Assembly: GCF_020253525.1 (NCBI RefSeq)
Contig: NZ_JADCBK010000027.1
Coordinates: forward strand, 1-64,000
Direction of reading: 5' to 3'
DNA length: 64,000 nt
Origin: Aquidulcibacter sp.
GTDB lineage: Bacteria > Pseudomonadota > Alphaproteobacteria > Caulobacterales > Aquidulcibacteraceae
Positions 1 to 64,000 of the stretch are shown one piece after another. How positions within the stretch are numbered: the stretch's first letter is position 1; each line of letters starts with the position of its first letter. A program made the translations under genes and the position numbers. Below the pieces are notes generated by a model. The model worked only from the letters and a program-made list of their open reading frames with translations, had not been told where the DNA came from and searched no databases.

Positions 1-179
1 ACCAGGGGGGTAAATCCTGATGAAACACAAGGTCGCCACTTCAACCCTGCTTAGTCCCGCTTACCAATCCCCAATAGTCGGCTTAACCCGGACCGAAGCT
101 CCTCCGCATTGGGAACGGGGAAAGGTTACATGAGGTTTGGGTGGTGGGGGATAAGTTTTTATTTGTCCCTGCAGAAACA
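1..179. other. Intergenic stretch with no gene recognised
   Basis: The ORF-track entries here (61-378 minus, 141-506 plus, 227-787 plus) have low-complexity, proline- and serine-rich translations that resemble no family I know. Two of them run through strong inverted repeats. I therefore treat them as spurious. The left window edge may cut the end of an upstream gene, but nothing supports one. Confidence 0.5.
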
Positions 180-293
180 CCCCTTCACCGGCTTCGCCGG
201 AGCTTCCCCGCGAGCGGGGAAGCGGCGTGCGGAAGCAGTGGGACATGCCGCTTCCCCATTCATGGGGAAGCTGTCCCGAAGGGACTGAAGGGG
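180..293. repeat. Compound palindrome, 47-base arms made of smaller hairpins
   Basis: Arms 180-226 and 247-293 are inverted copies separated by 20 bases. Each arm is itself two hairpins. CCGGCTTCGCCGG in the left arm corresponds to GTCCCGAAGGGAC in the right. GCTTCCCC-GCGAGC-GGGGAAGC corresponds to GCTTCCCC-ATTCAT-GGGGAAGC. The two copies differ in stem bases but keep pairing, so the folding itself looks conserved. This is typical of REP/BIME-type intergenic elements; whether it acts as DNA or RNA is unknown. Confidence 0.8.
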
Positions 294-309
294 TCATTTT
301 CATCTGGAC

Positions 310-343
310 CCATTTTGGTGGAAACCTTGTTTCACCAAAATGG
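310..343. repeat. Inverted repeat CCATTTTGGTG / CACCAAAATGG
   Basis: Eleven-base perfect arms, extended by AAA/TTT with one bulged base, surround a short loop. The element lies between the compound palindrome at 180-293 and the branched structure at 360-450. It could be another module of the same intergenic element or a bidirectional terminator, but no T-tract follows. Confidence 0.65.
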
Positions 344-359
344 ATCATCAAGCATGGCC

Positions 360-450
360 GCGACATCTGGGTCGTCAAGTGTCCGTTTTCTTCGAAAACG
401 GATCGCGTCGCGACGCAGCGAAGCTGCGCACTTGACTACCCCGAGGTCGC
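360..450. other. Predicted three-way-junction fold (structured DNA or RNA)
   Basis: By eye a closed branched fold can be drawn. The outer stem is GCGAC (360-364) with GTCGC (446-450), then a 4x4 internal loop, GGGT (369-372) with ACCC (438-441), one mismatch, and GTCAAGTG (374-381) with CACTTGAC (429-436). Inside are hairpin TCCGTTTTC-TTC-GAAAACGGA (382-402) and hairpin CGCAGC-GAA-GCTGCG (414-428). Both hairpins abut the outer stem with no unpaired base. It resembles no RNA family I can name, and its strand is undetermined. Confidence 0.55.
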
Positions 451-527
451 AAGAACAATTTCGTTTGCGGTTTGGTGGGCCGGAAGGATCACCAAAGCGC
501 GTCTAGACAAAAAGAAATCTAAAGCAA

Positions 528-619
528 TGTCATCCCCGCCGGAACGAAGTGGAGAGCGGGGACCTCAGGGGATTTTGCGGCACAAGGGCCCCGATCAGCT
601 TATGCCGTCCGGGATGACA
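528..619 (+). repeat. Dispersed 92-base repeat, copy 1, with 9-base terminal inverted repeats
   Basis: The element is bounded by TGTCATCCC (528-536) and its exact inverse GGGATGACA (611-619). It has an inner stem CCCCGC/GCGGGG and a conserved centre CGGGGACCTCAGGGGATTTTGCG. A second, inverted copy lies at 20059-20152 with the same order of parts. It carries no coding capacity, so it looks like a REP/MITE-like non-autonomous element. It sits just past the 3' end of the hydroxybutyryl-CoA dehydrogenase gene. Confidence 0.75.
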
Positions 620-638
620 TCGCTCACATTACAGCAAA

Positions 639-1517
639 TCAGCGGGTTGGGACGGGGGTTTCGCCGCGATAATCATAGAAGCCGCGGTCGGTTTTGCGGC
701 CGAGCCAACCAGCTTCGACATATTTCACCAGAAGCGGACATGGGCGATACTTTGTGTCGGCCAAGCCTTCATTCAGGATTTGCATGATCGACAAAATCGT
801 ATCGAGGCCGATAAAGTCGGCCAATTCCAATGGCCCCATCGGGTGGTTGGCACCCAGGCGCATCGCCTTATCAATGCCTTCCACCGTGCCGACACCCTCA
901 TACAAAGTATAGACGGCTTCATTGATCATCGGGATCAAGACGCGATTGACGATAAAGGCCGGGAAATCTTCGGCATTGGTGATGGTCTTGCCCATGGCCG
1001 TGACCACGGCGGTGGCGGCCTCATAGGTTTCTTCATTGGTGGCAAGACCACGAATGACTTCCACCAGCTTCATCATCGGCACCGGGTTCATAAAGTGCAG
1101 ACCAATGAAACGCTCTGGCCGGTCGGTCGAGGAACCCAGCCGCGTGATGGACAGGGATGACGTGTTGGACGAGAGAATCGTATCGGGACGGACGATGGCA
1201 CACAGCGACTTAAAGATCGCGCGCTTCACATCTTCCTTCTCGCTGGCCGCTTCAATCGCCAAATCGATCGAAGAAAGGTCTTCAATCGCCGTTGTGGTCA
1301 CGATGCGGGCCAAAGCCGGGGCGATTTCGGCATCTTTAATCAGGCCACGGGCCGCCTGACGGGTCAAATTACGCTCAATCAGGGCGCGGCCTGCGTCCAA
1401 CTTCTCTTGAGAGATGTCGTTCAGGAAGACATCATATCCTGCCAAAGCCGCAACATGGGCAATGCCATTCCCCATTTGACCCGCGCCAACAACGCCAATT
1501 GTTTTGATTTGTGCCAT
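639..1517 (-). CDS. hbdA: 3-hydroxybutyryl-CoA dehydrogenase
   Basis: NAD(P)-dependent oxidation of 3-hydroxyacyl-CoA to 3-oxoacyl-CoA, used in butyrate, beta-oxidation-like or polyhydroxybutyrate-linked metabolism in the cytoplasm. The 292-residue protein has the Rossmann motif GVVGAGQMGNGIA (residues 8-20) and SSNTSS (116-121). The catalytic histidine is in GLHFMNPVP (H141). The C-terminal 3HCDH helical domain follows from about 185 (PAFIVNRVL). Length is normal for the short monofunctional enzyme. It stands alone, with repeats downstream. The paaH paralogue for phenylacetate degradation is an alternative name; no paa genes are nearby. Confidence 0.93.
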   Translation of the reverse strand: MAQIKTIGVVGAGQMGNGIAHVAALAGYDVFLNDISQEKLDAGRALIERNLTRQAARGLIKDAEIAPALARIVTTTAIEDLSSIDLAIEAASEKEDVKRAIFKSLCAIVRPDTILSSNTSSLSITRLGSSTDRPERFIGLHFMNPVPMMKLVEVIRGLATNEETYEAATAVVTAMGKTITNAEDFPAFIVNRVLIPMINEAVYTLYEGVGTVEGIDKAMRLGANHPMGPLELADFIGLDTILSIMQILNEGLADTKYRPCPLLVKYVEAGWLGRKTDRGFYDYRGETPVPTR

Positions 1518-1733
1518 TTGATGGAAAGACCTGCCCTTTGATATCTAACTGCTTTCTTCGCAGTTGCAGCAAGCTAAGCGCGAGGCGCGATTACGGCAAG
1601 CACCTTGTGCTGCAAACGACGCACTTCAGCGGCATGGCCCTTGCAATCTACCCATCGTAACAGCGTTGGCCGTCCCGTTTCGGATCGTTCCGGTGGCACG
1701 ACGCTTCTGAATTTTGACGACCAGGAGGACTAG

Positions 1734-2126
1734 ATGGCCAATTCAATCGACCTACACGTGGGCCGCCGCTTGCGACGCCGCCGTCGTCTGATGGGCATGA
1801 CCCAACAGCAATTGGCCGATAGCGTCGGTATTCGCTTCCAGCAGATCCAGAAGTATGAATGTGGTGCCAACCGCATCACCGCCAGCCGCTTGTTCGAACT
1901 GGCCGGTGCGCTTTCGATTGCCGTACAATATTTTTATGATGGTTTGTCGACCATGACGGCCGCCAATGAGCCGCCAGCCAATGATGATGAGATCGGACCC
2001 GAAGTTCTGCGTCAAAAAGAAACGCTGGAACTGATCCGCGCCTATTACCGTTTGGGCGAACGCCCACGCCGCCGCCTTCTGGACCTGGCTAAGGCCCTGA
2101 AGGACGACGCCACCGACGCAGCTTAA
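1734..2126 (+). CDS. XRE-family helix-turn-helix transcriptional regulator
   Basis: A 130-residue DNA-binding protein. The Cro/CI-type helix-turn-helix spans about residues 8-65, with MTQQQLADSVGI as first helix and FQQIQKYECGANRI as recognition region. The acidic tail has no other recognised domain. The start is supported by a strong ribosome site GGAGG at 1724-1728. The pattern HVGRRLRxRR...QIQKYExGxNRI is common in a conserved alphaproteobacterial family (PraR-like) linked to surface and quorum-sensing control in rhizobia. The target here is unknown. It is transcribed alone from the gap after hbdA. Confidence 0.9.
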   Translation: MANSIDLHVGRRLRRRRRLMGMTQQQLADSVGIRFQQIQKYECGANRITASRLFELAGALSIAVQYFYDGLSTMTAANEPPANDDEIGPEVLRQKETLELIRAYYRLGERPRRRLLDLAKALKDDATDAA

Positions 2127-2140
2127 TCGCTTAAGCGCTT

Positions 2141-2602
2141 TTATTTCTTCAAGACAGTCGGCCAGTTACGGTTGGCAGCAGCAATGTTGCCAGCCGTATT
2201 TTGTTGCCAGCGTGCCTGCACGTCTTTGTTATAATTCAGATAAAGCTTGCCGCCGACAATGGCCCACGCATTGGGGTCGATCCCTGCCGTATAGCCTTGG
2301 CTGACCGCCCAAGCGCAATAGCCGCCAAATTGTGGGGCATAACGGGCAGGATTTGCGGCAAAGGCGTCGCGATTGGCGGCACTTGCGAATTGAAACTCTG
2401 CGCCCTGATAATTGACTTTGTATTGCGAGGTGCCTTGGACGGGCTTGCCAGTGGTGAAATAGGCCACTGGGTCATAGCCCTTGATGGCGACATTAGAGCC
2501 AAAGCTGGTCCAAATCGGTGCTTTATCGGCCAAAGCCGGGCTAGAAATCGCCAAGGGGCTGAGGGCGAGGGCCAAAATCAAGGCGAGCTTAAGGGTTTTC
2601 AT
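2141..2602 (-). CDS. Secreted YHS domain protein
   Basis: A 153-residue exported protein. The ORF extends upstream to a TTG, but ATG at 2602 follows AAAGGA and begins a clean signal peptide (MKTLKLALILALALSPLAISSPALA), so that start is preferred. The mature part is a YHS domain: VAIKGYDPVAYF, then FASAANRDAFAANPARYAPQFGGYCAWAVSQG. This fold is found in metal-associated proteins, and periplasmic members have unknown function. The membrane protein gene upstream on the same strand (2673-3191) is 70 bases away and may be cotranscribed. Confidence 0.85.
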   Translation of the reverse strand: MKTLKLALILALALSPLAISSPALADKAPIWTSFGSNVAIKGYDPVAYFTTGKPVQGTSQYKVNYQGAEFQFASAANRDAFAANPARYAPQFGGYCAWAVSQGYTAGIDPNAWAIVGGKLYLNYNKDVQARWQQNTAGNIAAANRNWPTVLKK

Positions 2603-2672
2603 GGGGGTATCCTTTCCGTGAATAAGATGTTGGATGGGGTTATGGAGGGGGAAGGGTCGTGTCAGGCGGTGA

Positions 2673-3191
2673 TTACATCGCCGGTTGGATGATTGGGCGT
2701 GGTTCAGAGGGCATCGGGGCATCGGCGACAAAAATCCGGCGCAAATCCCCCAAAAGACCCAAAATATCCGGCAAACGAATGCCAATCAGCACAACAGAAC
2801 CAGCCAATAAGGTCGCAGCTGCGGCAAATAGACCGCCGCCATCATGGTTGGGGTCAATGCCCAAGGGCGTGAACAAATGGAAACTGACCGCGCCGGCCAT
2901 CACCGCAAAGGCAATCAAGGCACCCAGCGCATTCAAACGCTGCAGGCGAGGCAACAAGCCCACGATCAATAGGGTTGAAGCCAAAAGCTCTGCCGAACCA
3001 ATGACATACTGGCTGAAGAGACCGGTATGGGCAAACAGCCCCGGCAAACCCAAAGAGCCTGCCCACCCATCCAAAGCCCCGAAAATCACTTGGGTCTTGG
3101 GGTGGTCGGTAAACTTATAGCGCAAGCTATCGAGAAAAATGGCAGCGCCAAAAACCGAAATGGCCGTAGCCGCAATGTTCTTAAACTTCAT
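2673..3191 (-). CDS. DoxX-like small integral membrane protein
   Basis: A 172-residue protein with about four hydrophobic segments (roughly residues 5-22, 62-80, 88-110 and 120-140). The pattern resembles DoxX/DoxD-type membrane proteins: FLDSLRYKFTDHP after the first helix, and a later segment ELLASTLLIVGLLPRLQRLNALGAL. Such proteins are linked with redox or quinone functions, but the specific role is not proven. It lies directly upstream of the secreted YHS protein in the same orientation, which suggests a two-gene unit. Confidence 0.65.
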   Translation of the reverse strand: MKFKNIAATAISVFGAAIFLDSLRYKFTDHPKTQVIFGALDGWAGSLGLPGLFAHTGLFSQYVIGSAELLASTLLIVGLLPRLQRLNALGALIAFAVMAGAVSFHLFTPLGIDPNHDGGGLFAAAATLLAGSVVLIGIRLPDILGLLGDLRRIFVADAPMPSEPRPIIQPAM

Positions 3192-3355
3192 GGCCGTGGC
3201 CTCCTTATCGTGTCTTGCGGGAGGATACGGGGGCAGATTGGGCCCGGTTACATTGGGGGCCTTTATTTTTAGCCCGATGCCAATTCGCTTTGAATCATGA
3301 GACAGGAGCCTCTAATCCAATCGTCGCGGCACAGCACAAGTTGGACTCCATCGCC

Positions 3356-3751
3356 ATGACCATCACACCCCTTCATCTCCAACGCCTGATCGCCTTGCCT
3401 TATCTGATCCTGGGCGGGTGGTGTTTGTTGGCACCGCATATGGTGGAGGGGTTGATGATCAATCCGGCTTTTCAGCATTTAAGCCCGACGAGCGCGCTCT
3501 TGATTGGTTGTTTTGGCGCGCAGGCGGTTTTGGGTGGGCTGTTCATTTGGTTTAGCCGCTTTACGGCGCAAACCTTCCTTATCTATGCCTTTGCCCTGTT
3601 GCCGTTCTTTGTGTTCAATTATTGGTTTGTGTTTGAGATCCCAATCTTTAACCGCTGGATGGCGCTCGATCTCGGCTCCAATGCCCTTATGCTGGGCCTC
3701 ACTGTTTGGGGTTGGCGATTGGCGCGCAAACACGAAGCTTTGGGCGGCTAG
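3356..3751 (+). CDS. Conserved four-helix membrane protein, function unknown
   Basis: The ORF opens at 3215, but the N-terminal 47 residues look non-coding and hydrophobic structure begins at the ATG at 3356 (MTITPLHLQRLIALPYLIL). The 131-residue protein has four transmembrane segments. No catalytic motif is visible. Its stop codon overlaps the stop of the convergent gene 3748-4119 within the palindrome CTAG, so the two genes meet with no spacer. That neighbour is also a small membrane protein of similar size. Confidence 0.6.
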   Translation: MTITPLHLQRLIALPYLILGGWCLLAPHMVEGLMINPAFQHLSPTSALLIGCFGAQAVLGGLFIWFSRFTAQTFLIYAFALLPFFVFNYWFVFEIPIFNRWMALDLGSNALMLGLTVWGWRLARKHEALGG

Positions 3752-4119
3752 CCCAAGGGCTTAAAGGCCTGCCACGCGACAAAGGCCAGAAACGGCAGGC
3801 CGATAAGGTCAACCAGCGCGATGCTGCGCAGGCTGGGCGGAGAGCCTGCCGCCCAAAACAGCCCCAGAAATGAGAGCATGCTGAAGCCAACGGCGACCGT
3901 CGCCAGCTGCCGCACCTCGGGCCGAAGGGCAGCCCAGACACAGATCAGGCACACCACCAAAAACAGCGCGGCGCGATGCTGGAACAGCAAGAAGAGCGGT
4001 GAGGCCGCCTCTACCCGATAAAGCTTTGTGATCAAGGCAGGCCGGAATAGTGCCACGGCCGGGATGATATGCACGAGCAAAAGTGCTGCCCAACTCACCT
4101 GCGTCAACATCTTTGCCAC
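3748..4119 (-). CDS. Conserved small membrane protein, function unknown
   Basis: A 123-residue protein with four predicted membrane helices (about residues 8-26, 44-62, 70-88 and 100-118) and no recognised motif. It is divergent from the GntR regulator at 4186. The 66-base gap between them carries a palindrome, so this gene may be a regulatory target of that regulator. The stop overlaps that of the convergent gene ending at 3751. Confidence 0.6.
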   Translation of the reverse strand: MAKMLTQVSWAALLLVHIIPAVALFRPALITKLYRVEAASPLFLLFQHRAALFLVVCLICVWAALRPEVRQLATVAVGFSMLSFLGLFWAAGSPPSLRSIALVDLIGLPFLAFVAWQAFKPLG

Positions 4120-4154
4120 TCCTTCATGACGGGGGCCAATAGATTATCCTGTTG

Positions 4155-4175
4155 TAACATGTCAATAACATGTTA
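4155..4175. promoter_or_regulatory. Operator-like palindrome TAACATG-N7-CATGTTA
   Basis: A perfect seven-base inverted repeat with a seven-base spacer ends 10 bases before the GntR start at 4186. It lies in the divergent gap between that regulator and the membrane gene ending at 4119. The same bases also read as a direct repeat of TAACATGT. Position and symmetry suit autoregulation by the adjacent dimeric regulator; this is inference. Confidence 0.55.
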
Positions 4176-4185
4176 TAAAGAGTTT

Positions 4186-4863
4186 ATGGATCAGACCCTA
4201 GCCCCACGCCAAAGCGATCAGGCCCTTGCCTGCCTGAAACGTGAGATCATCTCGTGCCGTTTGGCCCCGGGCGCTCACTTCTCGGAAATTGAATTGTCCA
4301 ATCGCTATGGTTTGGCGCGTGCCGCAACGCGGGCGGCCCTTGCGCGGCTGGCTGAAATGGGTTTGGTCCAGCCGGTGCCCCGTCATGGCTTTGTGGTAAC
4401 GCCCATCACTTTGGCTTCCCTCAAAGATGTGTTTGAATTGCGCTTGATGGTTGAGCCACAGGCCGCCGTTATGGCCGTTGGCAAGATTGATCCGGCCCGT
4501 TTGCGCGCCCTCAATGCCGCCCCACACCTGGCCAAGACGGCAAGCGACCAGCTGGCCTTTGTCGACAGCAATCGCGCCTTTCATGCCGAAATCGCCAAGG
4601 CGAGCGGCAATCGCAGGCTGGCCGCTTTGTTGGAAACCTTGGCCGATGAGATGCAGCGCTTGGTCCATCTTGGCCTGTTTGGCCGGCCCGGTAATGAGGC
4701 CAATCAGCGCGATGCCGATGCCCAGCATGAGGCCTTAATCCAAGCCTTTGAGGCGGGCGATGCCAAGGCCGCAGAGCTTGCGGCCCGCCATCATATCGAG
4801 CATTCGCGGGGCTTGGCGATGGATCAAATCATGAAGGGCTTTGCCCCACTCGAACTCGCATAG
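4186..4863 (+). CDS. GntR-family transcriptional regulator, FadR (FCD) subfamily
   Basis: A 225-residue repressor-type protein. The ORF begins at 4069, but the ATG at 4186 starts the conserved region. A winged helix-turn-helix lies at about residues 10-70 (LACLKREIISCRLAPGAHFSEIELSNRYGLARAATRAALARLAEMGLV). An all-helical FCD ligand-binding domain follows (FELRLMVEPQAAVMAV, later NRAFHAEIAKASGNRRL and DAQHEALIQAFEAGDA). FCD domains commonly bind carboxylates with a metal. The next gene starts 12 bases after the stop and is probably cotranscribed. The effector is unknown. Confidence 0.88.
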   Translation: MDQTLAPRQSDQALACLKREIISCRLAPGAHFSEIELSNRYGLARAATRAALARLAEMGLVQPVPRHGFVVTPITLASLKDVFELRLMVEPQAAVMAVGKIDPARLRALNAAPHLAKTASDQLAFVDSNRAFHAEIAKASGNRRLAALLETLADEMQRLVHLGLFGRPGNEANQRDADAQHEALIQAFEAGDAKAAELAARHHIEHSRGLAMDQIMKGFAPLELA

Positions 4864-4875
4864 GGGAGGCAAAGG

Positions 4876-5385
4876 ATGTTTTCACGCGGTCATGATGTGA
4901 TTTTGGACGAGCCCGCCTTCATTCACCCCACGGCTCTGCTCTATGGCAAAGTGCGGATCGGCAAGGGTGCCTCCATTTTTCCTTATGTCGTGATGCGGTC
5001 TGAAATCCACGAAATCCGCATCGGCGCTCGCACCAATATTCAAGACTTCGTCATGCTACATGTTGGCCATTCAACGCCCACCGTGATTGGCGAGGATTGC
5101 TCTATCACCCATCATGTGACCTTGCATGGCTGCGAAATTGGCGACCGCTGTTTGATCGGCATTAATTCCACCATCATGGACGGGGCAAAAATTGGGGCTA
5201 ACTCGATTGTTGCAGAGCATAGTCTGGTGCGGCAGGGGCAGGAATTTCCCGAAAACTCCATCATCGCCGGGGTCCCGGCACGCCTCATCAAAACCAGAGA
5301 CTGCTCTGCGGCCAATCTGATGAACGCCCAAATCTACGAAACCATCGCGCGCGGCTATGCCGAGGGCCGAGACCGGATTGGGTGA
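4876..5385 (+). CDS. Gamma-carbonic-anhydrase-like hexapeptide repeat protein
   Basis: A 169-residue left-handed beta-helix protein with hexapeptide repeats (IHPTALLYGKVRIGKGASI onward). Histidines H62 (MLHVGH), H79 and H84 (ITHHVTLHG) match the three zinc ligands of gamma-class carbonic anhydrases such as YrdA/CaiE/PaaY. Many such proteins act as thioesterases or have no proven activity. It lies 12 bases after the GntR gene, so the two probably form one transcript. A PaaY-like role is possible, but no phenylacetate genes are visible. Confidence 0.85.
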   Translation: MFSRGHDVILDEPAFIHPTALLYGKVRIGKGASIFPYVVMRSEIHEIRIGARTNIQDFVMLHVGHSTPTVIGEDCSITHHVTLHGCEIGDRCLIGINSTIMDGAKIGANSIVAEHSLVRQGQEFPENSIIAGVPARLIKTRDCSAANLMNAQIYETIARGYAEGRDRIG

Positions 5386-5514
5386 GGGGTGAGTCAGGGG
5401 TGGGTTCCGGCCAAGGATTGCGGAGAGGTCAAGCGCAACATGAAGGTGTGCGGCTATTAAAGAGCTAATAGCTTGGAACGGCCTGAGGCCGCGCAACGCT
5501 CAAACTTGCAAAAA

Positions 5515-5531
5515 GTAGGAAACTTGCCTAC
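5515..5531. promoter_or_regulatory. Palindrome GTAGG-N7-CCTAC before the toxin-antitoxin operon
   Basis: The inverted repeat sits 31 bases upstream of the antitoxin start, inside a direct repeat AACTTGC (5503-5509 and 5521-5527). Ribbon-helix-helix antitoxins normally bind short palindromes in their own promoter, so this is a candidate autoregulatory site. Confidence 0.45.
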
Positions 5532-5561
5532 CGTCACGCCATCACGAGGGAGTGTGCGGCC

Positions 5562-5843
5562 ATGTCAAATGTTGAGAAAATCAGCGTTGCCCTAACGCCC
5601 GAAATGGCCGCGATGCTGAAAGAGGCTGTTCGTTCTGGTGCTTATGCCTCGTCGAGTGAAGTGATGCGCGAAGCATTGCGCGAATGGCGTGAGCGCAGAG
5701 ACTATCGTGCCAAGGCAGGCGAACACTTGGGTCAGCTTTGGGACCTAGGTCTTAATAGCGGTGCGGCCGTCGATGGCCCGGATGCCATGGCCCAAATTCA
5801 AGCCAAATTAGCCAAAGCGACCGCTAGCCAGACCGCCGCGTGA
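5562..5843 (+). CDS. parD: ParD-family ribbon-helix-helix antitoxin
   Basis: A 93-residue protein. The N-terminal ribbon-helix-helix (KISVALTPEMAAMLKEAVRSGAYASSSEVMREALREWRERR) matches ParD/CopG-type antitoxins. The C-terminal tail (about residues 45-93) would wrap the toxin. Its stop overlaps the toxin's GTG start as GTGA, which couples translation and is the usual order for type II modules. It should repress its own promoter, and a palindrome lies at 5515-5531. Confidence 0.9.
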   Translation: MSNVEKISVALTPEMAAMLKEAVRSGAYASSSEVMREALREWRERRDYRAKAGEHLGQLWDLGLNSGAAVDGPDAMAQIQAKLAKATASQTAA

Positions 5844-6124
5844 CCTATCGACTTCTGCCGCAAGCCATTAGGGATATCGAAGGCATCGTCCTGACAATCG
5901 CCGCTGATAATCCCATCGCGGCGCAGCATTGGTTTGATCGCCTTCAGAAAACGCTTTCGAGCCTAGGGGCCATGCCAGAAATGGGGGCGCCACGCTTTGA
6001 TGTGCGACCTGACATGCGCCTGCTTCCGATGGGCCGTTATTTGATCCTGTATCGTGCAGCTGACGCCGTCGCAGAGATTGTGCGCGTTATCCATGGCGCG
6101 CGGGAGTGGGAAGATTTGGTTTAG
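5840..6124 (+). CDS. parE: RelE/ParE-superfamily toxin
   Basis: A 94-residue protein starting at GTG within the antitoxin stop. It matches ParE-like toxins: TYRLLPQAIRDIEGIVLTIAADNP at the start, WFDRLQKTLSSLGAMPEMGAPR in the middle, and a terminal strand RYLILYRAADAVAEIVRVIHGAREW. ParE toxins poison gyrase while RelE relatives cut mRNA on the ribosome. The pairing with a ParD-like antitoxin favours the ParE type, but the target cannot be read from sequence. A chromosomal module. Confidence 0.88.
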   Translation: MTYRLLPQAIRDIEGIVLTIAADNPIAAQHWFDRLQKTLSSLGAMPEMGAPRFDVRPDMRLLPMGRYLILYRAADAVAEIVRVIHGAREWEDLV

Positions 6125-6259
6125 CGATGGACCTCGCCTGACAGGGTGCATGCCATCGGAAGAATATGCCCAAGCCAAGGAAGACTCGAATATGTTAGGA
6201 TCCTATGCCTCATGACCTAGAATGGCTTCAGGCCGCGATCTGCATCGGCCCCCGCCCCT

Positions 6260-6511
6260 TCACCGTTTGCGTCGCCAGTAGGTAAAGGGCTCTTGATAGA
6301 TGTCTTGGTCTAAGTCGGTGAGGGTGCCTTGGATGTGGGCCTGGGCGTCTTTGACGCCTTGATTGTAGAAGAGCGGGCCGATTTCGGCGGCCATAAAGTC
6401 AAACAAGGCCTCAATCGCCAGATTGCCGACCGGCTCGTCAAAGTTTTCGGCGCAGTATTGTTCCAGCGAGGTGACGGCCTCTTTGCGTAGGGCGGGGGTC
6501 AAGGGCTTCAT
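6260..6511 (-). CDS. DUF2164 family protein
   Basis: An 83-residue cytoplasmic protein with the family's features: LTPALRKEAVTSLEQYCAENF near the start, then the stretch EIGPLFYNQGVKDAQAHI and the terminal DIYQEPFTYWRR. The function of the family is unknown. It lies 30 bases downstream of pheA on the same strand and may be the last gene of the kdsB-pheA transcript. Confidence 0.85.
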   Translation of the reverse strand: MKPLTPALRKEAVTSLEQYCAENFDEPVGNLAIEALFDFMAAEIGPLFYNQGVKDAQAHIQGTLTDLDQDIYQEPFTYWRRKR

Positions 6512-6541
6512 GGCAAAGGGGCCTTTCGAAACGGGGGGTGC

Positions 6542-7402
6542 TTAAGCGCCGGCCTCCAGCTTGCGGAATGGATGGGCCTTATAGACGCCCAGGATTTTCA
6601 GTTCGGCCGAGAAGAATTTCAATTCCTGAAGCGCCAATTGCACATTGCGCTCGCTCGGATGGCCTTCAATATCGGCATAAAACTGGGTGGCGTTAAAGCT
6701 GCCGCCGATCTGATAGCTTTCGAGCTTCGTCATGTTCACGCCATTGGTCGCAAACCCACCCATCGCTTTGTACAAAGCGGCAGGAATATTGCGCACCTGG
6801 AAGACAAAGCTGGTGATGCATTTGCCGTCTTCGAGGTCAGCATCCTCTGGCGTGGCCGAAAGGATGACAAAGCGGGTGGCATTGTGGGGTTCATCCTCCA
6901 CATCTGCGCGCAGAATTGGCAGGTCATAAAAGGCCGCCGCCAAGGTAGAGCCAAGGGCTGCGACACTCTTGTCGCCCATTTCGCTGATCTCGCGTACAGC
7001 CCCGGCGGTGTCGGCGGTTTTAACCGCTTCTGCGCCCAGTTCGCGGATGATCTTGCGGCACTGGCCGAGCGCCATGGGGTGAGAGCGGATCTTTTTGATG
7101 TCGGCGAGGGTCGCACCTTTCACGCCCACCAATTGGTGGTGAATGGGGGCGAAATATTCCCCCACGATATAAAGGCCTGCCTCGGGCAGAAGGTGGTGCA
7201 CATCGCCAACCCGACCGGCCAAGGTGTTTTCAATTGCAATCATGGCGCGCACCGCTTTGCCACTGGCAACAGCTGCAAACGCATCTTCAAAGGTTTGGCA
7301 GGGCAAAGGCTCTAAGGAAGGGCAAGCCGCTTTGGCCGCCGCGTGGGAATTGGCCCCCAACTCGCCCTGAAAGGCGATTTTACCTTCAACAAAGTCACTC
7401 AC
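6542..7402 (-). CDS. pheA: Prephenate dehydratase
   Basis: Converts prephenate to phenylpyruvate in phenylalanine synthesis. A 286-residue monofunctional enzyme: PDT domain at about 1-180 with the catalytic TRF motif (NATRFVIL), then an ACT regulatory domain containing LESYQIGGSF, implying feedback control by phenylalanine. The track uses GTG at 7423. I prefer GTG at 7402, which is preceded by GGAGCAGG and overlaps the kdsB stop as GTGA, implying coupled translation. No chorismate mutase domain is present. Confidence 0.93.
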   Translation of the reverse strand: MSDFVEGKIAFQGELGANSHAAAKAACPSLEPLPCQTFEDAFAAVASGKAVRAMIAIENTLAGRVGDVHHLLPEAGLYIVGEYFAPIHHQLVGVKGATLADIKKIRSHPMALGQCRKIIRELGAEAVKTADTAGAVREISEMGDKSVAALGSTLAAAFYDLPILRADVEDEPHNATRFVILSATPEDADLEDGKCITSFVFQVRNIPAALYKAMGGFATNGVNMTKLESYQIGGSFNATQFYADIEGHPSERNVQLALQELKFFSAELKILGVYKAHPFRKLEAGA

Positions 7403-8157
7403 GATGCCTGCTCCTGGTACCACGCTCTGGCACCTTCTAAATGTTCGGGTGTGTCGACGCCCTTCGGAAATTCATCGACCGCGCGCGCCACAATCGTCAT
7501 GCCCAATTCAAGGGCGCGCAATTGTTCCAGCTTCTCGCGCACTTCCAAAGGCGATGGCGGTGCAGCAACAAAACGCGCCAAGGCGCGCCGCCGCCAGACG
7601 TAAAGGCCCACATGGCGCTGGATCGGTCCTGGCCCCGTGGGCGCGTCTGCCCGGGTGAAGTAAAGGCAGCGACCCGTTGTCGCACCCCCCTCTGTCCCGT
7701 CTGGCCACGAAACTACGGCCTTCACAACATTGGGATCGGCCCGCTCTGCCGGATCGGTGCTGGGGGATACCAAGGTTGAGAGCGCCGCATCAGGCGCATC
7801 TTCAAGGGCCGCAAGGGCCTGTTGGATCAAGGCTGGGTTCAAGGTTGGCATATCGCCTTGCAGATTGATGATCGGGTCAAAATGACCATCCGGGTCTAAT
7901 TCGGCCAAAGCGGCGTGAATTCGGTCCGATCCAGAGGGCAAATCTGGGTCTGTTAGCACCGCCATTGCGCCGGCTTCTTGGGCGGCGGCGACAATTTCAG
8001 CCTCACCAGCGGCAACAGCCACCGGGCCAAGCTTGGCCAGAAGCGCGCGCTCAATCACCCGTGCAATCATCGGCTTGCCCGCAATATCGGCCAAAGGCTT
8101 GCCGGGCAGCCTGGTTGCGGCCAAGCGTGCGGGGATGACGATAAGGGGTTGCGACAT
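7399..8157 (-). CDS. kdsB: 3-deoxy-manno-octulosonate cytidylyltransferase
   Basis: Activates KDO with CTP to CMP-KDO for the lipopolysaccharide inner core. A 252-residue protein from the ATG at 8157; the longer ORF to 8334 adds unrelated sequence. It has the nucleotide-binding start PLIVIPARLAATRLPGKPL, then DLPSGSDRIHAAL and INLQGDMPTLNP, typical of KdsB. It is translationally coupled to pheA and divergent from the cytochrome c gene. This kdsB-pheA order is common in alphaproteobacteria. Confidence 0.95.
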   Translation of the reverse strand: MSQPLIVIPARLAATRLPGKPLADIAGKPMIARVIERALLAKLGPVAVAAGEAEIVAAAQEAGAMAVLTDPDLPSGSDRIHAALAELDPDGHFDPIINLQGDMPTLNPALIQQALAALEDAPDAALSTLVSPSTDPAERADPNVVKAVVSWPDGTEGGATTGRCLYFTRADAPTGPGPIQRHVGLYVWRRRALARFVAAPPSPLEVREKLEQLRALELGMTIVARAVDEFPKGVDTPEHLEGARAWYQEQAS

Positions 8158-8364
8158 GGTGATGACCCTTTGCGAGCAGGCGTTCTTAATGCCCAAAGCC
8201 AGAGAATGCGAGCCTATGTCTGCGCGGTGCCACAGCACAAACTGTTGAAAGCCGCTGAGACGCATGCCATAGGACAGTCTAATACGCAAAGTCCGCCAAA
8301 CACCCTTGAAAAGAGGGCGGGCGGTTCGAGACAAACACGCGACAACAGGGATATTAGCACCGTT

Positions 8365-9081
8365 ATGAGCAGCAACAATCTGTGGTTCAACATGGTAGCT
8401 GGCGCCTTACTGGCGACCGGCTTGGGCATTATGGGCCTTCGTACTTTGGGTGATATGGTCTATGCCAATGATACAGCGGCCGTAGGCTTTCCAGTAGAAG
8501 TTGCGGAAGTTCCCGCAGGTGGTGCAGAGGCCGCAGCCGGTCCTGAGCTCATGCCAGACTGGGGCACGCTTTTGGCTGACCCCGCCAAAACCGCAGAATT
8601 GGTTGCTGAAGGCGACAAGCTGCACAAGGTTTGCTCGTCCTGCCACAATGTAGAACCCGGAAGCGCCAACAAGACTGGCCCAATGCTGTATGGCATTATG
8701 GGCCGGGTGGCTGGCACCCATGCAGGCTTTGCCTATTCGGATGCGATGAAAGCCTATGGCAAGCCCTGGGATTACGATGGCCTCTATAATTTCTTGAAGG
8801 CCCCGAAGAGCTATATCAAAGGCACCGCCATGGCCTATGCCGGCATGGGCAAGTCCTCAGACCGTGTTGCTTTGGTTGCGTATCTGCGTTCGCTATCGCC
8901 ATCGCCAGCTGCCCTGCCTGCGCCAGACCCAACCCGTGATCCAGCACAAGCAGCTGCAGCCGCCGCTGCCGCCGCCCCAGCAGCTGCGCCTGCAGACGGT
9001 GCCGCCCCTGCGGCTGAAGGTGCTGCCCCTGCCGCTGCGCCAGAAGCCGCCGCACCAGCGACTGAAGCGGCACCAAAATAA
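8365..9081 (+). CDS. Membrane-anchored cytochrome c (CycM-like)
   Basis: Single-heme electron carrier held to the cytoplasmic membrane, facing the periplasm. From the ATG at 8365 the protein has 238 residues. An uncleaved anchor lies at about residues 8-28 (MVAGALLATGLGIMG), the heme motif CSSCH at 90-94, and a likely axial methionine M156 in GTAMAYAG. A final tail of about 55 residues consists almost only of alanine, proline and glutamate. The core resembles the class I cytochromes of the CycM group, which pass electrons to terminal oxidases. The track's 7978 start is false. Confidence 0.9.
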   Translation: MSSNNLWFNMVAGALLATGLGIMGLRTLGDMVYANDTAAVGFPVEVAEVPAGGAEAAAGPELMPDWGTLLADPAKTAELVAEGDKLHKVCSSCHNVEPGSANKTGPMLYGIMGRVAGTHAGFAYSDAMKAYGKPWDYDGLYNFLKAPKSYIKGTAMAYAGMGKSSDRVALVAYLRSLSPSPAALPAPDPTRDPAQAAAAAAAAAPAAAPADGAAPAAEGAAPAAAPEAAAPATEAAPK

Positions 9082-9202
9082 ATCTGGTCGGCTCTCGCAG
9101 CCGGTCCATATTGAGATCTGACTCAAACAAAAATTGGAAACTGGGGCAAGTTAGGCTAACTTGCCCCGTTAAAACCAAAAGCTCACTCAGTGGAGACGCC
9201 CC

Positions 9203-9949
9203 ATGAAAGTCCTCGTACCCGTCAAACGGGTCATTGATTACAACGTGAAGGTCCGCGTGAAGCCCGATCAAACCGGGGTAGACTTGGCCAATGTCAAAAT
9301 GTCCATGAACCCATTCTGCGAGATCGCCGTCGAAGAAGCGGTGCGTCTGAAGGAAAAAGGTGTTGCGACTGAGATTGTTGCAGTGTCGATCGGCCCTCAA
9401 CAGGCTCAAGAAACCATCCGGACGGCTTTGGCCATGGGTGCGGATCGTGGCATTCTGATCCAAACCGATGACGATTTAGAGCCTTTGGCCGTTGCGAAAT
9501 TGCTGAAAGCCGTTGTTGCTGAAGAAGCCCCGGAATTGGTTCTGATGGGCAAGCAGGCCATTGATGGCGACAATAACGCCACCGGCCAAATGATGGCTGC
9601 CCTCTTGGGCTGGCCACAAGCCACCTTCGCGTCGAAAGTTGAGATTGCCGATGGCAAAGCAACGGTCACCCGCGAAATCGACGGTGGTTTGCAGACTTTG
9701 GAAGTCGCTTTGCCAGCCATCGTGACCGCAGACCTGCGCTTGAACGAACCGCGCTATGCCTCTTTGCCAAACATTATGAAGGCAAAGAAGAAGCCAATCG
9801 ACGTCAAATCGACCGGTGATTATGGCGTCGATGTTGCGCCACGTCTGAAGGTTTTGAAAGTGACTGAGCCACCCAAGCGCGCTGGCGGCATCAAAGTTGA
9901 AAGCGCCGAGCAATTGGTTGGCAAACTCAAAGAAGCAGGGGTCCTCTAA
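9203..9949 (+). CDS. etfB: Electron transfer flavoprotein beta subunit
   Basis: Small subunit of the AMP- and FAD-containing heterodimer that carries electrons from acyl-CoA and related dehydrogenases to ETF-ubiquinone oxidoreductase. A 248-residue protein with [18 protein letters not shown] at the start and the family segment [26 protein letters not shown] at about 113-138. The stop overlaps the start of etfA (TAATG), so the two chains are made from one message. Confidence 0.96.
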
Positions 9950-10893
9950 TGGCTGTTCTCGTTGTTGCTGAGCACGATAATGCGTCTGTGAAGGACGCAA
10001 CCAACAAGACCATCACCGCCGCTTTGGCTTTGTCGTCTGATGTCGACGTCTTGGTCGCAGGCCTTGGTGCCGGGGCTGCCGCTGCGGCTGCTGCGGGTAT
10101 CGCAGGCGTCCGCAAAGTCCTCCACGCCGAAGGTGCTGCCTTTGAGCAAGGTGTGGCAGAAGCGGTTGAAGGCCTCGTTGTGCCTTTGATGGCCTCTTAT
10201 GACGCGGTTTTGTTTGCCGCCACCGCAACCGGCAAGAATGCGGCCCCCCGCATCGCTGCAGCTTTGGACGTATCGCCCATCTCGGAAATCCAAGAAGTGG
10301 TGAATGCTACGACTTTTGTCCGTCCAATCTATGCTGGCAATGCGCTGGAAACGATTGAAACCTCCGACGCCAAGAAGGTCATCACCGTCCGCACCACCGC
10401 TTTTGCGGCTGCAGGGGCAGGTGGGTCGGCTGCAGTGGAAGCTGTCACGGCTGGCGCGCCTTCGGCTGCTGTCACCTTTAAGGGTGCTGAGATCGTCAAG
10501 TCCGACCGCCCCGAATTGGCAGGCGCTAAGCGTGTTGTGTCGGGTGGTCGCGCCATGGGTTCGGCGGATGAGTTCCACAATGTGATCGAGCCTTTGGCCG
10601 ACAAATTGGGTGCCGCTGTGGGTGCCTCGCGCGCTGCAGTAGATGCAGGCTATGCACCAAACGACTATCAAGTCGGCCAAACCGGCAAGGTTGTCGCGCC
10701 AGAGCTTTATGTGGCTGTCGGCATTTCCGGTGCCATCCAGCATTTGGCCGGCATGAAGGATTCCAAAGTCATCGTCGCCATCAATAAAGATGCCGACGCA
10801 CCAATCTTTGCGATTGCAGACTATGGCTTGGTTGCTGACTATAAGTCAGCTGTGCCAGAACTGATGGGTGAATTGGCCAAAGCTGGCCTCTAA
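9949..10893 (+). CDS. etfA: Electron transfer flavoprotein alpha subunit
   Basis: Large subunit that binds FAD. A 314-residue protein with the N-terminal alpha/beta domain [20 protein letters not shown]. The C-terminal FAD domain has the family signature [20 protein letters not shown] followed by [12 protein letters not shown]. It is coupled to etfB by a one-base overlap and followed by a good intrinsic terminator (10929-10965). Hydroxybutyryl-CoA dehydrogenase lies about 9 kb upstream rather than next to it. Confidence 0.96.
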
Positions 10894-10928
10894 GCCTCAC
10901 ATCAGCCTTCGGGCAGAAACCCAAAACC

Positions 10929-10965
10929 AAACGCTTCCTGGCCCTGCCGGGAAGCGTTTTTGTTT
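10929..10965 (+). terminator. Intrinsic terminator after etfA
   Basis: CGCTTCC and GGGAAGCG pair around a short loop and are followed by TTTTTGTTT. It lies about 40 bases after the etfA stop and just before the convergent glycosyltransferase gene. With a preceding AAA it may also work in the other direction. Confidence 0.8.
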
Positions 10966-10979
10966 AGCACAGGGTGAGC

Positions 10980-11921
10980 TTAAAAGCGCTTGTCTTGGGC
11001 GGCGAGATAGGCAAAGCGCTTCACCTCGCGGCGGCCGCGCGTCACCGTATCAAGGACGAAGCCTGAGAATACCGAAATGACCGCGGTAATCATCAAAGCG
11101 CTTGCCAAAATCGCGGTGGGGAAGCGCGACACAAGGCCTGTCTCCCAGAATTCGAGCACGACTGGGATGCCCAAGAATAAGGCGGTTAGCGCCAATAGGA
11201 CGCCCAAGATACTAAAGACCGCCAATGGCCGTTCTTCGCGAACAAACAAGCCGATGATGGAGATGATACGAATGCCATCGCGGATGGTATTGAGCTTGGA
11301 TATCGAGCCCTCTGGCCGCTCGGCATAGGGGGTGGGCTGTTCCTTGATCGTCATGCGCAATTCCAGAGCGTGGACCATCAGCTCGGTCTCAATCTCAAAT
11401 CCGCGCGAATGGGCGGGAAAGGATTTCACAAACCGGCGGGAAAAAATCTTATAGCCCGACAGCATGTCGGTGGTCATTTGGCCAAAAACGGCGCTGACCA
11501 AGCCGGTCAAAAGGCGGTTGCCAAAGCGATGACCGGGGCGATAGGCCTTCACCGCCGTATCCACGCGGGCCCCATTCACAAGGTCTGCATGGGTTGAGAC
11601 CATGAGATCAATCAATTGCGGGGCGGATGGGGCGTGATAGGTCGCATCGCCATCAATCATCACATAGATATCGGCCTCAATATCGGCAAACATGCGGCGG
11701 ACAACTTCACCCTTGCCGGGCCGATCTTCCCGCCGCACAATCGCGCCAGCCTCGACCGCGCGCGCAAACGTGTCGTCGGTTGAGCGATTGTCATAGACAT
11801 AGATTTTTGCGCTCGGCAGCGCGGCGGCAAAGTCTTTCACGACGGTCGCCACCGTAGCGCCCTCATTATAACAGGGAACCAGCACGGCAATCGATAGATC
11901 GTGTTTATGTAACTCGGACAT
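10980..11921 (-). CDS. GT2 glycosyltransferase, polyprenyl-phosphate sugar synthase type
   Basis: A 313-residue enzyme with a cytoplasmic GT-A domain: VLVPCYNEG (13-21), YDNRSTDDT, and the metal-binding DGD at 90-92 in VMIDGDATYH. Two C-terminal membrane helices follow (about 228-250 and 268-292). This resembles dolichyl-phosphate-mannose-synthase, ArnC and RgtE enzymes, which load a sugar onto undecaprenyl or dodecaprenyl phosphate. The divergent GT39 gene (12101-13840) would be the natural user of such a donor. The sugar is not identifiable from sequence. Confidence 0.85.
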   Translation of the reverse strand: MSELHKHDLSIAVLVPCYNEGATVATVVKDFAAALPSAKIYVYDNRSTDDTFARAVEAGAIVRREDRPGKGEVVRRMFADIEADIYVMIDGDATYHAPSAPQLIDLMVSTHADLVNGARVDTAVKAYRPGHRFGNRLLTGLVSAVFGQMTTDMLSGYKIFSRRFVKSFPAHSRGFEIETELMVHALELRMTIKEQPTPYAERPEGSISKLNTIRDGIRIISIIGLFVREERPLAVFSILGVLLALTALFLGIPVVLEFWETGLVSRFPTAILASALMITAVISVFSGFVLDTVTRGRREVKRFAYLAAQDKRF

Positions 11922-12100
11922 CAGAACCTCAACGCCTTTTGGCCATAGGGTGGGTCGTCGGATTTACGAAGCGGGATTCGCACCCATCGCCAAAAGATCG
12001 AATGATTTGGCATCAATTGCCACAGCCAGAAGGAGTAGCTAGAGGGGGATGATAAGCATTGCGATGGTTACCACGCTGTCGCGCAATCAAGGAAGCAGGC

Positions 12101-13840
12101 GTGTCCGAACAAGTCCAAGACGTCCCAGCCCATCAGAAGCATAAGCACGGCTTAGACCTCCTCGACTTTTTTTGCCAAGGCTGGCGGCCCCATGCCCTGA
12201 TCTTCTTTGTTCTGCTGCTCTGCGCCCTGCCGGGCTTTGTGGCCTTGCAACCGCTCGATCGTGACGAAAGTCGCTTTGTGCAAGCCACGACTCAAATGTT
12301 TGAAACGGGTGACTTTATCCGCATCAGCTTTCAGGATGAGCCGCGCAATAAAAAGCCGATTGGCATCCATTGGCTCCAAGCAGCAACGGCAGGGCCTTTA
12401 GATGGCGCAAACACCAGGACCATCCAAACTTTCCGCATTCCCTCGCTTTTGGGTGCCGGTCTTGCCGCTTTCTGTGTCTTTCAGATCGGAGCTTTGCTTT
12501 ATAGCCGACGCATCGGCCTGATCGCGGGGATCGCGATTGCCTGTGGGCTTTTGCTGTCAACCGAAGCCGGAATTGCCAAGACGGATGCGGCCCTCGCAGG
12601 CTTTACCGCCTTGGCCTATTTGGGTTTGGCCAAATTGCGGCAGGGGCCAGAGGCAAAGACAAGTTGGGCACCTTGGGCGCTTTGGGTCGGGCTTGGTATG
12701 GCGGCCCTGATCAAGGGGCCGATTGGCCCGCTTTTGGTTATCCTATCGGGTTTGATGCTCATCTTGTGGGAGCGCGACTTGGGTTGGGTCAGGCGTGCCC
12801 TGCATTGGCCCTCAATGCTGTTGGCGGCGGCCATTGTTTTGCCGTGGTATATCGCGATCTGGCAGGCAACCAATGGCCAATTCTTCTTTGACGCTGTTGG
12901 CCAAGACCTGGCCCCCAAGCTTTCGGGGCAATCTGAGAACAAAAGTGTGCCGCCCGGTGCCCATCTTTTGTTATCGCCCATCATCTTTTGGCCGGGCAGT
13001 ATTTTGATCCCGCTCGCGCTTTGGACGGCGTGGCGCGACCGAAAAGACGGCCGCGTGCGCTATTTATTGGCTTGGCTGGTGCCGGGTTGGCTGATGTTTG
13101 AGGCAGCCCCCGCCAAGCTCGCGCACTATACCCTGCCCGTACATGGCGCCGTCTTGTTGTTGGGTGCGGTCGGGCTTTTAAATGGTGGCTGGCAAAAGGC
13201 TTGGCTGCGGTGGAGCAGCATCGTGATTTTGGCCTTTGGCACGCTGATTATGGCTGCTTTGCCGCCGGTTTTGGCCGCAGATGTCGCAGAGGGCACGCAG
13301 ACAATTGCCCTGCAGGCCAGTATCGCTATTGGCGTGGCTGGACTTGCCGCTTTGGGCCTGGTCATCGCCCGGTCCCGCTTTGCGGCGGCAGGATTGATCG
13401 GTGCGGCCATGATCGCCAGCCTTGCAATCAAGGGCGTCTTTGTGCCGTCCATTCCACAACTGGATTTAAGCCAAAAAGTGTCTTCCGCCCTTGTGAAGGA
13501 AGGCTTGCATCCACGTCTTTCGCCGGGACAACCCGGCCCGCTGATTGGCGCAGGCTATCAGGAACCCAGCCTGATCTTCTTGACCCGTAGCGATTCTGCT
13601 TTGTCGAGCGTGGCGGCAGCTGCTGCCGCAGCCAAGCCGGGGGTGGGGATTGTGGTCAATGCGGACCTACAGTTTGAGGCACCGCTGATCGCCGCGCTCG
13701 AAGAAAAGGGCTATCGCGTTGAATGGCGCGGGAGCCCAATCGCCGGCCTCAATTACTCAAAGGGCGATGAGGTGACGCTTAAAATCGGGAAAGTGATCCC
13801 TAAGCCTGTTGATATTCAGGCGAACGGCCCCCAGCGCTAA
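12101..13840 (+). CDS. GT39/ArnT-like polyprenyl-phosphate-sugar glycosyltransferase
   Basis: A 579-residue inner-membrane GT-C enzyme. The track uses TTG at 12059; GTG at 12101 is preferred because AAGGAAGC precedes it. The first periplasmic loop has the family pattern LDRDESRFVQATTQMFETGD followed by FQDEPRNKKPIGIHWLQ, with the acidic DE pair used in catalysis by PMT/ArnT enzymes. About ten to twelve hydrophobic helices follow, then a soluble C-terminal part. It probably moves a sugar from polyprenyl phosphate to lipid A or another surface acceptor. Its 3' end overlaps the convergent IclR gene by 41 bases. Confidence 0.85.
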   Translation: MSEQVQDVPAHQKHKHGLDLLDFFCQGWRPHALIFFVLLLCALPGFVALQPLDRDESRFVQATTQMFETGDFIRISFQDEPRNKKPIGIHWLQAATAGPLDGANTRTIQTFRIPSLLGAGLAAFCVFQIGALLYSRRIGLIAGIAIACGLLLSTEAGIAKTDAALAGFTALAYLGLAKLRQGPEAKTSWAPWALWVGLGMAALIKGPIGPLLVILSGLMLILWERDLGWVRRALHWPSMLLAAAIVLPWYIAIWQATNGQFFFDAVGQDLAPKLSGQSENKSVPPGAHLLLSPIIFWPGSILIPLALWTAWRDRKDGRVRYLLAWLVPGWLMFEAAPAKLAHYTLPVHGAVLLLGAVGLLNGGWQKAWLRWSSIVILAFGTLIMAALPPVLAADVAEGTQTIALQASIAIGVAGLAALGLVIARSRFAAAGLIGAAMIASLAIKGVFVPSIPQLDLSQKVSSALVKEGLHPRLSPGQPGPLIGAGYQEPSLIFLTRSDSALSSVAAAAAAAKPGVGIVVNADLQFEAPLIAALEEKGYRVEWRGSPIAGLNYSKGDEVTLKIGKVIPKPVDIQANGPQR

Positions 13841-14636
13841 TTCTGGACGCTTGCGACGCAGGTGGCGCAAATTCGAGATAGGCCTGACGAATATCGGTGG
13901 CCAAGTGCAGCAGTTTGGGCAAAAGCTCACCAATCGCGCGCTCATCGCTCAAGGCAGAGCGGATGAAGCGCACGGTAACGGCCGCCAAAACTTCGGGGCC
14001 TTCGCCGGAAGTTGGCCGCAGAACCGGCACCGCCAGATTAATCTCCCCGCCAACGGCCTTCGTATCAAACGCATAGCCGCGGGTGCGAATGGTCTCCAAC
14101 TGGGCCTTAAGCGACGTATGGCCTTGGCGATGCAAACCGATCTCTTCCAAAAGATTCCGCTTGTGCGAGGTCTCAAACGCCTGCATGACTTGCCCGGCAC
14201 CGGATTCAAACAGATCGGCGTGCGCCCCACTGGTCAAACGATTGAGCGCAAGCGGGCTGGTTCGGTCGGTCGCGGCGCGCAAAGTCAAATCAGAGCCGGT
14301 TAAGGTCCAAATGCCGATTGGCCATAAGATTTGCTTGCCGAGCTTGGCAATCAGCGGCCAAGCGCCTTCGCGGATCCAAGCTTCGTTCTGGGCACCTTCG
14401 GCGAGATTGGTCACGGCAAGGGTAGGCCGATAACGGTCATCCATTTCATCGCGGATGACAAATCCCCCCTGACAGAGGGTTTCCAAAATTCGGTAGGCCG
14501 TCGTTCTAGGGACTCGCGCGCGCTCTGCTACTTCGGTGACGGTCATGCCGTCTTGCCCATTAAGTGCTCGCAGTGCTTCTAGCCCCCGCAATAAGGCGCG
14601 AATTGGGCGCACTGGTTCTGAGTGGTCATCTAGCAT
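13800..14636 (-). CDS. IclR-family transcriptional regulator
   Basis: A 278-residue protein with a winged helix-turn-helix at about residues 10-70 (IRALLRGLEALRALNGQDGMTVTEVAERARVPRTTAYRILETLCQGGFV). The effector-binding IclR domain follows (RAATDRTSPLALNRLTSGAHADLFESGAGQVMQAF; later RTRGYAFDTKAVGGEINLAVPVL). It is closest in style to the MhpR/PcaR group controlling aromatic acid catabolism. No such operon is adjacent, so the target is unknown. A palindrome 64 bases upstream may be its own operator. Confidence 0.9.
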   Translation of the reverse strand: MLDDHSEPVRPIRALLRGLEALRALNGQDGMTVTEVAERARVPRTTAYRILETLCQGGFVIRDEMDDRYRPTLAVTNLAEGAQNEAWIREGAWPLIAKLGKQILWPIGIWTLTGSDLTLRAATDRTSPLALNRLTSGAHADLFESGAGQVMQAFETSHKRNLLEEIGLHRQGHTSLKAQLETIRTRGYAFDTKAVGGEINLAVPVLRPTSGEGPEVLAAVTVRFIRSALSDERAIGELLPKLLHLATDIRQAYLEFAPPASQASRISAGGRSPEYQQA

Positions 14637-14699
14637 CAGGTAATCCCTATCTCCGTGTGCGCACTCGATCCCCCACAGAAAAGAATGTGACTATTTTTA

Positions 14700-14719
14700 T
14701 GGACACAATCATGCGTCCA
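14700..14719. promoter_or_regulatory. Palindrome TGGAC-N10-GTCCA upstream of the IclR gene
   Basis: The inverted repeat lies in the 133-base gap between the IclR start (14636) and the end of the next gene (14769), inside an AT-rich stretch. Position and two-fold symmetry suit autoregulation, but five-base arms can arise by chance. Confidence 0.35.
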
Positions 14720-14768
14720 AATTTATGGAAGATCAAGCCACTATCGGGTAGGAGGCTGCGTTAAGCGC

Positions 14769-15632
14769 CTATTTAGACGCGAGTATTCGCCCTAGAATCG
14801 CCAGTGTGAGCAAAGGGGCCATCAATAAAACAGCTAAACGTCCGAGAGGTGGACGCGAAAATTTCCAAAAATAATACAGAAAGCTACGTAATTTCGCGAT
14901 TTCGACCCGCCAAGCGGCAGTTTGGCTGGTTCCGCCGATATGAGTCGCACGCGCCAAAGGGTCAAAAATGACCTTAAAGCCCGCAAGTCCATAGCGATGG
15001 CAGAGGTCAATATCCTCCACATGGAGGAAATAGGCCTCGTCAAATCCACCGATTTGCCAAAAGATATCTCGGCGCGTCACCATCAAAGCCCCTGAAACAA
15101 CAGGGGTTTCTATGGGCTCATCGGGTAGGACTTCGCGGTTTCGATTGAAGTCGCGCCAGATGCCAGCCTGTTCGCCAGGGCGACCGAGGCCAGAAAAGCT
15201 GACGCAGGCCGACCAGAGTGACAATGTGCCGCGGCGCCCACCGCGCTGTTCGACGCCATTTTCATCGCGAATATGGCCACCAACGAGGACAGGGACAGGT
15301 GAGTCGGCAAGGTCTGCCAAGCGCGCCAAACTTTCACGATCAAGCACACAATCAGGATTTACAAACGCCAGAATGGGCGAGCTTGCCTGTTTCGCGCCCA
15401 GATTACAGCCGCGACCAAAGCCAATATTGCCGTGCCCCGTAACCAATTTCAGGCGGGGTTCCGCCGTCTGCCAAGCCAATAAGTCCCGCACAACATCATC
15501 GCGATTGCCATTGTCGACCAGAATGACTTCGTCACAACGCGGGCATTCCAACAATCGGGTCAGACACGCGTTCAAGATATCGCCCGTGTGAAACGAGACG
15601 ACGACGGCGCTGATCGCCGTCTCAGTCGACAC
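14769..15632 (-). CDS. GT2 glycosyltransferase (rhamnosyltransferase-like)
   Basis: A 287-residue cytoplasmic enzyme with AVVVSFHTGD near the start, VILVDNGNRDD, GRGCNLGAKQASSPILAFVNPDC and a late EAYFLHVEDIDLCHRYG, the pattern of WbbL-like rhamnosyl and related transferases. Start is GTG at 15632, overlapping the upstream O-antigen ligase gene by 11 bases, so the two are translated together. A C-terminal hydrophobic stretch may contact the membrane. The role is presumably assembly of a surface polysaccharide; the sugar is unknown. Confidence 0.88.
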   Translation of the reverse strand: MSTETAISAVVVSFHTGDILNACLTRLLECPRCDEVILVDNGNRDDVVRDLLAWQTAEPRLKLVTGHGNIGFGRGCNLGAKQASSPILAFVNPDCVLDRESLARLADLADSPVPVLVGGHIRDENGVEQRGGRRGTLSLWSACVSFSGLGRPGEQAGIWRDFNRNREVLPDEPIETPVVSGALMVTRRDIFWQIGGFDEAYFLHVEDIDLCHRYGLAGFKVIFDPLARATHIGGTSQTAAWRVEIAKLRSFLYYFWKFSRPPLGRLAVLLMAPLLTLAILGRILASK

Positions 15633-16860
15633 GGCGGGCTCGCAAAGTTGAGGCCCAACGGCGCGAATTGCGCAGCATGAAGGAGAAGGCGATCAAAGCA
15701 GCAAAGCTGGTCCAAACCCACTCGCGCCAAGCCGAATGGCTAAAGCCCCAATTGAGGGCAAGGAACGTTAACCCGCCGACGAGGGCAGATGCGGCGATCC
15801 GATGTCGGCCAAAGACCCGGATCGCGACACCCCCTGCCAAAACAATCGTCACCGAGGCGAGCAAAGCCCCAATCCCGCCGGTCTCCAGCCAGATATGCAT
15901 GGGCGCTGCATGGGGGTGGAGCTGGATAATGGGCCATTCAAACCCGCCATACATGATCGGCGTATCAAACGTGCTGCCAGCCCCCAACCCCCAACCTGTC
16001 AGGGGCTTCTGCGCAATATAGCCAGATGCGGTCTCCCACATTTGCGCCCGTCGCCCATAGGATAAGGGCATTTTGTCCCCGGGCAGCAGCTTGAAGGCGA
16101 GATTGGCCAGGGTGGGGTAAATCAAGGGCGCTGCCGCAATCAACGTGGCCGCACCACCGCTAACCAGCGCTAAAGCGGTACGGGGAAAGCTCAATGCAAA
16201 CACGGCCGCGATGGTGCCCAGAACCATGCCGACCGCATTGATGTCGGTGCCAAATTGTAAGGATACAAAGATCGCGAGCCCAACTAAGGCAAAGCGGATG
16301 CGCGCATCCGACATTTGTTGATAGAGGCACGCATAGGCAACCCAAAACAGGGTCAGGGTTGCTGAAGCTGCGCGCCCCATATCGCCCGCAATCTCCAAAG
16401 GCTCTTTTTCGGGCGAGGCAAACCGGTTCATCGCATAGTGGCTAATCGCTTCACTGGCTTGGATACCAAGCGATAGAAAGACCCCGGCAATGATTGCACG
16501 CTGGGCCAATAGCCGGTCCTCCCCTCGACAGGCACAGACCGCCCAAATACCAATGGGTGCCAAGACACAAACCGCAGCCAGCCTGCGAACTGTCTCTTCC
16601 GCCAAAGCCGGGGCCGGCGACCAAAGCGAGGTCGACAATACCCAAAGGGCAAACAAGAATAAGCACAACCAGGTCTCGCCGTGCTTTTTAAGGGCCTTAA
16701 CAAAGGCCTGATCTAAAGGCTTTCCTTGCGCCGACAGGCCGTAAATCAAGCCCCATAGGCCCGCAATCCCTAAGCTCATCGCCAGACCCGAAACACCGGT
16801 ACCGGCAAAAAAGCCAAAGGCAATGCCAAAGGCCCCCGCGATTTTTGCGCGAGGGTCCAT
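15622..16860 (-). CDS. O-antigen ligase/polymerase family membrane protein
   Basis: About 412 residues from the ATG at 16860, with ten or more membrane helices. The large periplasmic loop contains the Wzy_C/WaaL-type segment RRAQMWETASGYIAQKPLTGWGLGAGS. It continues to LHPHAAPMHIWLETGGIGALL, where a histidine before LETGG is usual. It either ligates polysaccharide to lipid A-core or polymerises repeats. The track extends to GTG 16932 inside thrS, and TTG at 16899 (overlapping the thrS stop) is another possible start. It follows thrS directly and is cotranslated with the GT2 gene downstream. Confidence 0.83.
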   Translation of the reverse strand: MDPRAKIAGAFGIAFGFFAGTGVSGLAMSLGIAGLWGLIYGLSAQGKPLDQAFVKALKKHGETWLCLFLFALWVLSTSLWSPAPALAEETVRRLAAVCVLAPIGIWAVCACRGEDRLLAQRAIIAGVFLSLGIQASEAISHYAMNRFASPEKEPLEIAGDMGRAASATLTLFWVAYACLYQQMSDARIRFALVGLAIFVSLQFGTDINAVGMVLGTIAAVFALSFPRTALALVSGGAATLIAAAPLIYPTLANLAFKLLPGDKMPLSYGRRAQMWETASGYIAQKPLTGWGLGAGSTFDTPIMYGGFEWPIIQLHPHAAPMHIWLETGGIGALLASVTIVLAGGVAIRVFGRHRIAASALVGGLTFLALNWGFSHSAWREWVWTSFAALIAFSFMLRNSRRWASTLRARRVD

Positions 16861-16895
16861 CCGGCGAACAGAATTGTGGCCTAGGGGGGCAGCAC

Positions 16896-18872
16896 TCAAG
16901 CAAGAGTCTCTTTCAGGTCCGGGGGTAAACACTCTGCCGTCAAGATCGCAATTGCTTCATCCAGCGTCATGATCTCTTGGGCTTGGCTGCCAAAGCGACG
17001 CAAAGCAACTTTGCCCTCTTCGGCTTCACGACGGCCCACAACGGCCATAACAGGCACTTTGGCGAGGGAATGTTCGCGCACTTTGTAATTGATCTTTTCG
17101 TTGCGTAGGTCGGTTTCCACGCGAATACCTGCCTGCTTAAAGCGGGCAGCCACTTCCTGCCCATAAGCATCGGCTTCTGAGGTAATGGTCGCAACCACCG
17201 CTTGGACCGGAGCCAGCCAGGTTGGCAGAGCACCGGAATAGTTTTCGATCATAATCCCGATAAAGCGCTCAAACGTGCCGAATACCGCCCGGTGCAACAT
17301 CACCGGACGATGCTTCTGGCCATCTTCACCAGTGTAAACCGCATCCAGACGTTCAGGCAGCACATAGTCCAATTGGAACGTACCGCACTGCCAGGTCCGG
17401 CCGATGGCGTCGGTCAGATGGAACTCGAGCTTCGGCCCATAAAAGGCCCCATCGCCTTCGGCGATGACGAAATCGACACCAACACTGGTCAAGGCATCGG
17501 CCAAGGCCTTTTCGGCCTTATCCCACGTCTCGTCACTGCCCGCCCGCTTTTCAGGGCGCGTCGCCAAGCGGTAATGGATATTGGTCAGCCCACAAGCGGT
17601 ATAAGCGCGATTGAACAAGTTCAAAAAGCGCTTGGTCTCGTCGCCAATCTGATCTTCGCGACAGAAAATGTGCGCATCATCTTGCGTCATCTGGCGAACC
17701 CGCATCAGGCCATGCAAAGCGCCATTGGCCTCATTGCGGTGGCAACAGCCAAACTCTGCCATGCGGATCGGCAGGTCGCGATAGCTGCGCTGGTCGGACT
17801 TGAAAATCTGGATATGGGCCGGGCAATTCATCGGCTTTAGGGCCAAGAGATCGGCTTCACCAGAGAAAATGGGGGCACCTTCTTCGACAGAAGGGGCTTC
17901 ATCGGGCACCACGAACATATTCTCGCGGAACTTCTCCCAATGGCCCGATTGCTCCCAGAATTTAGAGGCCAGAAGCTGAGGCGTCTTCACTTCCACATAG
18001 CCATCGGCATCGAGTTGGCGGCGGATAAAGGCCTCTAGCGTGCGCCAAATCATATAGCCTTTGGGGTGCCAGAAGACCGAACCTTGCGCCTCTTCTTGGA
18101 AATGGAACAGATCAAGCGCCTTGCCGATCTTGCGGTGGTCGCGCTTTTCGGCCTCTTCCAAGCGCATCAAATGATCCGCCAATTGCTTATCGTCGGCCCA
18201 AGCCGTGCCATAAATGCGTTGTAGCTGTGGGTTCTTGGGGTCGCCACGCCAATAGGCACCGGCAAGCTTCATCAGCTTAAAGGCTTTGCCCAAGCGGCCG
18301 GTAGACGGCAAATGCGGGCCGCGGCATAAATCCTTCCAGCTATCGCCTTGGCGATAGACGGTGATGACCTCCCCCGGGGGGATGATGTCGTCGATGATAT
18401 TGGCCTTGAAGGTCTCGCCAATCTCATTGAAATGCGCGATGGCCGCATCGCGGTCCATTTCCTCGCGCACGATAGGAAGATCGGCATCGACAATCTCGCG
18501 CATGCGCTTTTCAATGGCTTCAAAATCGTCGGTGGAAAATTTTTCTTCGCGGTAGAAGTCGTAATAGAAGCCATCTTCCACCGTGGGCCCGATCGTGACT
18601 TGCGTACCGGGGAATAGCTCTTGCACCGCTTGGGCCAGCACATGGGCGGTGTCATGGCGCAGAACTTCCAAGCCATCGGCGCTGTCTCGCGTCACCAGCT
18701 CGAACTTGCCGCCATGGTCAAGCGGGCGGCTTAAATCCCACCATTGACCATCGATTTTGGCGGCCACGACTTTCTTGGCAAGCGATTTGGAAATGCCTTC
18801 AGCGATGGCCAAAGGCGTAATCTTTGGCTCATAGGGGCGAACGGCACCGTCGGGAAATTCTAAGTGGATCAT
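16896..18872 (-). CDS. thrS: Threonyl-tRNA synthetase
   Basis: Charges tRNA-Thr. The 658-residue protein has the full architecture: TGS domain (1-65), editing domain with [11 protein letters not shown], class II catalytic core with [11 protein letters not shown] and [15 protein letters not shown], and a C-terminal anticodon-binding domain ([17 protein letters not shown]). The editing and zinc-binding residues expected for bacterial ThrS appear present. The next gene upstream on the strand is yidD, 24 bases away. Confidence 0.97.
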
Positions 18873-18896
18873 CGGAGTTACTGCCAGAGTGGTATT

Positions 18897-19271
18897 TCAA
18901 AGAGAAGCTTGATGCGGGGTAGCTTGACTGTTGGGAGGTGCCCCTGTCGCGTCAGGATCGGCCGGGCGGGCGCCCAATTTCCAATCCCCATAACGCCACG
19001 GCGTGAAGGCTGAGACCGCCTCACAGGTTATAGGCGCTGGATCATAGCCAGAGCCCCCACCAGGTCGACATCGACAAAGTCGCGCCAGCCCCATCCAAGA
19101 CCCACGCCAGGCCCCAAATTGACGGACACAATCGGCGGCATAGTCAGAGCATGTCGGCAGATACCGACACTGCTGACCAATCAGCGGCGACAAGGTGACC
19201 TTGTAAACGCGCTGCGCGGCCAAAAGCACCCGTGCCGGTACAGAGAGGGTCGTTGGTCTTGCCATGATCAT
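18897..19271 (-). CDS. yidD: Membrane protein insertion efficiency factor YidD
   Basis: A 124-residue peripheral membrane protein that aids YidC-dependent insertion. The conserved core [29 protein letters not shown] with three cysteines and then [20 protein letters not shown] matches the family. Residues after about 85 are a variable tail. Here it lies between thrS and an IscU-like gene rather than between rnpA and yidC at 55.7 kb. That placement is usual in many alphaproteobacteria. Confidence 0.93.
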
Positions 19272-19504
19272 TGCCAGCGGCGTCGGGTGTCTGTGAAAAA
19301 GCCAGACGCGCTCTATCCAGTGCCTAATCTCAGGGGGAGGGAGAGAAGTCTTTGTCGAACAGTCAGGCAGGGAGAAAACTTGCCGCAGCGAAGCGCCCTG
19401 CCGCGCTTCGCCGGCTTTAGTCAGTAGTCAAATGGGCAACCTGAAGTGCAAACATCATAGGTCTCTTTACCCTGACATGGGGGGCCTTGTCACCACCCCT
19501 TGCG

Positions 19505-19954
19505 TCAGATTTCCCCGGCGGCAGTTTGATGGGCAAGGGCACGATCGACAGCTTCAACCGCGGCGTCAAATGCCAACAGGGCTGAGGTGTGGCGCGGCGC
19601 ATAATCGCGCACCGCCTCGAGGTAACGTAACTCCCAGAAACGTCCGGTAGGTGCTGGTCCATGCTCTTTCAGCATGGCCTTGAACGCATCGCGTGCGGCC
19701 CGGATCTCCTGCGGGCTTGCCCCAACAATGTGACGCATCAAAATGCTGGCACTGGCTTGCCCCAGAGCACAGGCTTTTGGCTCAATCCCTGCTGCCGAGA
19801 CCTGACCATCCTGCAGACACACATCCACCTCAATCTCTGACCCGCATAAGCGCGAGACGCGATGAGATCGCCCATCGGGGCTTGCTAGCAGTCCGACAAG
19901 GGGAATATCGGCCGCAAGCTCTAACACGCGCGCAGAATAAAGATCTTGGCTCAT
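19505..19954 (-). CDS. IscU/NifU-N-like iron-sulfur scaffold family protein
   Basis: A 149-residue relative of the IscU scaffold (LYSARVLELAADIPLVG..., SRLCGSEIEVDV, EPKACALGQASASILM). C37 and C62 align with two cluster ligands, but the third position reads RHTSALL, so a threonine (T123) replaces the usual cysteine. The aspartate after CG in IscU is also changed (CGSE). Classic cluster building is therefore doubtful; the group is common in alphaproteobacteria beside yidD and thrS and its role is not settled. The 234-base gap to yidD holds no gene. Confidence 0.85.
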   Translation of the reverse strand: MSQDLYSARVLELAADIPLVGLLASPDGRSHRVSRLCGSEIEVDVCLQDGQVSAAGIEPKACALGQASASILMRHIVGASPQEIRAARDAFKAMLKEHGPAPTGRFWELRYLEAVRDYAPRHTSALLAFDAAVEAVDRALAHQTAAGEI

Positions 19955-20058
19955 CGTGCTAACATAGGGATTTGTTGAAGGGTTAAAAGGCCGTCCGTGT
20001 GTGGGATGTGCGGCAGGCAGAGCCTGCGCCTCTGCCTTCTAGATAGAAAAGCCTTGAA

Positions 20059-20152
20059 CGATGGTATCCCGGACGGCGCAGCCGATCCGGGATACCCTTA
20101 CGCAAAGTCCCCCAAGGTCCCCGCCCGCAGCTCACGCTTCGGCGGGGATGAC
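20059..20152 (-). repeat. Dispersed 92-base repeat, copy 2 (inverted)
   Basis: Reading the minus strand gives GTCATCCCCGCC, a stem-loop, CGGGGACCTTGGGGGACTTTGCG, and a second hairpin GGTATCCCGGA/TCCGGGATACC, in the same order as 528-619. The outer ends are less symmetric than in copy 1. It lies between the IscU-like and TraB/GumN genes. A third hairpin (GCAGGC-AGA-GCCTGC, around 20013) flanks it. Confidence 0.75.
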
Positions 20153-20172
20153 GGGGGGAGATGTTGACGGCC

Positions 20173-21102
20173 TTACTTCGTTTCAATCCGGCTCGAGGAG
20201 ATGCCCTTTTGCTTCAAGAAGGCCTGTACGCTGTCAGGGCCGCTTAAATGGCCGGCACCCACGGCGACAAAGACGGTACCGGGCTTAGCCATCCGGGCGG
20301 CGATCCAATCGGCCCAACGCTGGTTGCGATCGGCCAAGATGAGTTTGGCAAGTTCAGGCTGGGTACGCAGGCTTGTATTCATCAGATCGCCCAGCTTGTC
20401 CGCATTACCGGTCTTCCAAGCGTCGACCATGTCGGTCAGCATGGTTGTGGCTTGGTCCCAGTCTTCAATGGTTGAGACCAGCATCGCCTTTTGTTGGGCA
20501 TCGGTCAGATTGGCGAAGAAGCCAACTTGTTCGGCACCGGTTTCAAAGCCTTCCACGGGCTTGTTTGCTGCACGGGCCAAGCTATCCAGCGTCTTGTCCA
20601 CCCCCTGGTTGGGGTCCAGGCCAAGCTTTTGATAGAGGCTGAGTGACAGAATAAGGCTGGCCATCCAAGGCCGCATTTGTTGGATCGCTTGGGGAGGGAA
20701 GCCACTTTGGGCGATAATGGAGCTGAGCCCTGTCTTCTGGGCTTCGGTCAAGCCATCAAAAAGCGTCTTTCCGGCTGGCAATTGGCCCTTTGTGGCCATC
20801 AGATTGGCGATGACGGGGCCTTCGGCTTCCAGATTTGCGATCTCTAAGCGCAAGGTGTCGGAACTTTCAAAGGCGGCTTTTACCTTGCCATGGTTCCAGT
20901 CCACGTCAGGGGCCATCAGATGGAAGGTTCCGAACAGATAGATGGTGGTATCGCTGTCCTTCACCACCCACAGGGCTGGGGTAGCTTTTTGGCTGGCAGG
21001 TGCCGCCGCAGGTGCTTTGGCCGGTTGGGCCATCGCCATCGGGGCTTGAAACAGAGCAATGCCCAAAGCCGACGCGGCGACCAGGAGAGTCTTCTTTATC
21101 AT
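20173..21102 (-). CDS. Secreted TraB/GumN family protein
   Basis: About 309 residues. The track starts at 21114; the ATG at 21102 has AGGA five bases upstream and begins a signal peptide (MIKKTLLVAASALGIALFQAPMAMA). The mature protein has LWVVKDSDTTIYLFGTFHLM near the start and FVAVGAGHLSGPDSVQAFLKQKG near the end, the two conserved histidine-containing motifs of the TraB/GumN (PrgY) fold. These are suspected metalloproteases or peptide-binding proteins; the substrate is unknown. Confidence 0.85.
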   Translation of the reverse strand: MIKKTLLVAASALGIALFQAPMAMAQPAKAPAAAPASQKATPALWVVKDSDTTIYLFGTFHLMAPDVDWNHGKVKAAFESSDTLRLEIANLEAEGPVIANLMATKGQLPAGKTLFDGLTEAQKTGLSSIIAQSGFPPQAIQQMRPWMASLILSLSLYQKLGLDPNQGVDKTLDSLARAANKPVEGFETGAEQVGFFANLTDAQQKAMLVSTIEDWDQATTMLTDMVDAWKTGNADKLGDLMNTSLRTQPELAKLILADRNQRWADWIAARMAKPGTVFVAVGAGHLSGPDSVQAFLKQKGISSSRIETK

Positions 21103-21171
21103 CATATTCCTCATGTAGGTTAAAGTGAGAGGGGAGGTGAAACAGGGTTTGGTGCGGGCTGGCTTCAGGCA

Positions 21172-21624
21172 CTATTTGCGCTTCAGCCACATCTGGGCCC
21201 AAATTGCGAAATAGCTCGCAAGAAGGATCACCATGGCCACGCCCATGCCCGCAGCAAAGGCGTGTGTTTTGGTGCCCAGCAGGTTTTCTAAGCTGGGGAG
21301 TTGAAAGTCCGGAAAGCCGACGAGAGCGGTAACCGGGACAAAGCAGATCGAAATGGTGATGACAGAGCCCCAATAATAAGCGACTTCATGGGTGTGGCGG
21401 GCCAGCTCATCGAGAAGATTGGTATAGTGGATGGTCGCTGCCACACCTACGATCACGGCGAGACATAAAAGCCCGACAAAAAGGGCTGTCGGTCCGTTTC
21501 CAGCGCTGAATGGGATGAAGAAACCAACCACCGCGCCAACAAGCAGGGAACCGCCGATGTAGAAATTGAGCTTGGTCTGCCGCGACCATTTTGTCTTATG
21601 AGGGGAAGGAGATTGTTCGTTCAT
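21172..21624 (-). CDS. Small membrane protein of the HTH-membrane operon, unknown
   Basis: A 150-residue protein with four hydrophobic helices (about residues 22-40, 46-64, 84-103 and 124-144), a polar N-terminus and a basic end MWLKRK. I do not recognise the family. Its start overlaps the stop of the preceding HTH gene by four bases, so they are cotranslated. It would be membrane-located, perhaps as part of a sensor or transport unit with the 22531-21812 protein. Confidence 0.7.
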   Translation of the reverse strand: MNEQSPSPHKTKWSRQTKLNFYIGGSLLVGAVVGFFIPFSAGNGPTALFVGLLCLAVIVGVAATIHYTNLLDELARHTHEVAYYWGSVITISICFVPVTALVGFPDFQLPSLENLLGTKTHAFAAGMGVAMVILLASYFAIWAQMWLKRK

Positions 21625-21815
21625 GGATTGTCCTCGAAGATCGCTTCGATCGGCAGGCCAAACAGGCGCGCAATTTTGAAGGCTAGGGGCAAAGAGGGGT
21701 CGTATTTCCCGGTCTCCAAGGCATTGATCGTCTGGCGGGAAACGTCGAGTGCGTCGGCGAGATCAGATTGCGACCAATCCCGCTCCGCACGGAGGACTTT
21801 GAGACGGTTTTTCAT
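21621..21815 (-). CDS. Small XRE-family HTH regulator (YgzD/YozG-like)
   Basis: A 64-residue protein that is almost entirely a helix-turn-helix: MKNRLKVLRAERDWSQSDLADALDVSRQTINALETGKYDPSLPLAFKIARLFG. The ATG at 21815 overlaps the upstream membrane-protein stop by four bases, and its own stop overlaps the downstream gene. The 21914 start in the track is false. Tiny regulators of this type are usually encoded next to membrane proteins of unknown function. A repeated TTGTCA site lies upstream of the operon and is a candidate target. Confidence 0.88.
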   Translation of the reverse strand: MKNRLKVLRAERDWSQSDLADALDVSRQTINALETGKYDPSLPLAFKIARLFGLPIEAIFEDNP

Positions 21816-22531
21816 GCGTCTTCTGGTTCCTCCATGGTGAGCATGTTGGGGTCGCGGATTCCCGAGACAATGCCGTACACGACAAGATAGACCGACTGAT
21901 AGATGACAAGCCAATCAAAGCCCGAAATGCCTTCGATAAGCCCAAGCTTTGCTGCGCCCATTTCGACACAAACGCCCAGGAGAACAACAAAGGCGGATAA
22001 AGCACTGGCTTCTACCCAAATCGCACGGAAGAATTCGTCAAAGCTGATCCATACGCGATAGGCACACCATCCCATCAAACAGACCCCAATAACGATCAGG
22101 CTCTGGAACATGATGGGTTGGCTGAGCCCCACTTTGGGAAAGGCGTCGAGGAACACAAGGACCCCAAATGCCAGACTATAGCCCACATAAAAGAGGGCGA
22201 GTGAGGAGAAGGCCCGGCGTGAGCTTGGGTTATCGCCCAAGCCTCCCGTTAAAATCCGATTGCGCGCAATCTTCTTATTCACGGTCGCCAAGCCAAATAG
22301 GCCCGCACTGATCAGATAGATGATCAAAAGGAGCACACCGATGAAGCTACTGAGTGAGGGGGCAAACCCAATTTCTGCCAAGAAGAAGCCGACCCGGCCT
22401 TCTTCAAACTCACGGACCCAGCCACCCACAAAATAGCCGAAAATGCCGCCAGCAAATGCAATTCCCATTACGCTAAGAAGGAATTTCCCTAAGCTTTTGG
22501 TACGAGATTTTTGAGGTACGACATCTGTCAT
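21812..22531 (-). CDS. Multi-helix membrane protein, first gene of the HTH-membrane operon
   Basis: A 239-residue protein (start at ATG 22531; the track's 22591 start runs through the repeat array). Five or six membrane segments: about residues 14-32, 55-78, 105-128, 132-150, 170-192 and 205-225. No motif is recognised. The C-terminus GIRDPNMLTMEEPEDA is acidic. It is followed with four-base overlaps by the HTH and another membrane gene, so the three form one unit. Confidence 0.7.
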   Translation of the reverse strand: MTDVVPQKSRTKSLGKFLLSVMGIAFAGGIFGYFVGGWVREFEEGRVGFFLAEIGFAPSLSSFIGVLLLIIYLISAGLFGLATVNKKIARNRILTGGLGDNPSSRRAFSSLALFYVGYSLAFGVLVFLDAFPKVGLSQPIMFQSLIVIGVCLMGWCAYRVWISFDEFFRAIWVEASALSAFVVLLGVCVEMGAAKLGLIEGISGFDWLVIYQSVYLVVYGIVSGIRDPNMLTMEEPEDA

Positions 22532-22551
22532 GTCAGGTTTCCTTGCTATTA

Positions 22552-22624
22552 TGACAAGGACACTTGTCACACATTGGCAAAGTTTTGTCAAGCACCCTTG
22601 TCAAAAAGACAGGAGTGCTTGTCA
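22552..22624. promoter_or_regulatory. Array of TTGTCA sites upstream of the HTH-membrane operon
   Basis: CTTGTCA or TTTGTCA begins at 22563, 22584, 22597 and 22618, and the inverse TGACAAG lies at 22552. The first inverse pair forms a perfect palindrome TGACAAG-GACA-CTTGTCA. Two pairs of direct copies are spaced by exactly 21 bases, two turns of DNA. The array ends about 20 bases before the operon start at 22531 and reaches the 3' end of glpK. It is probably an operator for the small HTH protein. Confidence 0.6.
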
Positions 22625-22643
22625 GTGCGTTGAATCTAGAGGC

Positions 22644-24110
22644 TTATGCGAGCACGCGCTTCAGCGCATCAGCCCAGCCGCTGAGGCGGGTTTGGCGGAT
22701 GTTTGCAGCCATGGCGGGGTTAAAGCGCTCAACTTGGCCGCGCATGATGGCTGCTTCTTCGAGCGAGCCATAAAGCCCACAGCCGACGCCTGCGAGCATG
22801 GCGGCACCCAAGGCCGTTGTCTCGATAAAGTGGGGGCGCTCCACATCAATGGCGAGGATATCGGCCAGATCTTGTGCCATCCAATCGTTAGCAACCATGC
22901 CGCCATCAATGCGCACTTCGGCCCAATCGGCCCCATCGGCGGCAAAGGCGGTCTTCAGGTCATAGGTCTGATGGGCCATGGCTTCGAGGGCTGCGCGAAC
23001 GACATGGGCCTTCTTGGCCGAGAAGCTGAGGCCATGGATCGCGCCGCGCGCATGGGGTTGCCAATGGGGGGCGCCAAGGCCCGAGAGGGCAGGGACGAGA
23101 TAGACCCCGCCATTGTCTGTTACGCTGCGGGCAAGGCCTTCGGAGTCTGAAGCCCGTTCGAGTAGGCCCAAATCATCGCGCAGCCATTGCATCAGGCTTC
23201 CGGCAACAAAGACGGAGCCTTCCAAGGCATAATGGCGCACACCGTCTAATTGCCATGCGATGGTGGCCAGCAAGCGGTTCTTGGATTGGGGCAGGGTTCG
23301 CCCGGTCTGGGTCAGTACAAAGGCCCCCGTGCCAAAAGTTGCCTTGGTCTGGCCGGGTTGCAGGCAAGCTTGGCCGATGGTGGCGGCTTGTTGGTCGCCG
23401 GCCATGCCCGAAATGGCAATCGCGCCGCCGAACAGCTCTGGCAAAGTCTGGCCTAAGGGTCCGGCGCAATCGACAATCTGGGGCAGAATGGCGCGCGGCA
23501 CCCCGAACAGGTCACACAAGCCATCATCCCAGCCCGCACTGCCAATCGCCATCAGCGCGGTGCGCGAGGCATTGGTGGCATCAGAAATATGGGCCCCACC
23601 TGTCAAGCGATAGACGAGATAGCTTTCAATCGTGCCAACTGCCAGCTTGTCACCCGCCGCCTTGAGCTGCGGCCAATGGCTCAAAGCCCAGCCGATCTTG
23701 GAGCCAGAGAAATAGGGGTCGAGCAAGAGGCCTGTCTTTGCCTGCACAATCGCCTCTTGGCCTTGGTCCTTCAGGGCCTGACACATGTCGGCGGTACGTC
23801 GGTCTTGCCACACAATGGCGGGGGCCAAAGGCTTGCCCGTTGTCTTGTCCCAAAACACGATGGTCTCGCGCTGATTGGTGATGCCAATGCCCGCAATCGC
23901 CGAAGCCCCACCGGCCTTGGTCACCATTTCTTGGGCGCAGGCGAGTGTTAGGGTCCAAATCTCTTCCGCATCATGCTCGACCAGACCGGGGGCAGGATAA
24001 TGCTGGGTCAAGGGCCTTTGTGCGCTGCCAAGACAGGTGCCATCGGCTGCAAACAGCATCACGCGGGTTGAGGTGGTGCCTTCATCAATAACAAGGATCT
24101 TGCCGCTCAT
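22644..24110 (-). CDS. glpK: Glycerol kinase
   Basis: Phosphorylates glycerol to sn-glycerol 3-phosphate with ATP. A 488-residue FGGY-family protein: DEGTTSTR (9-16) for phosphate binding. The glycerol-contact residues match the E. coli enzyme: R81 and E82 in TNQRE, W101, Y133, and D239 in AGDQQAA. Its ATG overlaps the stop of the symporter gene as ATGA, so the two are cotranslated. No glpF, glpD or glpR is adjacent. The link to the symporter and alpha-galactosidase suggests glycerol comes from a galactoside. Confidence 0.95.
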   Translation of the reverse strand: MSGKILVIDEGTTSTRVMLFAADGTCLGSAQRPLTQHYPAPGLVEHDAEEIWTLTLACAQEMVTKAGGASAIAGIGITNQRETIVFWDKTTGKPLAPAIVWQDRRTADMCQALKDQGQEAIVQAKTGLLLDPYFSGSKIGWALSHWPQLKAAGDKLAVGTIESYLVYRLTGGAHISDATNASRTALMAIGSAGWDDGLCDLFGVPRAILPQIVDCAGPLGQTLPELFGGAIAISGMAGDQQAATIGQACLQPGQTKATFGTGAFVLTQTGRTLPQSKNRLLATIAWQLDGVRHYALEGSVFVAGSLMQWLRDDLGLLERASDSEGLARSVTDNGGVYLVPALSGLGAPHWQPHARGAIHGLSFSAKKAHVVRAALEAMAHQTYDLKTAFAADGADWAEVRIDGGMVANDWMAQDLADILAIDVERPHFIETTALGAAMLAGVGCGLYGSLEEAAIMRGQVERFNPAMAANIRQTRLSGWADALKRVLA

Positions 24111-25645
24111 GGTTCTTGTGCCTTCATCGCGCGTCCCTTGGCGCTAAAGATAAACACGGCCTTATTGCCAAACACAAAGCGATTGACGCTCAAGGCGGTG
24201 ATGACGGAGGTGATCAGCACGATCAACATCACGTCGATATAGTGCAGCCAGTAAAGGCCAATGTGCTGATAAAAGGTCTCGCCGGGGAATAGGGTATCGG
24301 GCTTGTAAAGCACGAAATTATGGAAGCCATAGAGCAAGAAGCCAAAGATCAGGCCTGCTATTGCGGCCCGTGCATCGACATTGCGGAACAAGAGCCCTGC
24401 GATAAAGGCCGACAGGATCGGCATAGAGAAGAGGCCGTTCAGCTCTTGCAACAGATTGATGATGCTCTTGGCATTTTGGAAGACAGGTACAAGCGCAATG
24501 GAGGTAACGGTCAGCACAGCCGACGCCATGGCGGCCAAGCGCCAATGGTTCTTCACCGCACCAATGAACTTCTCATGGAAGTCGATGGAATAAAGCGCCA
24601 CACTGGAATTGAGGATCGCACTGGTATGCGCGATCACGGCCGCGGCCATCATGGCGGCAAACGCACCCGACATCCACGACGGCAAGACATGGGCAACCAG
24701 CTTGCCATAAGCCGCATCCCCCACACTGCCAAACAGCTTATAAGCAACCACGCCGGGGATCACCACAATGGCGGGGATAATCAGGATTCGCACCGCAGCG
24801 GCCGCCAAAACCCCCTTCTGCGCCTCTTGGACGGTCGGGGCCGTCATCGCCTTTTGCGTGATATTCTGATTGGTCGACCAATAGAAGATTTGGATGAACA
24901 ACATGCCGGTAAACAACGTATGGAACGGGATGGGCGATGTGAAAGAGCCGATCATCGAGATACGCTCCTCAGGCACACCTGAAACAATGTCAAAATTCAC
25001 GGCTGCAAGCGCCAAGATCACAACCAAGAAGGCAATCGCCAGAACGCCAATGCCGGAATAGGTGTCCATCACCGCCACAGCCCGAAGGCCGCCTGTGATC
25101 GTATAAATGGCAGCAATAATGGCCATGGGTGCGGCAAACCACAAAAGCGACCAGTCCACCCCGAACATGGATTGCAGGAATAAACTGCCGCTATAGAGCG
25201 CCGCGGGCAGATAGATTAGCACATTGCCGATCAGGAATAGCGCCGAAATGACGGTGCGAATGCTGCCGCCCTTATAACGCTTCTCCAACAGCTCGGTCAC
25301 CGTGGTGCAATTGTTTCGATAGTAGATGGGCACAAAGACGAAGGCCAAAATCAAGAGGCCAAAGAAGCCGCAAATCTCCCACCAAGCCAGCAACAACATC
25401 TGGTTGCCATTCATGCCCACCAATTGTTCGGTCGAAAGATTGGTTAAAGTAATGGCCCCAGCCACGAACAACCAAGAAAGACCACCGCCTGCCAGAAAGA
25501 CTTCTCGCGTTGTCCCGCCATCCTTCTGCCGGTCCTTGTGACCTGCACCGGCACCATGCACTTTCCAATAGGTCAGGAGGGCGATTAGGGCGGTTAGCCC
25601 GAAGAAAATGCCGATTTGTAACGCCGACGCGCTGTCTTGAAACAT
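24107..25645 (-). CDS. SGLT-type sodium/solute symporter (SSS family)
   Basis: A 512-residue permease with about 13-14 membrane helices. Family landmarks are ELLEKRYKGGSIRTVISALFLIGN, the segment ITGGLRAVAVMDTYSGIG, and STNQNITQKAMTAPTVQEAQKG, which resembles the sodium/glucose-galactose transporters (vSGLT type) more than proline or pantothenate carriers. Divergent from the alpha-galactosidase across a 136-base promoter region and coupled to glpK. A galactoside or galactosyl-glycerol is a plausible substrate; this is inference from context. Confidence 0.88.
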   Translation of the reverse strand: MFQDSASALQIGIFFGLTALIALLTYWKVHGAGAGHKDRQKDGGTTREVFLAGGGLSWLFVAGAITLTNLSTEQLVGMNGNQMLLLAWWEICGFFGLLILAFVFVPIYYRNNCTTVTELLEKRYKGGSIRTVISALFLIGNVLIYLPAALYSGSLFLQSMFGVDWSLLWFAAPMAIIAAIYTITGGLRAVAVMDTYSGIGVLAIAFLVVILALAAVNFDIVSGVPEERISMIGSFTSPIPFHTLFTGMLFIQIFYWSTNQNITQKAMTAPTVQEAQKGVLAAAAVRILIIPAIVVIPGVVAYKLFGSVGDAAYGKLVAHVLPSWMSGAFAAMMAAAVIAHTSAILNSSVALYSIDFHEKFIGAVKNHWRLAAMASAVLTVTSIALVPVFQNAKSIINLLQELNGLFSMPILSAFIAGLLFRNVDARAAIAGLIFGFLLYGFHNFVLYKPDTLFPGETFYQHIGLYWLHYIDVMLIVLITSVITALSVNRFVFGNKAVFIFSAKGRAMKAQEP

Positions 25646-25781
25646 GGCATTTCCCCCTTGCCTTTTCTTTAGGCGCAGACACTAGTAAGCCCTTGGGCCT
25701 GAGGCAAGCTTCGGAAATGGAAAATAAAAGCGGGCTTTCTCAGCGCAACAGAATAGACCTAGAATTGGGAACGACATCATT

Positions 25782-27923
25782 ATGGAAAATCTGATCCTGC
25801 ATGGCGGTGGGGCAAGTCTGGTTGTGGCGGTAAAGCCCTTATCTCCTCCCGCAATTTTGCATTGGGGAACAGGCTTGCCGGATGATGTGGACCCGAAGGT
25901 CCTCAAGGCACTCGCCAGCCATCAGGGCGGACCCGGCAGTTCTGATGTGTTTGTCGATGCGTCGCTGGCGATGGAGGCGGGCCTCGGCCTGCTTGGCCCA
26001 TCCGGCATTGTCGTGCACCGCGCGGGAAAAGATTGGGGTAGCCGGTTTGTCGTGACAGAGGCCACACAAGCGGGCGACACGATCCATATTGCGTGCCGTG
26101 ACGACCACACGCAGGTCGGTTTGACCTATGACCTGCGGCTCGACGCCGTCACGGGCGTTTTGACCATCCAGTCTGCCCTCACAAATCTGGGCGAGGGGCC
26201 ATTAGAGGTCAGTGAATGTGCCACAGCGGTGCTGCCCATCGCCAATCACATGACCGATCTGATCGGCTTTACTGGTCGCTGGGCTTTGGAGTTTCAGCGC
26301 GAACGGGTGAAGCGCTTTGCGGGTACTTATCTACGCGAAAGCCGTCGGGGTCGCACCTCGCACGATGGCCTGCCCGCTCTCATTTTGTGCGGCGACACCA
26401 CAGATGAAGTGCAAGGGGAGGCCTATGGCCTGCATCTGGGCTGGAGTGGCAATCATCGCATGCGGGTGGATAGTCTGCATGACGGGCGGGTCTTTGCGGG
26501 GCTTGGCGCGCTGTTAGGCCCCGGTGAAATCCGGCTGAAGCAGGGCGAAACCTTCCACGCGCCCACCATCCACGCCGCCTATAGCCGCGAAGGTCTCTCC
26601 GACCTCAGCCAGCGCTTCCACGCCCATGTCCGCAGTCAAATCTTGCGGGCCGAGACGCGCGCCAAAGTCCGCCCGGTCCATTATAATACGTGGGAAGCCG
26701 TCTTTTTTGACCATGACCTTGATCGCCTCAAAGCCATTGCCGACCGCGCCGCGGCGGTGGGGGTAGAGCGTTTTGTGCTGGATGATGGGTGGTTTGGCTC
26801 CCGCCGCGATGACACCTCCGGGCTTGGCGATTGGTATGTTTCAGCCGACGTCTATCCGGAAGGCTTAAAGCCCCTGATTGATTATGTGACGGGCCTCGGC
26901 ATGGAGATGGGGATTTGGTTTGAGCCTGAGATGGTCAATCCTGATTCAGACCTGTATCGCGCCCATCCCGATTGGGTGTTGGGCCTTTCCCATGTGGAGC
27001 AAGTGCCGTTTCGCAACCAAGTGGTATTGGATATTTCCCGGCCCGAAGTCTCCGACTATTTGTTTGAGCGCATCGACGCGATTTTGCGCGACCATGCCAT
27101 TGGCTATGTCAAATGGGATATGAACCGGGACATCAGCCATCCTGGCGACCATCAGGGCTATCAACGCTCGCATGCCCAAGTCCAAGCGCTTTATGCCTTG
27201 CTCGAACGGTTACGGATGGCCCATCCGCAGGTGGAGTTTGAATCCTGTGCCTCAGGCGGCGCGCGGGCTGATTACGGCGTGCTCAGCTATACCGACCGGA
27301 TTTGGACATCCGATAGCAATGACGCCTTGGACCGCCAAGATATCCAGCGCGGGGCAAGCTTTTTCTTCCCGTTGGAAGTGTTGGGTGCCCATGTTGGCCC
27401 CCGCCGCTGTCACATTACGGGCCGCACCTTGTCCATGGCGATGCGGGCAGGGACCGCCATGATTGGCCATATGGGTCTTGAGCTCAATTTGTTGGAAGAA
27501 TCCGACACGGAACTTGCGATCCTGAAAGAGGCCATTGCGTGCCATAAGGCCCATCGAGAGCTGCTGCATACTGGCAATCTGGTGCGCCTGAAGACCTCTG
27601 ACGAGTTGTTGGGCATGGGCGTCATCGCGCAAGATCAAACCGAAGCGCTTTATTCCATCGCGATTATGCGCAGCCAAGTTCAACGCCTTTTGCCGCGCGT
27701 TCTATTCCATGGCCTTGACCCGGACATGAGCTATCTCGTGAAACTTGTCTGGCCGACAAAATTCCGTTCGTGGTCGGCGGGCTCCTCCGTGGAGGCATTG
27801 GATCTTACGGGGGCAGGTCACGTGATGACTGGGCGGCTGTTGCAAGAGGTTGGCATGGGCCTGCCTCTGACCGCGCCAGAGCAAGTCTTGATGTTCCATC
27901 TGCGCGCGCACACGCCAGATTGA
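25782..27923 (+). CDS. GH36 alpha-galactosidase
   Basis: Hydrolyses terminal alpha-galactosyl bonds. The 713-residue protein has the N-terminal beta-supersandwich, then the barrel (RPVHYNTWEAVFFD, ERFVLDDGWFG, MGIWFEPEMV). The nucleophile is D446 in YVKWDMNRD and the acid/base D511 in WTSDSNDALDRQ, both placed as in GH36 enzymes. There is no signal peptide, so the substrate must be imported, which fits the divergent symporter. Typical substrates are melibiose, raffinose or galactosyl-glycerols. Gene symbols melA/rafA/galA are used inconsistently, so none is given. Confidence 0.95.
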   Translation: MENLILHGGGASLVVAVKPLSPPAILHWGTGLPDDVDPKVLKALASHQGGPGSSDVFVDASLAMEAGLGLLGPSGIVVHRAGKDWGSRFVVTEATQAGDTIHIACRDDHTQVGLTYDLRLDAVTGVLTIQSALTNLGEGPLEVSECATAVLPIANHMTDLIGFTGRWALEFQRERVKRFAGTYLRESRRGRTSHDGLPALILCGDTTDEVQGEAYGLHLGWSGNHRMRVDSLHDGRVFAGLGALLGPGEIRLKQGETFHAPTIHAAYSREGLSDLSQRFHAHVRSQILRAETRAKVRPVHYNTWEAVFFDHDLDRLKAIADRAAAVGVERFVLDDGWFGSRRDDTSGLGDWYVSADVYPEGLKPLIDYVTGLGMEMGIWFEPEMVNPDSDLYRAHPDWVLGLSHVEQVPFRNQVVLDISRPEVSDYLFERIDAILRDHAIGYVKWDMNRDISHPGDHQGYQRSHAQVQALYALLERLRMAHPQVEFESCASGGARADYGVLSYTDRIWTSDSNDALDRQDIQRGASFFFPLEVLGAHVGPRRCHITGRTLSMAMRAGTAMIGHMGLELNLLEESDTELAILKEAIACHKAHRELLHTGNLVRLKTSDELLGMGVIAQDQTEALYSIAIMRSQVQRLLPRVLFHGLDPDMSYLVKLVWPTKFRSWSAGSSVEALDLTGAGHVMTGRLLQEVGMGLPLTAPEQVLMFHLRAHTPD

Positions 27924-27979
27924 TCGCTTAACGGTATCTGGCCCTTTCCCCTTAGGGCCTGTCAGGCTATGTCGACCCC

Positions 27980-29782
27980 ATGACTCCCCGTGAAAACATC
28001 CGCAATTTCTCCATCGTTGCCCATATCGACCATGGCAAGTCCACCTTGTCTGACCGCCTGATCCAATTGACGGGCGGCCTCACCCAGCGTGAGATGAAGG
28101 AACAAGTGCTCGACAGCATGGATATTGAGCGCGAGCGCGGCATCACGATCAAGGCGCAAACCGTGCGGCTTGAGTTCCGGCGTGAGGGTCAAGACTATAT
28201 TCTGAACCTGATCGACACCCCGGGCCATGTAGACTTTGCCTATGAGGTCTCGCGCTCTTTGGCCGCCTGCGAGGGCGCTTTGTTGGTCGTCGATGCCAGC
28301 CAAGGTGTGGAGGCGCAGACCCTAGCCAATGTCTATCAGGCGATTGATGCCGATCTGGAGATCGTGCCAGTCCTCAACAAAATCGACCTTCCCGCCGCAG
28401 AGCCTGATCGGGTGAAAGCCCAGATCGAAGAAGTGATCGGCATTGATGCATCAGAATCTGTAATGATCTCGGCTAAAACCGGTCTTGGCATTGAGGATGT
28501 GTTGGAAGCCATCATCACCCGCTTGCCACCGCCTAAGACGGGCGACCGCGATGCGCCGCTAAAAGCGCTTCTGATGGACGCCTATTACGACCAATATTTG
28601 GGCGTGGTGGTTTTGGTTCGCATCATTGATGGCGTGATGAAAAAGGGCATGAAGGTCCGCATGATGGCGACCGGGGCGAATTATAGCCTCGACCGTGTCG
28701 GCGTATTTAAGCCCAAGATCACCGAGGTGGATGAGTTGGGGCCAGGTGAAATCGGCTTCTTGACCGCCTCGATCAAGGAAGTGGCCGATGCCGCGGTGGG
28801 CGACACCATCACCGAAGAACGTCGCCAAACCACCAGCATGCTGCCGGGCTTTAAGCCAGCCCAGCCAGTGGTGTTCTGCGGCCTTTTCCCCGTCGATGCC
28901 GCTGACTTTGAAGATTTGCGCGCCGCGATGGGAAGGCTTCGTTTGAATGACGCCAGCTTCTCGTTTGAAATGGAAACCAGCGCCGCGCTTGGCTTTGGCT
29001 TCCGCTGTGGCTTCTTGGGCCTCTTGCATTTGGAGATCATTCAAGAGCGTTTGAGCCGCGAATTTAATCTTGATCTGATCGCAACGGCCCCCTCGGTGGT
29101 TTATGAAATCAAGATGAAGAATGGCGAGACGTTGCATCTGCACAATCCCGCCGACATGCCCGATGTGATGGCGATTGAGGCGATTGAAGAGCCTTGGATC
29201 AAGGCCACGATCCTGACCCCAGACGAATATCTGGGTGGCATTATGAAGCTGTGCCAAGACCGCCGCGGCAATCAGCGTGAGCTGACCTATGTCGGCACGC
29301 GTGCCATGCTGGTCTATGAGTTGCCGCTAAACGAAGTGGTGTTTGACTTCTATGATCGCCTAAAGAGTATCTCGAAGGGCTATGCGTCCTTCGACTATAC
29401 GATTGAAGGCTATAAGGCTGGCAATCTGGTCAAAATGTCGATCCTGGTGAATGAAGAGCCAGTTGATGCGCTTTCCATGCTGGTCCATGCAGGGCGCGCC
29501 GAAATGCGCGGTCGGTCTATGTGCGAAAAGCTGAAGGATTTGATCCCGCAGCATCTGTTCAAAATCCCCATTCAAGCCGCCATTGGTGGCCGCGTGATTG
29601 CGCGGGAAACCATCTCGGCCATGCGCAAGGATGTGACGGCGAAATGCTATGGCGGCGACGCCAGTCGCAAACGCAAACTGCTCGACAAGCAGAAGGCTGG
29701 TAAGAAGCGCATGCGCCAATTCGGCAGCGTCGATATCCCGCAAGAAGCCTTCATCGCCGCCTTGAAAATGGACGCCGACTAA
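27980..29782 (+). CDS. lepA: Elongation factor 4 (LepA)
   Basis: Ribosome-associated GTPase involved in initiation or back-translocation. The 600-residue length is normal. G domain motifs: [37 protein letters not shown]; then domain II, III and V, and the LepA-specific C-terminal domain ([13 protein letters not shown]-like: [31 protein letters not shown]). It is a single gene with a 57-base gap after the alpha-galactosidase. Its stop overlaps that of the convergent membrane gene. Confidence 0.97.
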
Positions 29783-30213
29783 GCTTGGTTTGGCTTCTTC
29801 AAGACGCCGCTCGCCAATACTGGGATCAGATAAAGCAGCAAAAAGCCAGTATTGGACAGCGCATTGCCCGGCGTGTTCAGCGCAACTGAAATGCTGCTAT
29901 CGACCACCCACCAAACCAGAATGGCCCCGGTCATCGGTCGCCACAGCGAGAGCTGAGGGTGCTTCAAAGCTGTTTGCACCAAAGTGAGCAGGGTCAGCGC
30001 CCAACCCATCATCACCGCGCCCAGAATGGCTGCCGTCAGGCGCAGGCTTTCATGCCAGCCACTTTGCCCGTCTAAGGGCCAATAGATCACATCATAAAAC
30101 AGGCGGACCGCCGCGTCGGTTTGCGGCCATGCACTGCCCGTAAAGACAAGGCCCAATGCCAGAACCAGATAGCACCAGCCGATCACCCATCGCCGCCAGA
30201 GACTTGCCATCAT
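29779..30213 (-). CDS. Small membrane protein, function unknown
   Basis: A 144-residue protein with four hydrophobic segments (about residues 10-26, 58-80, 90-108 and 116-136). N-terminus is [13 protein letters not shown]. No family is recognised. It is convergent with lepA, the stop codons overlapping by three bases, and divergent from the epimerase at 30416 across a 200-base gap. I cannot assign a role. Confidence 0.55.
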
Positions 30214-30415
30214 CTATCCTCCCTCTCCAAGTCTGAGGCAGACTAAAGGAAACGCGGCTTCAGCTTCAATTACGCGCGACGTTATCTTGTCTGCGCGAGA
30301 CGGTGGCATTCGCAAACCAATCCAGCAATGATGCACATCTGGGTAACAGGGTTTGGCTGCGGCTTTTTTGCGATGAGGCGCGCCCCCTTTGGGCCCATTT
30401 ATGAGGGACGGAAAC

Positions 30416-31438
30416 ATGCGCGTGCTGGTCACAGGAGCCGCCGGCTTTATTGGGTTTCATACTGCCGTTGCCCTGTTGCGGCGTGGCGATGATGTCGTCG
30501 GCTTTGATGTGGTCAATGATTATTATGATCCTGCGCTTAAAGAAGCCCGCTTGGCGCTGTTAGAACAAGTGGCGGCCCAGGCAGCAGGTAGCTTCAGCTT
30601 CATCCGCGCAGACCTTGCCGATGCCGCAGCCGTTGACGCCTGTTTTGCAGACCATGCTTTTGACCGGGTCATCCATTTGGCTGCACAAGCTGGTGTGCGC
30701 TATTCGCTTGATAATCCGCGCGCCTATGTGGCTTCCAACATCGTCGGCTTTACCCACATCCTCGAGGCCTGCCGGGCCCACAAAATCGCACATTTGACCT
30801 ATGCCAGCACATCTAGTGTCTATGGTGGCAATACACATATGCCCTTTGTTGAGACCAATGGTGCCGACCATCCGCTACAATTTTATGCGGCAACCAAGCG
30901 CGCAAACGAGCTTATGGCCCATTCCTATAGCCACTTATTCGGATTGCCGACCACGGGTCTGCGCTTCTTTACCGTTTATGGCCCTTGGGGCCGGCCGGAT
31001 ATGTCGCCTTATCTATTCACCAAGGCGATTTTTGCCGGAGAACCTATTCAAGTCTTCAATTACGGCCATCACAGTCGCGACTTCACCTATGTGGACGATA
31101 TTGTTGAAGGCGTGGTCCGTACCAGCGATCTGATCGCCACACCCAACCCAAACTGGAACAGCGACGCCCCAGACCCATCGTCCTCGTCAGCCCCGTTTCG
31201 CATTTATAACATCGGGAATAATAATCCGGTTGTTTTGGCCGACTATATCGCCGCCATCGAACAGGCCGTGGGCAAGAAGGCCATCTTGCAAATGTTACCG
31301 CTGCAACCCGGCGATGTACCCGATACTTCCGCAGATGTTACTGCACTTGTTGCCGCAATCGGTTATAAGCCCTCCACACCCATCCAAGTCGGCGTGAAGG
31401 CCTTTGTGGATTGGTACCGAGACTATCACGGGCTTTAG
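30416..31438 (+). CDS. lpsL: UDP-glucuronate 4-epimerase
   Basis: Interconverts UDP-glucuronate and UDP-galacturonate for surface polysaccharide. A 340-residue short-chain epimerase. The start at 30416 is favoured by GGGACGG nine bases upstream. It has the NAD-binding GAAGFIG (7-13), the catalytic serine region [10 protein letters not shown], and Y157-x3-K161 in FYAATKRAN. The C-terminal insert [21 protein letters not shown] is typical of bacterial glucuronate epimerases (LpsL/Cap1J group). UDP-glucose 4-epimerase activity is less likely. Confidence 0.9.
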
Positions 31439-31474
31439 GCCCAATCTTTTTCAGCATGAACCTATAGGCCGCAG

Positions 31475-32872
31475 ATGGACGCGCAATTTTCGACCTTGAC
31501 CCGCATTAAAGACTTCATCGGGCCGCAAGGCTGGACGGAAGATCCTGACCTGATCGCCCCTCATTTGATTGAATGGCGCGACCGCTGGAGTGGTTCTGCG
31601 CCGATCCTGCTAATGCCAGCCTCCACCGCAGAGGCGCAAATGATCTTAAGCCAATGCCATGAAACGGGGTTGGCAGTGACGACCCAAGGCGGCAATACGG
31701 GCCTGGTTGGTGCGCAAATTCCGCGCGGCGAAGTCCTGATTTCAACCAAGCGCCTGAATGCCATTCGTTCGATCGATCCGGTCGATGATGCTTTGGTCGC
31801 AGAGGCGGGCGTTATTTTGACGCAAGTTCAAGACGCCGCACGGCAAATCGGCAAACGCTTTCCCTTAAGTCTGGCGTCAGAAGGTTCTGCCACCATCGGC
31901 GGTCTGATCTCGACCAATGCGGGCGGGGTTCATGTGCGCCGCCACGGCATGATGCGCGCCCAAATCTTGGGGTTAGAGGCGGTGCTGCCCAATGGGTCGC
32001 TGTATGAAGGCCTATCGGCCCTGCGCAAAGACAATACGGGCTATGACCTCAAGCAATTGTTCATTGGGGCTGAGGGAACCTTGGGTCTTGTCACGGCTGC
32101 AACCCTGAAATTGGTTTCCCAACCGCGCTACACGACGGTCGCATTACTCGCTTTGGAAACGCCTGAGCAGGCGGTTGAATTGCTGCACCGGCTCGAGGCA
32201 GAAACCGCCGCTGTCGCAGCTTTTGAAGTGATGAATCACTTGGGCGTCTCGCTGGCGCTCAAAAACATTCCCAATGTGCGGGTGCCCTTTAGCGCACCTT
32301 CACCATGGCTGGCCTTGGTTGAGTTTGAAGGTCCCAGTGCGGACCTTGTTGAAAAAGTGGAAGAGGCTTTGACCTCCGCGCTGGAAGCGGGCCTCGCCTC
32401 GGATGTCGTCGTCGCGCAAAATGAGGCGCAATCAAAATCCTTCTGGTATTTGCGCGAAGAGATGAGCGCGTGTCAAAAGCCAGAAGGTGTGGCGGCCAAG
32501 CATGACGTTTCGGTTCCCGTCTCCAAGATTCCCGCTTTCTTGAGATTGGCCGACGCCGCCGCAGAAAAAGTGGCACCGGGCGCGCGCGTGGTCGCCTTTG
32601 GCCACTGTAGCGATGGCAATATCCATTATGATGTGATCCAACCCAGTTCGATGTCGGCAGAGGCCTATAAGGCGCTGGTGCCCCAAATGAATGAGGCGAT
32701 CCATGATGTTGCTATGTCCTTCAATGGCTCAATCTCGGCGGAACATGGCATTGGCATCAGCCGACGCGATGAATTTCTGCGGCGGGAGCCTGACGCCCAT
32801 CTGACCCTGATGCGCGCCATCAAACAAAGCTTTGATCCCAAAAACATCATGAACCCGCGCGTGCTGCTCTAG
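31475..32872 (+). CDS. FAD-linked oxidoreductase (D-2-hydroxyacid dehydrogenase type)
   Basis: A 465-residue flavoprotein of the GlcD/D2HGDH family. The FAD-binding PCMH domain is N-terminal (TTQGGNTGLVGAQIP, then SEGSATIGGLISTNAGG). The C-terminal oxidase domain has HCSDGNIHYDV and SAEHGIGISRRDEF. It oxidises a D-2-hydroxy acid such as D-lactate, D-glycolate or D-2-hydroxyglutarate and passes electrons to a flavoprotein such as the ETF at 9.2-10.9 kb or to quinone. Substrate is not decidable here. It starts 36 bases after the epimerase stop and is likely cotranscribed. Confidence 0.9.
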   Translation: MDAQFSTLTRIKDFIGPQGWTEDPDLIAPHLIEWRDRWSGSAPILLMPASTAEAQMILSQCHETGLAVTTQGGNTGLVGAQIPRGEVLISTKRLNAIRSIDPVDDALVAEAGVILTQVQDAARQIGKRFPLSLASEGSATIGGLISTNAGGVHVRRHGMMRAQILGLEAVLPNGSLYEGLSALRKDNTGYDLKQLFIGAEGTLGLVTAATLKLVSQPRYTTVALLALETPEQAVELLHRLEAETAAVAAFEVMNHLGVSLALKNIPNVRVPFSAPSPWLALVEFEGPSADLVEKVEEALTSALEAGLASDVVVAQNEAQSKSFWYLREEMSACQKPEGVAAKHDVSVPVSKIPAFLRLADAAAEKVAPGARVVAFGHCSDGNIHYDVIQPSSMSAEAYKALVPQMNEAIHDVAMSFNGSISAEHGIGISRRDEFLRREPDAHLTLMRAIKQSFDPKNIMNPRVLL

Positions 32873-32894
32873 TCTTGGCGGACTAAGCTGGGCG

Positions 32895-33662
32895 CTAAAG
32901 AAGGTGGCGCGCCATCCAATCGGCGAAACGCGCTTGCGCATCGGCGGTTTGCTCAGGATTGAAACGGAACGTGGGATTGACGGAGGTTTCTTCGTCAAAG
33001 GAATGGGTGGCACCGGGATAGATGAAAGTCTCAACTGTCGCGCCTGAGTGGCGGACTTTATCGGCAGCTTTGAGGGGCAGGTGCGTGCCAGACAGCGTGT
33101 CGTTTTCGCCCAGCATCAGATAGGCTGGAATAGGCTTTCGCCATCCCTTGCGCAGGGTTTGGGCACCGAGGCCGCACCAAGGATAGACGAGAAAAGCCGT
33201 TGAAAGCCCGGCAAGTGGATCGGCGGGGACGCCTTCTAAATCCGCAAATTCTGCCACTTCCGGGCCAAGGGCTAGTGCATCCATCACGGTCCAGCCGCCA
33301 TGGCTCCAACCCGCTGCGGCCAGACGTTCGGCTTGCACCCAGTCTTGCCCCCGCGCCCAGTGCATCAGCGCAATCAAATCGCCAGCCCGCTCCCGACCCC
33401 AAAGCCGCAGGCCCGTACACACCAAAATCCGCGCTTCGGTAAGGCTGATGTCGCGCGGACGGAAGGAATCCACCACGACGCTGGCGATCCCCTTTGCCGC
33501 TGCTGCCTTCGCATAGCCCGGTTGCGGGCCATCATTATCGCCGCATCCATGAAACAGAAAAGCTGTTGGGAATGGGCCTTTGCCCTCTGGTTTGAAAATC
33601 TGACAATGGACAAGCAGGCGCCCAGCACGGGCGTCTAATGTCTCGCGGGGGAATTTCTTCAT
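32895..33662 (-). CDS. Dienelactone-hydrolase-like alpha/beta hydrolase
   Basis: A 255-residue cytoplasmic alpha/beta-hydrolase with oxyanion region AFLFHGCGD, nucleophile S120 in AAGWSHGGW, an acid in MLGENDTLSG and the catalytic histidine in GATHSFDEE. Length and motifs fit the DLH family, but the nucleophile is serine rather than cysteine, so a general esterase is more likely than a true dienelactone hydrolase. It follows purH by 14 bases and is probably read from the same message, though a metabolic link is not obvious. Confidence 0.85.
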   Translation of the reverse strand: MKKFPRETLDARAGRLLVHCQIFKPEGKGPFPTAFLFHGCGDNDGPQPGYAKAAAAKGIASVVVDSFRPRDISLTEARILVCTGLRLWGRERAGDLIALMHWARGQDWVQAERLAAAGWSHGGWTVMDALALGPEVAEFADLEGVPADPLAGLSTAFLVYPWCGLGAQTLRKGWRKPIPAYLMLGENDTLSGTHLPLKAADKVRHSGATVETFIYPGATHSFDEETSVNPTFRFNPEQTADAQARFADWMARHLL

Positions 33663-33676
33663 CCGCCCAAGTCCTT

Positions 33677-35263
33677 CTAGTGCCGGAAATGGCGCATGCC
33701 CGTAAACACCATGGTGATGCCCGCTTCATCGGCAGCAGCAATCACTTCATCATCGCGGATCGAGCCACCGGGCTGAATGACGGCCGTGGCACCTGCCTCC
33801 ACCGCTTGCAACAGACCGTCGGCGAAGGGGAAGAAGGCGTCAGAGGCACAGGCCGAGCCGATGGTGGCTGCTTGGCTCCATCCGGCCGTCTCCGCTGCTT
33901 CTACCGCACGAACCGCAGCAATACGGGCCGAATCGCGGCGGTTCATTTGGCCTGCGCCAATACCTGCGGTGACACCGTCCTTCGCATAGACAATCGCATT
34001 AGACTTCACATGCTTGGCGACCCGGAAGGCAAACAGCATGTCCGTCAATTCTTGCGGGGTCGGGGCCCGTTTGGTCACGACTTTTAAGTCTGGGGCCATA
34101 ATCCGTCCGGTATCGCGGTTTTGCACCAAGAAGCCGCCGGCCAAGGTGCGGAAGGTCAGGCCTGGCTGTGTGGGGTCTGGTAGGCCACCAGCCAATAAGA
34201 GGCGCAAATTCTTCTTCTTGGCAAAGATGGCTTGGGCATCTTCATCCGCATCAGGCGCAATCACCACTTCGGTAAAGATTTTGACGATCTCTTCAGCCGC
34301 AGCCCCATCCAATTTGCGGTTACATGCGACAATGCCACCAAAGGCCGAAACTGGGTCGCAAGCCAAGGCGCGCATATAGGCGTCGGTCAAAGAAGCGCCG
34401 ATCGCCACACCGCACGGATTGGCGTGCTTGATAATGGCAACAGCGGCTGCTTCACTCGCATCAAACTCCCCGACCAATTCATAAGCGGCATCGGTGTCGT
34501 TGAGATTATTGTAGGACAATTCCTTGCCCTGCAGCTGACGGGCGGTGGAGACACCGGGGCGCTTTTCAGTGGTGGCGTAAAAGGCTGCAACTTGGTGGGG
34601 ATTTTCGCCATAGCGCAGGCTTTGTACCTTGGGCCCGCCAAAAGCCCGCCAATCTGGGGAGGCTTCGCCCACTTGTTCCCCATACCAGCCTGAAATGGCA
34701 GCATCATAGGCCGCGGTACGGGCATAGGCCTTGGCGGCCAATTGCTTGCGGGTGAGTTCTTGTGTGCCGCCATGGGCCGACATATCGGCCAAGACCTTCT
34801 GCACATCACCAAGGTCGGTTGCCACCGCACACCAGTCGAAATTCTTTGCCCCGGCGCGGATCATAGCAGGCCCACCAATATCGATATTCTCAACGCATGT
34901 TTCAAAGTCTGCGCCAGAAGCTAGGGTCGCCTCAAAGGGGTATAGATTGACCCACAACAGATCGATGCCCTCAATGCCATGTTGGGTCATCGCCGCCTCA
35001 TGCTCGGCCACATGGCGCAGGGCGAGCAAGCCGCCATGCACGGCCGGGTGCAAGGTCTTGACCCGGCCATCCATCATTTCAGGAAAACCGGTCACATCGG
35101 CAACATCGATGACGGCCAAACCTGCCGCCGCCAAAGCTTTACTGGTGCCACCGGTTGAAACCAGAACGACCCCTTGGTCGGCCAATTGCTGTGCTGTCTC
35201 AATCAGCCCCGTTTTATCGGAAACCGAGATAAGGGCTCGGCGGACGGGACGGATCGTGGACAT
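33677..35263 (-). CDS. purH: Bifunctional AICAR transformylase / IMP cyclohydrolase
   Basis: Catalyses the last two steps of IMP synthesis. A 528-residue protein with the N-terminal MGS-like IMP cyclohydrolase domain ([38 protein letters not shown]). The C-terminal AICAR transformylase domain has the catalytic lysine-histidine in [12 protein letters not shown] and the end YTGMRHFRH-like [10 protein letters not shown]. Length is normal. The esterase gene lies 14 bases downstream. Confidence 0.97.
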
Positions 35264-35346
35264 GGCAAAGGCTCCGGCGGAGGGTGATCACAAAAGGGGT
35301 GCGCCCGCTTATAGGCTGCGAATCGGCCCGTGGCGACAGGCTGGAC

Positions 35347-36096
35347 TCAGCCCTTGGCAAGGGTGGGTTTGGCTGTCTTTTTGACAGGCTTTTTTGTTGT
35401 AGGCTTGGCCTTCTTGGGCGCATCTGCGGGGTTTGGAGTCTTCGTCTTGAACTTGCAAATCTCAGCAATGCCACAGCGCCAGCAGGCAGGCTTGCGCGCG
35501 TCACAAACATAGCGACCATGGAGGATCAGCCAATGGTGCGCGCCCTTCTTATACGCATCAGGCGTCACACGTTCCAGCACCGCTTCGACTTGATCAGGGT
35601 TCTTCCCCGGGGCGAGACCCGTCCGGTTTGAGACGCGGAAAATATGGGTGTCCACCGCAATCGTCGGCTCGCCAAAGGCTTCGTTGAGAACGACATTAGC
35701 CGTTTTGCGGCCAACGCCGGGCAATTCGGTCAAGGCATCCCGGTTCCGGGGCACGTCGCCGCCATATTTTTCAATCAGCAACTCCGACAAGGCGATGACA
35801 TTCTTCGCTTTATTGCGCCACAGGCCAATGGTTTTGATATAATTGGCGACACCTTCTTCACCCAAGGCGACCATCTTCTCCGGCGTGTCGGCGACGGCAA
35901 ATAGCCGTTTGGTGGCTTTATTGACGCCGACATCGGTTGCCTGAGCAGACAGTGCGACGGCGACCACCAACGTATAGGGATTGGTATAGTCCAGCTCTGT
36001 CTTGGGATCAGGACGCTCTGCCGCCAATTGCGCATAGAGGGCGGCAATCTCGGCAGCTTTTAGTTTGGATTTTGCGACTTTTGCTTTTGTGGCCAT
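35347..36096 (-). CDS. nth: Endonuclease III
   Basis: DNA glycosylase/AP lyase removing oxidised pyrimidines. From the ATG at 36096 the protein has 249 residues. It has the helix-hairpin-helix LPGVGRKTANV with catalytic lysine K131, aspartate D149 in VDTHIFRVSNR, and a 4Fe-4S cluster C198-x6-C205-x2-C208-x5-C214. The C-terminal tail of about 30 residues is lysine-rich (PKKAKPTTKKPVKKTAKP), an extension beyond E. coli Nth that may aid DNA contact. The track's longer start (36168) is not supported. Confidence 0.96.
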   Translation of the reverse strand: MATKAKVAKSKLKAAEIAALYAQLAAERPDPKTELDYTNPYTLVVAVALSAQATDVGVNKATKRLFAVADTPEKMVALGEEGVANYIKTIGLWRNKAKNVIALSELLIEKYGGDVPRNRDALTELPGVGRKTANVVLNEAFGEPTIAVDTHIFRVSNRTGLAPGKNPDQVEAVLERVTPDAYKKGAHHWLILHGRYVCDARKPACWRCGIAEICKFKTKTPNPADAPKKAKPTTKKPVKKTAKPTLAKG

Positions 36097-36204
36097 GGCC
36101 CCGGCATAGCTAATTGCGGCAAGCCCCGCTAGCCCCTCAAAAAAACTGTCGCCTTCTACATTCTGCAACTGTGCTTTCGCAGACTTTGCGCTAGCTTAGG
36201 GGGC

Positions 36205-36744
36205 ATGAGTACGTCGATCACCGCCCTTCCAAATGCCCCTGAATTTGATCAGCGCGACGCCATTTATATGGACGCGGTATTGCGCCCAAACCGTTCTCTA
36301 TCCCACCAAGGCTTCAAGATCGTTATGCTATCGCTTGCGGCCATGAGCTTCTTTGCCGGTTTGGCCTTTCTCTCGATTGGTGCGTGGCCGGTGATTGGGT
36401 TTTTCGGTTTGGATGTCATTTTGGTCTATCTGGCGTTTAAGGTGAATTTCAAAGCAGGCGCACGCGAATGCGAAACTGTGAAGGTGAGTGCGGCGCAAGT
36501 TGCGATCTCAAAGACGTGCCATCGCGGCAAAGTCGGATGGTGGCGCGTCAGCCCCAGCTTCGCCCGCGTGATTGTTGACGAGATCAATGAATATGAGACC
36601 CAAGTGACCTTATCTGCCGGAGGGGCCAGCTTGCCCTTAGCGACCTGTCTGTCGCCGCACGAGCGCGTGGCATTTGCCGCCGCCCTGAAAGCCGCGCTAG
36701 AACAAGCACGCGGCGAACGCTACCCAACAGAAGTGACTGTTTGA
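36205..36744 (+). CDS. DUF2244 family membrane protein
   Basis: A 179-residue protein with two adjacent membrane helices (about residues 38-56 and 60-78) and a cytoplasmic or periplasmic domain containing [14 protein letters not shown] and [17 protein letters not shown]. This is the usual DUF2244 layout, and the gene is often next to nth or cytochrome oxidase genes in alphaproteobacteria. Function is unknown. Divergent from nth; the glyoxalase gene starts 11 bases after its stop. Confidence 0.85.
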
Positions 36745-36755
36745 AAGGTCTCAAA

Positions 36756-37226
36756 ATGGAATATCTGCACACCATGATCCGCGTCGGCAATCTGGACGCC
36801 GCCTTGGATTTCTTTTGTGGTGGTTTAGGGCTGGTAGAGCTTCGCCGGACTGAGAATGAGAAGGGCCGCTTCACCTTGGTGTTTTTAGCCGCCCCAGTGG
36901 ATGCCGAGCGCTTTAAGGCGCAAGGCGAAGCGCCACAAAGCGGCCTACCCGGTGGCCTGCCCATGGTAGAACTGACCTATAATTGGGACGAGCACGCCTA
37001 TGATGGCGGGCGTAATTTTGGTCATTTGGCGTATCGCGTCGATGACATCTATGCCTTGTGCGCGCACTTGGCCGCCCGTGGTGTCACCATCAACCGCCCA
37101 CCGCGCGACGGATATATGGCGTTCGTGCGGTCACCCGACGGGATTTCGGTTGAGCTTCTGCAGCGCGGTGCGGCTCTAGCCCCGCAAGAGCCTTGGGCAA
37201 GCGCGCCCAACATTGGGACGTGGTAA
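36756..37226 (+). CDS. gloA: Glyoxalase I / VOC family protein
   Basis: Probable lactoylglutathione lyase that detoxifies methylglyoxal. About 156 residues from the ATG at 36756 (the track's 36741 start overlaps the previous gene). It has the paired beta-alpha-beta units: [30 protein letters not shown], then [22 protein letters not shown] and [12 protein letters not shown] and E residues in HTMIR, VELTY, GHLAY and VELLQ match the metal ligands. Other VOC enzymes cannot be excluded. Confidence 0.87.
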
Positions 37227-37285
37227 TCTGGTTGAGCAGGCGTGCGCAACCAACAAGGATAAACAGATAGAGGGAGGCCGGCACG

Positions 37286-38239
37286 ATGCAAAAACGACTT
37301 TTAGCTTTGATTTGGGTAGCACTTGCTGGCTTTGCGACAGTCGGCTGTAGCCCAGATTTGCCACGCGCGGTTGCCGAAGCCCGCTACACATCCCCTGCAT
37401 CGCAATTCATCTCAATTAGCGATGGTGTCCGCCTGCATGTGCGTGATGAGGGCAAGCGCGATGCGCCCGTCTTGATTCTTGCCCATGGTTCCAATGCGTC
37501 TCTCCACACGTGGGAGCCTTGGGTGGCTGAGCTCAAAGATGATTGGCGGGTGATTAGTTTCGATTTTCCCGCCCATGGCCTAACCGGCCCCTCAAAGAGT
37601 GGCGTCTATTCAAGCACCGCCTATGTGCAAGTTGTGGATGACCTGGCCCGGCATTTCAAAGTGGATCGCTTTGTTTTGGGTGGCAATTCTATGGGTGGTG
37701 GCGTGGCATGGCGCTATGCGTTGGCCCATCCTGAGAAAGTCGCAGGCCTTATTTTGGTTGATGCGGCTGGCTATCCGCGCGAAACAGGCAAGCCACCTTT
37801 AGTATTCCGTCTGGCCCGCACGCCGGTGATTGGCGAGATTTTTTCGCGCGCAACCACCAAGGGCATGATTGAATCCAATCTGAAACAAGTCATTGTGGAT
37901 GATGCTTTGGTGACGCCAGAAATGGTCAAGCGGTACCATGATCTCTTGATGCGCGAAGGCAATCGGCAAGCCACTCTGGCTCGCATGCGGGCAGGCCCCG
38001 ACGACCCAAATGCGTATCAGAAAATCCCAACCATCACCGCACCAACACTCGTGATTTGGGGGGAAGCCGATCCTTGGATTCCGTTCGCCGACGCCAAGCG
38101 TTTTGCCCAAGAAATTAAGGGTGCAAAGCTTGTCTCTTACCCCAATATTGGTCATTTGCCGCAAGAAGAGGTCGCGCTTGCGACAGCGAAGGAAGTCGAT
38201 ACTTTCTTGCAACAAGTCTATCTTAAGCCTGCCCCCTAA
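37286..38239 (+). CDS. Exported alpha/beta hydrolase, possible lipoprotein
   Basis: A 317-residue hydrolase with an N-terminal export signal ending at C21 (GFATVGCS), which may be a weak lipobox. Catalytic residues are S135 in LGGNSMGGG, aspartate in WGEADPWIP and histidine in NIGHLPQEE. The oxyanion region is LAHGSNASLHTW. Substrate unknown; an esterase or haloalkane-like hydrolase role is possible. It begins 59 bases after the glyoxalase gene on the same strand. Confidence 0.85.
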   Translation: MQKRLLALIWVALAGFATVGCSPDLPRAVAEARYTSPASQFISISDGVRLHVRDEGKRDAPVLILAHGSNASLHTWEPWVAELKDDWRVISFDFPAHGLTGPSKSGVYSSTAYVQVVDDLARHFKVDRFVLGGNSMGGGVAWRYALAHPEKVAGLILVDAAGYPRETGKPPLVFRLARTPVIGEIFSRATTKGMIESNLKQVIVDDALVTPEMVKRYHDLLMREGNRQATLARMRAGPDDPNAYQKIPTITAPTLVIWGEADPWIPFADAKRFAQEIKGAKLVSYPNIGHLPQEEVALATAKEVDTFLQQVYLKPAP

Positions 38240-38271
38240 TTTGGGTAGCTCTGATCGGGTGATGCAACGCG

Positions 38272-38290
38272 CTGTCACCAAGAGTGACAG
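38272..38290. promoter_or_regulatory. Perfect palindrome CTGTCAC-N5-GTGACAG upstream of glmS
   Basis: Seven-base perfect arms with a five-base loop lie 33 bases after the hydrolase stop and 85 bases before glmS. No T-run follows, so a protein-binding site is as likely as a terminator. No regulator is adjacent. Confidence 0.4.
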
Positions 38291-38375
38291 TATTAGGGGT
38301 GGCGCCTCTGGCGGAAGCTTTCTATCAACACGGCACATGTACTAAGTCTCGCAAGACTTGAAAGGCGCTTTTTAA

Positions 38376-40199
38376 ATGTGCGGCATTATTGGAATCTTGG
38401 GCAAAGAGGCGGTGACTTCGCGTCTCATTGAATCGCTAAAGCGGCTGGAATATCGCGGTTATGATTCCGCGGGCATCGCTACCTTGGTAGATGGCAAGAT
38501 TGAGCGCCGTCGCGCGCAAGGCAAGATCAAGAATTTGGAAGACGTCTTGGTTGCCGCGCCTTTACCTGGCCTCATCGGCATTGGTCACACCCGCTGGGCA
38601 ACCCATGGTGCGCCGTCTGAGCGTAACGCCCACCCCCATGCAACCAACCGCGTCGCGGTGGTGCATAATGGCATTATCGAAAACTTCCGAACCCTGCGGG
38701 CAGAACTTGAAGCTGAAGGCCGCACGTTTGATTCTGAAACCGATACCGAAGTCATCACCCAATTGGTCTCGCGCGCCTTGGATCTGGGGGCCAGCCCAAA
38801 GGATGCCGTGATTGAGGCCTTAAAGCGGGTCCGCGGTGCTTTTGCGATTGCCTGCCTATTCACCGGTGAAGAGGATTTATTGGTTGGTGCGCGCCAAGGC
38901 AGCCCCTTGGTCGTGGGTGTTGGTGAGGGCGAGATGTATTTGGGCTCAGACGGTATTGCCGTCGCCCCCTTCACCAATCGCGTGATCTATCTGGAAGAGG
39001 GCGATCTGGTGGTACTAAGCCGGACCAGCCATGCGGTTTATGACGTGGCGCGCAATCCGGTTGAGCGTCCGATCAAGTCGGTCGCCGCCAGTGCGGCAGC
39101 GGTCGAAAAAGGCAATTATCGCCACTATATGCAAAAGGAAATCCACGAAGAGCCTGATGCTGCTGCTCGCACCATCGGCCATTATGTGGACCCGCTAGAA
39201 GAGCGCGTAACCCTGCCCGACTTTGGCGTTGATTTCGCCCAGATCGACCAATTATGGATCATTGGCTGTGGGACGGCCTATTTAGCTGGCCGCGTCGGGG
39301 AATATTGGTTTGAGCAAGTGGCTGGTCTTTCGTGCGAGACCGATATTGCCTCTGAATTCCGCTATCGCGAGCCTGTCGCGGCAGGCCGCGCGGCCGCTGT
39401 GTTCATTTCTCAATCTGGTGAAACTGCCGATACGCTTGAGGCCCTGCGCCTGTGCAAACGCAAGGGCTGGAAGACAATTGCTGTCGTCAATGTTCCGGAA
39501 AGCTCTATCGCGCGCGAGGCTGATGCAGTGCTACCAACCTTGGCAGGCCCTGAAATCGGCGTGGCATCCACCAAAGCCTTCGTCGCCCAATTGTCAGCGC
39601 TCGCGGCAATCTCGGTCGCTGCTGCCTTGGCACGCAAGACGATTGATCGCGATGAGGAACGCCGACTGGCGCATCTTTTGATGGAAACCCCGCGCTTGAT
39701 CCGCGAAGCCCTGAAGGTTGAGGCCACGATTGCAGCGGCGGCAGAAGAAGCCAGCCACGCCCGCTCCATCCTCTATATTGGCCGTGGCATGGCTTATCCG
39801 ATTGCTTTGGAAGCAGCGCTGAAGCTCAAGGAAATTAGCTATATCCATGCCGAAGGCTATGCCTCTGGTGAGTTGAAGCATGGGCCTATCGCCTTGATCG
39901 ATGAAGTCACGCCTGTATTTGCCATCGCTCCGCATGACCATTTGTTTGAGAAGACGATCTCCAACGTTCAGGAAATTGCCGCGCGCAAAGGCCGGGTGAC
40001 TTTGTTCTCAGACGCCTTGGGGATTGAGGAATCTGGTGATGTCGCGCGTCATACGATTGAAGCGCCAAAGGCCGATCCCTTTGTTGCCCCGATTGTCTAT
40101 TCACCCTTGATCCACTTATTGGCCTATCATGTGGCGGTGGCCAAAGGCACCGATGTGGACCAGCCGCGTAACCTTGCAAAATCGGTTACGGTCGAGTGA
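38376..40199 (+). CDS. glmS: Glutamine--fructose-6-phosphate aminotransferase
   Basis: Makes glucosamine-6-phosphate, the entry to peptidoglycan and lipopolysaccharide amino sugars. The 607-residue protein has the N-terminal amidase nucleophile C2 (MCGIIGILG), the segments RLEYRGYDSAGIA and GHTRWATHGAPSERNAHPH, two SIS domains (SGETADTLEALR and YIGRGMAYPIALEAALKLKE), and the conserved end RNLAKSVTVE. It is monocistronic. Its stop overlaps the convergent GT2 gene by 14 bases. No GlmS ribozyme-like leader was recognised. Confidence 0.97.
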   Translation: MCGIIGILGKEAVTSRLIESLKRLEYRGYDSAGIATLVDGKIERRRAQGKIKNLEDVLVAAPLPGLIGIGHTRWATHGAPSERNAHPHATNRVAVVHNGIIENFRTLRAELEAEGRTFDSETDTEVITQLVSRALDLGASPKDAVIEALKRVRGAFAIACLFTGEEDLLVGARQGSPLVVGVGEGEMYLGSDGIAVAPFTNRVIYLEEGDLVVLSRTSHAVYDVARNPVERPIKSVAASAAAVEKGNYRHYMQKEIHEEPDAAARTIGHYVDPLEERVTLPDFGVDFAQIDQLWIIGCGTAYLAGRVGEYWFEQVAGLSCETDIASEFRYREPVAAGRAAAVFISQSGETADTLEALRLCKRKGWKTIAVVNVPESSIAREADAVLPTLAGPEIGVASTKAFVAQLSALAAISVAAALARKTIDRDEERRLAHLLMETPRLIREALKVEATIAAAAEEASHARSILYIGRGMAYPIALEAALKLKEISYIHAEGYASGELKHGPIALIDEVTPVFAIAPHDHLFEKTISNVQEIAARKGRVTLFSDALGIEESGDVARHTIEAPKADPFVAPIVYSPLIHLLAYHVAVAKGTDVDQPRNLAKSVTVE

Positions 40200-41181
40200 T
40201 CTGACGCAACACAATCGCGCGCTTCAACAGGCTTAAGGGCGACCAAGCAAATTGGCGGATAAGACCCGATAAGCTGACCGTGCGTTTGGCTTGTATAGCG
40301 CCTCGGGCTTGCCACGCTTGGCCCCAGCCCTTCAGACCATCGCCAAGCCCGCGACCATAGGCAGGGCCTGCCCCGCGCCAAGCGGTATGGGCCCAGAGCA
40401 GAAGCGTCGCTGCAAGATGCGGCGGCAGCAACAGCCAGAATAGCGCGCCTGGCATATTTCGGATGAAGGTCCAAAGCCGGTTGCGCGTGCCGTGATAGAC
40501 CGCAAAATCCGATAGTCGCCCGCTGGAGGCCGAGCCCATATGCCGGACTTGTGCGTCGGCGAGTTGTACGACTTCCCCGCCTGCCAAGCGATGGCGAAAT
40601 CCAAGGTCGACATCTTCGCAATAGCAGAAATAGCTCTCTTCATAGCCGCCCAAGAGGGCAAACACATCTGCCCGCCACATAGAAGCAGCGGCACAGGGGC
40701 TGAAAGCCTGCCCGTCTGCCAGATCACTGGGCCAGGGCTTGCGATAGCCGCCCCGAAAGGGAATGCCAAAGGCATGATAAACATCGCCGGCACCATCGAG
40801 CTGGCTCGGGTCCTCGTCCAAAATTTGGGTAGAGCCAAAGGCCGTCACGTCTGGATAGCGTTTGGTTGCCGCCATCAGCGCTTCCAGCCAATCGGGTTCT
40901 GGGAATGCATCTGGATTGAGGCAGATGATCCACTGTCCTTTGGCAAGCTTTGACGCTTGATTATTTGCCGCGGCAAAGCCGGTGTTGATGGGATTGGCGA
41001 CAAAGTGCGTTGCCCGCGCTTGGGTTGCCGCGTCCGGCTCTGATCCCTCGGGCGAGGCATTATCGATCAGGATTGTCTCAAAATCGCGAAAGGTTTGTGC
41101 ATCGAGACAGTCAAACAGGCGCGGTAAATGAGCCCGGCTCTTATAGGCAACAATCAGGATCGAGACACTTGGCCCGGTCAA
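40186..41181 (-). CDS. GT2 glycosyltransferase
   Basis: A 331-residue family 2 enzyme: SVSILIVAYKSRAHLPRLFDCLDAQTF, TILIDNASPEGSEPDAA, and ANPINTGFAAANNQASKLAKGQWIICLNPDA, then ESYFCYCEDVDLGFRHR. The pattern matches rhamnosyl/galactosyl transferases that build surface polysaccharides, like the protein at 14769-15632. It starts three bases after the tkt stop on the same strand, so it is probably in the tkt message. Acceptor and donor sugars are unknown. Confidence 0.88.
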   Translation of the reverse strand: MTGPSVSILIVAYKSRAHLPRLFDCLDAQTFRDFETILIDNASPEGSEPDAATQARATHFVANPINTGFAAANNQASKLAKGQWIICLNPDAFPEPDWLEALMAATKRYPDVTAFGSTQILDEDPSQLDGAGDVYHAFGIPFRGGYRKPWPSDLADGQAFSPCAAASMWRADVFALLGGYEESYFCYCEDVDLGFRHRLAGGEVVQLADAQVRHMGSASSGRLSDFAVYHGTRNRLWTFIRNMPGALFWLLLPPHLAATLLLWAHTAWRGAGPAYGRGLGDGLKGWGQAWQARGAIQAKRTVSLSGLIRQFAWSPLSLLKRAIVLRQITRP

Positions 41182-41183
41182 GT

Positions 41184-43154
41184 TCAGCCAAGTGCCTCAA
41201 TGGCTGCACACACAGCTTCGCTGGTAATGCCAAAATGGGCATAAAGCGCCTGATAGGGGCCGGATGCGCCAAAGCCCTTCATGCCAATGAAGGTACCTGT
41301 CGGGCCAATCCAACGATCCCAGCCGAAGCGGACAGCTGCTTCAATGGCAATTTTGGGCAAATCGCCGCCTAAGACTTCGTGTTGATAAGCATCGGTTTGA
41401 GCCTCAAACAGTTCAAGGCAAGGGGCAGAGACGACCCGGACGCCAATACCGGCTTCGGCCAATTGGGCTTGGGCCTTCATGGCAATTTCAACTTCAGAAC
41501 CCGTTGCAATCAAGACGGCTTTCTCAGGCAGGACAGACGGCGACAAGACATAGGCACCTTGGGCGCAACGGTTTGTTGGCGAACCGTCCTTGCGCTGGAA
41601 GGCGAGCTTTTGACGGGTCAAGGACAGGACCGATTGAGTTTTGGGCGCAAGCAGCGCCAGCTCCCAACACTCGGCGACTTCAACTGGGTCACAGGGGCGG
41701 AAAACATGTACGTTCGGGATTGCGCGCAGCGATGCCAAAGTCTCGACTGGTTGGTGGGTTGGGCCATCTTCACCCAGACCAATACTGTCATGCGTGAGAA
41801 CATGGATCGCGCGGACCTCCATCAACGCACCGAGGCGAAGGGCAGGGCGCAGATAATCGGCAAATACCAAGAAGGTGCCCGAATAAGGCACGACGCCGCC
41901 ATGCAAGGCCATACCGTTCATAGCTGCGGCCATGCCATGCTCGCGAACACCGTAATGCACGTAGCGTTCCTGATAGGCATTAGCCCCAAAGCCCTTCATG
42001 CCCGCCACTTTGGTGTTTACCGAACCCGTCAAGTCAGCAGAGCCGCCCATCAGCAGATCAAAGGCCGGAACCAAAACTTCCAAGGCCGCCCCAGAGCTTT
42101 CCCGGGTTGCGAGAGACGGGGCTTTCTCTGCCATGCTGGCGCAATGTGCTTCGATCAGGGCACGCAATTTAGGCGCATCGATCTTGGAGTCTAAAAGGTC
42201 TTTGATCGCGCCATGATCGGCCCGCTTTGCCATCCGCGCTTGCCAATCGGCATGGGCCTTCGCCCCGCGGCTACCGGCAGCGCGCCATGCAGCAACAATC
42301 TCCTCTGGCACCACGAAGGGCGCATGAGGCCAGTTGAGAGCTGCACGCGTGGCTTCAATTTCGGCAGCGCCCAAGGGCGAGCCATGGGTCTTGGCAGTCC
42401 CTGCCAAGTTGGGAGAGCCGAAGCCGATTTGGGTGCGGCAGGCGATCAGAACCGGCCGGTCGGAATTGAGGGCAGCAGTCATAGCTGCTTCCAGTGCGAC
42501 GGGATCATGACCATCTACCCGGCTTGTTTGCCAACCAGCAGCCTCAAATCGCTGAAGTTGGTCGCCAGTTTCGGCTACGGATAAAGCCCCATCGATCGAG
42601 ATCTCATTATCGTCCCACAGAACAATGAGGCGATTGAGGCGCAGATGGCCAGCTAAGGAAATTGCCTCATGGCTGATGCCTTCCATCAAGTCGCCGTCTG
42701 AAGCGATAACCCAAGTGCGGTGGTCGCAGACATCAGCACCCAAAGTCGCCCGCAAATGGGCTTCGGCCATCGCCATGCCGACGGCGGTGGAAATGCCTTG
42801 GCCTAAGGGGCCTGTGGTGGTCTCTACACCGGGCACATGGCCATATTCTGGGTGACCAGCGGTCAAAGCGCCAATCTGGCGAAAGCGCTTCAACTGATCC
42901 ATCGTCATGGCTTCATAGCCTGTCAGATGGAGCAGCGAGTAAATCAGCATCGAACCATGGCCAGCCGACAAGACGAAGCGGTCGCGATCTTGCCAATCAG
43001 GGGCTTTGGCGTCGAATTTCAGAAACTTGGTGAACAGAATTGTCGCGACATCTGCCATGCCCATCGGCATGCCGGGGTGCCCTGAGTTGGCTGCCTGAAC
43101 GGCGTCCATCGACAAGAAGCGAATGGCATTTGCAAGGTCTGCATGGCTGGTCAT
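41184..43154 (-). CDS. tkt: Transketolase
   Basis: Thiamine-diphosphate enzyme of the pentose phosphate pathway and Calvin-type sugar shuffling. About 656 residues from the ATG at 43154; the track's 43217 start adds 21 residues with no similarity. Landmarks: FLSMDAVQAANSGHPGMPMGMA, the ThDP motif region IASDGDLMEGISHEA...LIVLWDDNEISIDG, the pyrimidine domain GVREHGMAAAMNGMALHGG, and LIATGSEVEIAMKA. It heads a two-gene unit with the GT2 gene and is divergent from the unknown gene at 43359. Confidence 0.95.
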   Translation of the reverse strand: MTSHADLANAIRFLSMDAVQAANSGHPGMPMGMADVATILFTKFLKFDAKAPDWQDRDRFVLSAGHGSMLIYSLLHLTGYEAMTMDQLKRFRQIGALTAGHPEYGHVPGVETTTGPLGQGISTAVGMAMAEAHLRATLGADVCDHRTWVIASDGDLMEGISHEAISLAGHLRLNRLIVLWDDNEISIDGALSVAETGDQLQRFEAAGWQTSRVDGHDPVALEAAMTAALNSDRPVLIACRTQIGFGSPNLAGTAKTHGSPLGAAEIEATRAALNWPHAPFVVPEEIVAAWRAAGSRGAKAHADWQARMAKRADHGAIKDLLDSKIDAPKLRALIEAHCASMAEKAPSLATRESSGAALEVLVPAFDLLMGGSADLTGSVNTKVAGMKGFGANAYQERYVHYGVREHGMAAAMNGMALHGGVVPYSGTFLVFADYLRPALRLGALMEVRAIHVLTHDSIGLGEDGPTHQPVETLASLRAIPNVHVFRPCDPVEVAECWELALLAPKTQSVLSLTRQKLAFQRKDGSPTNRCAQGAYVLSPSVLPEKAVLIATGSEVEIAMKAQAQLAEAGIGVRVVSAPCLELFEAQTDAYQHEVLGGDLPKIAIEAAVRFGWDRWIGPTGTFIGMKGFGASGPYQALYAHFGITSEAVCAAIEALG

Positions 43155-43265
43155 GGGCAGTGAAACTTTCGTCGGCTGAATGACGGACCGCATATAGGAC
43201 TCGGGCGGCGCTAACAATGGTAAACGGCACCTGAGTCAGCCTCTACATCACCGGCTTGATCGATG

Positions 43266-43285
43266 GACTCATTGCAGACTCATTG
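43266..43285. repeat. Tandem direct repeat GACTCATTG at 11-base period
   Basis: Two identical nine-base units start at 43266 and 43277 in the divergent region between tkt and the unknown gene at 43359. The spacing is one helical turn, which suits a transcription factor that binds direct repeats. It may be chance. Confidence 0.35.
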
Positions 43286-43358
43286 TGGTCAAAATCTACG
43301 CCCGGTTTTGTCGTAAGAGGGGTGCATAACCAACTCACACACAGAGTGAGGCCCGAAA

Positions 43359-43763
43359 ATGACTATCCTTCCTTACCCCAAATCCCGTCGCCGCCCAGCT
43401 AAGCAAAAGACAGCACCTGTCGCTGTTGCGGTTGCCCCACCCTCTGGCGCGCTGCTCAATGCCATTTTGTCCTACGCCGATATTTCCGAGGATATTGGTG
43501 GTGGGCTAACCTTGTTGCGGGTCAGTGCTAAGCGCATGGATGATGCGGTCATTACACAAAGCCTGGGGCGCGAGGCCGCGCGCTTGGCCGATGTCTCCAT
43601 CCTGTGGAATGATGATGAAAGTGAGATTCATGCCGTTCTAGATGCCGCCATTCCAAGTGGCGTTGAAGATTTCTGGGCAGAGCCTCAGTTTGAATTGACC
43701 GATCTGGCCATGGCTTATCTGGATGAGATGTTGGAGACAGAAGAGCGTGCCAAGGCGGGTTAG
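43359..43763 (+). CDS. Hypothetical protein
   Basis: A 134-residue soluble protein not recognised. A basic N-terminus (PKSRRRPAKQK) precedes a linker of alanine, valine and proline, then a mainly helical acidic region (DISEDIGGGLTLL, WNDDESEIHAVLDAA, MAYLDEMLETEERAKAG). No catalytic motif, signal or membrane segment. It lies 100 bases before chvI on the same strand and is divergent from tkt. It reads as a genuine gene by codon use. Confidence 0.6.
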   Translation: MTILPYPKSRRRPAKQKTAPVAVAVAPPSGALLNAILSYADISEDIGGGLTLLRVSAKRMDDAVITQSLGREAARLADVSILWNDDESEIHAVLDAAIPSGVEDFWAEPQFELTDLAMAYLDEMLETEERAKAG

Positions 43764-43865
43764 CCTGTTTTTTGCGCAGCTTAGCGTCTCATAAACACTT
43801 TATTCGCCATAATCTTGCCTTGTGAGGGGTAACATGCGGCCACAAACCGCCTTATAAGTAGGCCT

Positions 43866-44576
43866 ATGACGACAATAGCTCTGGTCGATGACGACGAAAA
43901 CATCCGCGCTTCCCTGGAAATCCTATTCCAGAGCGAAGGTTATGACGTGCGCACGTATCCCGATGGGGCTACGGCTTTACCTGCCTTGATCTCGGACCCG
44001 CCAGACATTGCGATCTTGGATATCAAAATGCCGCGTATGGACGGGGTGGAATTATTGCGTCGCGTGCGGGAAAGCTCGGATGTGCCCGTGATTTTCCTGA
44101 CCTCGAAGGATGATGAAATTGATGAGGTCATTGGCTTTTCTGTGGGGGCAGATGATTTCATTCGGAAGCCATTTTCCACCCGGCTTTTGTCGGAGCGTGT
44201 GAAAGCGGTTCTACGTCGCTCGCGTCCGATTGATGCGGTTGATGAGGAAGCATCCCCAGCAGATGGCGACAAGAAAGTTGTTACACGTGGCTCTCTCACC
44301 ATGGATCCAAATCGCCATGCTTCTTATTGGAAGGGTAAGCCCGTCCGCCTGACGGTGACCGAATTCCTCTTGCTGCAAGCGCTTGCCCAACGTCCAGGCT
44401 TTGTCAAAAGCCGGGATCAATTGATGGACGCGGCCTATGATGACAGCGTTTATGTCGATGACCGTACCATTGACAGCCACGTAAAGCGTGTGCGCAAGAA
44501 ATTCCGTGAAGTTGATGGCGAGTTTGATGCCATCGAGACGCTTTATGGGGTCGGCTATCGCTACAAAGAATCCTAA
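43866..44576 (+). CDS. chvI: Two-component response regulator ChvI
   Basis: A 236-residue OmpR-class regulator. The receiver has acidic pair DDD (8-10), phosphoacceptor D52 in [11 protein letters not shown], and a lysine in DDFIRKPFS. The C-terminal winged helix includes [32 protein letters not shown] and [41 protein letters not shown] is characteristic of ChvI/ExoS-ChvI, which controls envelope and succinoglycan genes in rhizobia. chvG starts inside its 3' end (32-base overlap). Confidence 0.93.
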
Positions 44577-46164
44577 AAAGAAGCCTATTGAACCCTTTGG
44601 CAAAACCCGAAGGCAGCGCCGCCGTGGCGGCATTGCGGGCATTATTTTTATCGCAAACTTCGCCGGCATCGTCATTCTGGTGCTGGGCTCGCTCCTGTTT
44701 AACGAGTTACGATCCGGCCTTACCAAGGCGCGTATGGATGCGCTGCGGGCGCAAGGTTCAACGATTGCGAGCGTTCTGGCAGAGGCCGCTATTCCTGCAG
44801 ACGCCGTCCCGGTTTTGGATGAAGGCCGCGCCCGCGCTATTTTGAGGCGCCTCTCGCGAGAGCCGGGGGCTCGTCTGCGTCTGTTTAGCCGTGATCTGCG
44901 TCCCATCGCCGATAGCACCATCTTGGACGACATCGTCAATGTACGCGAATTGCCGCCGCTAGGGCCTGCGGCCCCCGACATTGGCGAGGCGGCAGGCAAG
45001 GCCGTCTCCAACGTTCGGGTCTTCATTCAAGGGGCGAGCGACGACCCGAAGAAAGCCTTGATCCGGGAGGTCTCTACCGCGCTGCAAGGCAATGTCGTTC
45101 AGAGTGAGCGCTTTGATGAAGAGGGTCGGCGCGTGGTGTCTGTCACGGTGCCCATTCAACGTATTCGCGCCGTCGTCGGGGTTCTGACGCTGGAAAGCGG
45201 CGATGTGAGCGAGATTGTGGAGGCAGAGCGGCGGGCGCTTTACCCCTTTATCTTTTCAGCCATTTTGGTGACCGCGATTTCGGCCAGTATGTTGGCGTGG
45301 TCGATCGCCGTGCCGTTGCGGCGCTTAGCCGCGGCTGCGGATAATGTGCGAAGGGGGCGTGCGCAGGCCTTGGATGCAGATGCCCTGCGAAGACGCCCGG
45401 ATGAAATTGGCGATTTGGCCGACGCCTTGGCTGCCATGACCGCGACCTTGCAAGACCGCATTGACGCGAACGAAAGCTTTGCGGCCGACGTCGCCCACGA
45501 GATCAAAAATCCCTTGGCTGCGATCCGAAATGCGGCTGAACTCCTGCCGCGAGCCACCACACCAGATAGCAAAGCGAAGCTTGAATCCATCATTCTCAAT
45601 GATGCACGCCGGGTAGACCGTTTGGTCACCGATATCGCCAACGCCTCGCGCTTGGATGCCGAACTTGCCCGCGCTAGCCAGCAAAAGTTCTCCATGGCTG
45701 AAATGATGGATGATTTGTCGCGTGCCTATGGCTCGATTGGCCACTCCCGTGAAGTCGAAATTGTCGTCCGCTATCCCGATGAAACAGACCGCTTGATCGT
45801 GAGTGGGCGAGAGGAAGCGATCTCGCGCATCCTCACCAATCTATTGGACAATGCGCTGTCCTTCTCGCCCACCGACGGCAAAGTCAGCTTGGTCGGTGCG
45901 CGGGATGATAAGACCATCCGGATTGTGGTCGAGGATGAAGGCCCAGGTATTCCAGAAGAATCTCTGCAAAGCATCTTCAACCGCTTCTACACCCACCGTC
46001 CGACCAGTGCGGGTGAGGAGGGCCAAGCCGCTTTTGGTAAGCATTCAGGCCTTGGCCTCGCCATCGCGCGCCAAATTGCCGAAAGCCATGGCGGGGCGAT
46101 TTGGGCGGAAAATCGCGATGACCGCAGTGGTGCGCGCTTTATTCTGGAGCTGCCAGCTGCTTAG
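44545..46164 (+). CDS. chvG: Sensor histidine kinase ChvG
   Basis: A 539-residue membrane kinase. The first helix is near residues 32-52 ([18 protein letters not shown]). The periplasmic sensor domain is at about 55-230, and the second helix at about 236-255 ([19 protein letters not shown]). A HAMP linker, the phosphoacceptor H318 in [21 protein letters not shown], the N box [13 protein letters not shown] and G boxes [11 protein letters not shown] and [18 protein letters not shown] follow. The 44488 track start lies in chvI; ATG 44545 is preferred. Confidence 0.93.
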
Positions 46165-46167
46165 GTC

Positions 46168-46803
46168 TTAAGGCGTCGCAAGGGCTGGATGAGACAAGAG
46201 ATCATGGGTCACAACCGGATAGAGTGAAGCGATAAGGGTTAGGGCTGCAATGATGTTGAAAGTCCGCAGCTTTACCGGATCTTGTAGGAATTGCCGCATC
46301 TGCACGCCCAAGAAGGCCCATAGGCCAACCGTCGGCAAGTTAATCACACCAAACACGACTGCCACAATGACGAGACCCAGCATTGGGTGGTCGGCGGGCA
46401 CATAGGCTGTCACCGACATCAGCGCCATCGTCCAGGCTTTGGGATTGACCCATTGGAAGAGGCAGGCCTGTAAGAAGCTAAAGGGCTTAGCCGTCGAATT
46501 AGCGCTGGATTCTGGGGCTGAGGCGGTCGCGATTTTCCAGGCCAGATAGACCAGATAGACCACCGAGCCCACCTTTAGGACCGTGTAGGCGATCGGAAAG
46601 CGCACAAAGATTTGCGCCAAACCTAGCCCGACCAAGATTGTCATCACCACAAAGCCAATCGAAACACCCAGCATATGGGGCAGGGTGCGGGCAAAGCCGA
46701 AATTGATACCCGACGCCATCAGCATCAGATTGTTCGGCCCCGGCGTAATCGAAGAGACGAGGGCAAAGCCACATAGGCCGAGGAAGAGTTCTTGGGTCAT
46801 CAT
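46168..46803 (-). CDS. LysE-family exporter
   Basis: A 211-residue amino-acid or metabolite exporter of the LysE/RhtB family with six membrane helices. Typical N-terminus LFLGLCGFALVSSITPGPNNLMLMASG with the SSITPGPN motif, followed by GVSIGFVVMTILVGLGLAQ. Divergent from an Lrp/AsnC regulator across about 70 bases, the classic exporter-regulator pair, so expression probably rises with an internal amino acid. Export substrate not known. Confidence 0.9.
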   Translation of the reverse strand: MMTQELFLGLCGFALVSSITPGPNNLMLMASGINFGFARTLPHMLGVSIGFVVMTILVGLGLAQIFVRFPIAYTVLKVGSVVYLVYLAWKIATASAPESSANSTAKPFSFLQACLFQWVNPKAWTMALMSVTAYVPADHPMLGLVIVAVVFGVINLPTVGLWAFLGVQMRQFLQDPVKLRTFNIIAALTLIASLYPVVTHDLLSHPALATP

Positions 46804-46875
46804 GACGCAATATTATACGATCCTTGCTTGTATGTTCTTGCAATTTCAGCGGCTACAGATAGAGATGCGCATGTT

Positions 46876-47328
46876 ATGATGAATTTAGATGATATCGACC
46901 GAAGAATATTGCATATCCTGTCTCGGGACGGTCGCATCAGCAATGTCGATCTTGCAGGCAAGGTGGGCCTATCGCCCTCTGCCTGTCTCAGACGTGTCCA
47001 AGAGCTAGAGAGGCGAGATGTCATTCAAGGCTATCGCGCGCAACTCAATGCCGCCGCCCTTGGGATTGGTTTTTTGGCTTATGTGACGGTGGGTCTGTCC
47101 CGCCATACCAAGCAAGAACAGGCTGATTTTGAAGCGGCAATCAAACGCGCGCATCAGGTACGCGAATGCCACAACATAACCGGCACCGTGGAATATCTAT
47201 TGCGGGTCGAGACGACCGATCTACCAGCCTATAAGCATTTCCACACCGAAGTCCTCGGCGCCCTGCCCCAAGTCGCCACCATCACCAGCTACATCGTGAT
47301 GGGCTCACCCAAGGATGAGCGGGGGTAA
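46876..47328 (+). CDS. Lrp/AsnC-family transcriptional regulator
   Basis: About 150 residues from the ATG at 46876 (46879 is equally possible; the track's 46792 start overlaps lysE). Helix-turn-helix DDIDRRILHILSRDGRISNVDLAGKVGLSPSACLRRVQELERRDVI, then the RAM effector domain (VRECHNITGTVEYLLRVETTDLPAYKHFHTEVL). Family members form octamers and respond to amino acids; here the divergent LysE exporter is the likely target. The intergenic gap is AT-rich. Confidence 0.9.
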   Translation: MMNLDDIDRRILHILSRDGRISNVDLAGKVGLSPSACLRRVQELERRDVIQGYRAQLNAAALGIGFLAYVTVGLSRHTKQEQADFEAAIKRAHQVRECHNITGTVEYLLRVETTDLPAYKHFHTEVLGALPQVATITSYIVMGSPKDERG

Positions 47329-47336
47329 AAACAATC

Positions 47337-47365
47337 TTGAATTAAAAGACTGCTCTGCCTATCTT
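47337..47365 (+). promoter_or_regulatory. Likely sigma-70 promoter for the DUF488 cluster
   Basis: TTGAAT (47337-47342) and TATCTT (47360-47365) are separated by 17 bases, and GGGGAGAG lies before the ATG at 47388. The promoter begins just after the Lrp stop. It gives the island its own transcription. Confidence 0.5.
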
Positions 47366-47387
47366 GAGATAATGGGGAGAGACCGTC

Positions 47388-48065
47388 ATGCAAATTTTGA
47401 TAACTGACATTACAGATATGGCTGATGGCATGTATTGCGTTGCTGGCTGGAATGAAGCTGAAGGCCGCATGATCCGGCCATTGCCGCAGGGCCGCCATTG
47501 GCATGCAGAGCTTTTAGAGAAGCATCGCATCGCGGTTGGTTCGCGCATCGAGGTAATTCCGACTGGCAGACACCATAATGGCGATTATCCCCATACCACG
47601 GAGGATTTGGACGTGGTGACAGGAAGCATTCAGTTAGTTGATGAGGTTCCCACTTCACAGATTATCGAGATCGTTCCGGCTGCGGCTATGAACCTTACGC
47701 AAGCGTTTGAGGGACACCTGAGACTAGAGAACCCGTTTCGGGGCATTTCTCAAAAGCTTTGGGTCCCAGTTGGCAGTAGATGTCGTTCGCTAGTTTCGAT
47801 TAATCGTCCTTTTGGTTCAATTGAAATCCTTGTAAACAAGTTTGGAACGCTTCGAGCAAAAATCGAAAGTAACGAGGGTGACTTCAATCGCGTCGAGGTC
47901 ACGGTTTCCTGTTCATTGTTGAAACATGCATATCGAAAGGGCGGGGTCGCTCACGCGATGTCGAAGTTACCTGCTGCAGACAATTGGCATTTACGGCTGG
48001 GCCTTGCCAGAGAATTTGAGAAAACCCCAGGCGAATGCGCCCTTATGCTAAATGGTGTACTGTGA
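47388..48065 (+). CDS. Dual OB-fold-like protein of the DUF488 cluster
   Basis: A 225-residue soluble protein. It appears to have two beta-rich halves: QILITDITDMADGMYCVAGWNEAEGRMIRPLP with GSRIEVIPTGRHH, and a second VGSRCRSLVSINRPFGSIEILVNKFGTL then VEVTVSCSLLKHAY. I believe this is the type called dual OB-containing protein, but I am not certain. OB folds bind nucleic acid or small ligands. Composition is AT-richer than flanking genes. A GTG of the next reading frame overlaps its stop (GTGA), implying a linked unit. Confidence 0.65.
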   Translation: MQILITDITDMADGMYCVAGWNEAEGRMIRPLPQGRHWHAELLEKHRIAVGSRIEVIPTGRHHNGDYPHTTEDLDVVTGSIQLVDEVPTSQIIEIVPAAAMNLTQAFEGHLRLENPFRGISQKLWVPVGSRCRSLVSINRPFGSIEILVNKFGTLRAKIESNEGDFNRVEVTVSCSLLKHAYRKGGVAHAMSKLPAADNWHLRLGLAREFEKTPGECALMLNGVL

Positions 48066-48094
48066 TATTTGTTCAGTTTGGAGGATTCAGGCGC

Positions 48095-48718
48095 TTGATT
48101 TTCTCGATTGGTCATTCAACCCAACCTTATGCTGCGTTTCGCGACTTGATTGTCCAACATGGCGTGACGGCTATTGCAGATGTTCGATCCGTTCCCTTTT
48201 CGCGGCATACTCCGCAGTTCAATCAATCGCCGTTAAAGGCGCAATTGAATTCCGATGGCATCGCTTATGTTTATTTGGGTGATGTCCTTGGCGGTCGGCC
48301 AAATGACCAAAACCTCACAACTGATGGCGTGGCGGATTATGCCAAAATGGCCAATAGTCCCAGTTTTGAAAAGGGTCTGGACCGTGTCGTAATTGGGTCG
48401 AGTAATTATACCATTGCTCTCATGTGTTCTGAGCGTGATCCAATCGACTGCCATCGTTGTCTGCTTGTGGGGCGAGCGCTTCATGTCAGAGGCTTGAGTG
48501 TTTTCCACATCCTCAGTAACGGCGATGCGCAGTCACAAGTTGAGATCGAAGGCAAATTGATCCGGTTGGCCCGGCAAAACCCAGCTCAGTCGGACTTCTT
48601 TGCGAGTGATCAAGACTTACTCAATCGGGCGTATGAATTGCATGCACGCAGGGTGGCCTTTAGTGAACCCCGGGAAAGTCAAGCACGAGCCGGTGAGCGT
48701 CTATCAATGGAAAGATAG
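48095..48718 (+). CDS. DUF488 family protein, first copy
   Basis: About 207 residues. The TTG at 48095 follows GGAGG and gives the family start (M)IFSIGHSTQPYAAF; GTG at 48062, overlapping the preceding stop, is the alternative, and the track's 48035 is too long. It has ADVRSVPFSRHTPQFNQ and IALMCSERDPIDCHRCLLVGRAL with paired cysteines and CHR. DUF488 is of unknown function, suspected in nucleic-acid or nucleotide modification. Region of lower GC than neighbours, suggesting transfer. Confidence 0.75.
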   Translation: MIFSIGHSTQPYAAFRDLIVQHGVTAIADVRSVPFSRHTPQFNQSPLKAQLNSDGIAYVYLGDVLGGRPNDQNLTTDGVADYAKMANSPSFEKGLDRVVIGSSNYTIALMCSERDPIDCHRCLLVGRALHVRGLSVFHILSNGDAQSQVEIEGKLIRLARQNPAQSDFFASDQDLLNRAYELHARRVAFSEPRESQARAGERLSMER

Positions 48719-48726
48719 GTCTCTCG

Positions 48727-49173
48727 ATGTCTGAAATTATATTGAATACAATAGGTTTTACCCAAACGAGTGCCGAGTCGTTCTTCAAGCGACTTGCTAC
48801 TGCCGAAGTTAGAACGGTCATCGACGTGCGTTTGAATAATACGTCTCAGCTTGCTGGGTTTGCAAAAGCTAAGGACCTTGCTTTTTTCCTTAAGCGTATC
48901 GGCGATATCGGTTATTCTCATCAGCCGCTGCTGGCACCAACCCAGTCAATTCTGGACGCTTTCAAAAAGAACAAGGGTGACTGGTTTGTCTATGAGCGGC
49001 AATTCATGAACCTAATGGCTGAGCGGAAGATTGAGCATAAAATCGCGCCGGAAACGCTTCGTTCCAGCTGCCTACTATGCTCAGAAGCCAAGCCTCATCA
49101 TTGTCACCGACGATTGGTGGCTGAGTATCTAAACGGCAAATGGGGAAGTAGCCTACGCATACGCCACTTATGA
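48727..49173 (+). CDS. DUF488 family protein, second copy
   Basis: A 148-residue protein, start ATG with GGAAAG upstream. It has NTIGFTQTSAESFF, TVIDVRLNNTSQLAGF, and the family's end motif CLLCSEAKPHHCHRRLVAEYL. It is shorter than and clearly diverged from the first DUF488, so the pair is not a simple recent duplication. Eight bases separate them. Convergent with sdhA 102 bases further on. Function unknown; likely acts with its two neighbours. Confidence 0.78.
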   Translation: MSEIILNTIGFTQTSAESFFKRLATAEVRTVIDVRLNNTSQLAGFAKAKDLAFFLKRIGDIGYSHQPLLAPTQSILDAFKKNKGDWFVYERQFMNLMAERKIEHKIAPETLRSSCLLCSEAKPHHCHRRLVAEYLNGKWGSSLRIRHL

Positions 49174-49275
49174 CGGGCCGCCTACCACCAGCATCCGGTT
49201 CGCTGTTTCGCCGTCAGATAAGCAACGATTTGCTTCAATCGGCCTCGTCTTCAGGAACCCGAAATTTAGGGTCCC

Positions 49276-51069
49276 TCAATAAACCCGCAGCTTCGGTGGA
49301 ATCGTTGCGACGTCGTTGCTCATGGTATTCATATGCACAGGGCGATAGTCGATTTTGACCGAGCCTGTTGCTTCATCATACCAGGTCAGCGTGTGCTTCA
49401 TCCAATTGACGTCGTCACGATCGGCATAGTCCTCGCGCGCATGGGCCCCGCGGCTTTCGGTCCGATTGGCGGCACCATACATGGTCACCATGGCTTGGCT
49501 CAACAAATTGTCGAATTCCATGGCTTCAGCAAGGTCAGAGTTCCAGATCATAGAGCGGTCGGTGATGGCAATGTCGGGTGCGCCAGAGAACACCTTGTCC
49601 ATCTCCTTGCAGCCTTCGTCCAAGGTTTGGCCTTCGCGATAAACGGCGCAATGGTTCTGCATCACCTTTTGCATTTGCAGGCGCAATGCGGCAGTGGGCG
49701 TGCCGCCCTTGGCTTGGCGGAAGCGATCAAGACGCGCCAAATGGCTGTCAGTCATGGCATTGGTGATTTCAGGCTGACGGGCCCCAGATTGGACCGTCTC
49801 GCCACAACGCAGGCCAACAGCACGGCCAAACACCACCAAGTCGATCAAGGAGTTAGAGCCCAAACGGTTTGCCCCATGTACGGACACACAGGCTGCTTCG
49901 CCGACGGCCATAAGGCCCGGCACAACTTGGTCTGGATCGCCACCGACTTTGGTCAGCACTTCGCCATGATAATTGGTCGGGATGCCGCCCATATTATAAT
50001 GCACGGTTGGCAGAACCGGGATCGGCTCCTTCGTGACGTCTACACCGGCAAAGACCTTGGCACTTTCGGAGATGCCGGGCAGGCGCTGGGCCAGAATGGC
50101 TGGGTCCAAATGGTCAAGATGCAGGTGAATGTGATCCTTGCCGGGGCCAACGCCACGACCTTCGCGGATTTCCATCGTCATCGCGCGCGAAACCATGTCT
50201 CGCGGAGCCAGGTCCTTCACGGTCGGGGCATAGCGCTCCATAAAGCGCTCACCTTCCGAATTGGTCAGATAGCCGCCTTCGCCGCGTGCCCCTTCGGTAA
50301 TCAGACAGCCTGCGCCATAAATGCCAGTTGGGTGGAATTGAACAAACTCCATATCCTGTAAGGGCAGACCCGCCCGAAGTACCATCGCATTGCCGTCACC
50401 GGTGCAGGTGTGGGCGCTGGTGCAGCTGAAATAGGCCCGGCCATAGCCGCCCGTGGCCAGAACGGTGCGCTGCGCGCGGAAGCGGTGCAGCTTGCCGGTC
50501 GCCAATTCCCATGCCGTAACACCAATACAAGCGCCGGTTTCATCCATGATCAGATCAAGGGCGAAATACTCAATGAAGAACTCGACATCATATTTGAGTG
50601 AGTTGCCATAAAGCGTGTGCAAGATGGCGTGGCCCGTACGGTCCGCCGCCGCACAGGTGCGTTGGACGGGCGCTTCCCCATAATTGCGGGTCATGCCACC
50701 AAAGGCACGCTGATAGATTTTGCCATCTTCCGTGCGCGAGAAGGGCACACCCCAATGCTCGAGCTCATAAACCGCTGCAGGAGCATTGCGCGTTAGATAC
50801 TCAATTGAATCCTGGTCGCCCAGCCAATCCGACCCTTTTACGGTGTCAAACATGTGCCAGCGCCAGTCATCTTCGCCCATATTGCCAAGAGCTGCCGAGA
50901 TACCACCTTGCGCCGCAACTGTGTGTGAGCGAGTTGGGAAGACCTTCGAGATACAGGCGGTTTTCAGGCCAGCTTGAGCAGCACCCAATGCGGCGCGCAA
51001 ACCAGAACCACCCGCACCTACAACAACTACATCGAAAGTATGGTCATTCCACTGATAGTCGGCCGTCAT
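49276..51069 (-). CDS. sdhA: Succinate dehydrogenase flavoprotein subunit
   Basis: FAD subunit of complex II oxidising succinate to fumarate. 597 residues from the ATG at 51069 (track start 51084 would overlap sdhD). FAD-binding [17 protein letters not shown]; histidine H49 in [12 protein letters not shown] is the covalent FAD site; active-site residues lie in [21 protein letters not shown] and SRAMTMEI. Gap of four bases from sdhD. The expected sdhB does not follow; the strand below is taken by the DUF488 island. Confidence 0.97.
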
Positions 51070-51073
51070 GGGC

Positions 51074-51460
51074 TTAAGCTCCAACGAATACTTTGGCGAC
51101 CGAAAGGATCGCGATAACAGCTAAGATAGCGGGGATGGCCGTGTTGGCGAGCAAAGATACAGTGCGGGCAACAGCGCCCGTGATATAATCTTCGATCACA
51201 ACTTGCATGCCAAGACGCATATGGAACAGTCCGGTCAGGACGAGGAGAGCCGTCCCGGCAGCGTTCAATGGGTGCTTCATCCAGCCCACCACACTGTCAT
51301 AACTGCCATCGGTGCCCAAAAGCACTGACAAGGCGAACCAAGGCAGCAGGACGGCCAAGAAAATCGCGGTTGCGCGCTGCTGGATAAAATGGCCGACGCC
51401 ATGCTTGGCTGATCCAAGACCACGAGCGCGCGATAGCGGCGTGCGTAAAGAGTGGTTCAT
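51074..51460 (-). CDS. sdhD: Succinate dehydrogenase membrane anchor subunit
   Basis: A 128-residue anchor with three membrane helices (about 28-48, 62-84 and 102-124). [25 protein letters not shown] at the start and the probable heme ligand in [19 protein letters not shown] agree with SdhD. With SdhC it holds heme b and the quinone site. Operon position between sdhC and sdhA supports the call. Confidence 0.93.
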
Positions 51461-51469
51461 CGTCTCCCC

Positions 51470-51865
51470 CTAAGCCAAAAATGCAAGCGCAAAAACCAAA
51501 ACAGCCCCGATTGCGCCAGCAATGATGGTAGCCCATCCGGTCGCGGTTGAGACTTTGGGGTCAAACCCTTTACCGGCGTCCCAAGCGAGGTGACGTATGC
51601 CGTTAGCCAAGTGATAGCAGGCGGCGGCTGTAATCCCGAACAGGATCAACAAACATAGCGGGTTCATCAAAAACGACATGAAGTCTGTGTAGGCCGCTGG
51701 GCCACTTGCTAGGGCCACAACCCAAGCTGTCAGGACCATAGCGCCCAGATAGAGGGCGACTCCAGATGCCCGGTGGAAAATCGATGTCGCCATCGTCACG
51801 TGCCAACGCCAGACTTGCAGGTGTGGCGACAATGGCCGCTTATCGTGTGCTTGTGGACCTGCCAT
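51470..51865 (-). CDS. sdhC: Succinate dehydrogenase cytochrome b556 subunit
   Basis: About 131 residues. ATG at 51865 (GGGGA nearby) gives MAGPQAHDKRPLSPHLQVWRW, the typical SdhC start; 51871 is also possible and the track's 51919 too long. Quinone residues lie in TSIFHRASGVALYLG and the heme histidine in ANGIRHLAWDAGKGF. Three helices. First gene of sdhCDA, with no regulator visible upstream. Confidence 0.93.
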   Translation of the reverse strand: MAGPQAHDKRPLSPHLQVWRWHVTMATSIFHRASGVALYLGAMVLTAWVVALASGPAAYTDFMSFLMNPLCLLILFGITAAACYHLANGIRHLAWDAGKGFDPKVSTATGWATIIAGAIGAVLVFALAFLA

Positions 51866-51955
51866 GCTCATCCCCAGAAAATGTCTTTGTGACATGGAAG
51901 AGAGCGACCGCTTCGTCAACGTTTCTCGTCAGGAGAAGTGGAAAAACAGCTTCAT

Positions 51956-52630
51956 TTAGCTGGCTTTAGCTGCATGATTTAAAACAAGTTGGCTTAAGGT
52001 GGCGATCTCTGCGCTTTGGGCGGGGAGGACCAAGCTTGCTTCCCCCTGTTCGGCCAGCCAAGCCTCCACCCAGCTCTGCCAAGCTTCATGAAAGCCAATC
52101 AAGGCCGTCATGCCGGTTTGTCGCCTGACCCGCGCCCATTCGGTCCCGTCAATCCAAGCCAAATTTCGGGCCGACCAATCTCGGCTACTCAACTCATGCA
52201 GACTTTTGAGGTGAGCGGCCATGTCATCTACATGCAGATAGACGATCAGCGGGTTGACCTTGGACAAGGCGGTCAAGCGTGTGGACGCGAGCTGCTGAAT
52301 ATGTGTGTCGGGCAGGCCGGCGGCAAAGGCGGGTAGTAAGGTGTTTTGGATCAGGGTTGCATCCAACAGCATGATAGAGCGATTGACGATGCATTGTGCA
52401 GCCAGGCGCGCCCAAGGTTCAAGCCCATAGGCTTTGGGGTCTGGTTCGCGGCCTGACACTCGATCCACCTGTTCGGTACGGATTGGATGATCCGGGTCAA
52501 ATTCGAGATAGGCGCGCGCTTCCTTTCCTTTAGCTTCAAGATCTTGCGCCACGCGCATGGCCAAGCTGGTTTTCCCAGCGCCGATGGGGCCCTCGATCAA
52601 TAGAATATGTCGGTTGACTCTGCCCATCAT
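51956..52630 (-). CDS. P-loop kinase-like protein, substrate unknown
   Basis: A 224-residue ATPase/kinase. Walker A GPIGAGKTS (14-22) in HILLIEGPIGAGKTSLAMRV. A possible Walker B or acceptor part is LLDATLIQNTLLPAF. A DDMAAHLKSLHELSSRDWSARNLAW segment looks like a kinase lid. It resembles small-molecule kinases (deoxynucleoside, adenylylsulfate) but no substrate-specific motif is seen. About 90 bases from sdhC on the same strand; upstream is the TonB receptor promoter. Confidence 0.65.
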   Translation of the reverse strand: MMGRVNRHILLIEGPIGAGKTSLAMRVAQDLEAKGKEARAYLEFDPDHPIRTEQVDRVSGREPDPKAYGLEPWARLAAQCIVNRSIMLLDATLIQNTLLPAFAAGLPDTHIQQLASTRLTALSKVNPLIVYLHVDDMAAHLKSLHELSSRDWSARNLAWIDGTEWARVRRQTGMTALIGFHEAWQSWVEAWLAEQGEASLVLPAQSAEIATLSQLVLNHAAKAS

Positions 52631-52839
52631 CTTTCAGCTTCAGATTGCAGTCCTATATGGAGACCTAGTAAGGGCTGCACTTTTGGTGATTTGGCCCCAA
52701 AAAGGGCGCTATGTCAGCTATAACAACTTTGTCATCATCTTATGCGACGGAATAAACGTATAGGCACGTTCAACGCGTTAAGCAAAAATCCAACTGGCTG
52801 GCCTTGGGCCGTCCAATAAGAAGTATAGGTCTCCCCCCG

Positions 52840-55470
52840 ATGTCCATTCGATTGGCACTCTTAAGCAGCGCGGCTGCGCTTTTGCCTTTGGCATTAGCGA
52901 CGCCATCCTTGGCCCAGGTCGCGACGGTTCAGCCTGCAAATGCAACCGCGGTGCCCGTTACCTCCCAGCCGGTGGATCAGCCGGTGACCGAGGATGAGCA
53001 ACCGGTTGAAGAAATCGTCGTGCGGGCCCAGCGCGGCCCAAACTCAGTCCCCGGCGATGCGGTGCCAGAAACGACCTTGGACCCGGTTGAGATCACCGCC
53101 CTTGGCGCATCAAACATTGCTGAAGTGTTGGCGGCTTTGGGTCCGCGTGCCGGTTCCGGACGCGGACGCGGCAGTGGCCCGCCCGTTATTCTGTTGAATG
53201 GTCGCCGGATCGGTAGTTTTCGCGATGTCCAAGGCCTTGCCTCAGAAGCCATCTTGCGGGTGGAGATTTTCCCGGAAGCTACGGCCCTGCAATATGGCTA
53301 TTCGGCCGATCAGCGGGTTATCAACTTCATTCTGAAAGATAATTTTCGTGCGATCACCACAGAGCTCACCGCCGGCACCGCTGCTGAGGGAGAGCAGTCG
53401 CGCGGTGAAGTTGAGCTGGGCCTTTTGAGCATCGGGGCTAAAGGCCGTCTGTCAATCAATAGCGAAGTGTCCAGCCAGAACAGCGTCACGGAGGCCGATC
53501 GTGGTGTCCGTCGTGCTGCATCGCCGACGAGCACCGCTTTCCGGACTTTATTGCCCGAAACAAACGCAGCCGAGCTGGGGATCAGCTATAATCGTAATTT
53601 TGGCAAATCGATGGGGGCGACGTTTGACCTCCGTTTCGATTCCAATGAAAGCCAAAGTCTGCTGGGTCTGGCGGTAAGCCCAACAGGGCTGCCCGTTGCC
53701 AATGCATTCATTCAGCGCAATTCGCAGATTGACACGTCGCGCGCTGCCGTGACCGTCAATGGCACAACAGATGGCTGGCAATGGACAGCTACAGGTTCTG
53801 CCGATCAAACCAAGTCGGACACGAGAACCGTCTCGCCTTTGGCCGCCGCGCAAACAGCCAATTCCACCGCGACCGTCTATGAGGTCATTTACAACACCAC
53901 TGGCCCAATGATTGATGTGCCTGCGGGCCCAATCCGTGGGTCGTTCCGTATTGGCTATCAAGATCGCCAGCTCGAGTCAGAATCGGTGCGTAATGGCCTA
54001 ACCACCTTCACCAATCTCAGCCGCGGTGATGTTACCGGGCGCGGCAATCTCTCGATTCCGATCACCAGCCGTCGCTCTGGCTTCGGCGAGAGTTTTGGTG
54101 ATCTGAGCCTGAGTGTGAATGGCTTTTATACCGATTTATCTGATTTTGGCGGATTGCAAGGCGGTGGGCTGGGCGTGAATTGGTCCCCCCTCAGCAATGT
54201 CCGCCTCTCTGTTGCCTATGATGCTTCAGAAGCTGCACCCAGCATCCAGCAATTGGGTAATCCTGTTTTGGTGACGCCGGGTTCTGCCGTCTTTGACTTC
54301 CAAAGTGGGCAGACGGTGCTGGTCAACCGCACCAGTGGCGGAAATTCGGCCCTGAAAGCCGAAAGCCGAGCCGATACCACCTTCAGCGTCAATTATTCGC
54401 CCGCCAAGTTTGAAGGCCTCGATCTGACGCTGAGCTATGCCGTAAATACGAGCGAAGACACGATCGCTTCCTTCCCTTTGCTGACCCCGGCGCTTGAGGC
54501 AGCCTATCCAAGGCGATTTGAGCGCAATAGTGCGGGCGTTCTAACTGGAATTGACCAGCGGCCGATCAATTACGACTCTGCCGACAGCACGATTTTGCGC
54601 TATGGATTCTCCTTCTCCAAAGGTTTTGGTCCCCAGATTGGGCGTGGCGCAGGTGGTCCCCCGATCGGTTTTGGCGGTGGGCAACGGCCCCCCGCACCCG
54701 CAAGTTCGACAACAACTGGCCAAGCAGGTGCCGCCGGCACTCGGCCAAATCGGCCGCAATCTGGCGACGGGCAAGCGCCTGCCGCAGCCCCTGGTCAACC
54801 CAATCAACAAACAGGTCAGCGCCCCGCTTCTGCGCCATCGTCAACACCGGCTGCGGGTGGCCCCGGGGGCTTTGGTGGTTTCGGTGGTGGACGCGGCGGT
54901 CCCCCGCCGGGTGTCTTCTTCGGCGGTTTTGGCGGTGGCGGCTTTGGCGGCGGTCCGGGTGGCGGACCAGGTGGTCAAGCAGGCCGCTGGAGCATCTCCA
55001 TCTTCCATTCCATCAAGTTGGAAGACTCCATCGTTTTGGCCCCCAATCTGCCCAAGCTTGATCTGCTTGACGGGGCGGCCGTCGACGATGGCGGTGGGGC
55101 GCGCCGTCATACGGTCGAATTCAATGGGGGATGGTCCTATATGGGGATCGGCTTCCGAGCCTTTGGCGAATGGCGCGGTGAGAGCAAAATCATCGCAAGC
55201 GCAAGTGGCGTCCCAGGTGCCACCGACCTCTATTTCGACGATCAGCTCACCTTCAATCTGCGCGGCTTCTTGAATTTTGAAGCGCGGCCGCAATGGGTCA
55301 AAAAGGCACCTTTCTTGAAGGGGTCACGCCTCATTCTCCGGGTCGATAATCTGACTGACTCTGCCCAGATTGTCCGCGACTCTGCCGGCAATACACCTGA
55401 GGCCTACCAAAAGGCCTTGCTGACCCCGCGTGGCCGTTCTGTGGAGCTGAGTTTCAGAAAGCAGTTCTAG
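52840..55470 (+). CDS. TonB-dependent receptor with a glycine-rich insert
   Basis: An outer-membrane receptor of about 876 residues. Signal peptide MSIRLALLSSAAALLPLALATPSLA. Plug domain with EEIVVRAQ, VEITALGASNIAEVLAALGP, PPVILLNGRRIGSFRDV and ATALQYGYSADQRVINFILK. The barrel follows, ending in the aromatic F of SFRKQF. Residues about 600-715 are a proline/alanine then glycine-rich low-complexity insert (GGFGGFGGGRGGPPPG). Substrate unknown. The track's longer start is not needed. It precedes rpmH by 118 bases. Confidence 0.85.
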   Translation: MSIRLALLSSAAALLPLALATPSLAQVATVQPANATAVPVTSQPVDQPVTEDEQPVEEIVVRAQRGPNSVPGDAVPETTLDPVEITALGASNIAEVLAALGPRAGSGRGRGSGPPVILLNGRRIGSFRDVQGLASEAILRVEIFPEATALQYGYSADQRVINFILKDNFRAITTELTAGTAAEGEQSRGEVELGLLSIGAKGRLSINSEVSSQNSVTEADRGVRRAASPTSTAFRTLLPETNAAELGISYNRNFGKSMGATFDLRFDSNESQSLLGLAVSPTGLPVANAFIQRNSQIDTSRAAVTVNGTTDGWQWTATGSADQTKSDTRTVSPLAAAQTANSTATVYEVIYNTTGPMIDVPAGPIRGSFRIGYQDRQLESESVRNGLTTFTNLSRGDVTGRGNLSIPITSRRSGFGESFGDLSLSVNGFYTDLSDFGGLQGGGLGVNWSPLSNVRLSVAYDASEAAPSIQQLGNPVLVTPGSAVFDFQSGQTVLVNRTSGGNSALKAESRADTTFSVNYSPAKFEGLDLTLSYAVNTSEDTIASFPLLTPALEAAYPRRFERNSAGVLTGIDQRPINYDSADSTILRYGFSFSKGFGPQIGRGAGGPPIGFGGGQRPPAPASSTTTGQAGAAGTRPNRPQSGDGQAPAAAPGQPNQQTGQRPASAPSSTPAAGGPGGFGGFGGGRGGPPPGVFFGGFGGGGFGGGPGGGPGGQAGRWSISIFHSIKLEDSIVLAPNLPKLDLLDGAAVDDGGGARRHTVEFNGGWSYMGIGFRAFGEWRGESKIIASASGVPGATDLYFDDQLTFNLRGFLNFEARPQWVKKAPFLKGSRLILRVDNLTDSAQIVRDSAGNTPEAYQKALLTPRGRSVELSFRKQF

Positions 55471-55484
55471 GTCGCCAAACCCAG

Positions 55485-55504
55485 TCTCTGCCTGCGCGCA
55501 GAGA
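55485..55504. terminator. Weak hairpin after the TonB receptor gene
   Basis: TCTCTGC and GCAGAGA pair around CTGCGC beginning 15 bases after the receptor stop. No T-tract follows, so termination is uncertain; it could also be part of the rpmH leader. Confidence 0.35.
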
Positions 55505-55587
55505 TTGACTCTTAGCCAAGCGCTCTGTAACAGCGCGCGTTCAAATTTCTTCTCGATCAAGGCGGTTGTCCGCCAGGAGTAACTGTC

Positions 55588-55722
55588 GTGAAACGCACGT
55601 TTCAACCATCTAACCTCGTCCGCGCTCGTCGCCATGGTTTCCGCGCCCGTATGGCCACCAAAGGCGGCCGTCTGGTTTTGGCCCGTCGTCGCGCCAAAGG
55701 CCGTAAGCGTCTGAGCGCTTAA
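55588..55722 (+). CDS. rpmH: Ribosomal protein bL34
   Basis: Missing from the ORF track because it is short. GTG at 55588 preceded by CAGGAGT gives the 44-residue sequence [20 protein letters not shown]...[14 protein letters not shown], a perfect L34 with its arginine-rich helix. 26 bases later comes rnpA, the standard order. Confidence 0.98.
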
Positions 55723-55747
55723 GGGTTCCGGCGGCCTGGGCAGTCTC

Positions 55748-56152
55748 ATGTCCGATAGTCCGCCTGCCATTATTGATCGGCTGACCATTCGTCGTCAGTT
55801 TTTGCATGTCGCTCAGGGTCGTAAGGCCGCTGGGCGATTTGTGTTATTGCAGGTCCGTCAGACTTCCGATGCAGCCGCCCAATCCAAAGGCCTCATCCGT
55901 TATGGTCTGACGGCTTCAAAGAAAGTCGGCAATGCGGTCAGCCGCAATCGGGCCCGCCGCCGTCTGCGCGCAGCGATGTTACAGCTATTGCCTCTTCATG
56001 GTCGCCCTGGTTTTGACTATGTAGCAGTCGCGCGTACTGCAACTGTGACAGTGGAATGGCCCGCCTTGCTTGACGACTTGACCACCCTGTTCTTAAGGCT
56101 GTCCGCAAAGTCTGCCTCTCCGCCTGTTACACCCGCCACAGCCACATCTTAG
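55748..56152 (+). CDS. rnpA: Ribonuclease P protein component
   Basis: Basic protein subunit of RNase P, which trims tRNA 5' ends. A 134-residue protein with IRRQFLHVAQGRKAAGRF and the RNA-binding signature KKVGNAVSRNRARRRLRAA. C-terminal tail beyond about residue 118 is alanine/serine/proline-rich. Between rpmH and yidC as usual; the RNA subunit is not in the window. Confidence 0.96.
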   Translation: MSDSPPAIIDRLTIRRQFLHVAQGRKAAGRFVLLQVRQTSDAAAQSKGLIRYGLTASKKVGNAVSRNRARRRLRAAMLQLLPLHGRPGFDYVAVARTATVTVEWPALLDDLTTLFLRLSAKSASPPVTPATATS

Positions 56153-56173
56153 AAGCTGATAGCAAGGACCCCA

Positions 56174-58000
56174 ATGTCCCCGTCTCCTATGTCTCCGCCA
56201 CCCTCAGCGCCTGATACCAAGAACCTCGCAATCGCGATCGGCTTGTCGTTAGCGATCTTGCTTGGCTTCCAATATTTTTATGAGATGCCGCGCGAGAAGG
56301 CGCGTATGGCAGAGATGGCGCAAAAGCAGGAAGCCCAAGCCGCGGCGCAAAAATCTGCTGCGGCGCAACCAGCTGTCACACCCGTGCAAGCCGCGGCCGC
56401 TGCGGGACAACCTGTCAGCCGTCCCGATGCCTTGGGCTTGAGCCAACGTATCGGCATTGATGCGGACGCTGTCAGCGGGACAGTCTCGACTTTGGGTGGT
56501 CGGTTCGATGATTTGGTGCTGAAGCGCTATGATGAAACCATCAAGAAAGATTCCAAAGCGGTGACGTTGTTGCACCCGCAAGGCACGGCCGATGGCTATT
56601 ATGCTTTCTTTGGCTTTACAGCTCCCGATGGCAGCGCTGGCGCTTTGCCGGGGCCTAACACGGTCTGGCAAGCCACTCCTGGCGAAAAGCTAACGCCAAC
56701 GACACCCATCACCCTGACCTATAACAATGGGCAAGGCCTGACGTTTAAGCGTGTCGTGAAGGTGGATAAGAATTATCTATTCACCGTTACAGATACCGTT
56801 GTGAATGCCGGTGCGGCACCCGTGACGCTGCAGCCTTATGGCGCGATACGTCGTCATGCAAAGCCAAAAGAGCCACCGAATGGGATCAACCACGAAGGCA
56901 TGGTTGGCGTATTTGATGGCAAACTGAAATTGATGAGCTACCAAAAGCTGGAGAAGGGTGAGGCTCTGCAACAAGCCAGTACCGGTGGTTGGCTCGGCAT
57001 CACCGACAAATATTGGCTTTCGGCCCTGATTCCCGATCAAAAGGCCAAGGTGGACGGAGCTTACAAAGTTACCCAATTGCCGAATGAAGAAGTGTTTGAA
57101 GCCAGCTTCATTGCCGCACCTGTTGCCTTGGGTGCGGGCCAAACCTTGACCACAACCCAGCACCTCTATGCAGGCTCAAAGCGCGTGTCGGAATTGCGCA
57201 CTCTTGGCCAAGAACTCGGGCTGCAGCGCTTTCAGGATGCCGTCGACTGGGGGATGTTTTGGTTCCTGACCAAGCCATTCTACGCCATGCTGATGTTCTT
57301 CAATGGCTTGATCGGCAATAATATCGGTATTGCCATTCTTATGGTCACCGTTGTGATCAAGGTCGTGACCTTCCCCTTGGTTTATTCCAGCTATAAGAGC
57401 TTTGCGAAACTGCGCGATCTCGCCCCCAAAATGGCGGAGATCAAAGAGCGCTTTGCCGCCGATGTGCAGCGTCAGCAGCAAGAGACCATGAAGCTTTATC
57501 AGACAGAGAAGATCAATCCGGTCGCGGGCTGTATTCCAGCTTTGCTACAAATGCCGATCTTCTTTGCCTTGTTTAAGGTTCTCTCGATTTCGCTAGAATT
57601 GCGTCATGCGCCCTTCTACGGCTGGATTTCTGACCTGTCGGCCAAAGATCCAACCACGATCTTCAATCTCTTCGGTCTGCTACCCTATGACCCGACGGCG
57701 ATCCCCATTATCGGCACCTTCTTGGCGATTGGTGCTTGGCCAATCCTCTATGGTGTGTCGTTCTGGTTGTTGCAGAAGATGCAGCCGACCGCGACCGATC
57801 CGTTGCAGGCACAAATTTTTGCGCTCATGCCGTGGATCTTCGTCTTCGTATTCGCAGGCTTTGGTTCGGGCCTCGTGATCTATTACACTTGGTCAAACCT
57901 GCTGACGATCGTGCAGCAATATGTGATCTCGAAGCGGTCAGGTACTTCTAACCCAATTGACGAGTTCTTTGCTAAACTCGGCAAGAAAAAGACCGCCTGA
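56174..58000 (+). CDS. yidC: Membrane protein insertase YidC
   Basis: Inserts and folds inner-membrane proteins with or without Sec. The 608-residue protein has an N-terminal helix (LAIAIGLSLAILLGFQYFY), a large periplasmic P1 domain (about 75-350), then the conserved insertase core with FYAMLMFFNGLIGNNIGIAI, PAGCI-like VAGCIPALLQMPIFFALF and WSNLLTIVQQYVI. AAGQ-rich linker near residues 45-75. Start supported by AAGGA. engB begins two bases after the stop. Confidence 0.97.
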   Translation: MSPSPMSPPPSAPDTKNLAIAIGLSLAILLGFQYFYEMPREKARMAEMAQKQEAQAAAQKSAAAQPAVTPVQAAAAAGQPVSRPDALGLSQRIGIDADAVSGTVSTLGGRFDDLVLKRYDETIKKDSKAVTLLHPQGTADGYYAFFGFTAPDGSAGALPGPNTVWQATPGEKLTPTTPITLTYNNGQGLTFKRVVKVDKNYLFTVTDTVVNAGAAPVTLQPYGAIRRHAKPKEPPNGINHEGMVGVFDGKLKLMSYQKLEKGEALQQASTGGWLGITDKYWLSALIPDQKAKVDGAYKVTQLPNEEVFEASFIAAPVALGAGQTLTTTQHLYAGSKRVSELRTLGQELGLQRFQDAVDWGMFWFLTKPFYAMLMFFNGLIGNNIGIAILMVTVVIKVVTFPLVYSSYKSFAKLRDLAPKMAEIKERFAADVQRQQQETMKLYQTEKINPVAGCIPALLQMPIFFALFKVLSISLELRHAPFYGWISDLSAKDPTTIFNLFGLLPYDPTAIPIIGTFLAIGAWPILYGVSFWLLQKMQPTATDPLQAQIFALMPWIFVFVFAGFGSGLVIYYTWSNLLTIVQQYVISKRSGTSNPIDEFFAKLGKKKTA

Positions 58001-58002
58001 TT

Positions 58003-58659
58003 ATGTCTGAACCAATGGCTCCTATGCGTGACCTCCCACCGGGGGAACGCTTGTTTCGCTTGGAGCCGCGCTTCCTGTGGGCCGCTAAGACCATGTCGGA
58101 CTTGCCGCCCATGGGGGCACCCGAAGTGTGCTTTGCCGGTCGGTCCAATGTCGGCAAGTCCAGTTTGGTAAATGCCTTGGTCGGGCGCAAAGGTCTGGCC
58201 CGGGCATCGTCAGAACCTGGGCGCACCCGCGAGCTGATCTTCTTTGCCATTGCCGGCAAGGATGAGGTCGAGCGTATTCGGATTGTTGACCTACCCGGCT
58301 ATGGCCATGCGGTGGCATCAAAGGCAGAGATCGCGCGCTGGAACGAGGCAACGCGTGACTTCTTGCGTGGCCGCGCCACGTTGAAGCGGGCCTTTGTTCT
58401 GGTCGACAGCCGCCATGGGTTAAAACCCAATGATCTGGACGTCATGCGCATGCTGGATAGTTCTGCCTTGTCGTATCAAATCATCCTGACAAAGGTTGAT
58501 AAATTGAAGAAGGGGGAGCTGGATGCGGTTCTTGCTGTCACAAAAGAGGCCCTCAAGAAGCGTCCCGCTGCACATCCTGAGGTTCTCCCAATCTCTTCCC
58601 ATGAAAACCTCGGCATTGGGCAATTACGAGAAGAAATCGCTTCCTTATCGGTAACGTAA
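58003..58659 (+). CDS. engB: Ribosome biogenesis GTPase EngB (YsxC)
   Basis: A 218-residue GTPase for 50S assembly. G1 GRSNVGKSSLVNAL, G2 PGRTRELIFF, G3 DLPGYGHA, G4 TKVDKL, G5 ISSHENLG. Two bases after yidC; the rpmH-rnpA-yidC-engB series is complete except yidD, which is elsewhere in the window. No terminator was clear after it. Confidence 0.96.
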   Translation: MSEPMAPMRDLPPGERLFRLEPRFLWAAKTMSDLPPMGAPEVCFAGRSNVGKSSLVNALVGRKGLARASSEPGRTRELIFFAIAGKDEVERIRIVDLPGYGHAVASKAEIARWNEATRDFLRGRATLKRAFVLVDSRHGLKPNDLDVMRMLDSSALSYQIILTKVDKLKKGELDAVLAVTKEALKKRPAAHPEVLPISSHENLGIGQLREEIASLSVT

Positions 58660-58950
58660 AATTTTTCATTCAAATACAGTGTGATATTCCCCTGTTGCGC
58701 GAAAACAATCCAGCATTTGGCTCGGGCAATTGGCTCTTTCGCCTTTTTGGGACTTGAAGTCCTCACTACTCTAGATTTTCTGACTGATACCAAAGACTTG
58801 AATAAAAAAACCTCCGTTCGCTTGACCCAAAGTTAAGGAGTTTCTGCGAGATTTTACCGAAAAACGTGGGCAATTTTGTTCGGTATGGGATTCATAAACG
58901 CAATGGTGCAGTGCTTGACGCCTCTCCAAATGCTACAAACTGAGCGACGC
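58660..58950. other. Intergenic region before the hybrid kinase
   Basis: No gene fits. It holds the palindrome GGACTTGAAGTCC (58750-58762), an AT-rich stretch near 58800 with AAAAAAA, and possible promoter elements, none decisive. The minus-strand ORF 58476-58793 is judged spurious because it overlaps engB. Confidence 0.5.
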
Positions 58951-59052
58951 ATGCAGCCAAGCAGCTTGCGCGTGCCCGCCCGGCTGCGTTGCCCTGTTGG
59001 ACTGGCTGGTACGACCTTTGAGACTGGCCTTCTGGACTGGGTGCCCATATGA
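58951..59052 (+). CDS. Possible 33-residue leader ORF
   Basis: ATG at 58951 reads MQPSSLRVPARLRCPVGLAG... and stops as ATGA at the kinase start (59049). The overlap is the type used for translational coupling, but there is no family similarity and no clear ribosome site. It may be only chance within the upstream leader. Confidence 0.25.
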   Translation: MQPSSLRVPARLRCPVGLAGTTFETGLLDWVPI

Positions 59053-60716
59053 GTTCGCCCGCCGCAAGCATCGATCATTTCGTCCGAACAGACTTTGCAC
59101 GGGTCTTGGTTGTGGACGACGATCCCATCCTGCGTGAATTTGCCGTCTCGCACCTGACGAGCCCCAGTATCGAGGTAAGTGTTGCAGAGGATGGGCTGAT
59201 TGCGCTGGAAGCTTTGCGTAAAGGTGACTTTGACGTTGCGCTCGTCGATCTCGACATGCCGAATATGAATGGCTTTGAGCTGATGGAAGCCATGGGCCGC
59301 GACCCGCGCTTGATGGGTCTGCCGGTGGTCGTAATTACCGGGCGCGACGACATGGAGGCGATTGATTTGGCCTTTGCCGCTGGCGCGACCTCCTTTGTCG
59401 TCAAGCCGATCAATTGGCGTCTGATAACCCATCAATTAGCTTATGTGCTTCGAAATAGTCGGTCTGAGGCTGCAATTCGCCAAGCCCGGGCTGCAGCCGA
59501 ATCTGCCAGCAAAGCCAAAAGCATATTCCTCGCCAACATGAGCCATGAGATTCGTACGCCTCTCAATGGGGTCATTGGTTTGGCTGGGGCTTTGAGCCGG
59601 ACCCCGCTCAGCGATGAGCAGTTCGAAATGGTTAGCCTCATCCGTCAATCGGGCCAGACGCTTGAGCGCTTTTTGACCGACATCCTTGACGTGTCCAAGA
59701 TCGAAGCGGGCAAGTTAACCCTTCAAGTCGACACGTTCGATCTTGTCGAAGCAATCGAGGCGGCTGTGCATTTGATGCAGACAGCCGCGACAGAGAAATT
59801 CCTCAAATTCAGCTTGAGCTTTGGGGATACCGCACGCGGGCTTTTCAAAGGCGATGTTGTCCGCATTCGCCAGATCGTTTCGAACCTCGCCTCGAACGCG
59901 GTTAAGTTCACCAAAGAGGGCCAGGTTACGGTTCAGGTCGATGTGATCGAGCCCGAAGTCGATGAGGAAGTCGCGACCTTAGTCGTCAAGGTTTCCGACA
60001 CGGGTATCGGGTTTGACAAAGAAGCCCGCGCCCGCTTGTTCAATCGCTTTGAACAAGCCGACGGATCGATCACCCGCCAATTTGGTGGCACAGGCCTTGG
60101 CCTGTCCATTTGTAAGGCCCTGTCAGAGATGATGGACGGCTCTATCAGCGTCGTGTCGATCCCCAACCAAGGTTCAACCTTTACCGTAAAGCTGCCGCTG
60201 AAACGGTCTATGCCACTGGATGCATTTGACATCCTACGCACGATGCAGCCTGCCGTGCCAAAGCAAAATGTGGCAGCCTCGGGCGAGGCAGAGCGCCTCT
60301 TGCGCATTCTATTGGCCGAGGATCACCCAACCAATCAACGCGTTGTGGCCATGATCTTGCAGCCCTATGGCGTGGACCTCACCGTGGTGGAAAATGGCGT
60401 GAAGGCCTTGGAGGCTTTCCAAGCGGATAAGTTTGATGTCGTTTTGATGGACATGCAGATGCCTGAAATGGATGGCTTGAAGGCGACACAGGCAATCCGT
60501 GCTTATGAATTGACCGCCAACCTCCCCCGCACACCCATTGCCATGCTCAGCGCGAATGCCATGAAAGAACATGTCGAGCAGGCCTTACAGGCCGGGTGCG
60601 ACGTCCATATTGCAAAGCCTGTCACGCCTGAATCCTTGGCGAAAGGCATTGAAGCGGCTCTCGCGGGGGCCATTGCCAGCCATCAAGGTGAAAGCCCCGC
60701 TTTGGAGCGTGCCTAA
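59049..60716 (+). CDS. Hybrid sensor kinase with receiver domains at both ends
   Basis: A 555-residue cytoplasmic protein: receiver 1 (about 17-135; acidic DDD at 23-25, D67 in [13 protein letters not shown]119), HisKA with H166 in [15 protein letters not shown], HATPase (N box [13 protein letters not shown]1 VSDTGIGF, G2 [10 protein letters not shown]), and receiver 2 (about 418-535; [12 protein letters not shown] in [13 protein letters not shown] in HIAKPVTPE). No sensor domain or membrane helix, so input is likely a phosphate relay. Convergent with divL, nine bases apart. Confidence 0.9.
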
Positions 60717-60724
60717 GGCCCAGT

Positions 60725-63025
60725 TTAACTCACAAGATCGAGTTCGGGTGCTGCATGCAAATGCGTAGCTTTTGCGGGCAGATAGCAAGACACGGTAACC
60801 CCCTTGGCATTGGGAGAGGCCAAAGACACCCAGCCGCCATGTAGTTCAACAAAGCGCTTGACCAAAGCGAGACTGACGCCCGCCCGCCGGTCGCCATCGG
60901 CAAAGCCTTCAAAGGCAGATGCTTGCCGCGCCATATCAATGCCGGGCCCCGTATCGCTGACCCACAGCCGAACCGTATCGTCAAAGCGGCGCGCACCAAT
61001 CGTGATGGTGTCGCCTTTGCCCGTAAAGCGCAGCGCATTGGATACCAGATTGAACAAAATCTGCCGGATGCGCGCCTTATCTGCCCGAATGATCCCAGCG
61101 CTTTCGTCGCACTCAACCACAATCCGCACTTGGTCGTTGACGGAATTGGTCCGCGCGATCTCTGCCGTGACTTCAAGGGTTTCGGCCAGATTGACGTCGC
61201 CCAAGTCTAGCGACATTTGCCCGGCATCAATCATGGCGAGGTCGAGAATATTCTCGATCAGCTTTTCAAGCTGGCTGGACGCAATGCTGATTGAGTTCAG
61301 ATAATCTGACTGGGCTTCAGTCAATGTGCCGCCAACACCCGCCGCCAAGAGTTCGGCATAGCCGCCAATTGTCGTAAGCGGTGTACGCAATTGATAACTC
61401 ACATTCCGCACGAACTCTGTTTTTAGGCGGTCGGCGTCTTGGAAAGCTGCCGCCTTATCGCGCAGGGCAGTTTCCACTTCGCGCGCAGCAGTCACATCGG
61501 CAAAGGCCGCCAGCGTCGCGCCATCGGGCAGGGGGCGGGTCAGCCAAGTCAGGCTCGTGCCATCGGCGCAAACAAATTCACCCTGCTTCTCTTGTCGTGA
61601 ACGGGGCGAGGGATCGGAGATCCGGGCCTTTAGTTCACTCCAAAACACAGGGTCGCGATGGACCAGAATTGCACGCTCTGCAACCAAGTCAAATTCGGGT
61701 AGTGCTTCTAAGAAGCTTTGGTCGAGGCCCCACATGCGCGCAAACGCGCTATTGGCTAAGGAGAGCCGTCCATCCGCGGTAAACACCGCCACGCCTTCGC
61801 CAAGCTTGTCCAAGGTGGCGCGCTGCACCTCGATCAATGTTTTGAACCGAGCTTGCAGACCCATCTTATCGGAGATGTCCTCAAACAGGATCAACAGACC
61901 ACCTGAAGGCTGGCGCTGGCGAGCCACGCGCAGAATACGACCATCAGGCATGGTCCAAGTCTCATCAGGGATCAGGCCGGGTTCCTGATAATGCGAAAGC
62001 TCTTTTGCCTTCCAAGCAGCAAAGTCGCGCGTCGCTGCAATCTTGGCTGACTGGCGTAGCCTGTCCAGCCATTCGCCGTGGGTCGGGCCATCGTTCAACC
62101 ACGCATCCTCAAGGCCCCAAAGGTTAGAGAAAGCACTATTGTGCGTGGTCAAGCGGCGACTGGAGTCAAATACCGCAACCGCGTCGGTCAAATGGTTTAA
62201 GGTTTCCTCATGCGCTTTGGCTTCGCGGGCCAAGGTATCGCGCACCTCAATCTCTTCAGTCACATCAAAAGCAATGCCGGAGGCGCCGTCGTCGGCCGGA
62301 AAAAGACTGATCCGCAACATGCGACGTTTGCCATCAATCGTAACCGCTCTGGTATGGGTTGAGGCTTGGCCCTTGGCAGCTTGGGCCGCATCATCCCGCG
62401 CTTTTTGATCAAGCGCGCAATCCCGGGCGCGTGCATCTTCAAGATCTACCGCTTCAACGGCCTTCAAATACGACGTATTGGCCCATAAAAGGGCACCTTG
62501 GCTATCGGTTCGCCAAGCCGGGAAACTCGCCTGTCCAGCCCCGGCAAGATCGCCTGCAGCCGCACCGGGGGTCAGCCAGACGATGGCTTTGGCCCCGTGG
62601 GGCTTGCCCATAACTTCAAGTCCCAAAACCGATAGGGTGAAGGCTTCTCCCCGCTGACGTAAGTGCGTAAGGCGGGTGCCAAGCTCAGCCGACGCTGCAA
62701 CCAAGGCTTCTAAGATATCAAAGGTACTGGGTTCTTCGGTTGGGCTTTGTGCTTTCAGATCCAAACGTTTGAGGAGCGTCGCCCGCGTTGAGGCGTCGGC
62801 CTCCTCCTCGGGTTCACCCCAGCCTTCGCCATCATCATGATCTGGCCAAACCAAGGCGACCGAGCCCGAAGCTGCAATGGCGGCACTGGCACGGGGGCTC
62901 GAAATGGGAACGCGCCTTTGCTTGCCATAGCGATAGGCCAAATAGCCGGCCACGGCCGCGGCCCCGCCCGCGGTCACGACATCACGCCCCCATTGGGCCA
63001 AAAAGGCTGACAAGTCTAATGGCAC
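60725..63025 (-). CDS. divL: DivL, tyrosine pseudo-histidine-kinase of the CtrA pathway
   Basis: A 766-residue protein. N-terminal membrane anchor (about 14-34), PAS-like repeats (about 165-260, 275-390 and 400-515), then HisKA with tyrosine Y544 in FVRNVSYQLRTPL instead of histidine, as in Caulobacter DivL (Tyr550). HATPase-like domain with N box LFNLVSNALRF and G box SDTGPGID follows. DivL binds DivK~P and adjusts CckA and CtrA. Convergent with the hybrid kinase. Confidence 0.93.
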   Translation of the reverse strand: MPLDLSAFLAQWGRDVVTAGGAAAVAGYLAYRYGKQRRVPISSPRASAAIAASGSVALVWPDHDDGEGWGEPEEEADASTRATLLKRLDLKAQSPTEEPSTFDILEALVAASAELGTRLTHLRQRGEAFTLSVLGLEVMGKPHGAKAIVWLTPGAAAGDLAGAGQASFPAWRTDSQGALLWANTSYLKAVEAVDLEDARARDCALDQKARDDAAQAAKGQASTHTRAVTIDGKRRMLRISLFPADDGASGIAFDVTEEIEVRDTLAREAKAHEETLNHLTDAVAVFDSSRRLTTHNSAFSNLWGLEDAWLNDGPTHGEWLDRLRQSAKIAATRDFAAWKAKELSHYQEPGLIPDETWTMPDGRILRVARQRQPSGGLLILFEDISDKMGLQARFKTLIEVQRATLDKLGEGVAVFTADGRLSLANSAFARMWGLDQSFLEALPEFDLVAERAILVHRDPVFWSELKARISDPSPRSRQEKQGEFVCADGTSLTWLTRPLPDGATLAAFADVTAAREVETALRDKAAAFQDADRLKTEFVRNVSYQLRTPLTTIGGYAELLAAGVGGTLTEAQSDYLNSISIASSQLEKLIENILDLAMIDAGQMSLDLGDVNLAETLEVTAEIARTNSVNDQVRIVVECDESAGIIRADKARIRQILFNLVSNALRFTGKGDTITIGARRFDDTVRLWVSDTGPGIDMARQASAFEGFADGDRRAGVSLALVKRFVELHGGWVSLASPNAKGVTVSCYLPAKATHLHAAPELDLVS

Positions 63026-63133
63026 TTTCTGTACGCATCCACTCGTTTTGATTCACTTCGTTAAATCTAAGCTAAGATTGGTTAACAAAGATTAACGCCG
63101 GGCGATTGGATGCACCTTATGCACAGTTTCGGC

Positions 63134-64000
63134 TTAGGAGATTCCGCCGAGATAGACGTATTTGAGTTCCAAATATTCTTCGACACCGTGGTGCGATCCT
63201 TCGCGGCCTAAGCCACTTTGTTTGATGCCGCCAAACGGTACACCTTCAGACGAGGTTAGCCCCGAATTCACACCCACAATCCCCGATTCAAGCGCTTCAG
63301 CGACCCGGAAAGCACGGGCCAAATCCTTCGTATAAAAATAGGATTGAAGACCAAATGGCGTATCATTGGCAGCAGCGATTACTTCTGCCTCGGTCTTGAA
63401 GCGGAAAATCGGCGCGACCGGACCGAAGGTTTCTTCCTGTGCAAACTTCATTGAAGCGGTCACCCCCGTGATCACGGTGGGCTCAAAGAACGTGCCCCCT
63501 AGGGAGCTGACTTTGCCGCCTGTTTGGAGGCTTGCGCCTTGGGCTAAGGCATCGGCGACATGGCTTTGAACCTTGGCAAGGGCTGCCCGATTGATGAGCG
63601 GGCCCTGCGTGACGCCTTCCTCGGTCCCTGGTCCCACTTTCATGGCGGCGACTTTGGCCGTCAGTTTGGCAACGAAGGCATCATGAATGCTTTCTTGGAC
63701 ATAAATCCGGTTTGCACAGACGCAGGTTTGGCCCATGTTGCGGAACTTAGACGCCATTGCCCCGTCTACGGCCGCATCAATATCTGCATCATCAAAAACG
63801 ATGAAAGGCGCATTTCCGCCAAGCTCAAGTCCCAGCTTTTTGACGGTATCAGCGCATTGGCGCATCAAAAGTTTGCCAATCGGGGTGGAGCCCGTAAACG
63901 ACAACCCCCGTACGATCTCGCTTGAACACCAGGCTTGACCGATTGCTACGGCGTCGCCCGTCACAACGTTCAACACCCCTGCTGGCACGCCCGCCTCACA
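63134..64000 (-). CDS. gabD: Succinate-semialdehyde dehydrogenase, partial (C-terminal part)
   Basis: The gene enters from beyond the right edge, so the first part is missing; about 289 residues remain. NAD(P)-binding GLSFTGSTPIGKLLM; catalytic glutamate in LELGGNAPFIV; nucleophile cysteine in GQTCVCANRIYVQ, with the nearby second cysteine used as a redox switch in GabD. End GGIKQSGLGREGSHHGVEEYLELKYV is typical of GabD. Oxidises succinate semialdehyde to succinate. Alternative: related aldehyde dehydrogenase such as glutarate semialdehyde dehydrogenase. Confidence 0.9.
   Translation of the reverse strand, partial: CEAGVPAGVLNVVTGDAVAIGQAWCSSEIVRGLSFTGSTPIGKLLMRQCADTVKKLGLELGGNAPFIVFDDADIDAAVDGAMASKFRNMGQTCVCANRIYVQESIHDAFVAKLTAKVAAMKVGPGTEEGVTQGPLINRAALAKVQSHVADALAQGASLQTGGKVSSLGGTFFEPTVITGVTASMKFAQEETFGPVAPIFRFKTEAEVIAAANDTPFGLQSYFYTKDLARAFRVAEALESGIVGVNSGLTSSEGVPFGGIKQSGLGREGSHHGVEEYLELKYVYLGGIS

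Follow-up and report, generated by a model that had tools for sequence, protein, structure and literature searches.

What is the densely paired stretch at positions 360–450 of the 64,000-nt Aquidulcibacter sp. sequence analysed here (the whole of which is referred to as the window)? The original prediction described an exact three-way junction in a gene-free region, with a symmetric 4×4 loop in its outer part, and suggested either an undescribed structured RNA or a DNA recombination site. The two hairpins that it placed at 382–402 and 414–428, the inner stem 374–381/429–436 and the paired blocks continuing outward to 360 and 450 are all exactly present. The junction is not three-way, as an 11-nt hairpin at 403–413 had been overlooked; because these bases form a third hairpin, the joints are free of gaps only in a four-way junction, or cloverleaf, which has zero unpaired bases at any joint.

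Folding and copy alignment define an outer stem with a left arm GCGACATCTGGGTCGTCAAGTG (360–381) and a right arm at 429–450. It contains three single mismatches, at 365/445, 368/442 and 373/437, and the supposed 4×4 loop pairs better as the first two of these. The inner eight pairs (GTCAAGTG at 374–381 with CACTTGAC) bear three triloop hairpins: B (382–402; 9 bp, TTC triloop), M (403–413; 4 bp plus triloop, TCGC-GTC-GCGA) and C (414–428; 6 bp plus triloop, CGCAGC-GAA-GCTGCG). In cross-genus comparison the TCAAG of the left inner stem is conserved throughout the order, and a conserved CTTGA lies at 431–435 in the right arm.

The fold is real, and its stability is far beyond chance on both strands and as DNA. 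RNA folding of 355–455 yields −51.7 kcal/mol against −33.3±3.9 for shuffled sequences (z = −4.7; 0/200), the minus strand gives z = −5.3, and DNA folding of 360–450 yields −35.4 against −16.1±2.3 (z = −8.3). The impression of unusually extensive pairing is thus borne out for both strands, as is the statement that the fold matches no recognised RNA class: Rfam 15 has no match at gathering score for the window or for 14 relative loci. Two familiar identities were rejected. The cloverleaf does not correspond to a tRNA, as none of the 13 relative loci scanned has a tRNA gene where the element lies (an ordinary tRNA-His lies elsewhere in locus L224), and for a terminator no convincing T-run follows the stems.

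Alignment of copies from this and related genomes places the cloverleaf inside a dispersed repeat of ~215 bp (297–513) with imperfect ~24-bp terminal inverted repeats, TTTTC.ATCT.GACCCATTTTGGTG and CACCAAAGCGCGTCTAGACAAAAA. In the aligned copies both terminal repeats carry a hairpin with TTTGGTG/CACCAAA arms. The left terminal hairpin (CCATTTTGGTG...CACCAAAATGG, 310–343) reads CCG(T/C)TTTGGTG...CACCAAAACGG in Phycosocius copies; the right one (TTTGGTG...CACCAAA, 471–496) also occurs elsewhere without the centre, and is followed by TCTAGA (502–507), the counterpart of TCT(A/G)GA at the left end. A one-sided conserved motif, ACAAT(T), adjoins the outer stem at 455–460 on the plus strand and is present in other genera too. 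Solo terminal hairpins of ~60 bp lacking the cloverleaf, with the left end fused to the right end, are found at L190 (3062–3122) and L200 (53–112). At 432–459, CTTGAC of the inner stem stands ~16 nt from the flanking ACAAT, a sigma-70-like match to an outward promoter; the spacing is alike in the genus designated g33 and may be a coincidence of stem length.

The region is indeed gene-free, yet the fold is a module of a multicopy repeat within a repeat cluster, and its sequence is not unique. The 131-bp neighbourhood has 54 local matches in the 3.49-Mb genome, corresponding to ~25 places because many matches are the two strands of one palindrome, and these copies are frequently at contig ends. 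At the DNA level, copies are found in eight of the nine genomes of the genus (Aquidulcibacter/Candidatus Phycosocius), i.e. in seven of the eight besides this one, with 6–24 matches in each of seven, and in 0/52 further genomes from the family and order. Among named genomes, a pattern scan picks out that of strain UKL13-1 (complete chromosome CP012156) as belonging to this genus; plasmid and phage records yielded no similar DNA. Some copies have cleanly lost the cloverleaf centre, as palindromes are expected to do. By a crude gene caller, 25 copies lie between convergent, 18 between tandem and four between divergent genes, and this preference for convergent and tandem gaps fits tolerated insertion.

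Other repeats accompany the element. A second dispersed repeat at 527–624 (ATGTCATCCCCGCCGG...CCGTCCGGGATGACAT) has 45 matches in the same genome and very often immediately adjoins the cloverleaf element, and further modules at 22–162 and 179–294 (nested hairpins, arms 179–229/244–294) accompany it at other contig ends in the same genome. UKL13-1 and LE19-59.1B each have a divergent single cloverleaf (L220:1603–1689 and L235:1994–2082) spaced identically, by 80 and 86 bp, from the convergent genes that flank it; these are apparently orthologous and long retained.

A covariance model of 80 genus copies indicates how the fold is kept. Among them 96% of pair cells are paired, and diversity is 0.35 in the loops and 0.03 in the inner stems, such that stems are near invariant and triloops are variable. 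Only 3 of 40 pairs covary within the genus. This model recovers divergent cloverleafs in the same genus, in another genus of the family and in other families, 25 of which were used for a second model with a short calibration. By the second model, 76 of 398 Caulobacterales genomes (19%), from 18 of 59 genera, contain members, with dozens of copies in some, and weak-scoring matches occur in five of 381 alphaproteobacterial genomes outside the order (~1%). Members share TCAAG/CTTGA beside the junction, where two or three small hairpins, most of them capped by triloops, abut one another; the outer stem typically has 14–21 pairs, with a sequence that differs even among copies within one genome. Across genera 93% of cells are paired, 24 of 40 pairs have double changes, and double-change cells number 185, compared with 65 after shuffling, the pairing counts being inflated since relatives were collected by models that reward pairing. 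In these alignments, compensatory changes preserve the exact cloverleaf geometry between this genus and other Caulobacterales. The relatives show strong covariation, and the pairing is selected or maintained.

The same models could in principle merely have gathered unrelated GC-rich palindromes, with the order-wide likeness due to convergence, a view to which the reward for pairing, the brief calibration and the weak matches outside the order lend something. It is very unlikely, as the TCAAG/CTTGA motif turns up together with the same stem lengths, triloops, abutting joints and ACAAT flank, outer stems reach well past the 13 modelled pairs, and 19% of the order is matched compared with ~1% of the remaining class.

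The compensatory changes could alternatively reflect selection on a transcript, for example an intergenic 3′-end stabiliser or processing signal kept for its RNA fold. A very stable fold, strong covariation and an intergenic position mostly outside divergent (promoter) gaps are compatible with such an RNA. However, departures from Watson-Crick pairing are G-U in only 11–17% of cases, about the level of random single changes; abundant compensation with G-U unfavoured points to DNA, and a DNA-level cause (a cruciform, a hairpin in single-stranded DNA, or template switching that corrects the arms) is therefore preferred over RNA selection. Both strands fold alike, the orientation of the centre is free, Rfam offers no match, and scanning for terminators turned up just two weak sites, close to the level of chance. 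A transcribed structured RNA is thus considered unlikely, the proposal of an undescribed one being weakened by multicopy dispersal, strand symmetry, chance-level G-U pairs and insensitivity to centre orientation.

That orientation varies strikingly. The 47-bp centre (382–428) reads B-M-C here and in ~48 of 86 parsed genus copies (forward), and C-M-B in ~38 (inverted; ~45%), while the arms mostly hold their orientation relative to the flanks. Both orientations occur in seven of the seven genomes with more than one parsed copy. On a tree built from flanks only (126 columns), 19 orientation changes are most parsimonious and at least nine are forced by well-supported branches, although such changes overcount flips because gene conversion can exchange cores between copies. 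Taking the 19 changes as a count of flips was accordingly toned down, since the core haplotypes reveal a contribution from exchange among copies. Among copies of this genome's own type, orientation tracks the M-loop haplotype (forward GTC, inverted TT), a pattern that suggests few flips and subsequent core exchange. Independent flips are still required by the copy comparison: the Phycosocius-type B stem (TCGG..CCGA) occurs in both orientations with the same M-loops (ACC, ATC, GCC and GTC), and there are two classes of breakpoint, which differ because six inverted copies have turned an arm mismatch together with the centre and 32 have not.

Individual loci and a second family extend these observations. 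Upstream of proS (prolyl-tRNA synthetase) the centre is inverted in UKL13-1 and one MAG and forward in this genome and another MAG; the ~90% identity of the left flank carries on without a break into the element's left half, and the right flank is rearranged. These copies look like a single ancestral insertion with opposite centres. The opposite centres and the right flank that differs between species (L009 and L060) appear as if the element had doubled as a rearrangement breakpoint. A locus downstream of a uvrB-like gene, forward in Phycosocius and inverted in UKL13-1, is suggestive, but one genome has an extra repeat that obscures common descent. In the second family, that of genus g33, polarity was taken from the one-sided flank (ACAATTG, then a hairpin), and the clear cases split 18 to 12 between the two orientations of the centre; flip-flop is therefore a property of the superfamily.

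The proposed DNA recombination site came nearer the mark than the RNA, in that the centre has been repeatedly inverted between inverted arms, but the analysis turned up neither a recombinase nor a site-specific system. As in an inverton, the DNA between inverted repeats occurs both ways, inversion is recurrent, and breakpoints are mostly within the inner 8 bp GTCAAGTG/CACTTGAC. A site-specific recombinase that inverts the 47-bp centre as a switch is nonetheless highly improbable: the centre has no promoter or coding sequence, the sole promoter-like match (432–459) being outside it; no recombinase was noticed beside copies in the regions read; copies number dozens and are unlinked; and six have the second class of breakpoint.

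How the repeat spreads is a separate matter. In the adeno-associated virus (AAV) inverted terminal repeat, nested hairpins (B and C) are held inside a stem (A), and the nested part occurs as flip and flop. A mobile element moving through a folded single strand, like REP/IS200 elements or the T-shaped AAV terminal repeat, might have a nickase that recognises TCAAG/CTTGA and ACAAT, with flips arising from hairpin-primed replication or reinsertion. By analogy, hairpins nested in a long stem and existing in flip and flop forms recall the AAV repeat, and the conserved junction and one-sided motifs, the terminal hairpins and the recurrent spread are in keeping with such movement. Against it, 12 of the 15 genomes examined lack a Y1 (PF01797) RAYT transposase (0/5 genus genomes have one, and seven of ten other element-bearing genomes are without), with positive controls detected; 20 regions inspected around stray ends hold solo hairpins only and no gene bounded by a pair of element ends; and flips need no enzyme. 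We regard this mode of movement as rather unlikely. It is likewise doubtful that the repeat represents a cellular, non-viral class of elements spreading and flipping through folded single-stranded DNA, with an AAV-like cloverleaf and its own putative nickase, kept across a whole bacterial order. The cloverleaf lies inside a chromosomal repeat with no virus or Rep found, such that the likeness to AAV is one of shape only.

The reading that we favour, with a probability of roughly 0.78, is that the cloverleaf belongs to one copy of a dispersed, non-autonomous, non-coding palindromic DNA repeat of REP/MITE-like character, whose stems are kept perfect and whose centre is flipped through template switching or inverted-repeat exchange. 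As judged from its copies, the repeat is multicopy and its centre has undergone several inversions in situ; it is best read as a selfish or structural element. Each strand would extrude as a hairpin or cruciform, mostly while single-stranded at replication forks, template switching or arm-to-arm strand exchange would copy one arm into the other to give perfect stems, and switching would sometimes return across the apex and invert the centre. Perfect stems, compensation without G-U pairs and flips would then follow from one process, template switching, which leaves spread unexplained. An enzyme is required for the element to spread. Its likeliest targets are TCAAG/CTTGA at the junction and the one-sided ACAAT, which are probably recognised by a putative protein that spreads or binds the element. 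Several observations speak against the favoured reading. Neither a transposase nor a clean target duplication was found, and the single locus aligned across species provides no clean empty site, copy flanks often being other repeats. The low number of covarying pairs within the genus is another, and a C/T or C/C arm mismatch (columns 14/78) is retained in most copies, so that arm correction is incomplete. Template switching in yeast is known to make the arms of inverted repeats uniform and to turn their spacers round (PMC8604942), and plastid genomes contain recurrent small inversions bounded by hairpins (PMC6824564). The cloverleaf repeat resembles both in that a spacer between inverted arms flips recurrently and the arms are homogenised, but its spacer is itself a conserved set of hairpins in a dispersed bacterial repeat.

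The closest described relatives are REP and MITE repeats and possibly the CIR repeats of Caulobacter, and the REP, CGTC-REP and MITE definitions each apply only in part. REP, BIME and REPIN sequences (GTAG- or CGTC-tagged) are short dispersed intergenic palindromes, often in head-to-head pairs, and the CGTC REPs typical of alphaproteobacteria are without a dedicated transposase (PMC3733652, PMC3116915). The cloverleaf repeat is likewise a short dispersed intergenic palindrome, but REPs are single hairpins of 20–40 bp with a terminal tag, whereas it has several hairpins in a stem of 20+ bp, the motif TCAAG/CTTGA, a flipping centre and no Y1 transposase in most element-rich genomes; no GTAG or CGTC tag is apparent at the ends of aligned copies of the 215-bp element. 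Bacterial MITEs are multicopy, intergenic, non-coding, shorter than 250 bp and bounded by imperfect terminal inverted repeats (reviewed in PMC10969869). The cloverleaf repeat shares the size, the imperfect ~24-bp terminal repeats and the intergenic, multicopy, non-coding nature, but has no identified parent transposon or target-site duplication, and neither nested multiway junctions nor repeated inversion of a core figures in the MITE definition.

The CIR repeats belong to the same order and are, in the summary given by that review, long and strictly intergenic (Chen and Shapiro 2003, via PMC10969869). No description of the cloverleaf repeat was found in the literature searched, and CIR is the most serious candidate for an earlier one. 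CIR1 and CIR2 have an inverted-repeat layout, with a CcrM (GANTC) site centred in one repeat. A g33 hairpin adjoining the element (GTAAGGCAGANTCTGCCTTAC; L302–L332) is similar, often having GANTC exactly at its dyad (~16 of 43 loci), but copies of the window's genus differ, with GANTC in only three of 86 (0.22 per kb versus 1.22 in the window). If the CIRs are the cloverleaf family, then the family is partly known already, and the fold and its flipping are the novelty.

The repeat would add to the few dispersed palindromic repeats an order-wide family with an exact multiway junction readable from sequence and an interchangeable orientation of its centre. Stems that vary from copy to copy yet remain complementary, together with many natural flips, would make it a test bed for cruciform formation, repair and tolerance in bacteria, as well as for template switching at replication forks and for the movement of palindromes that have no transposase.
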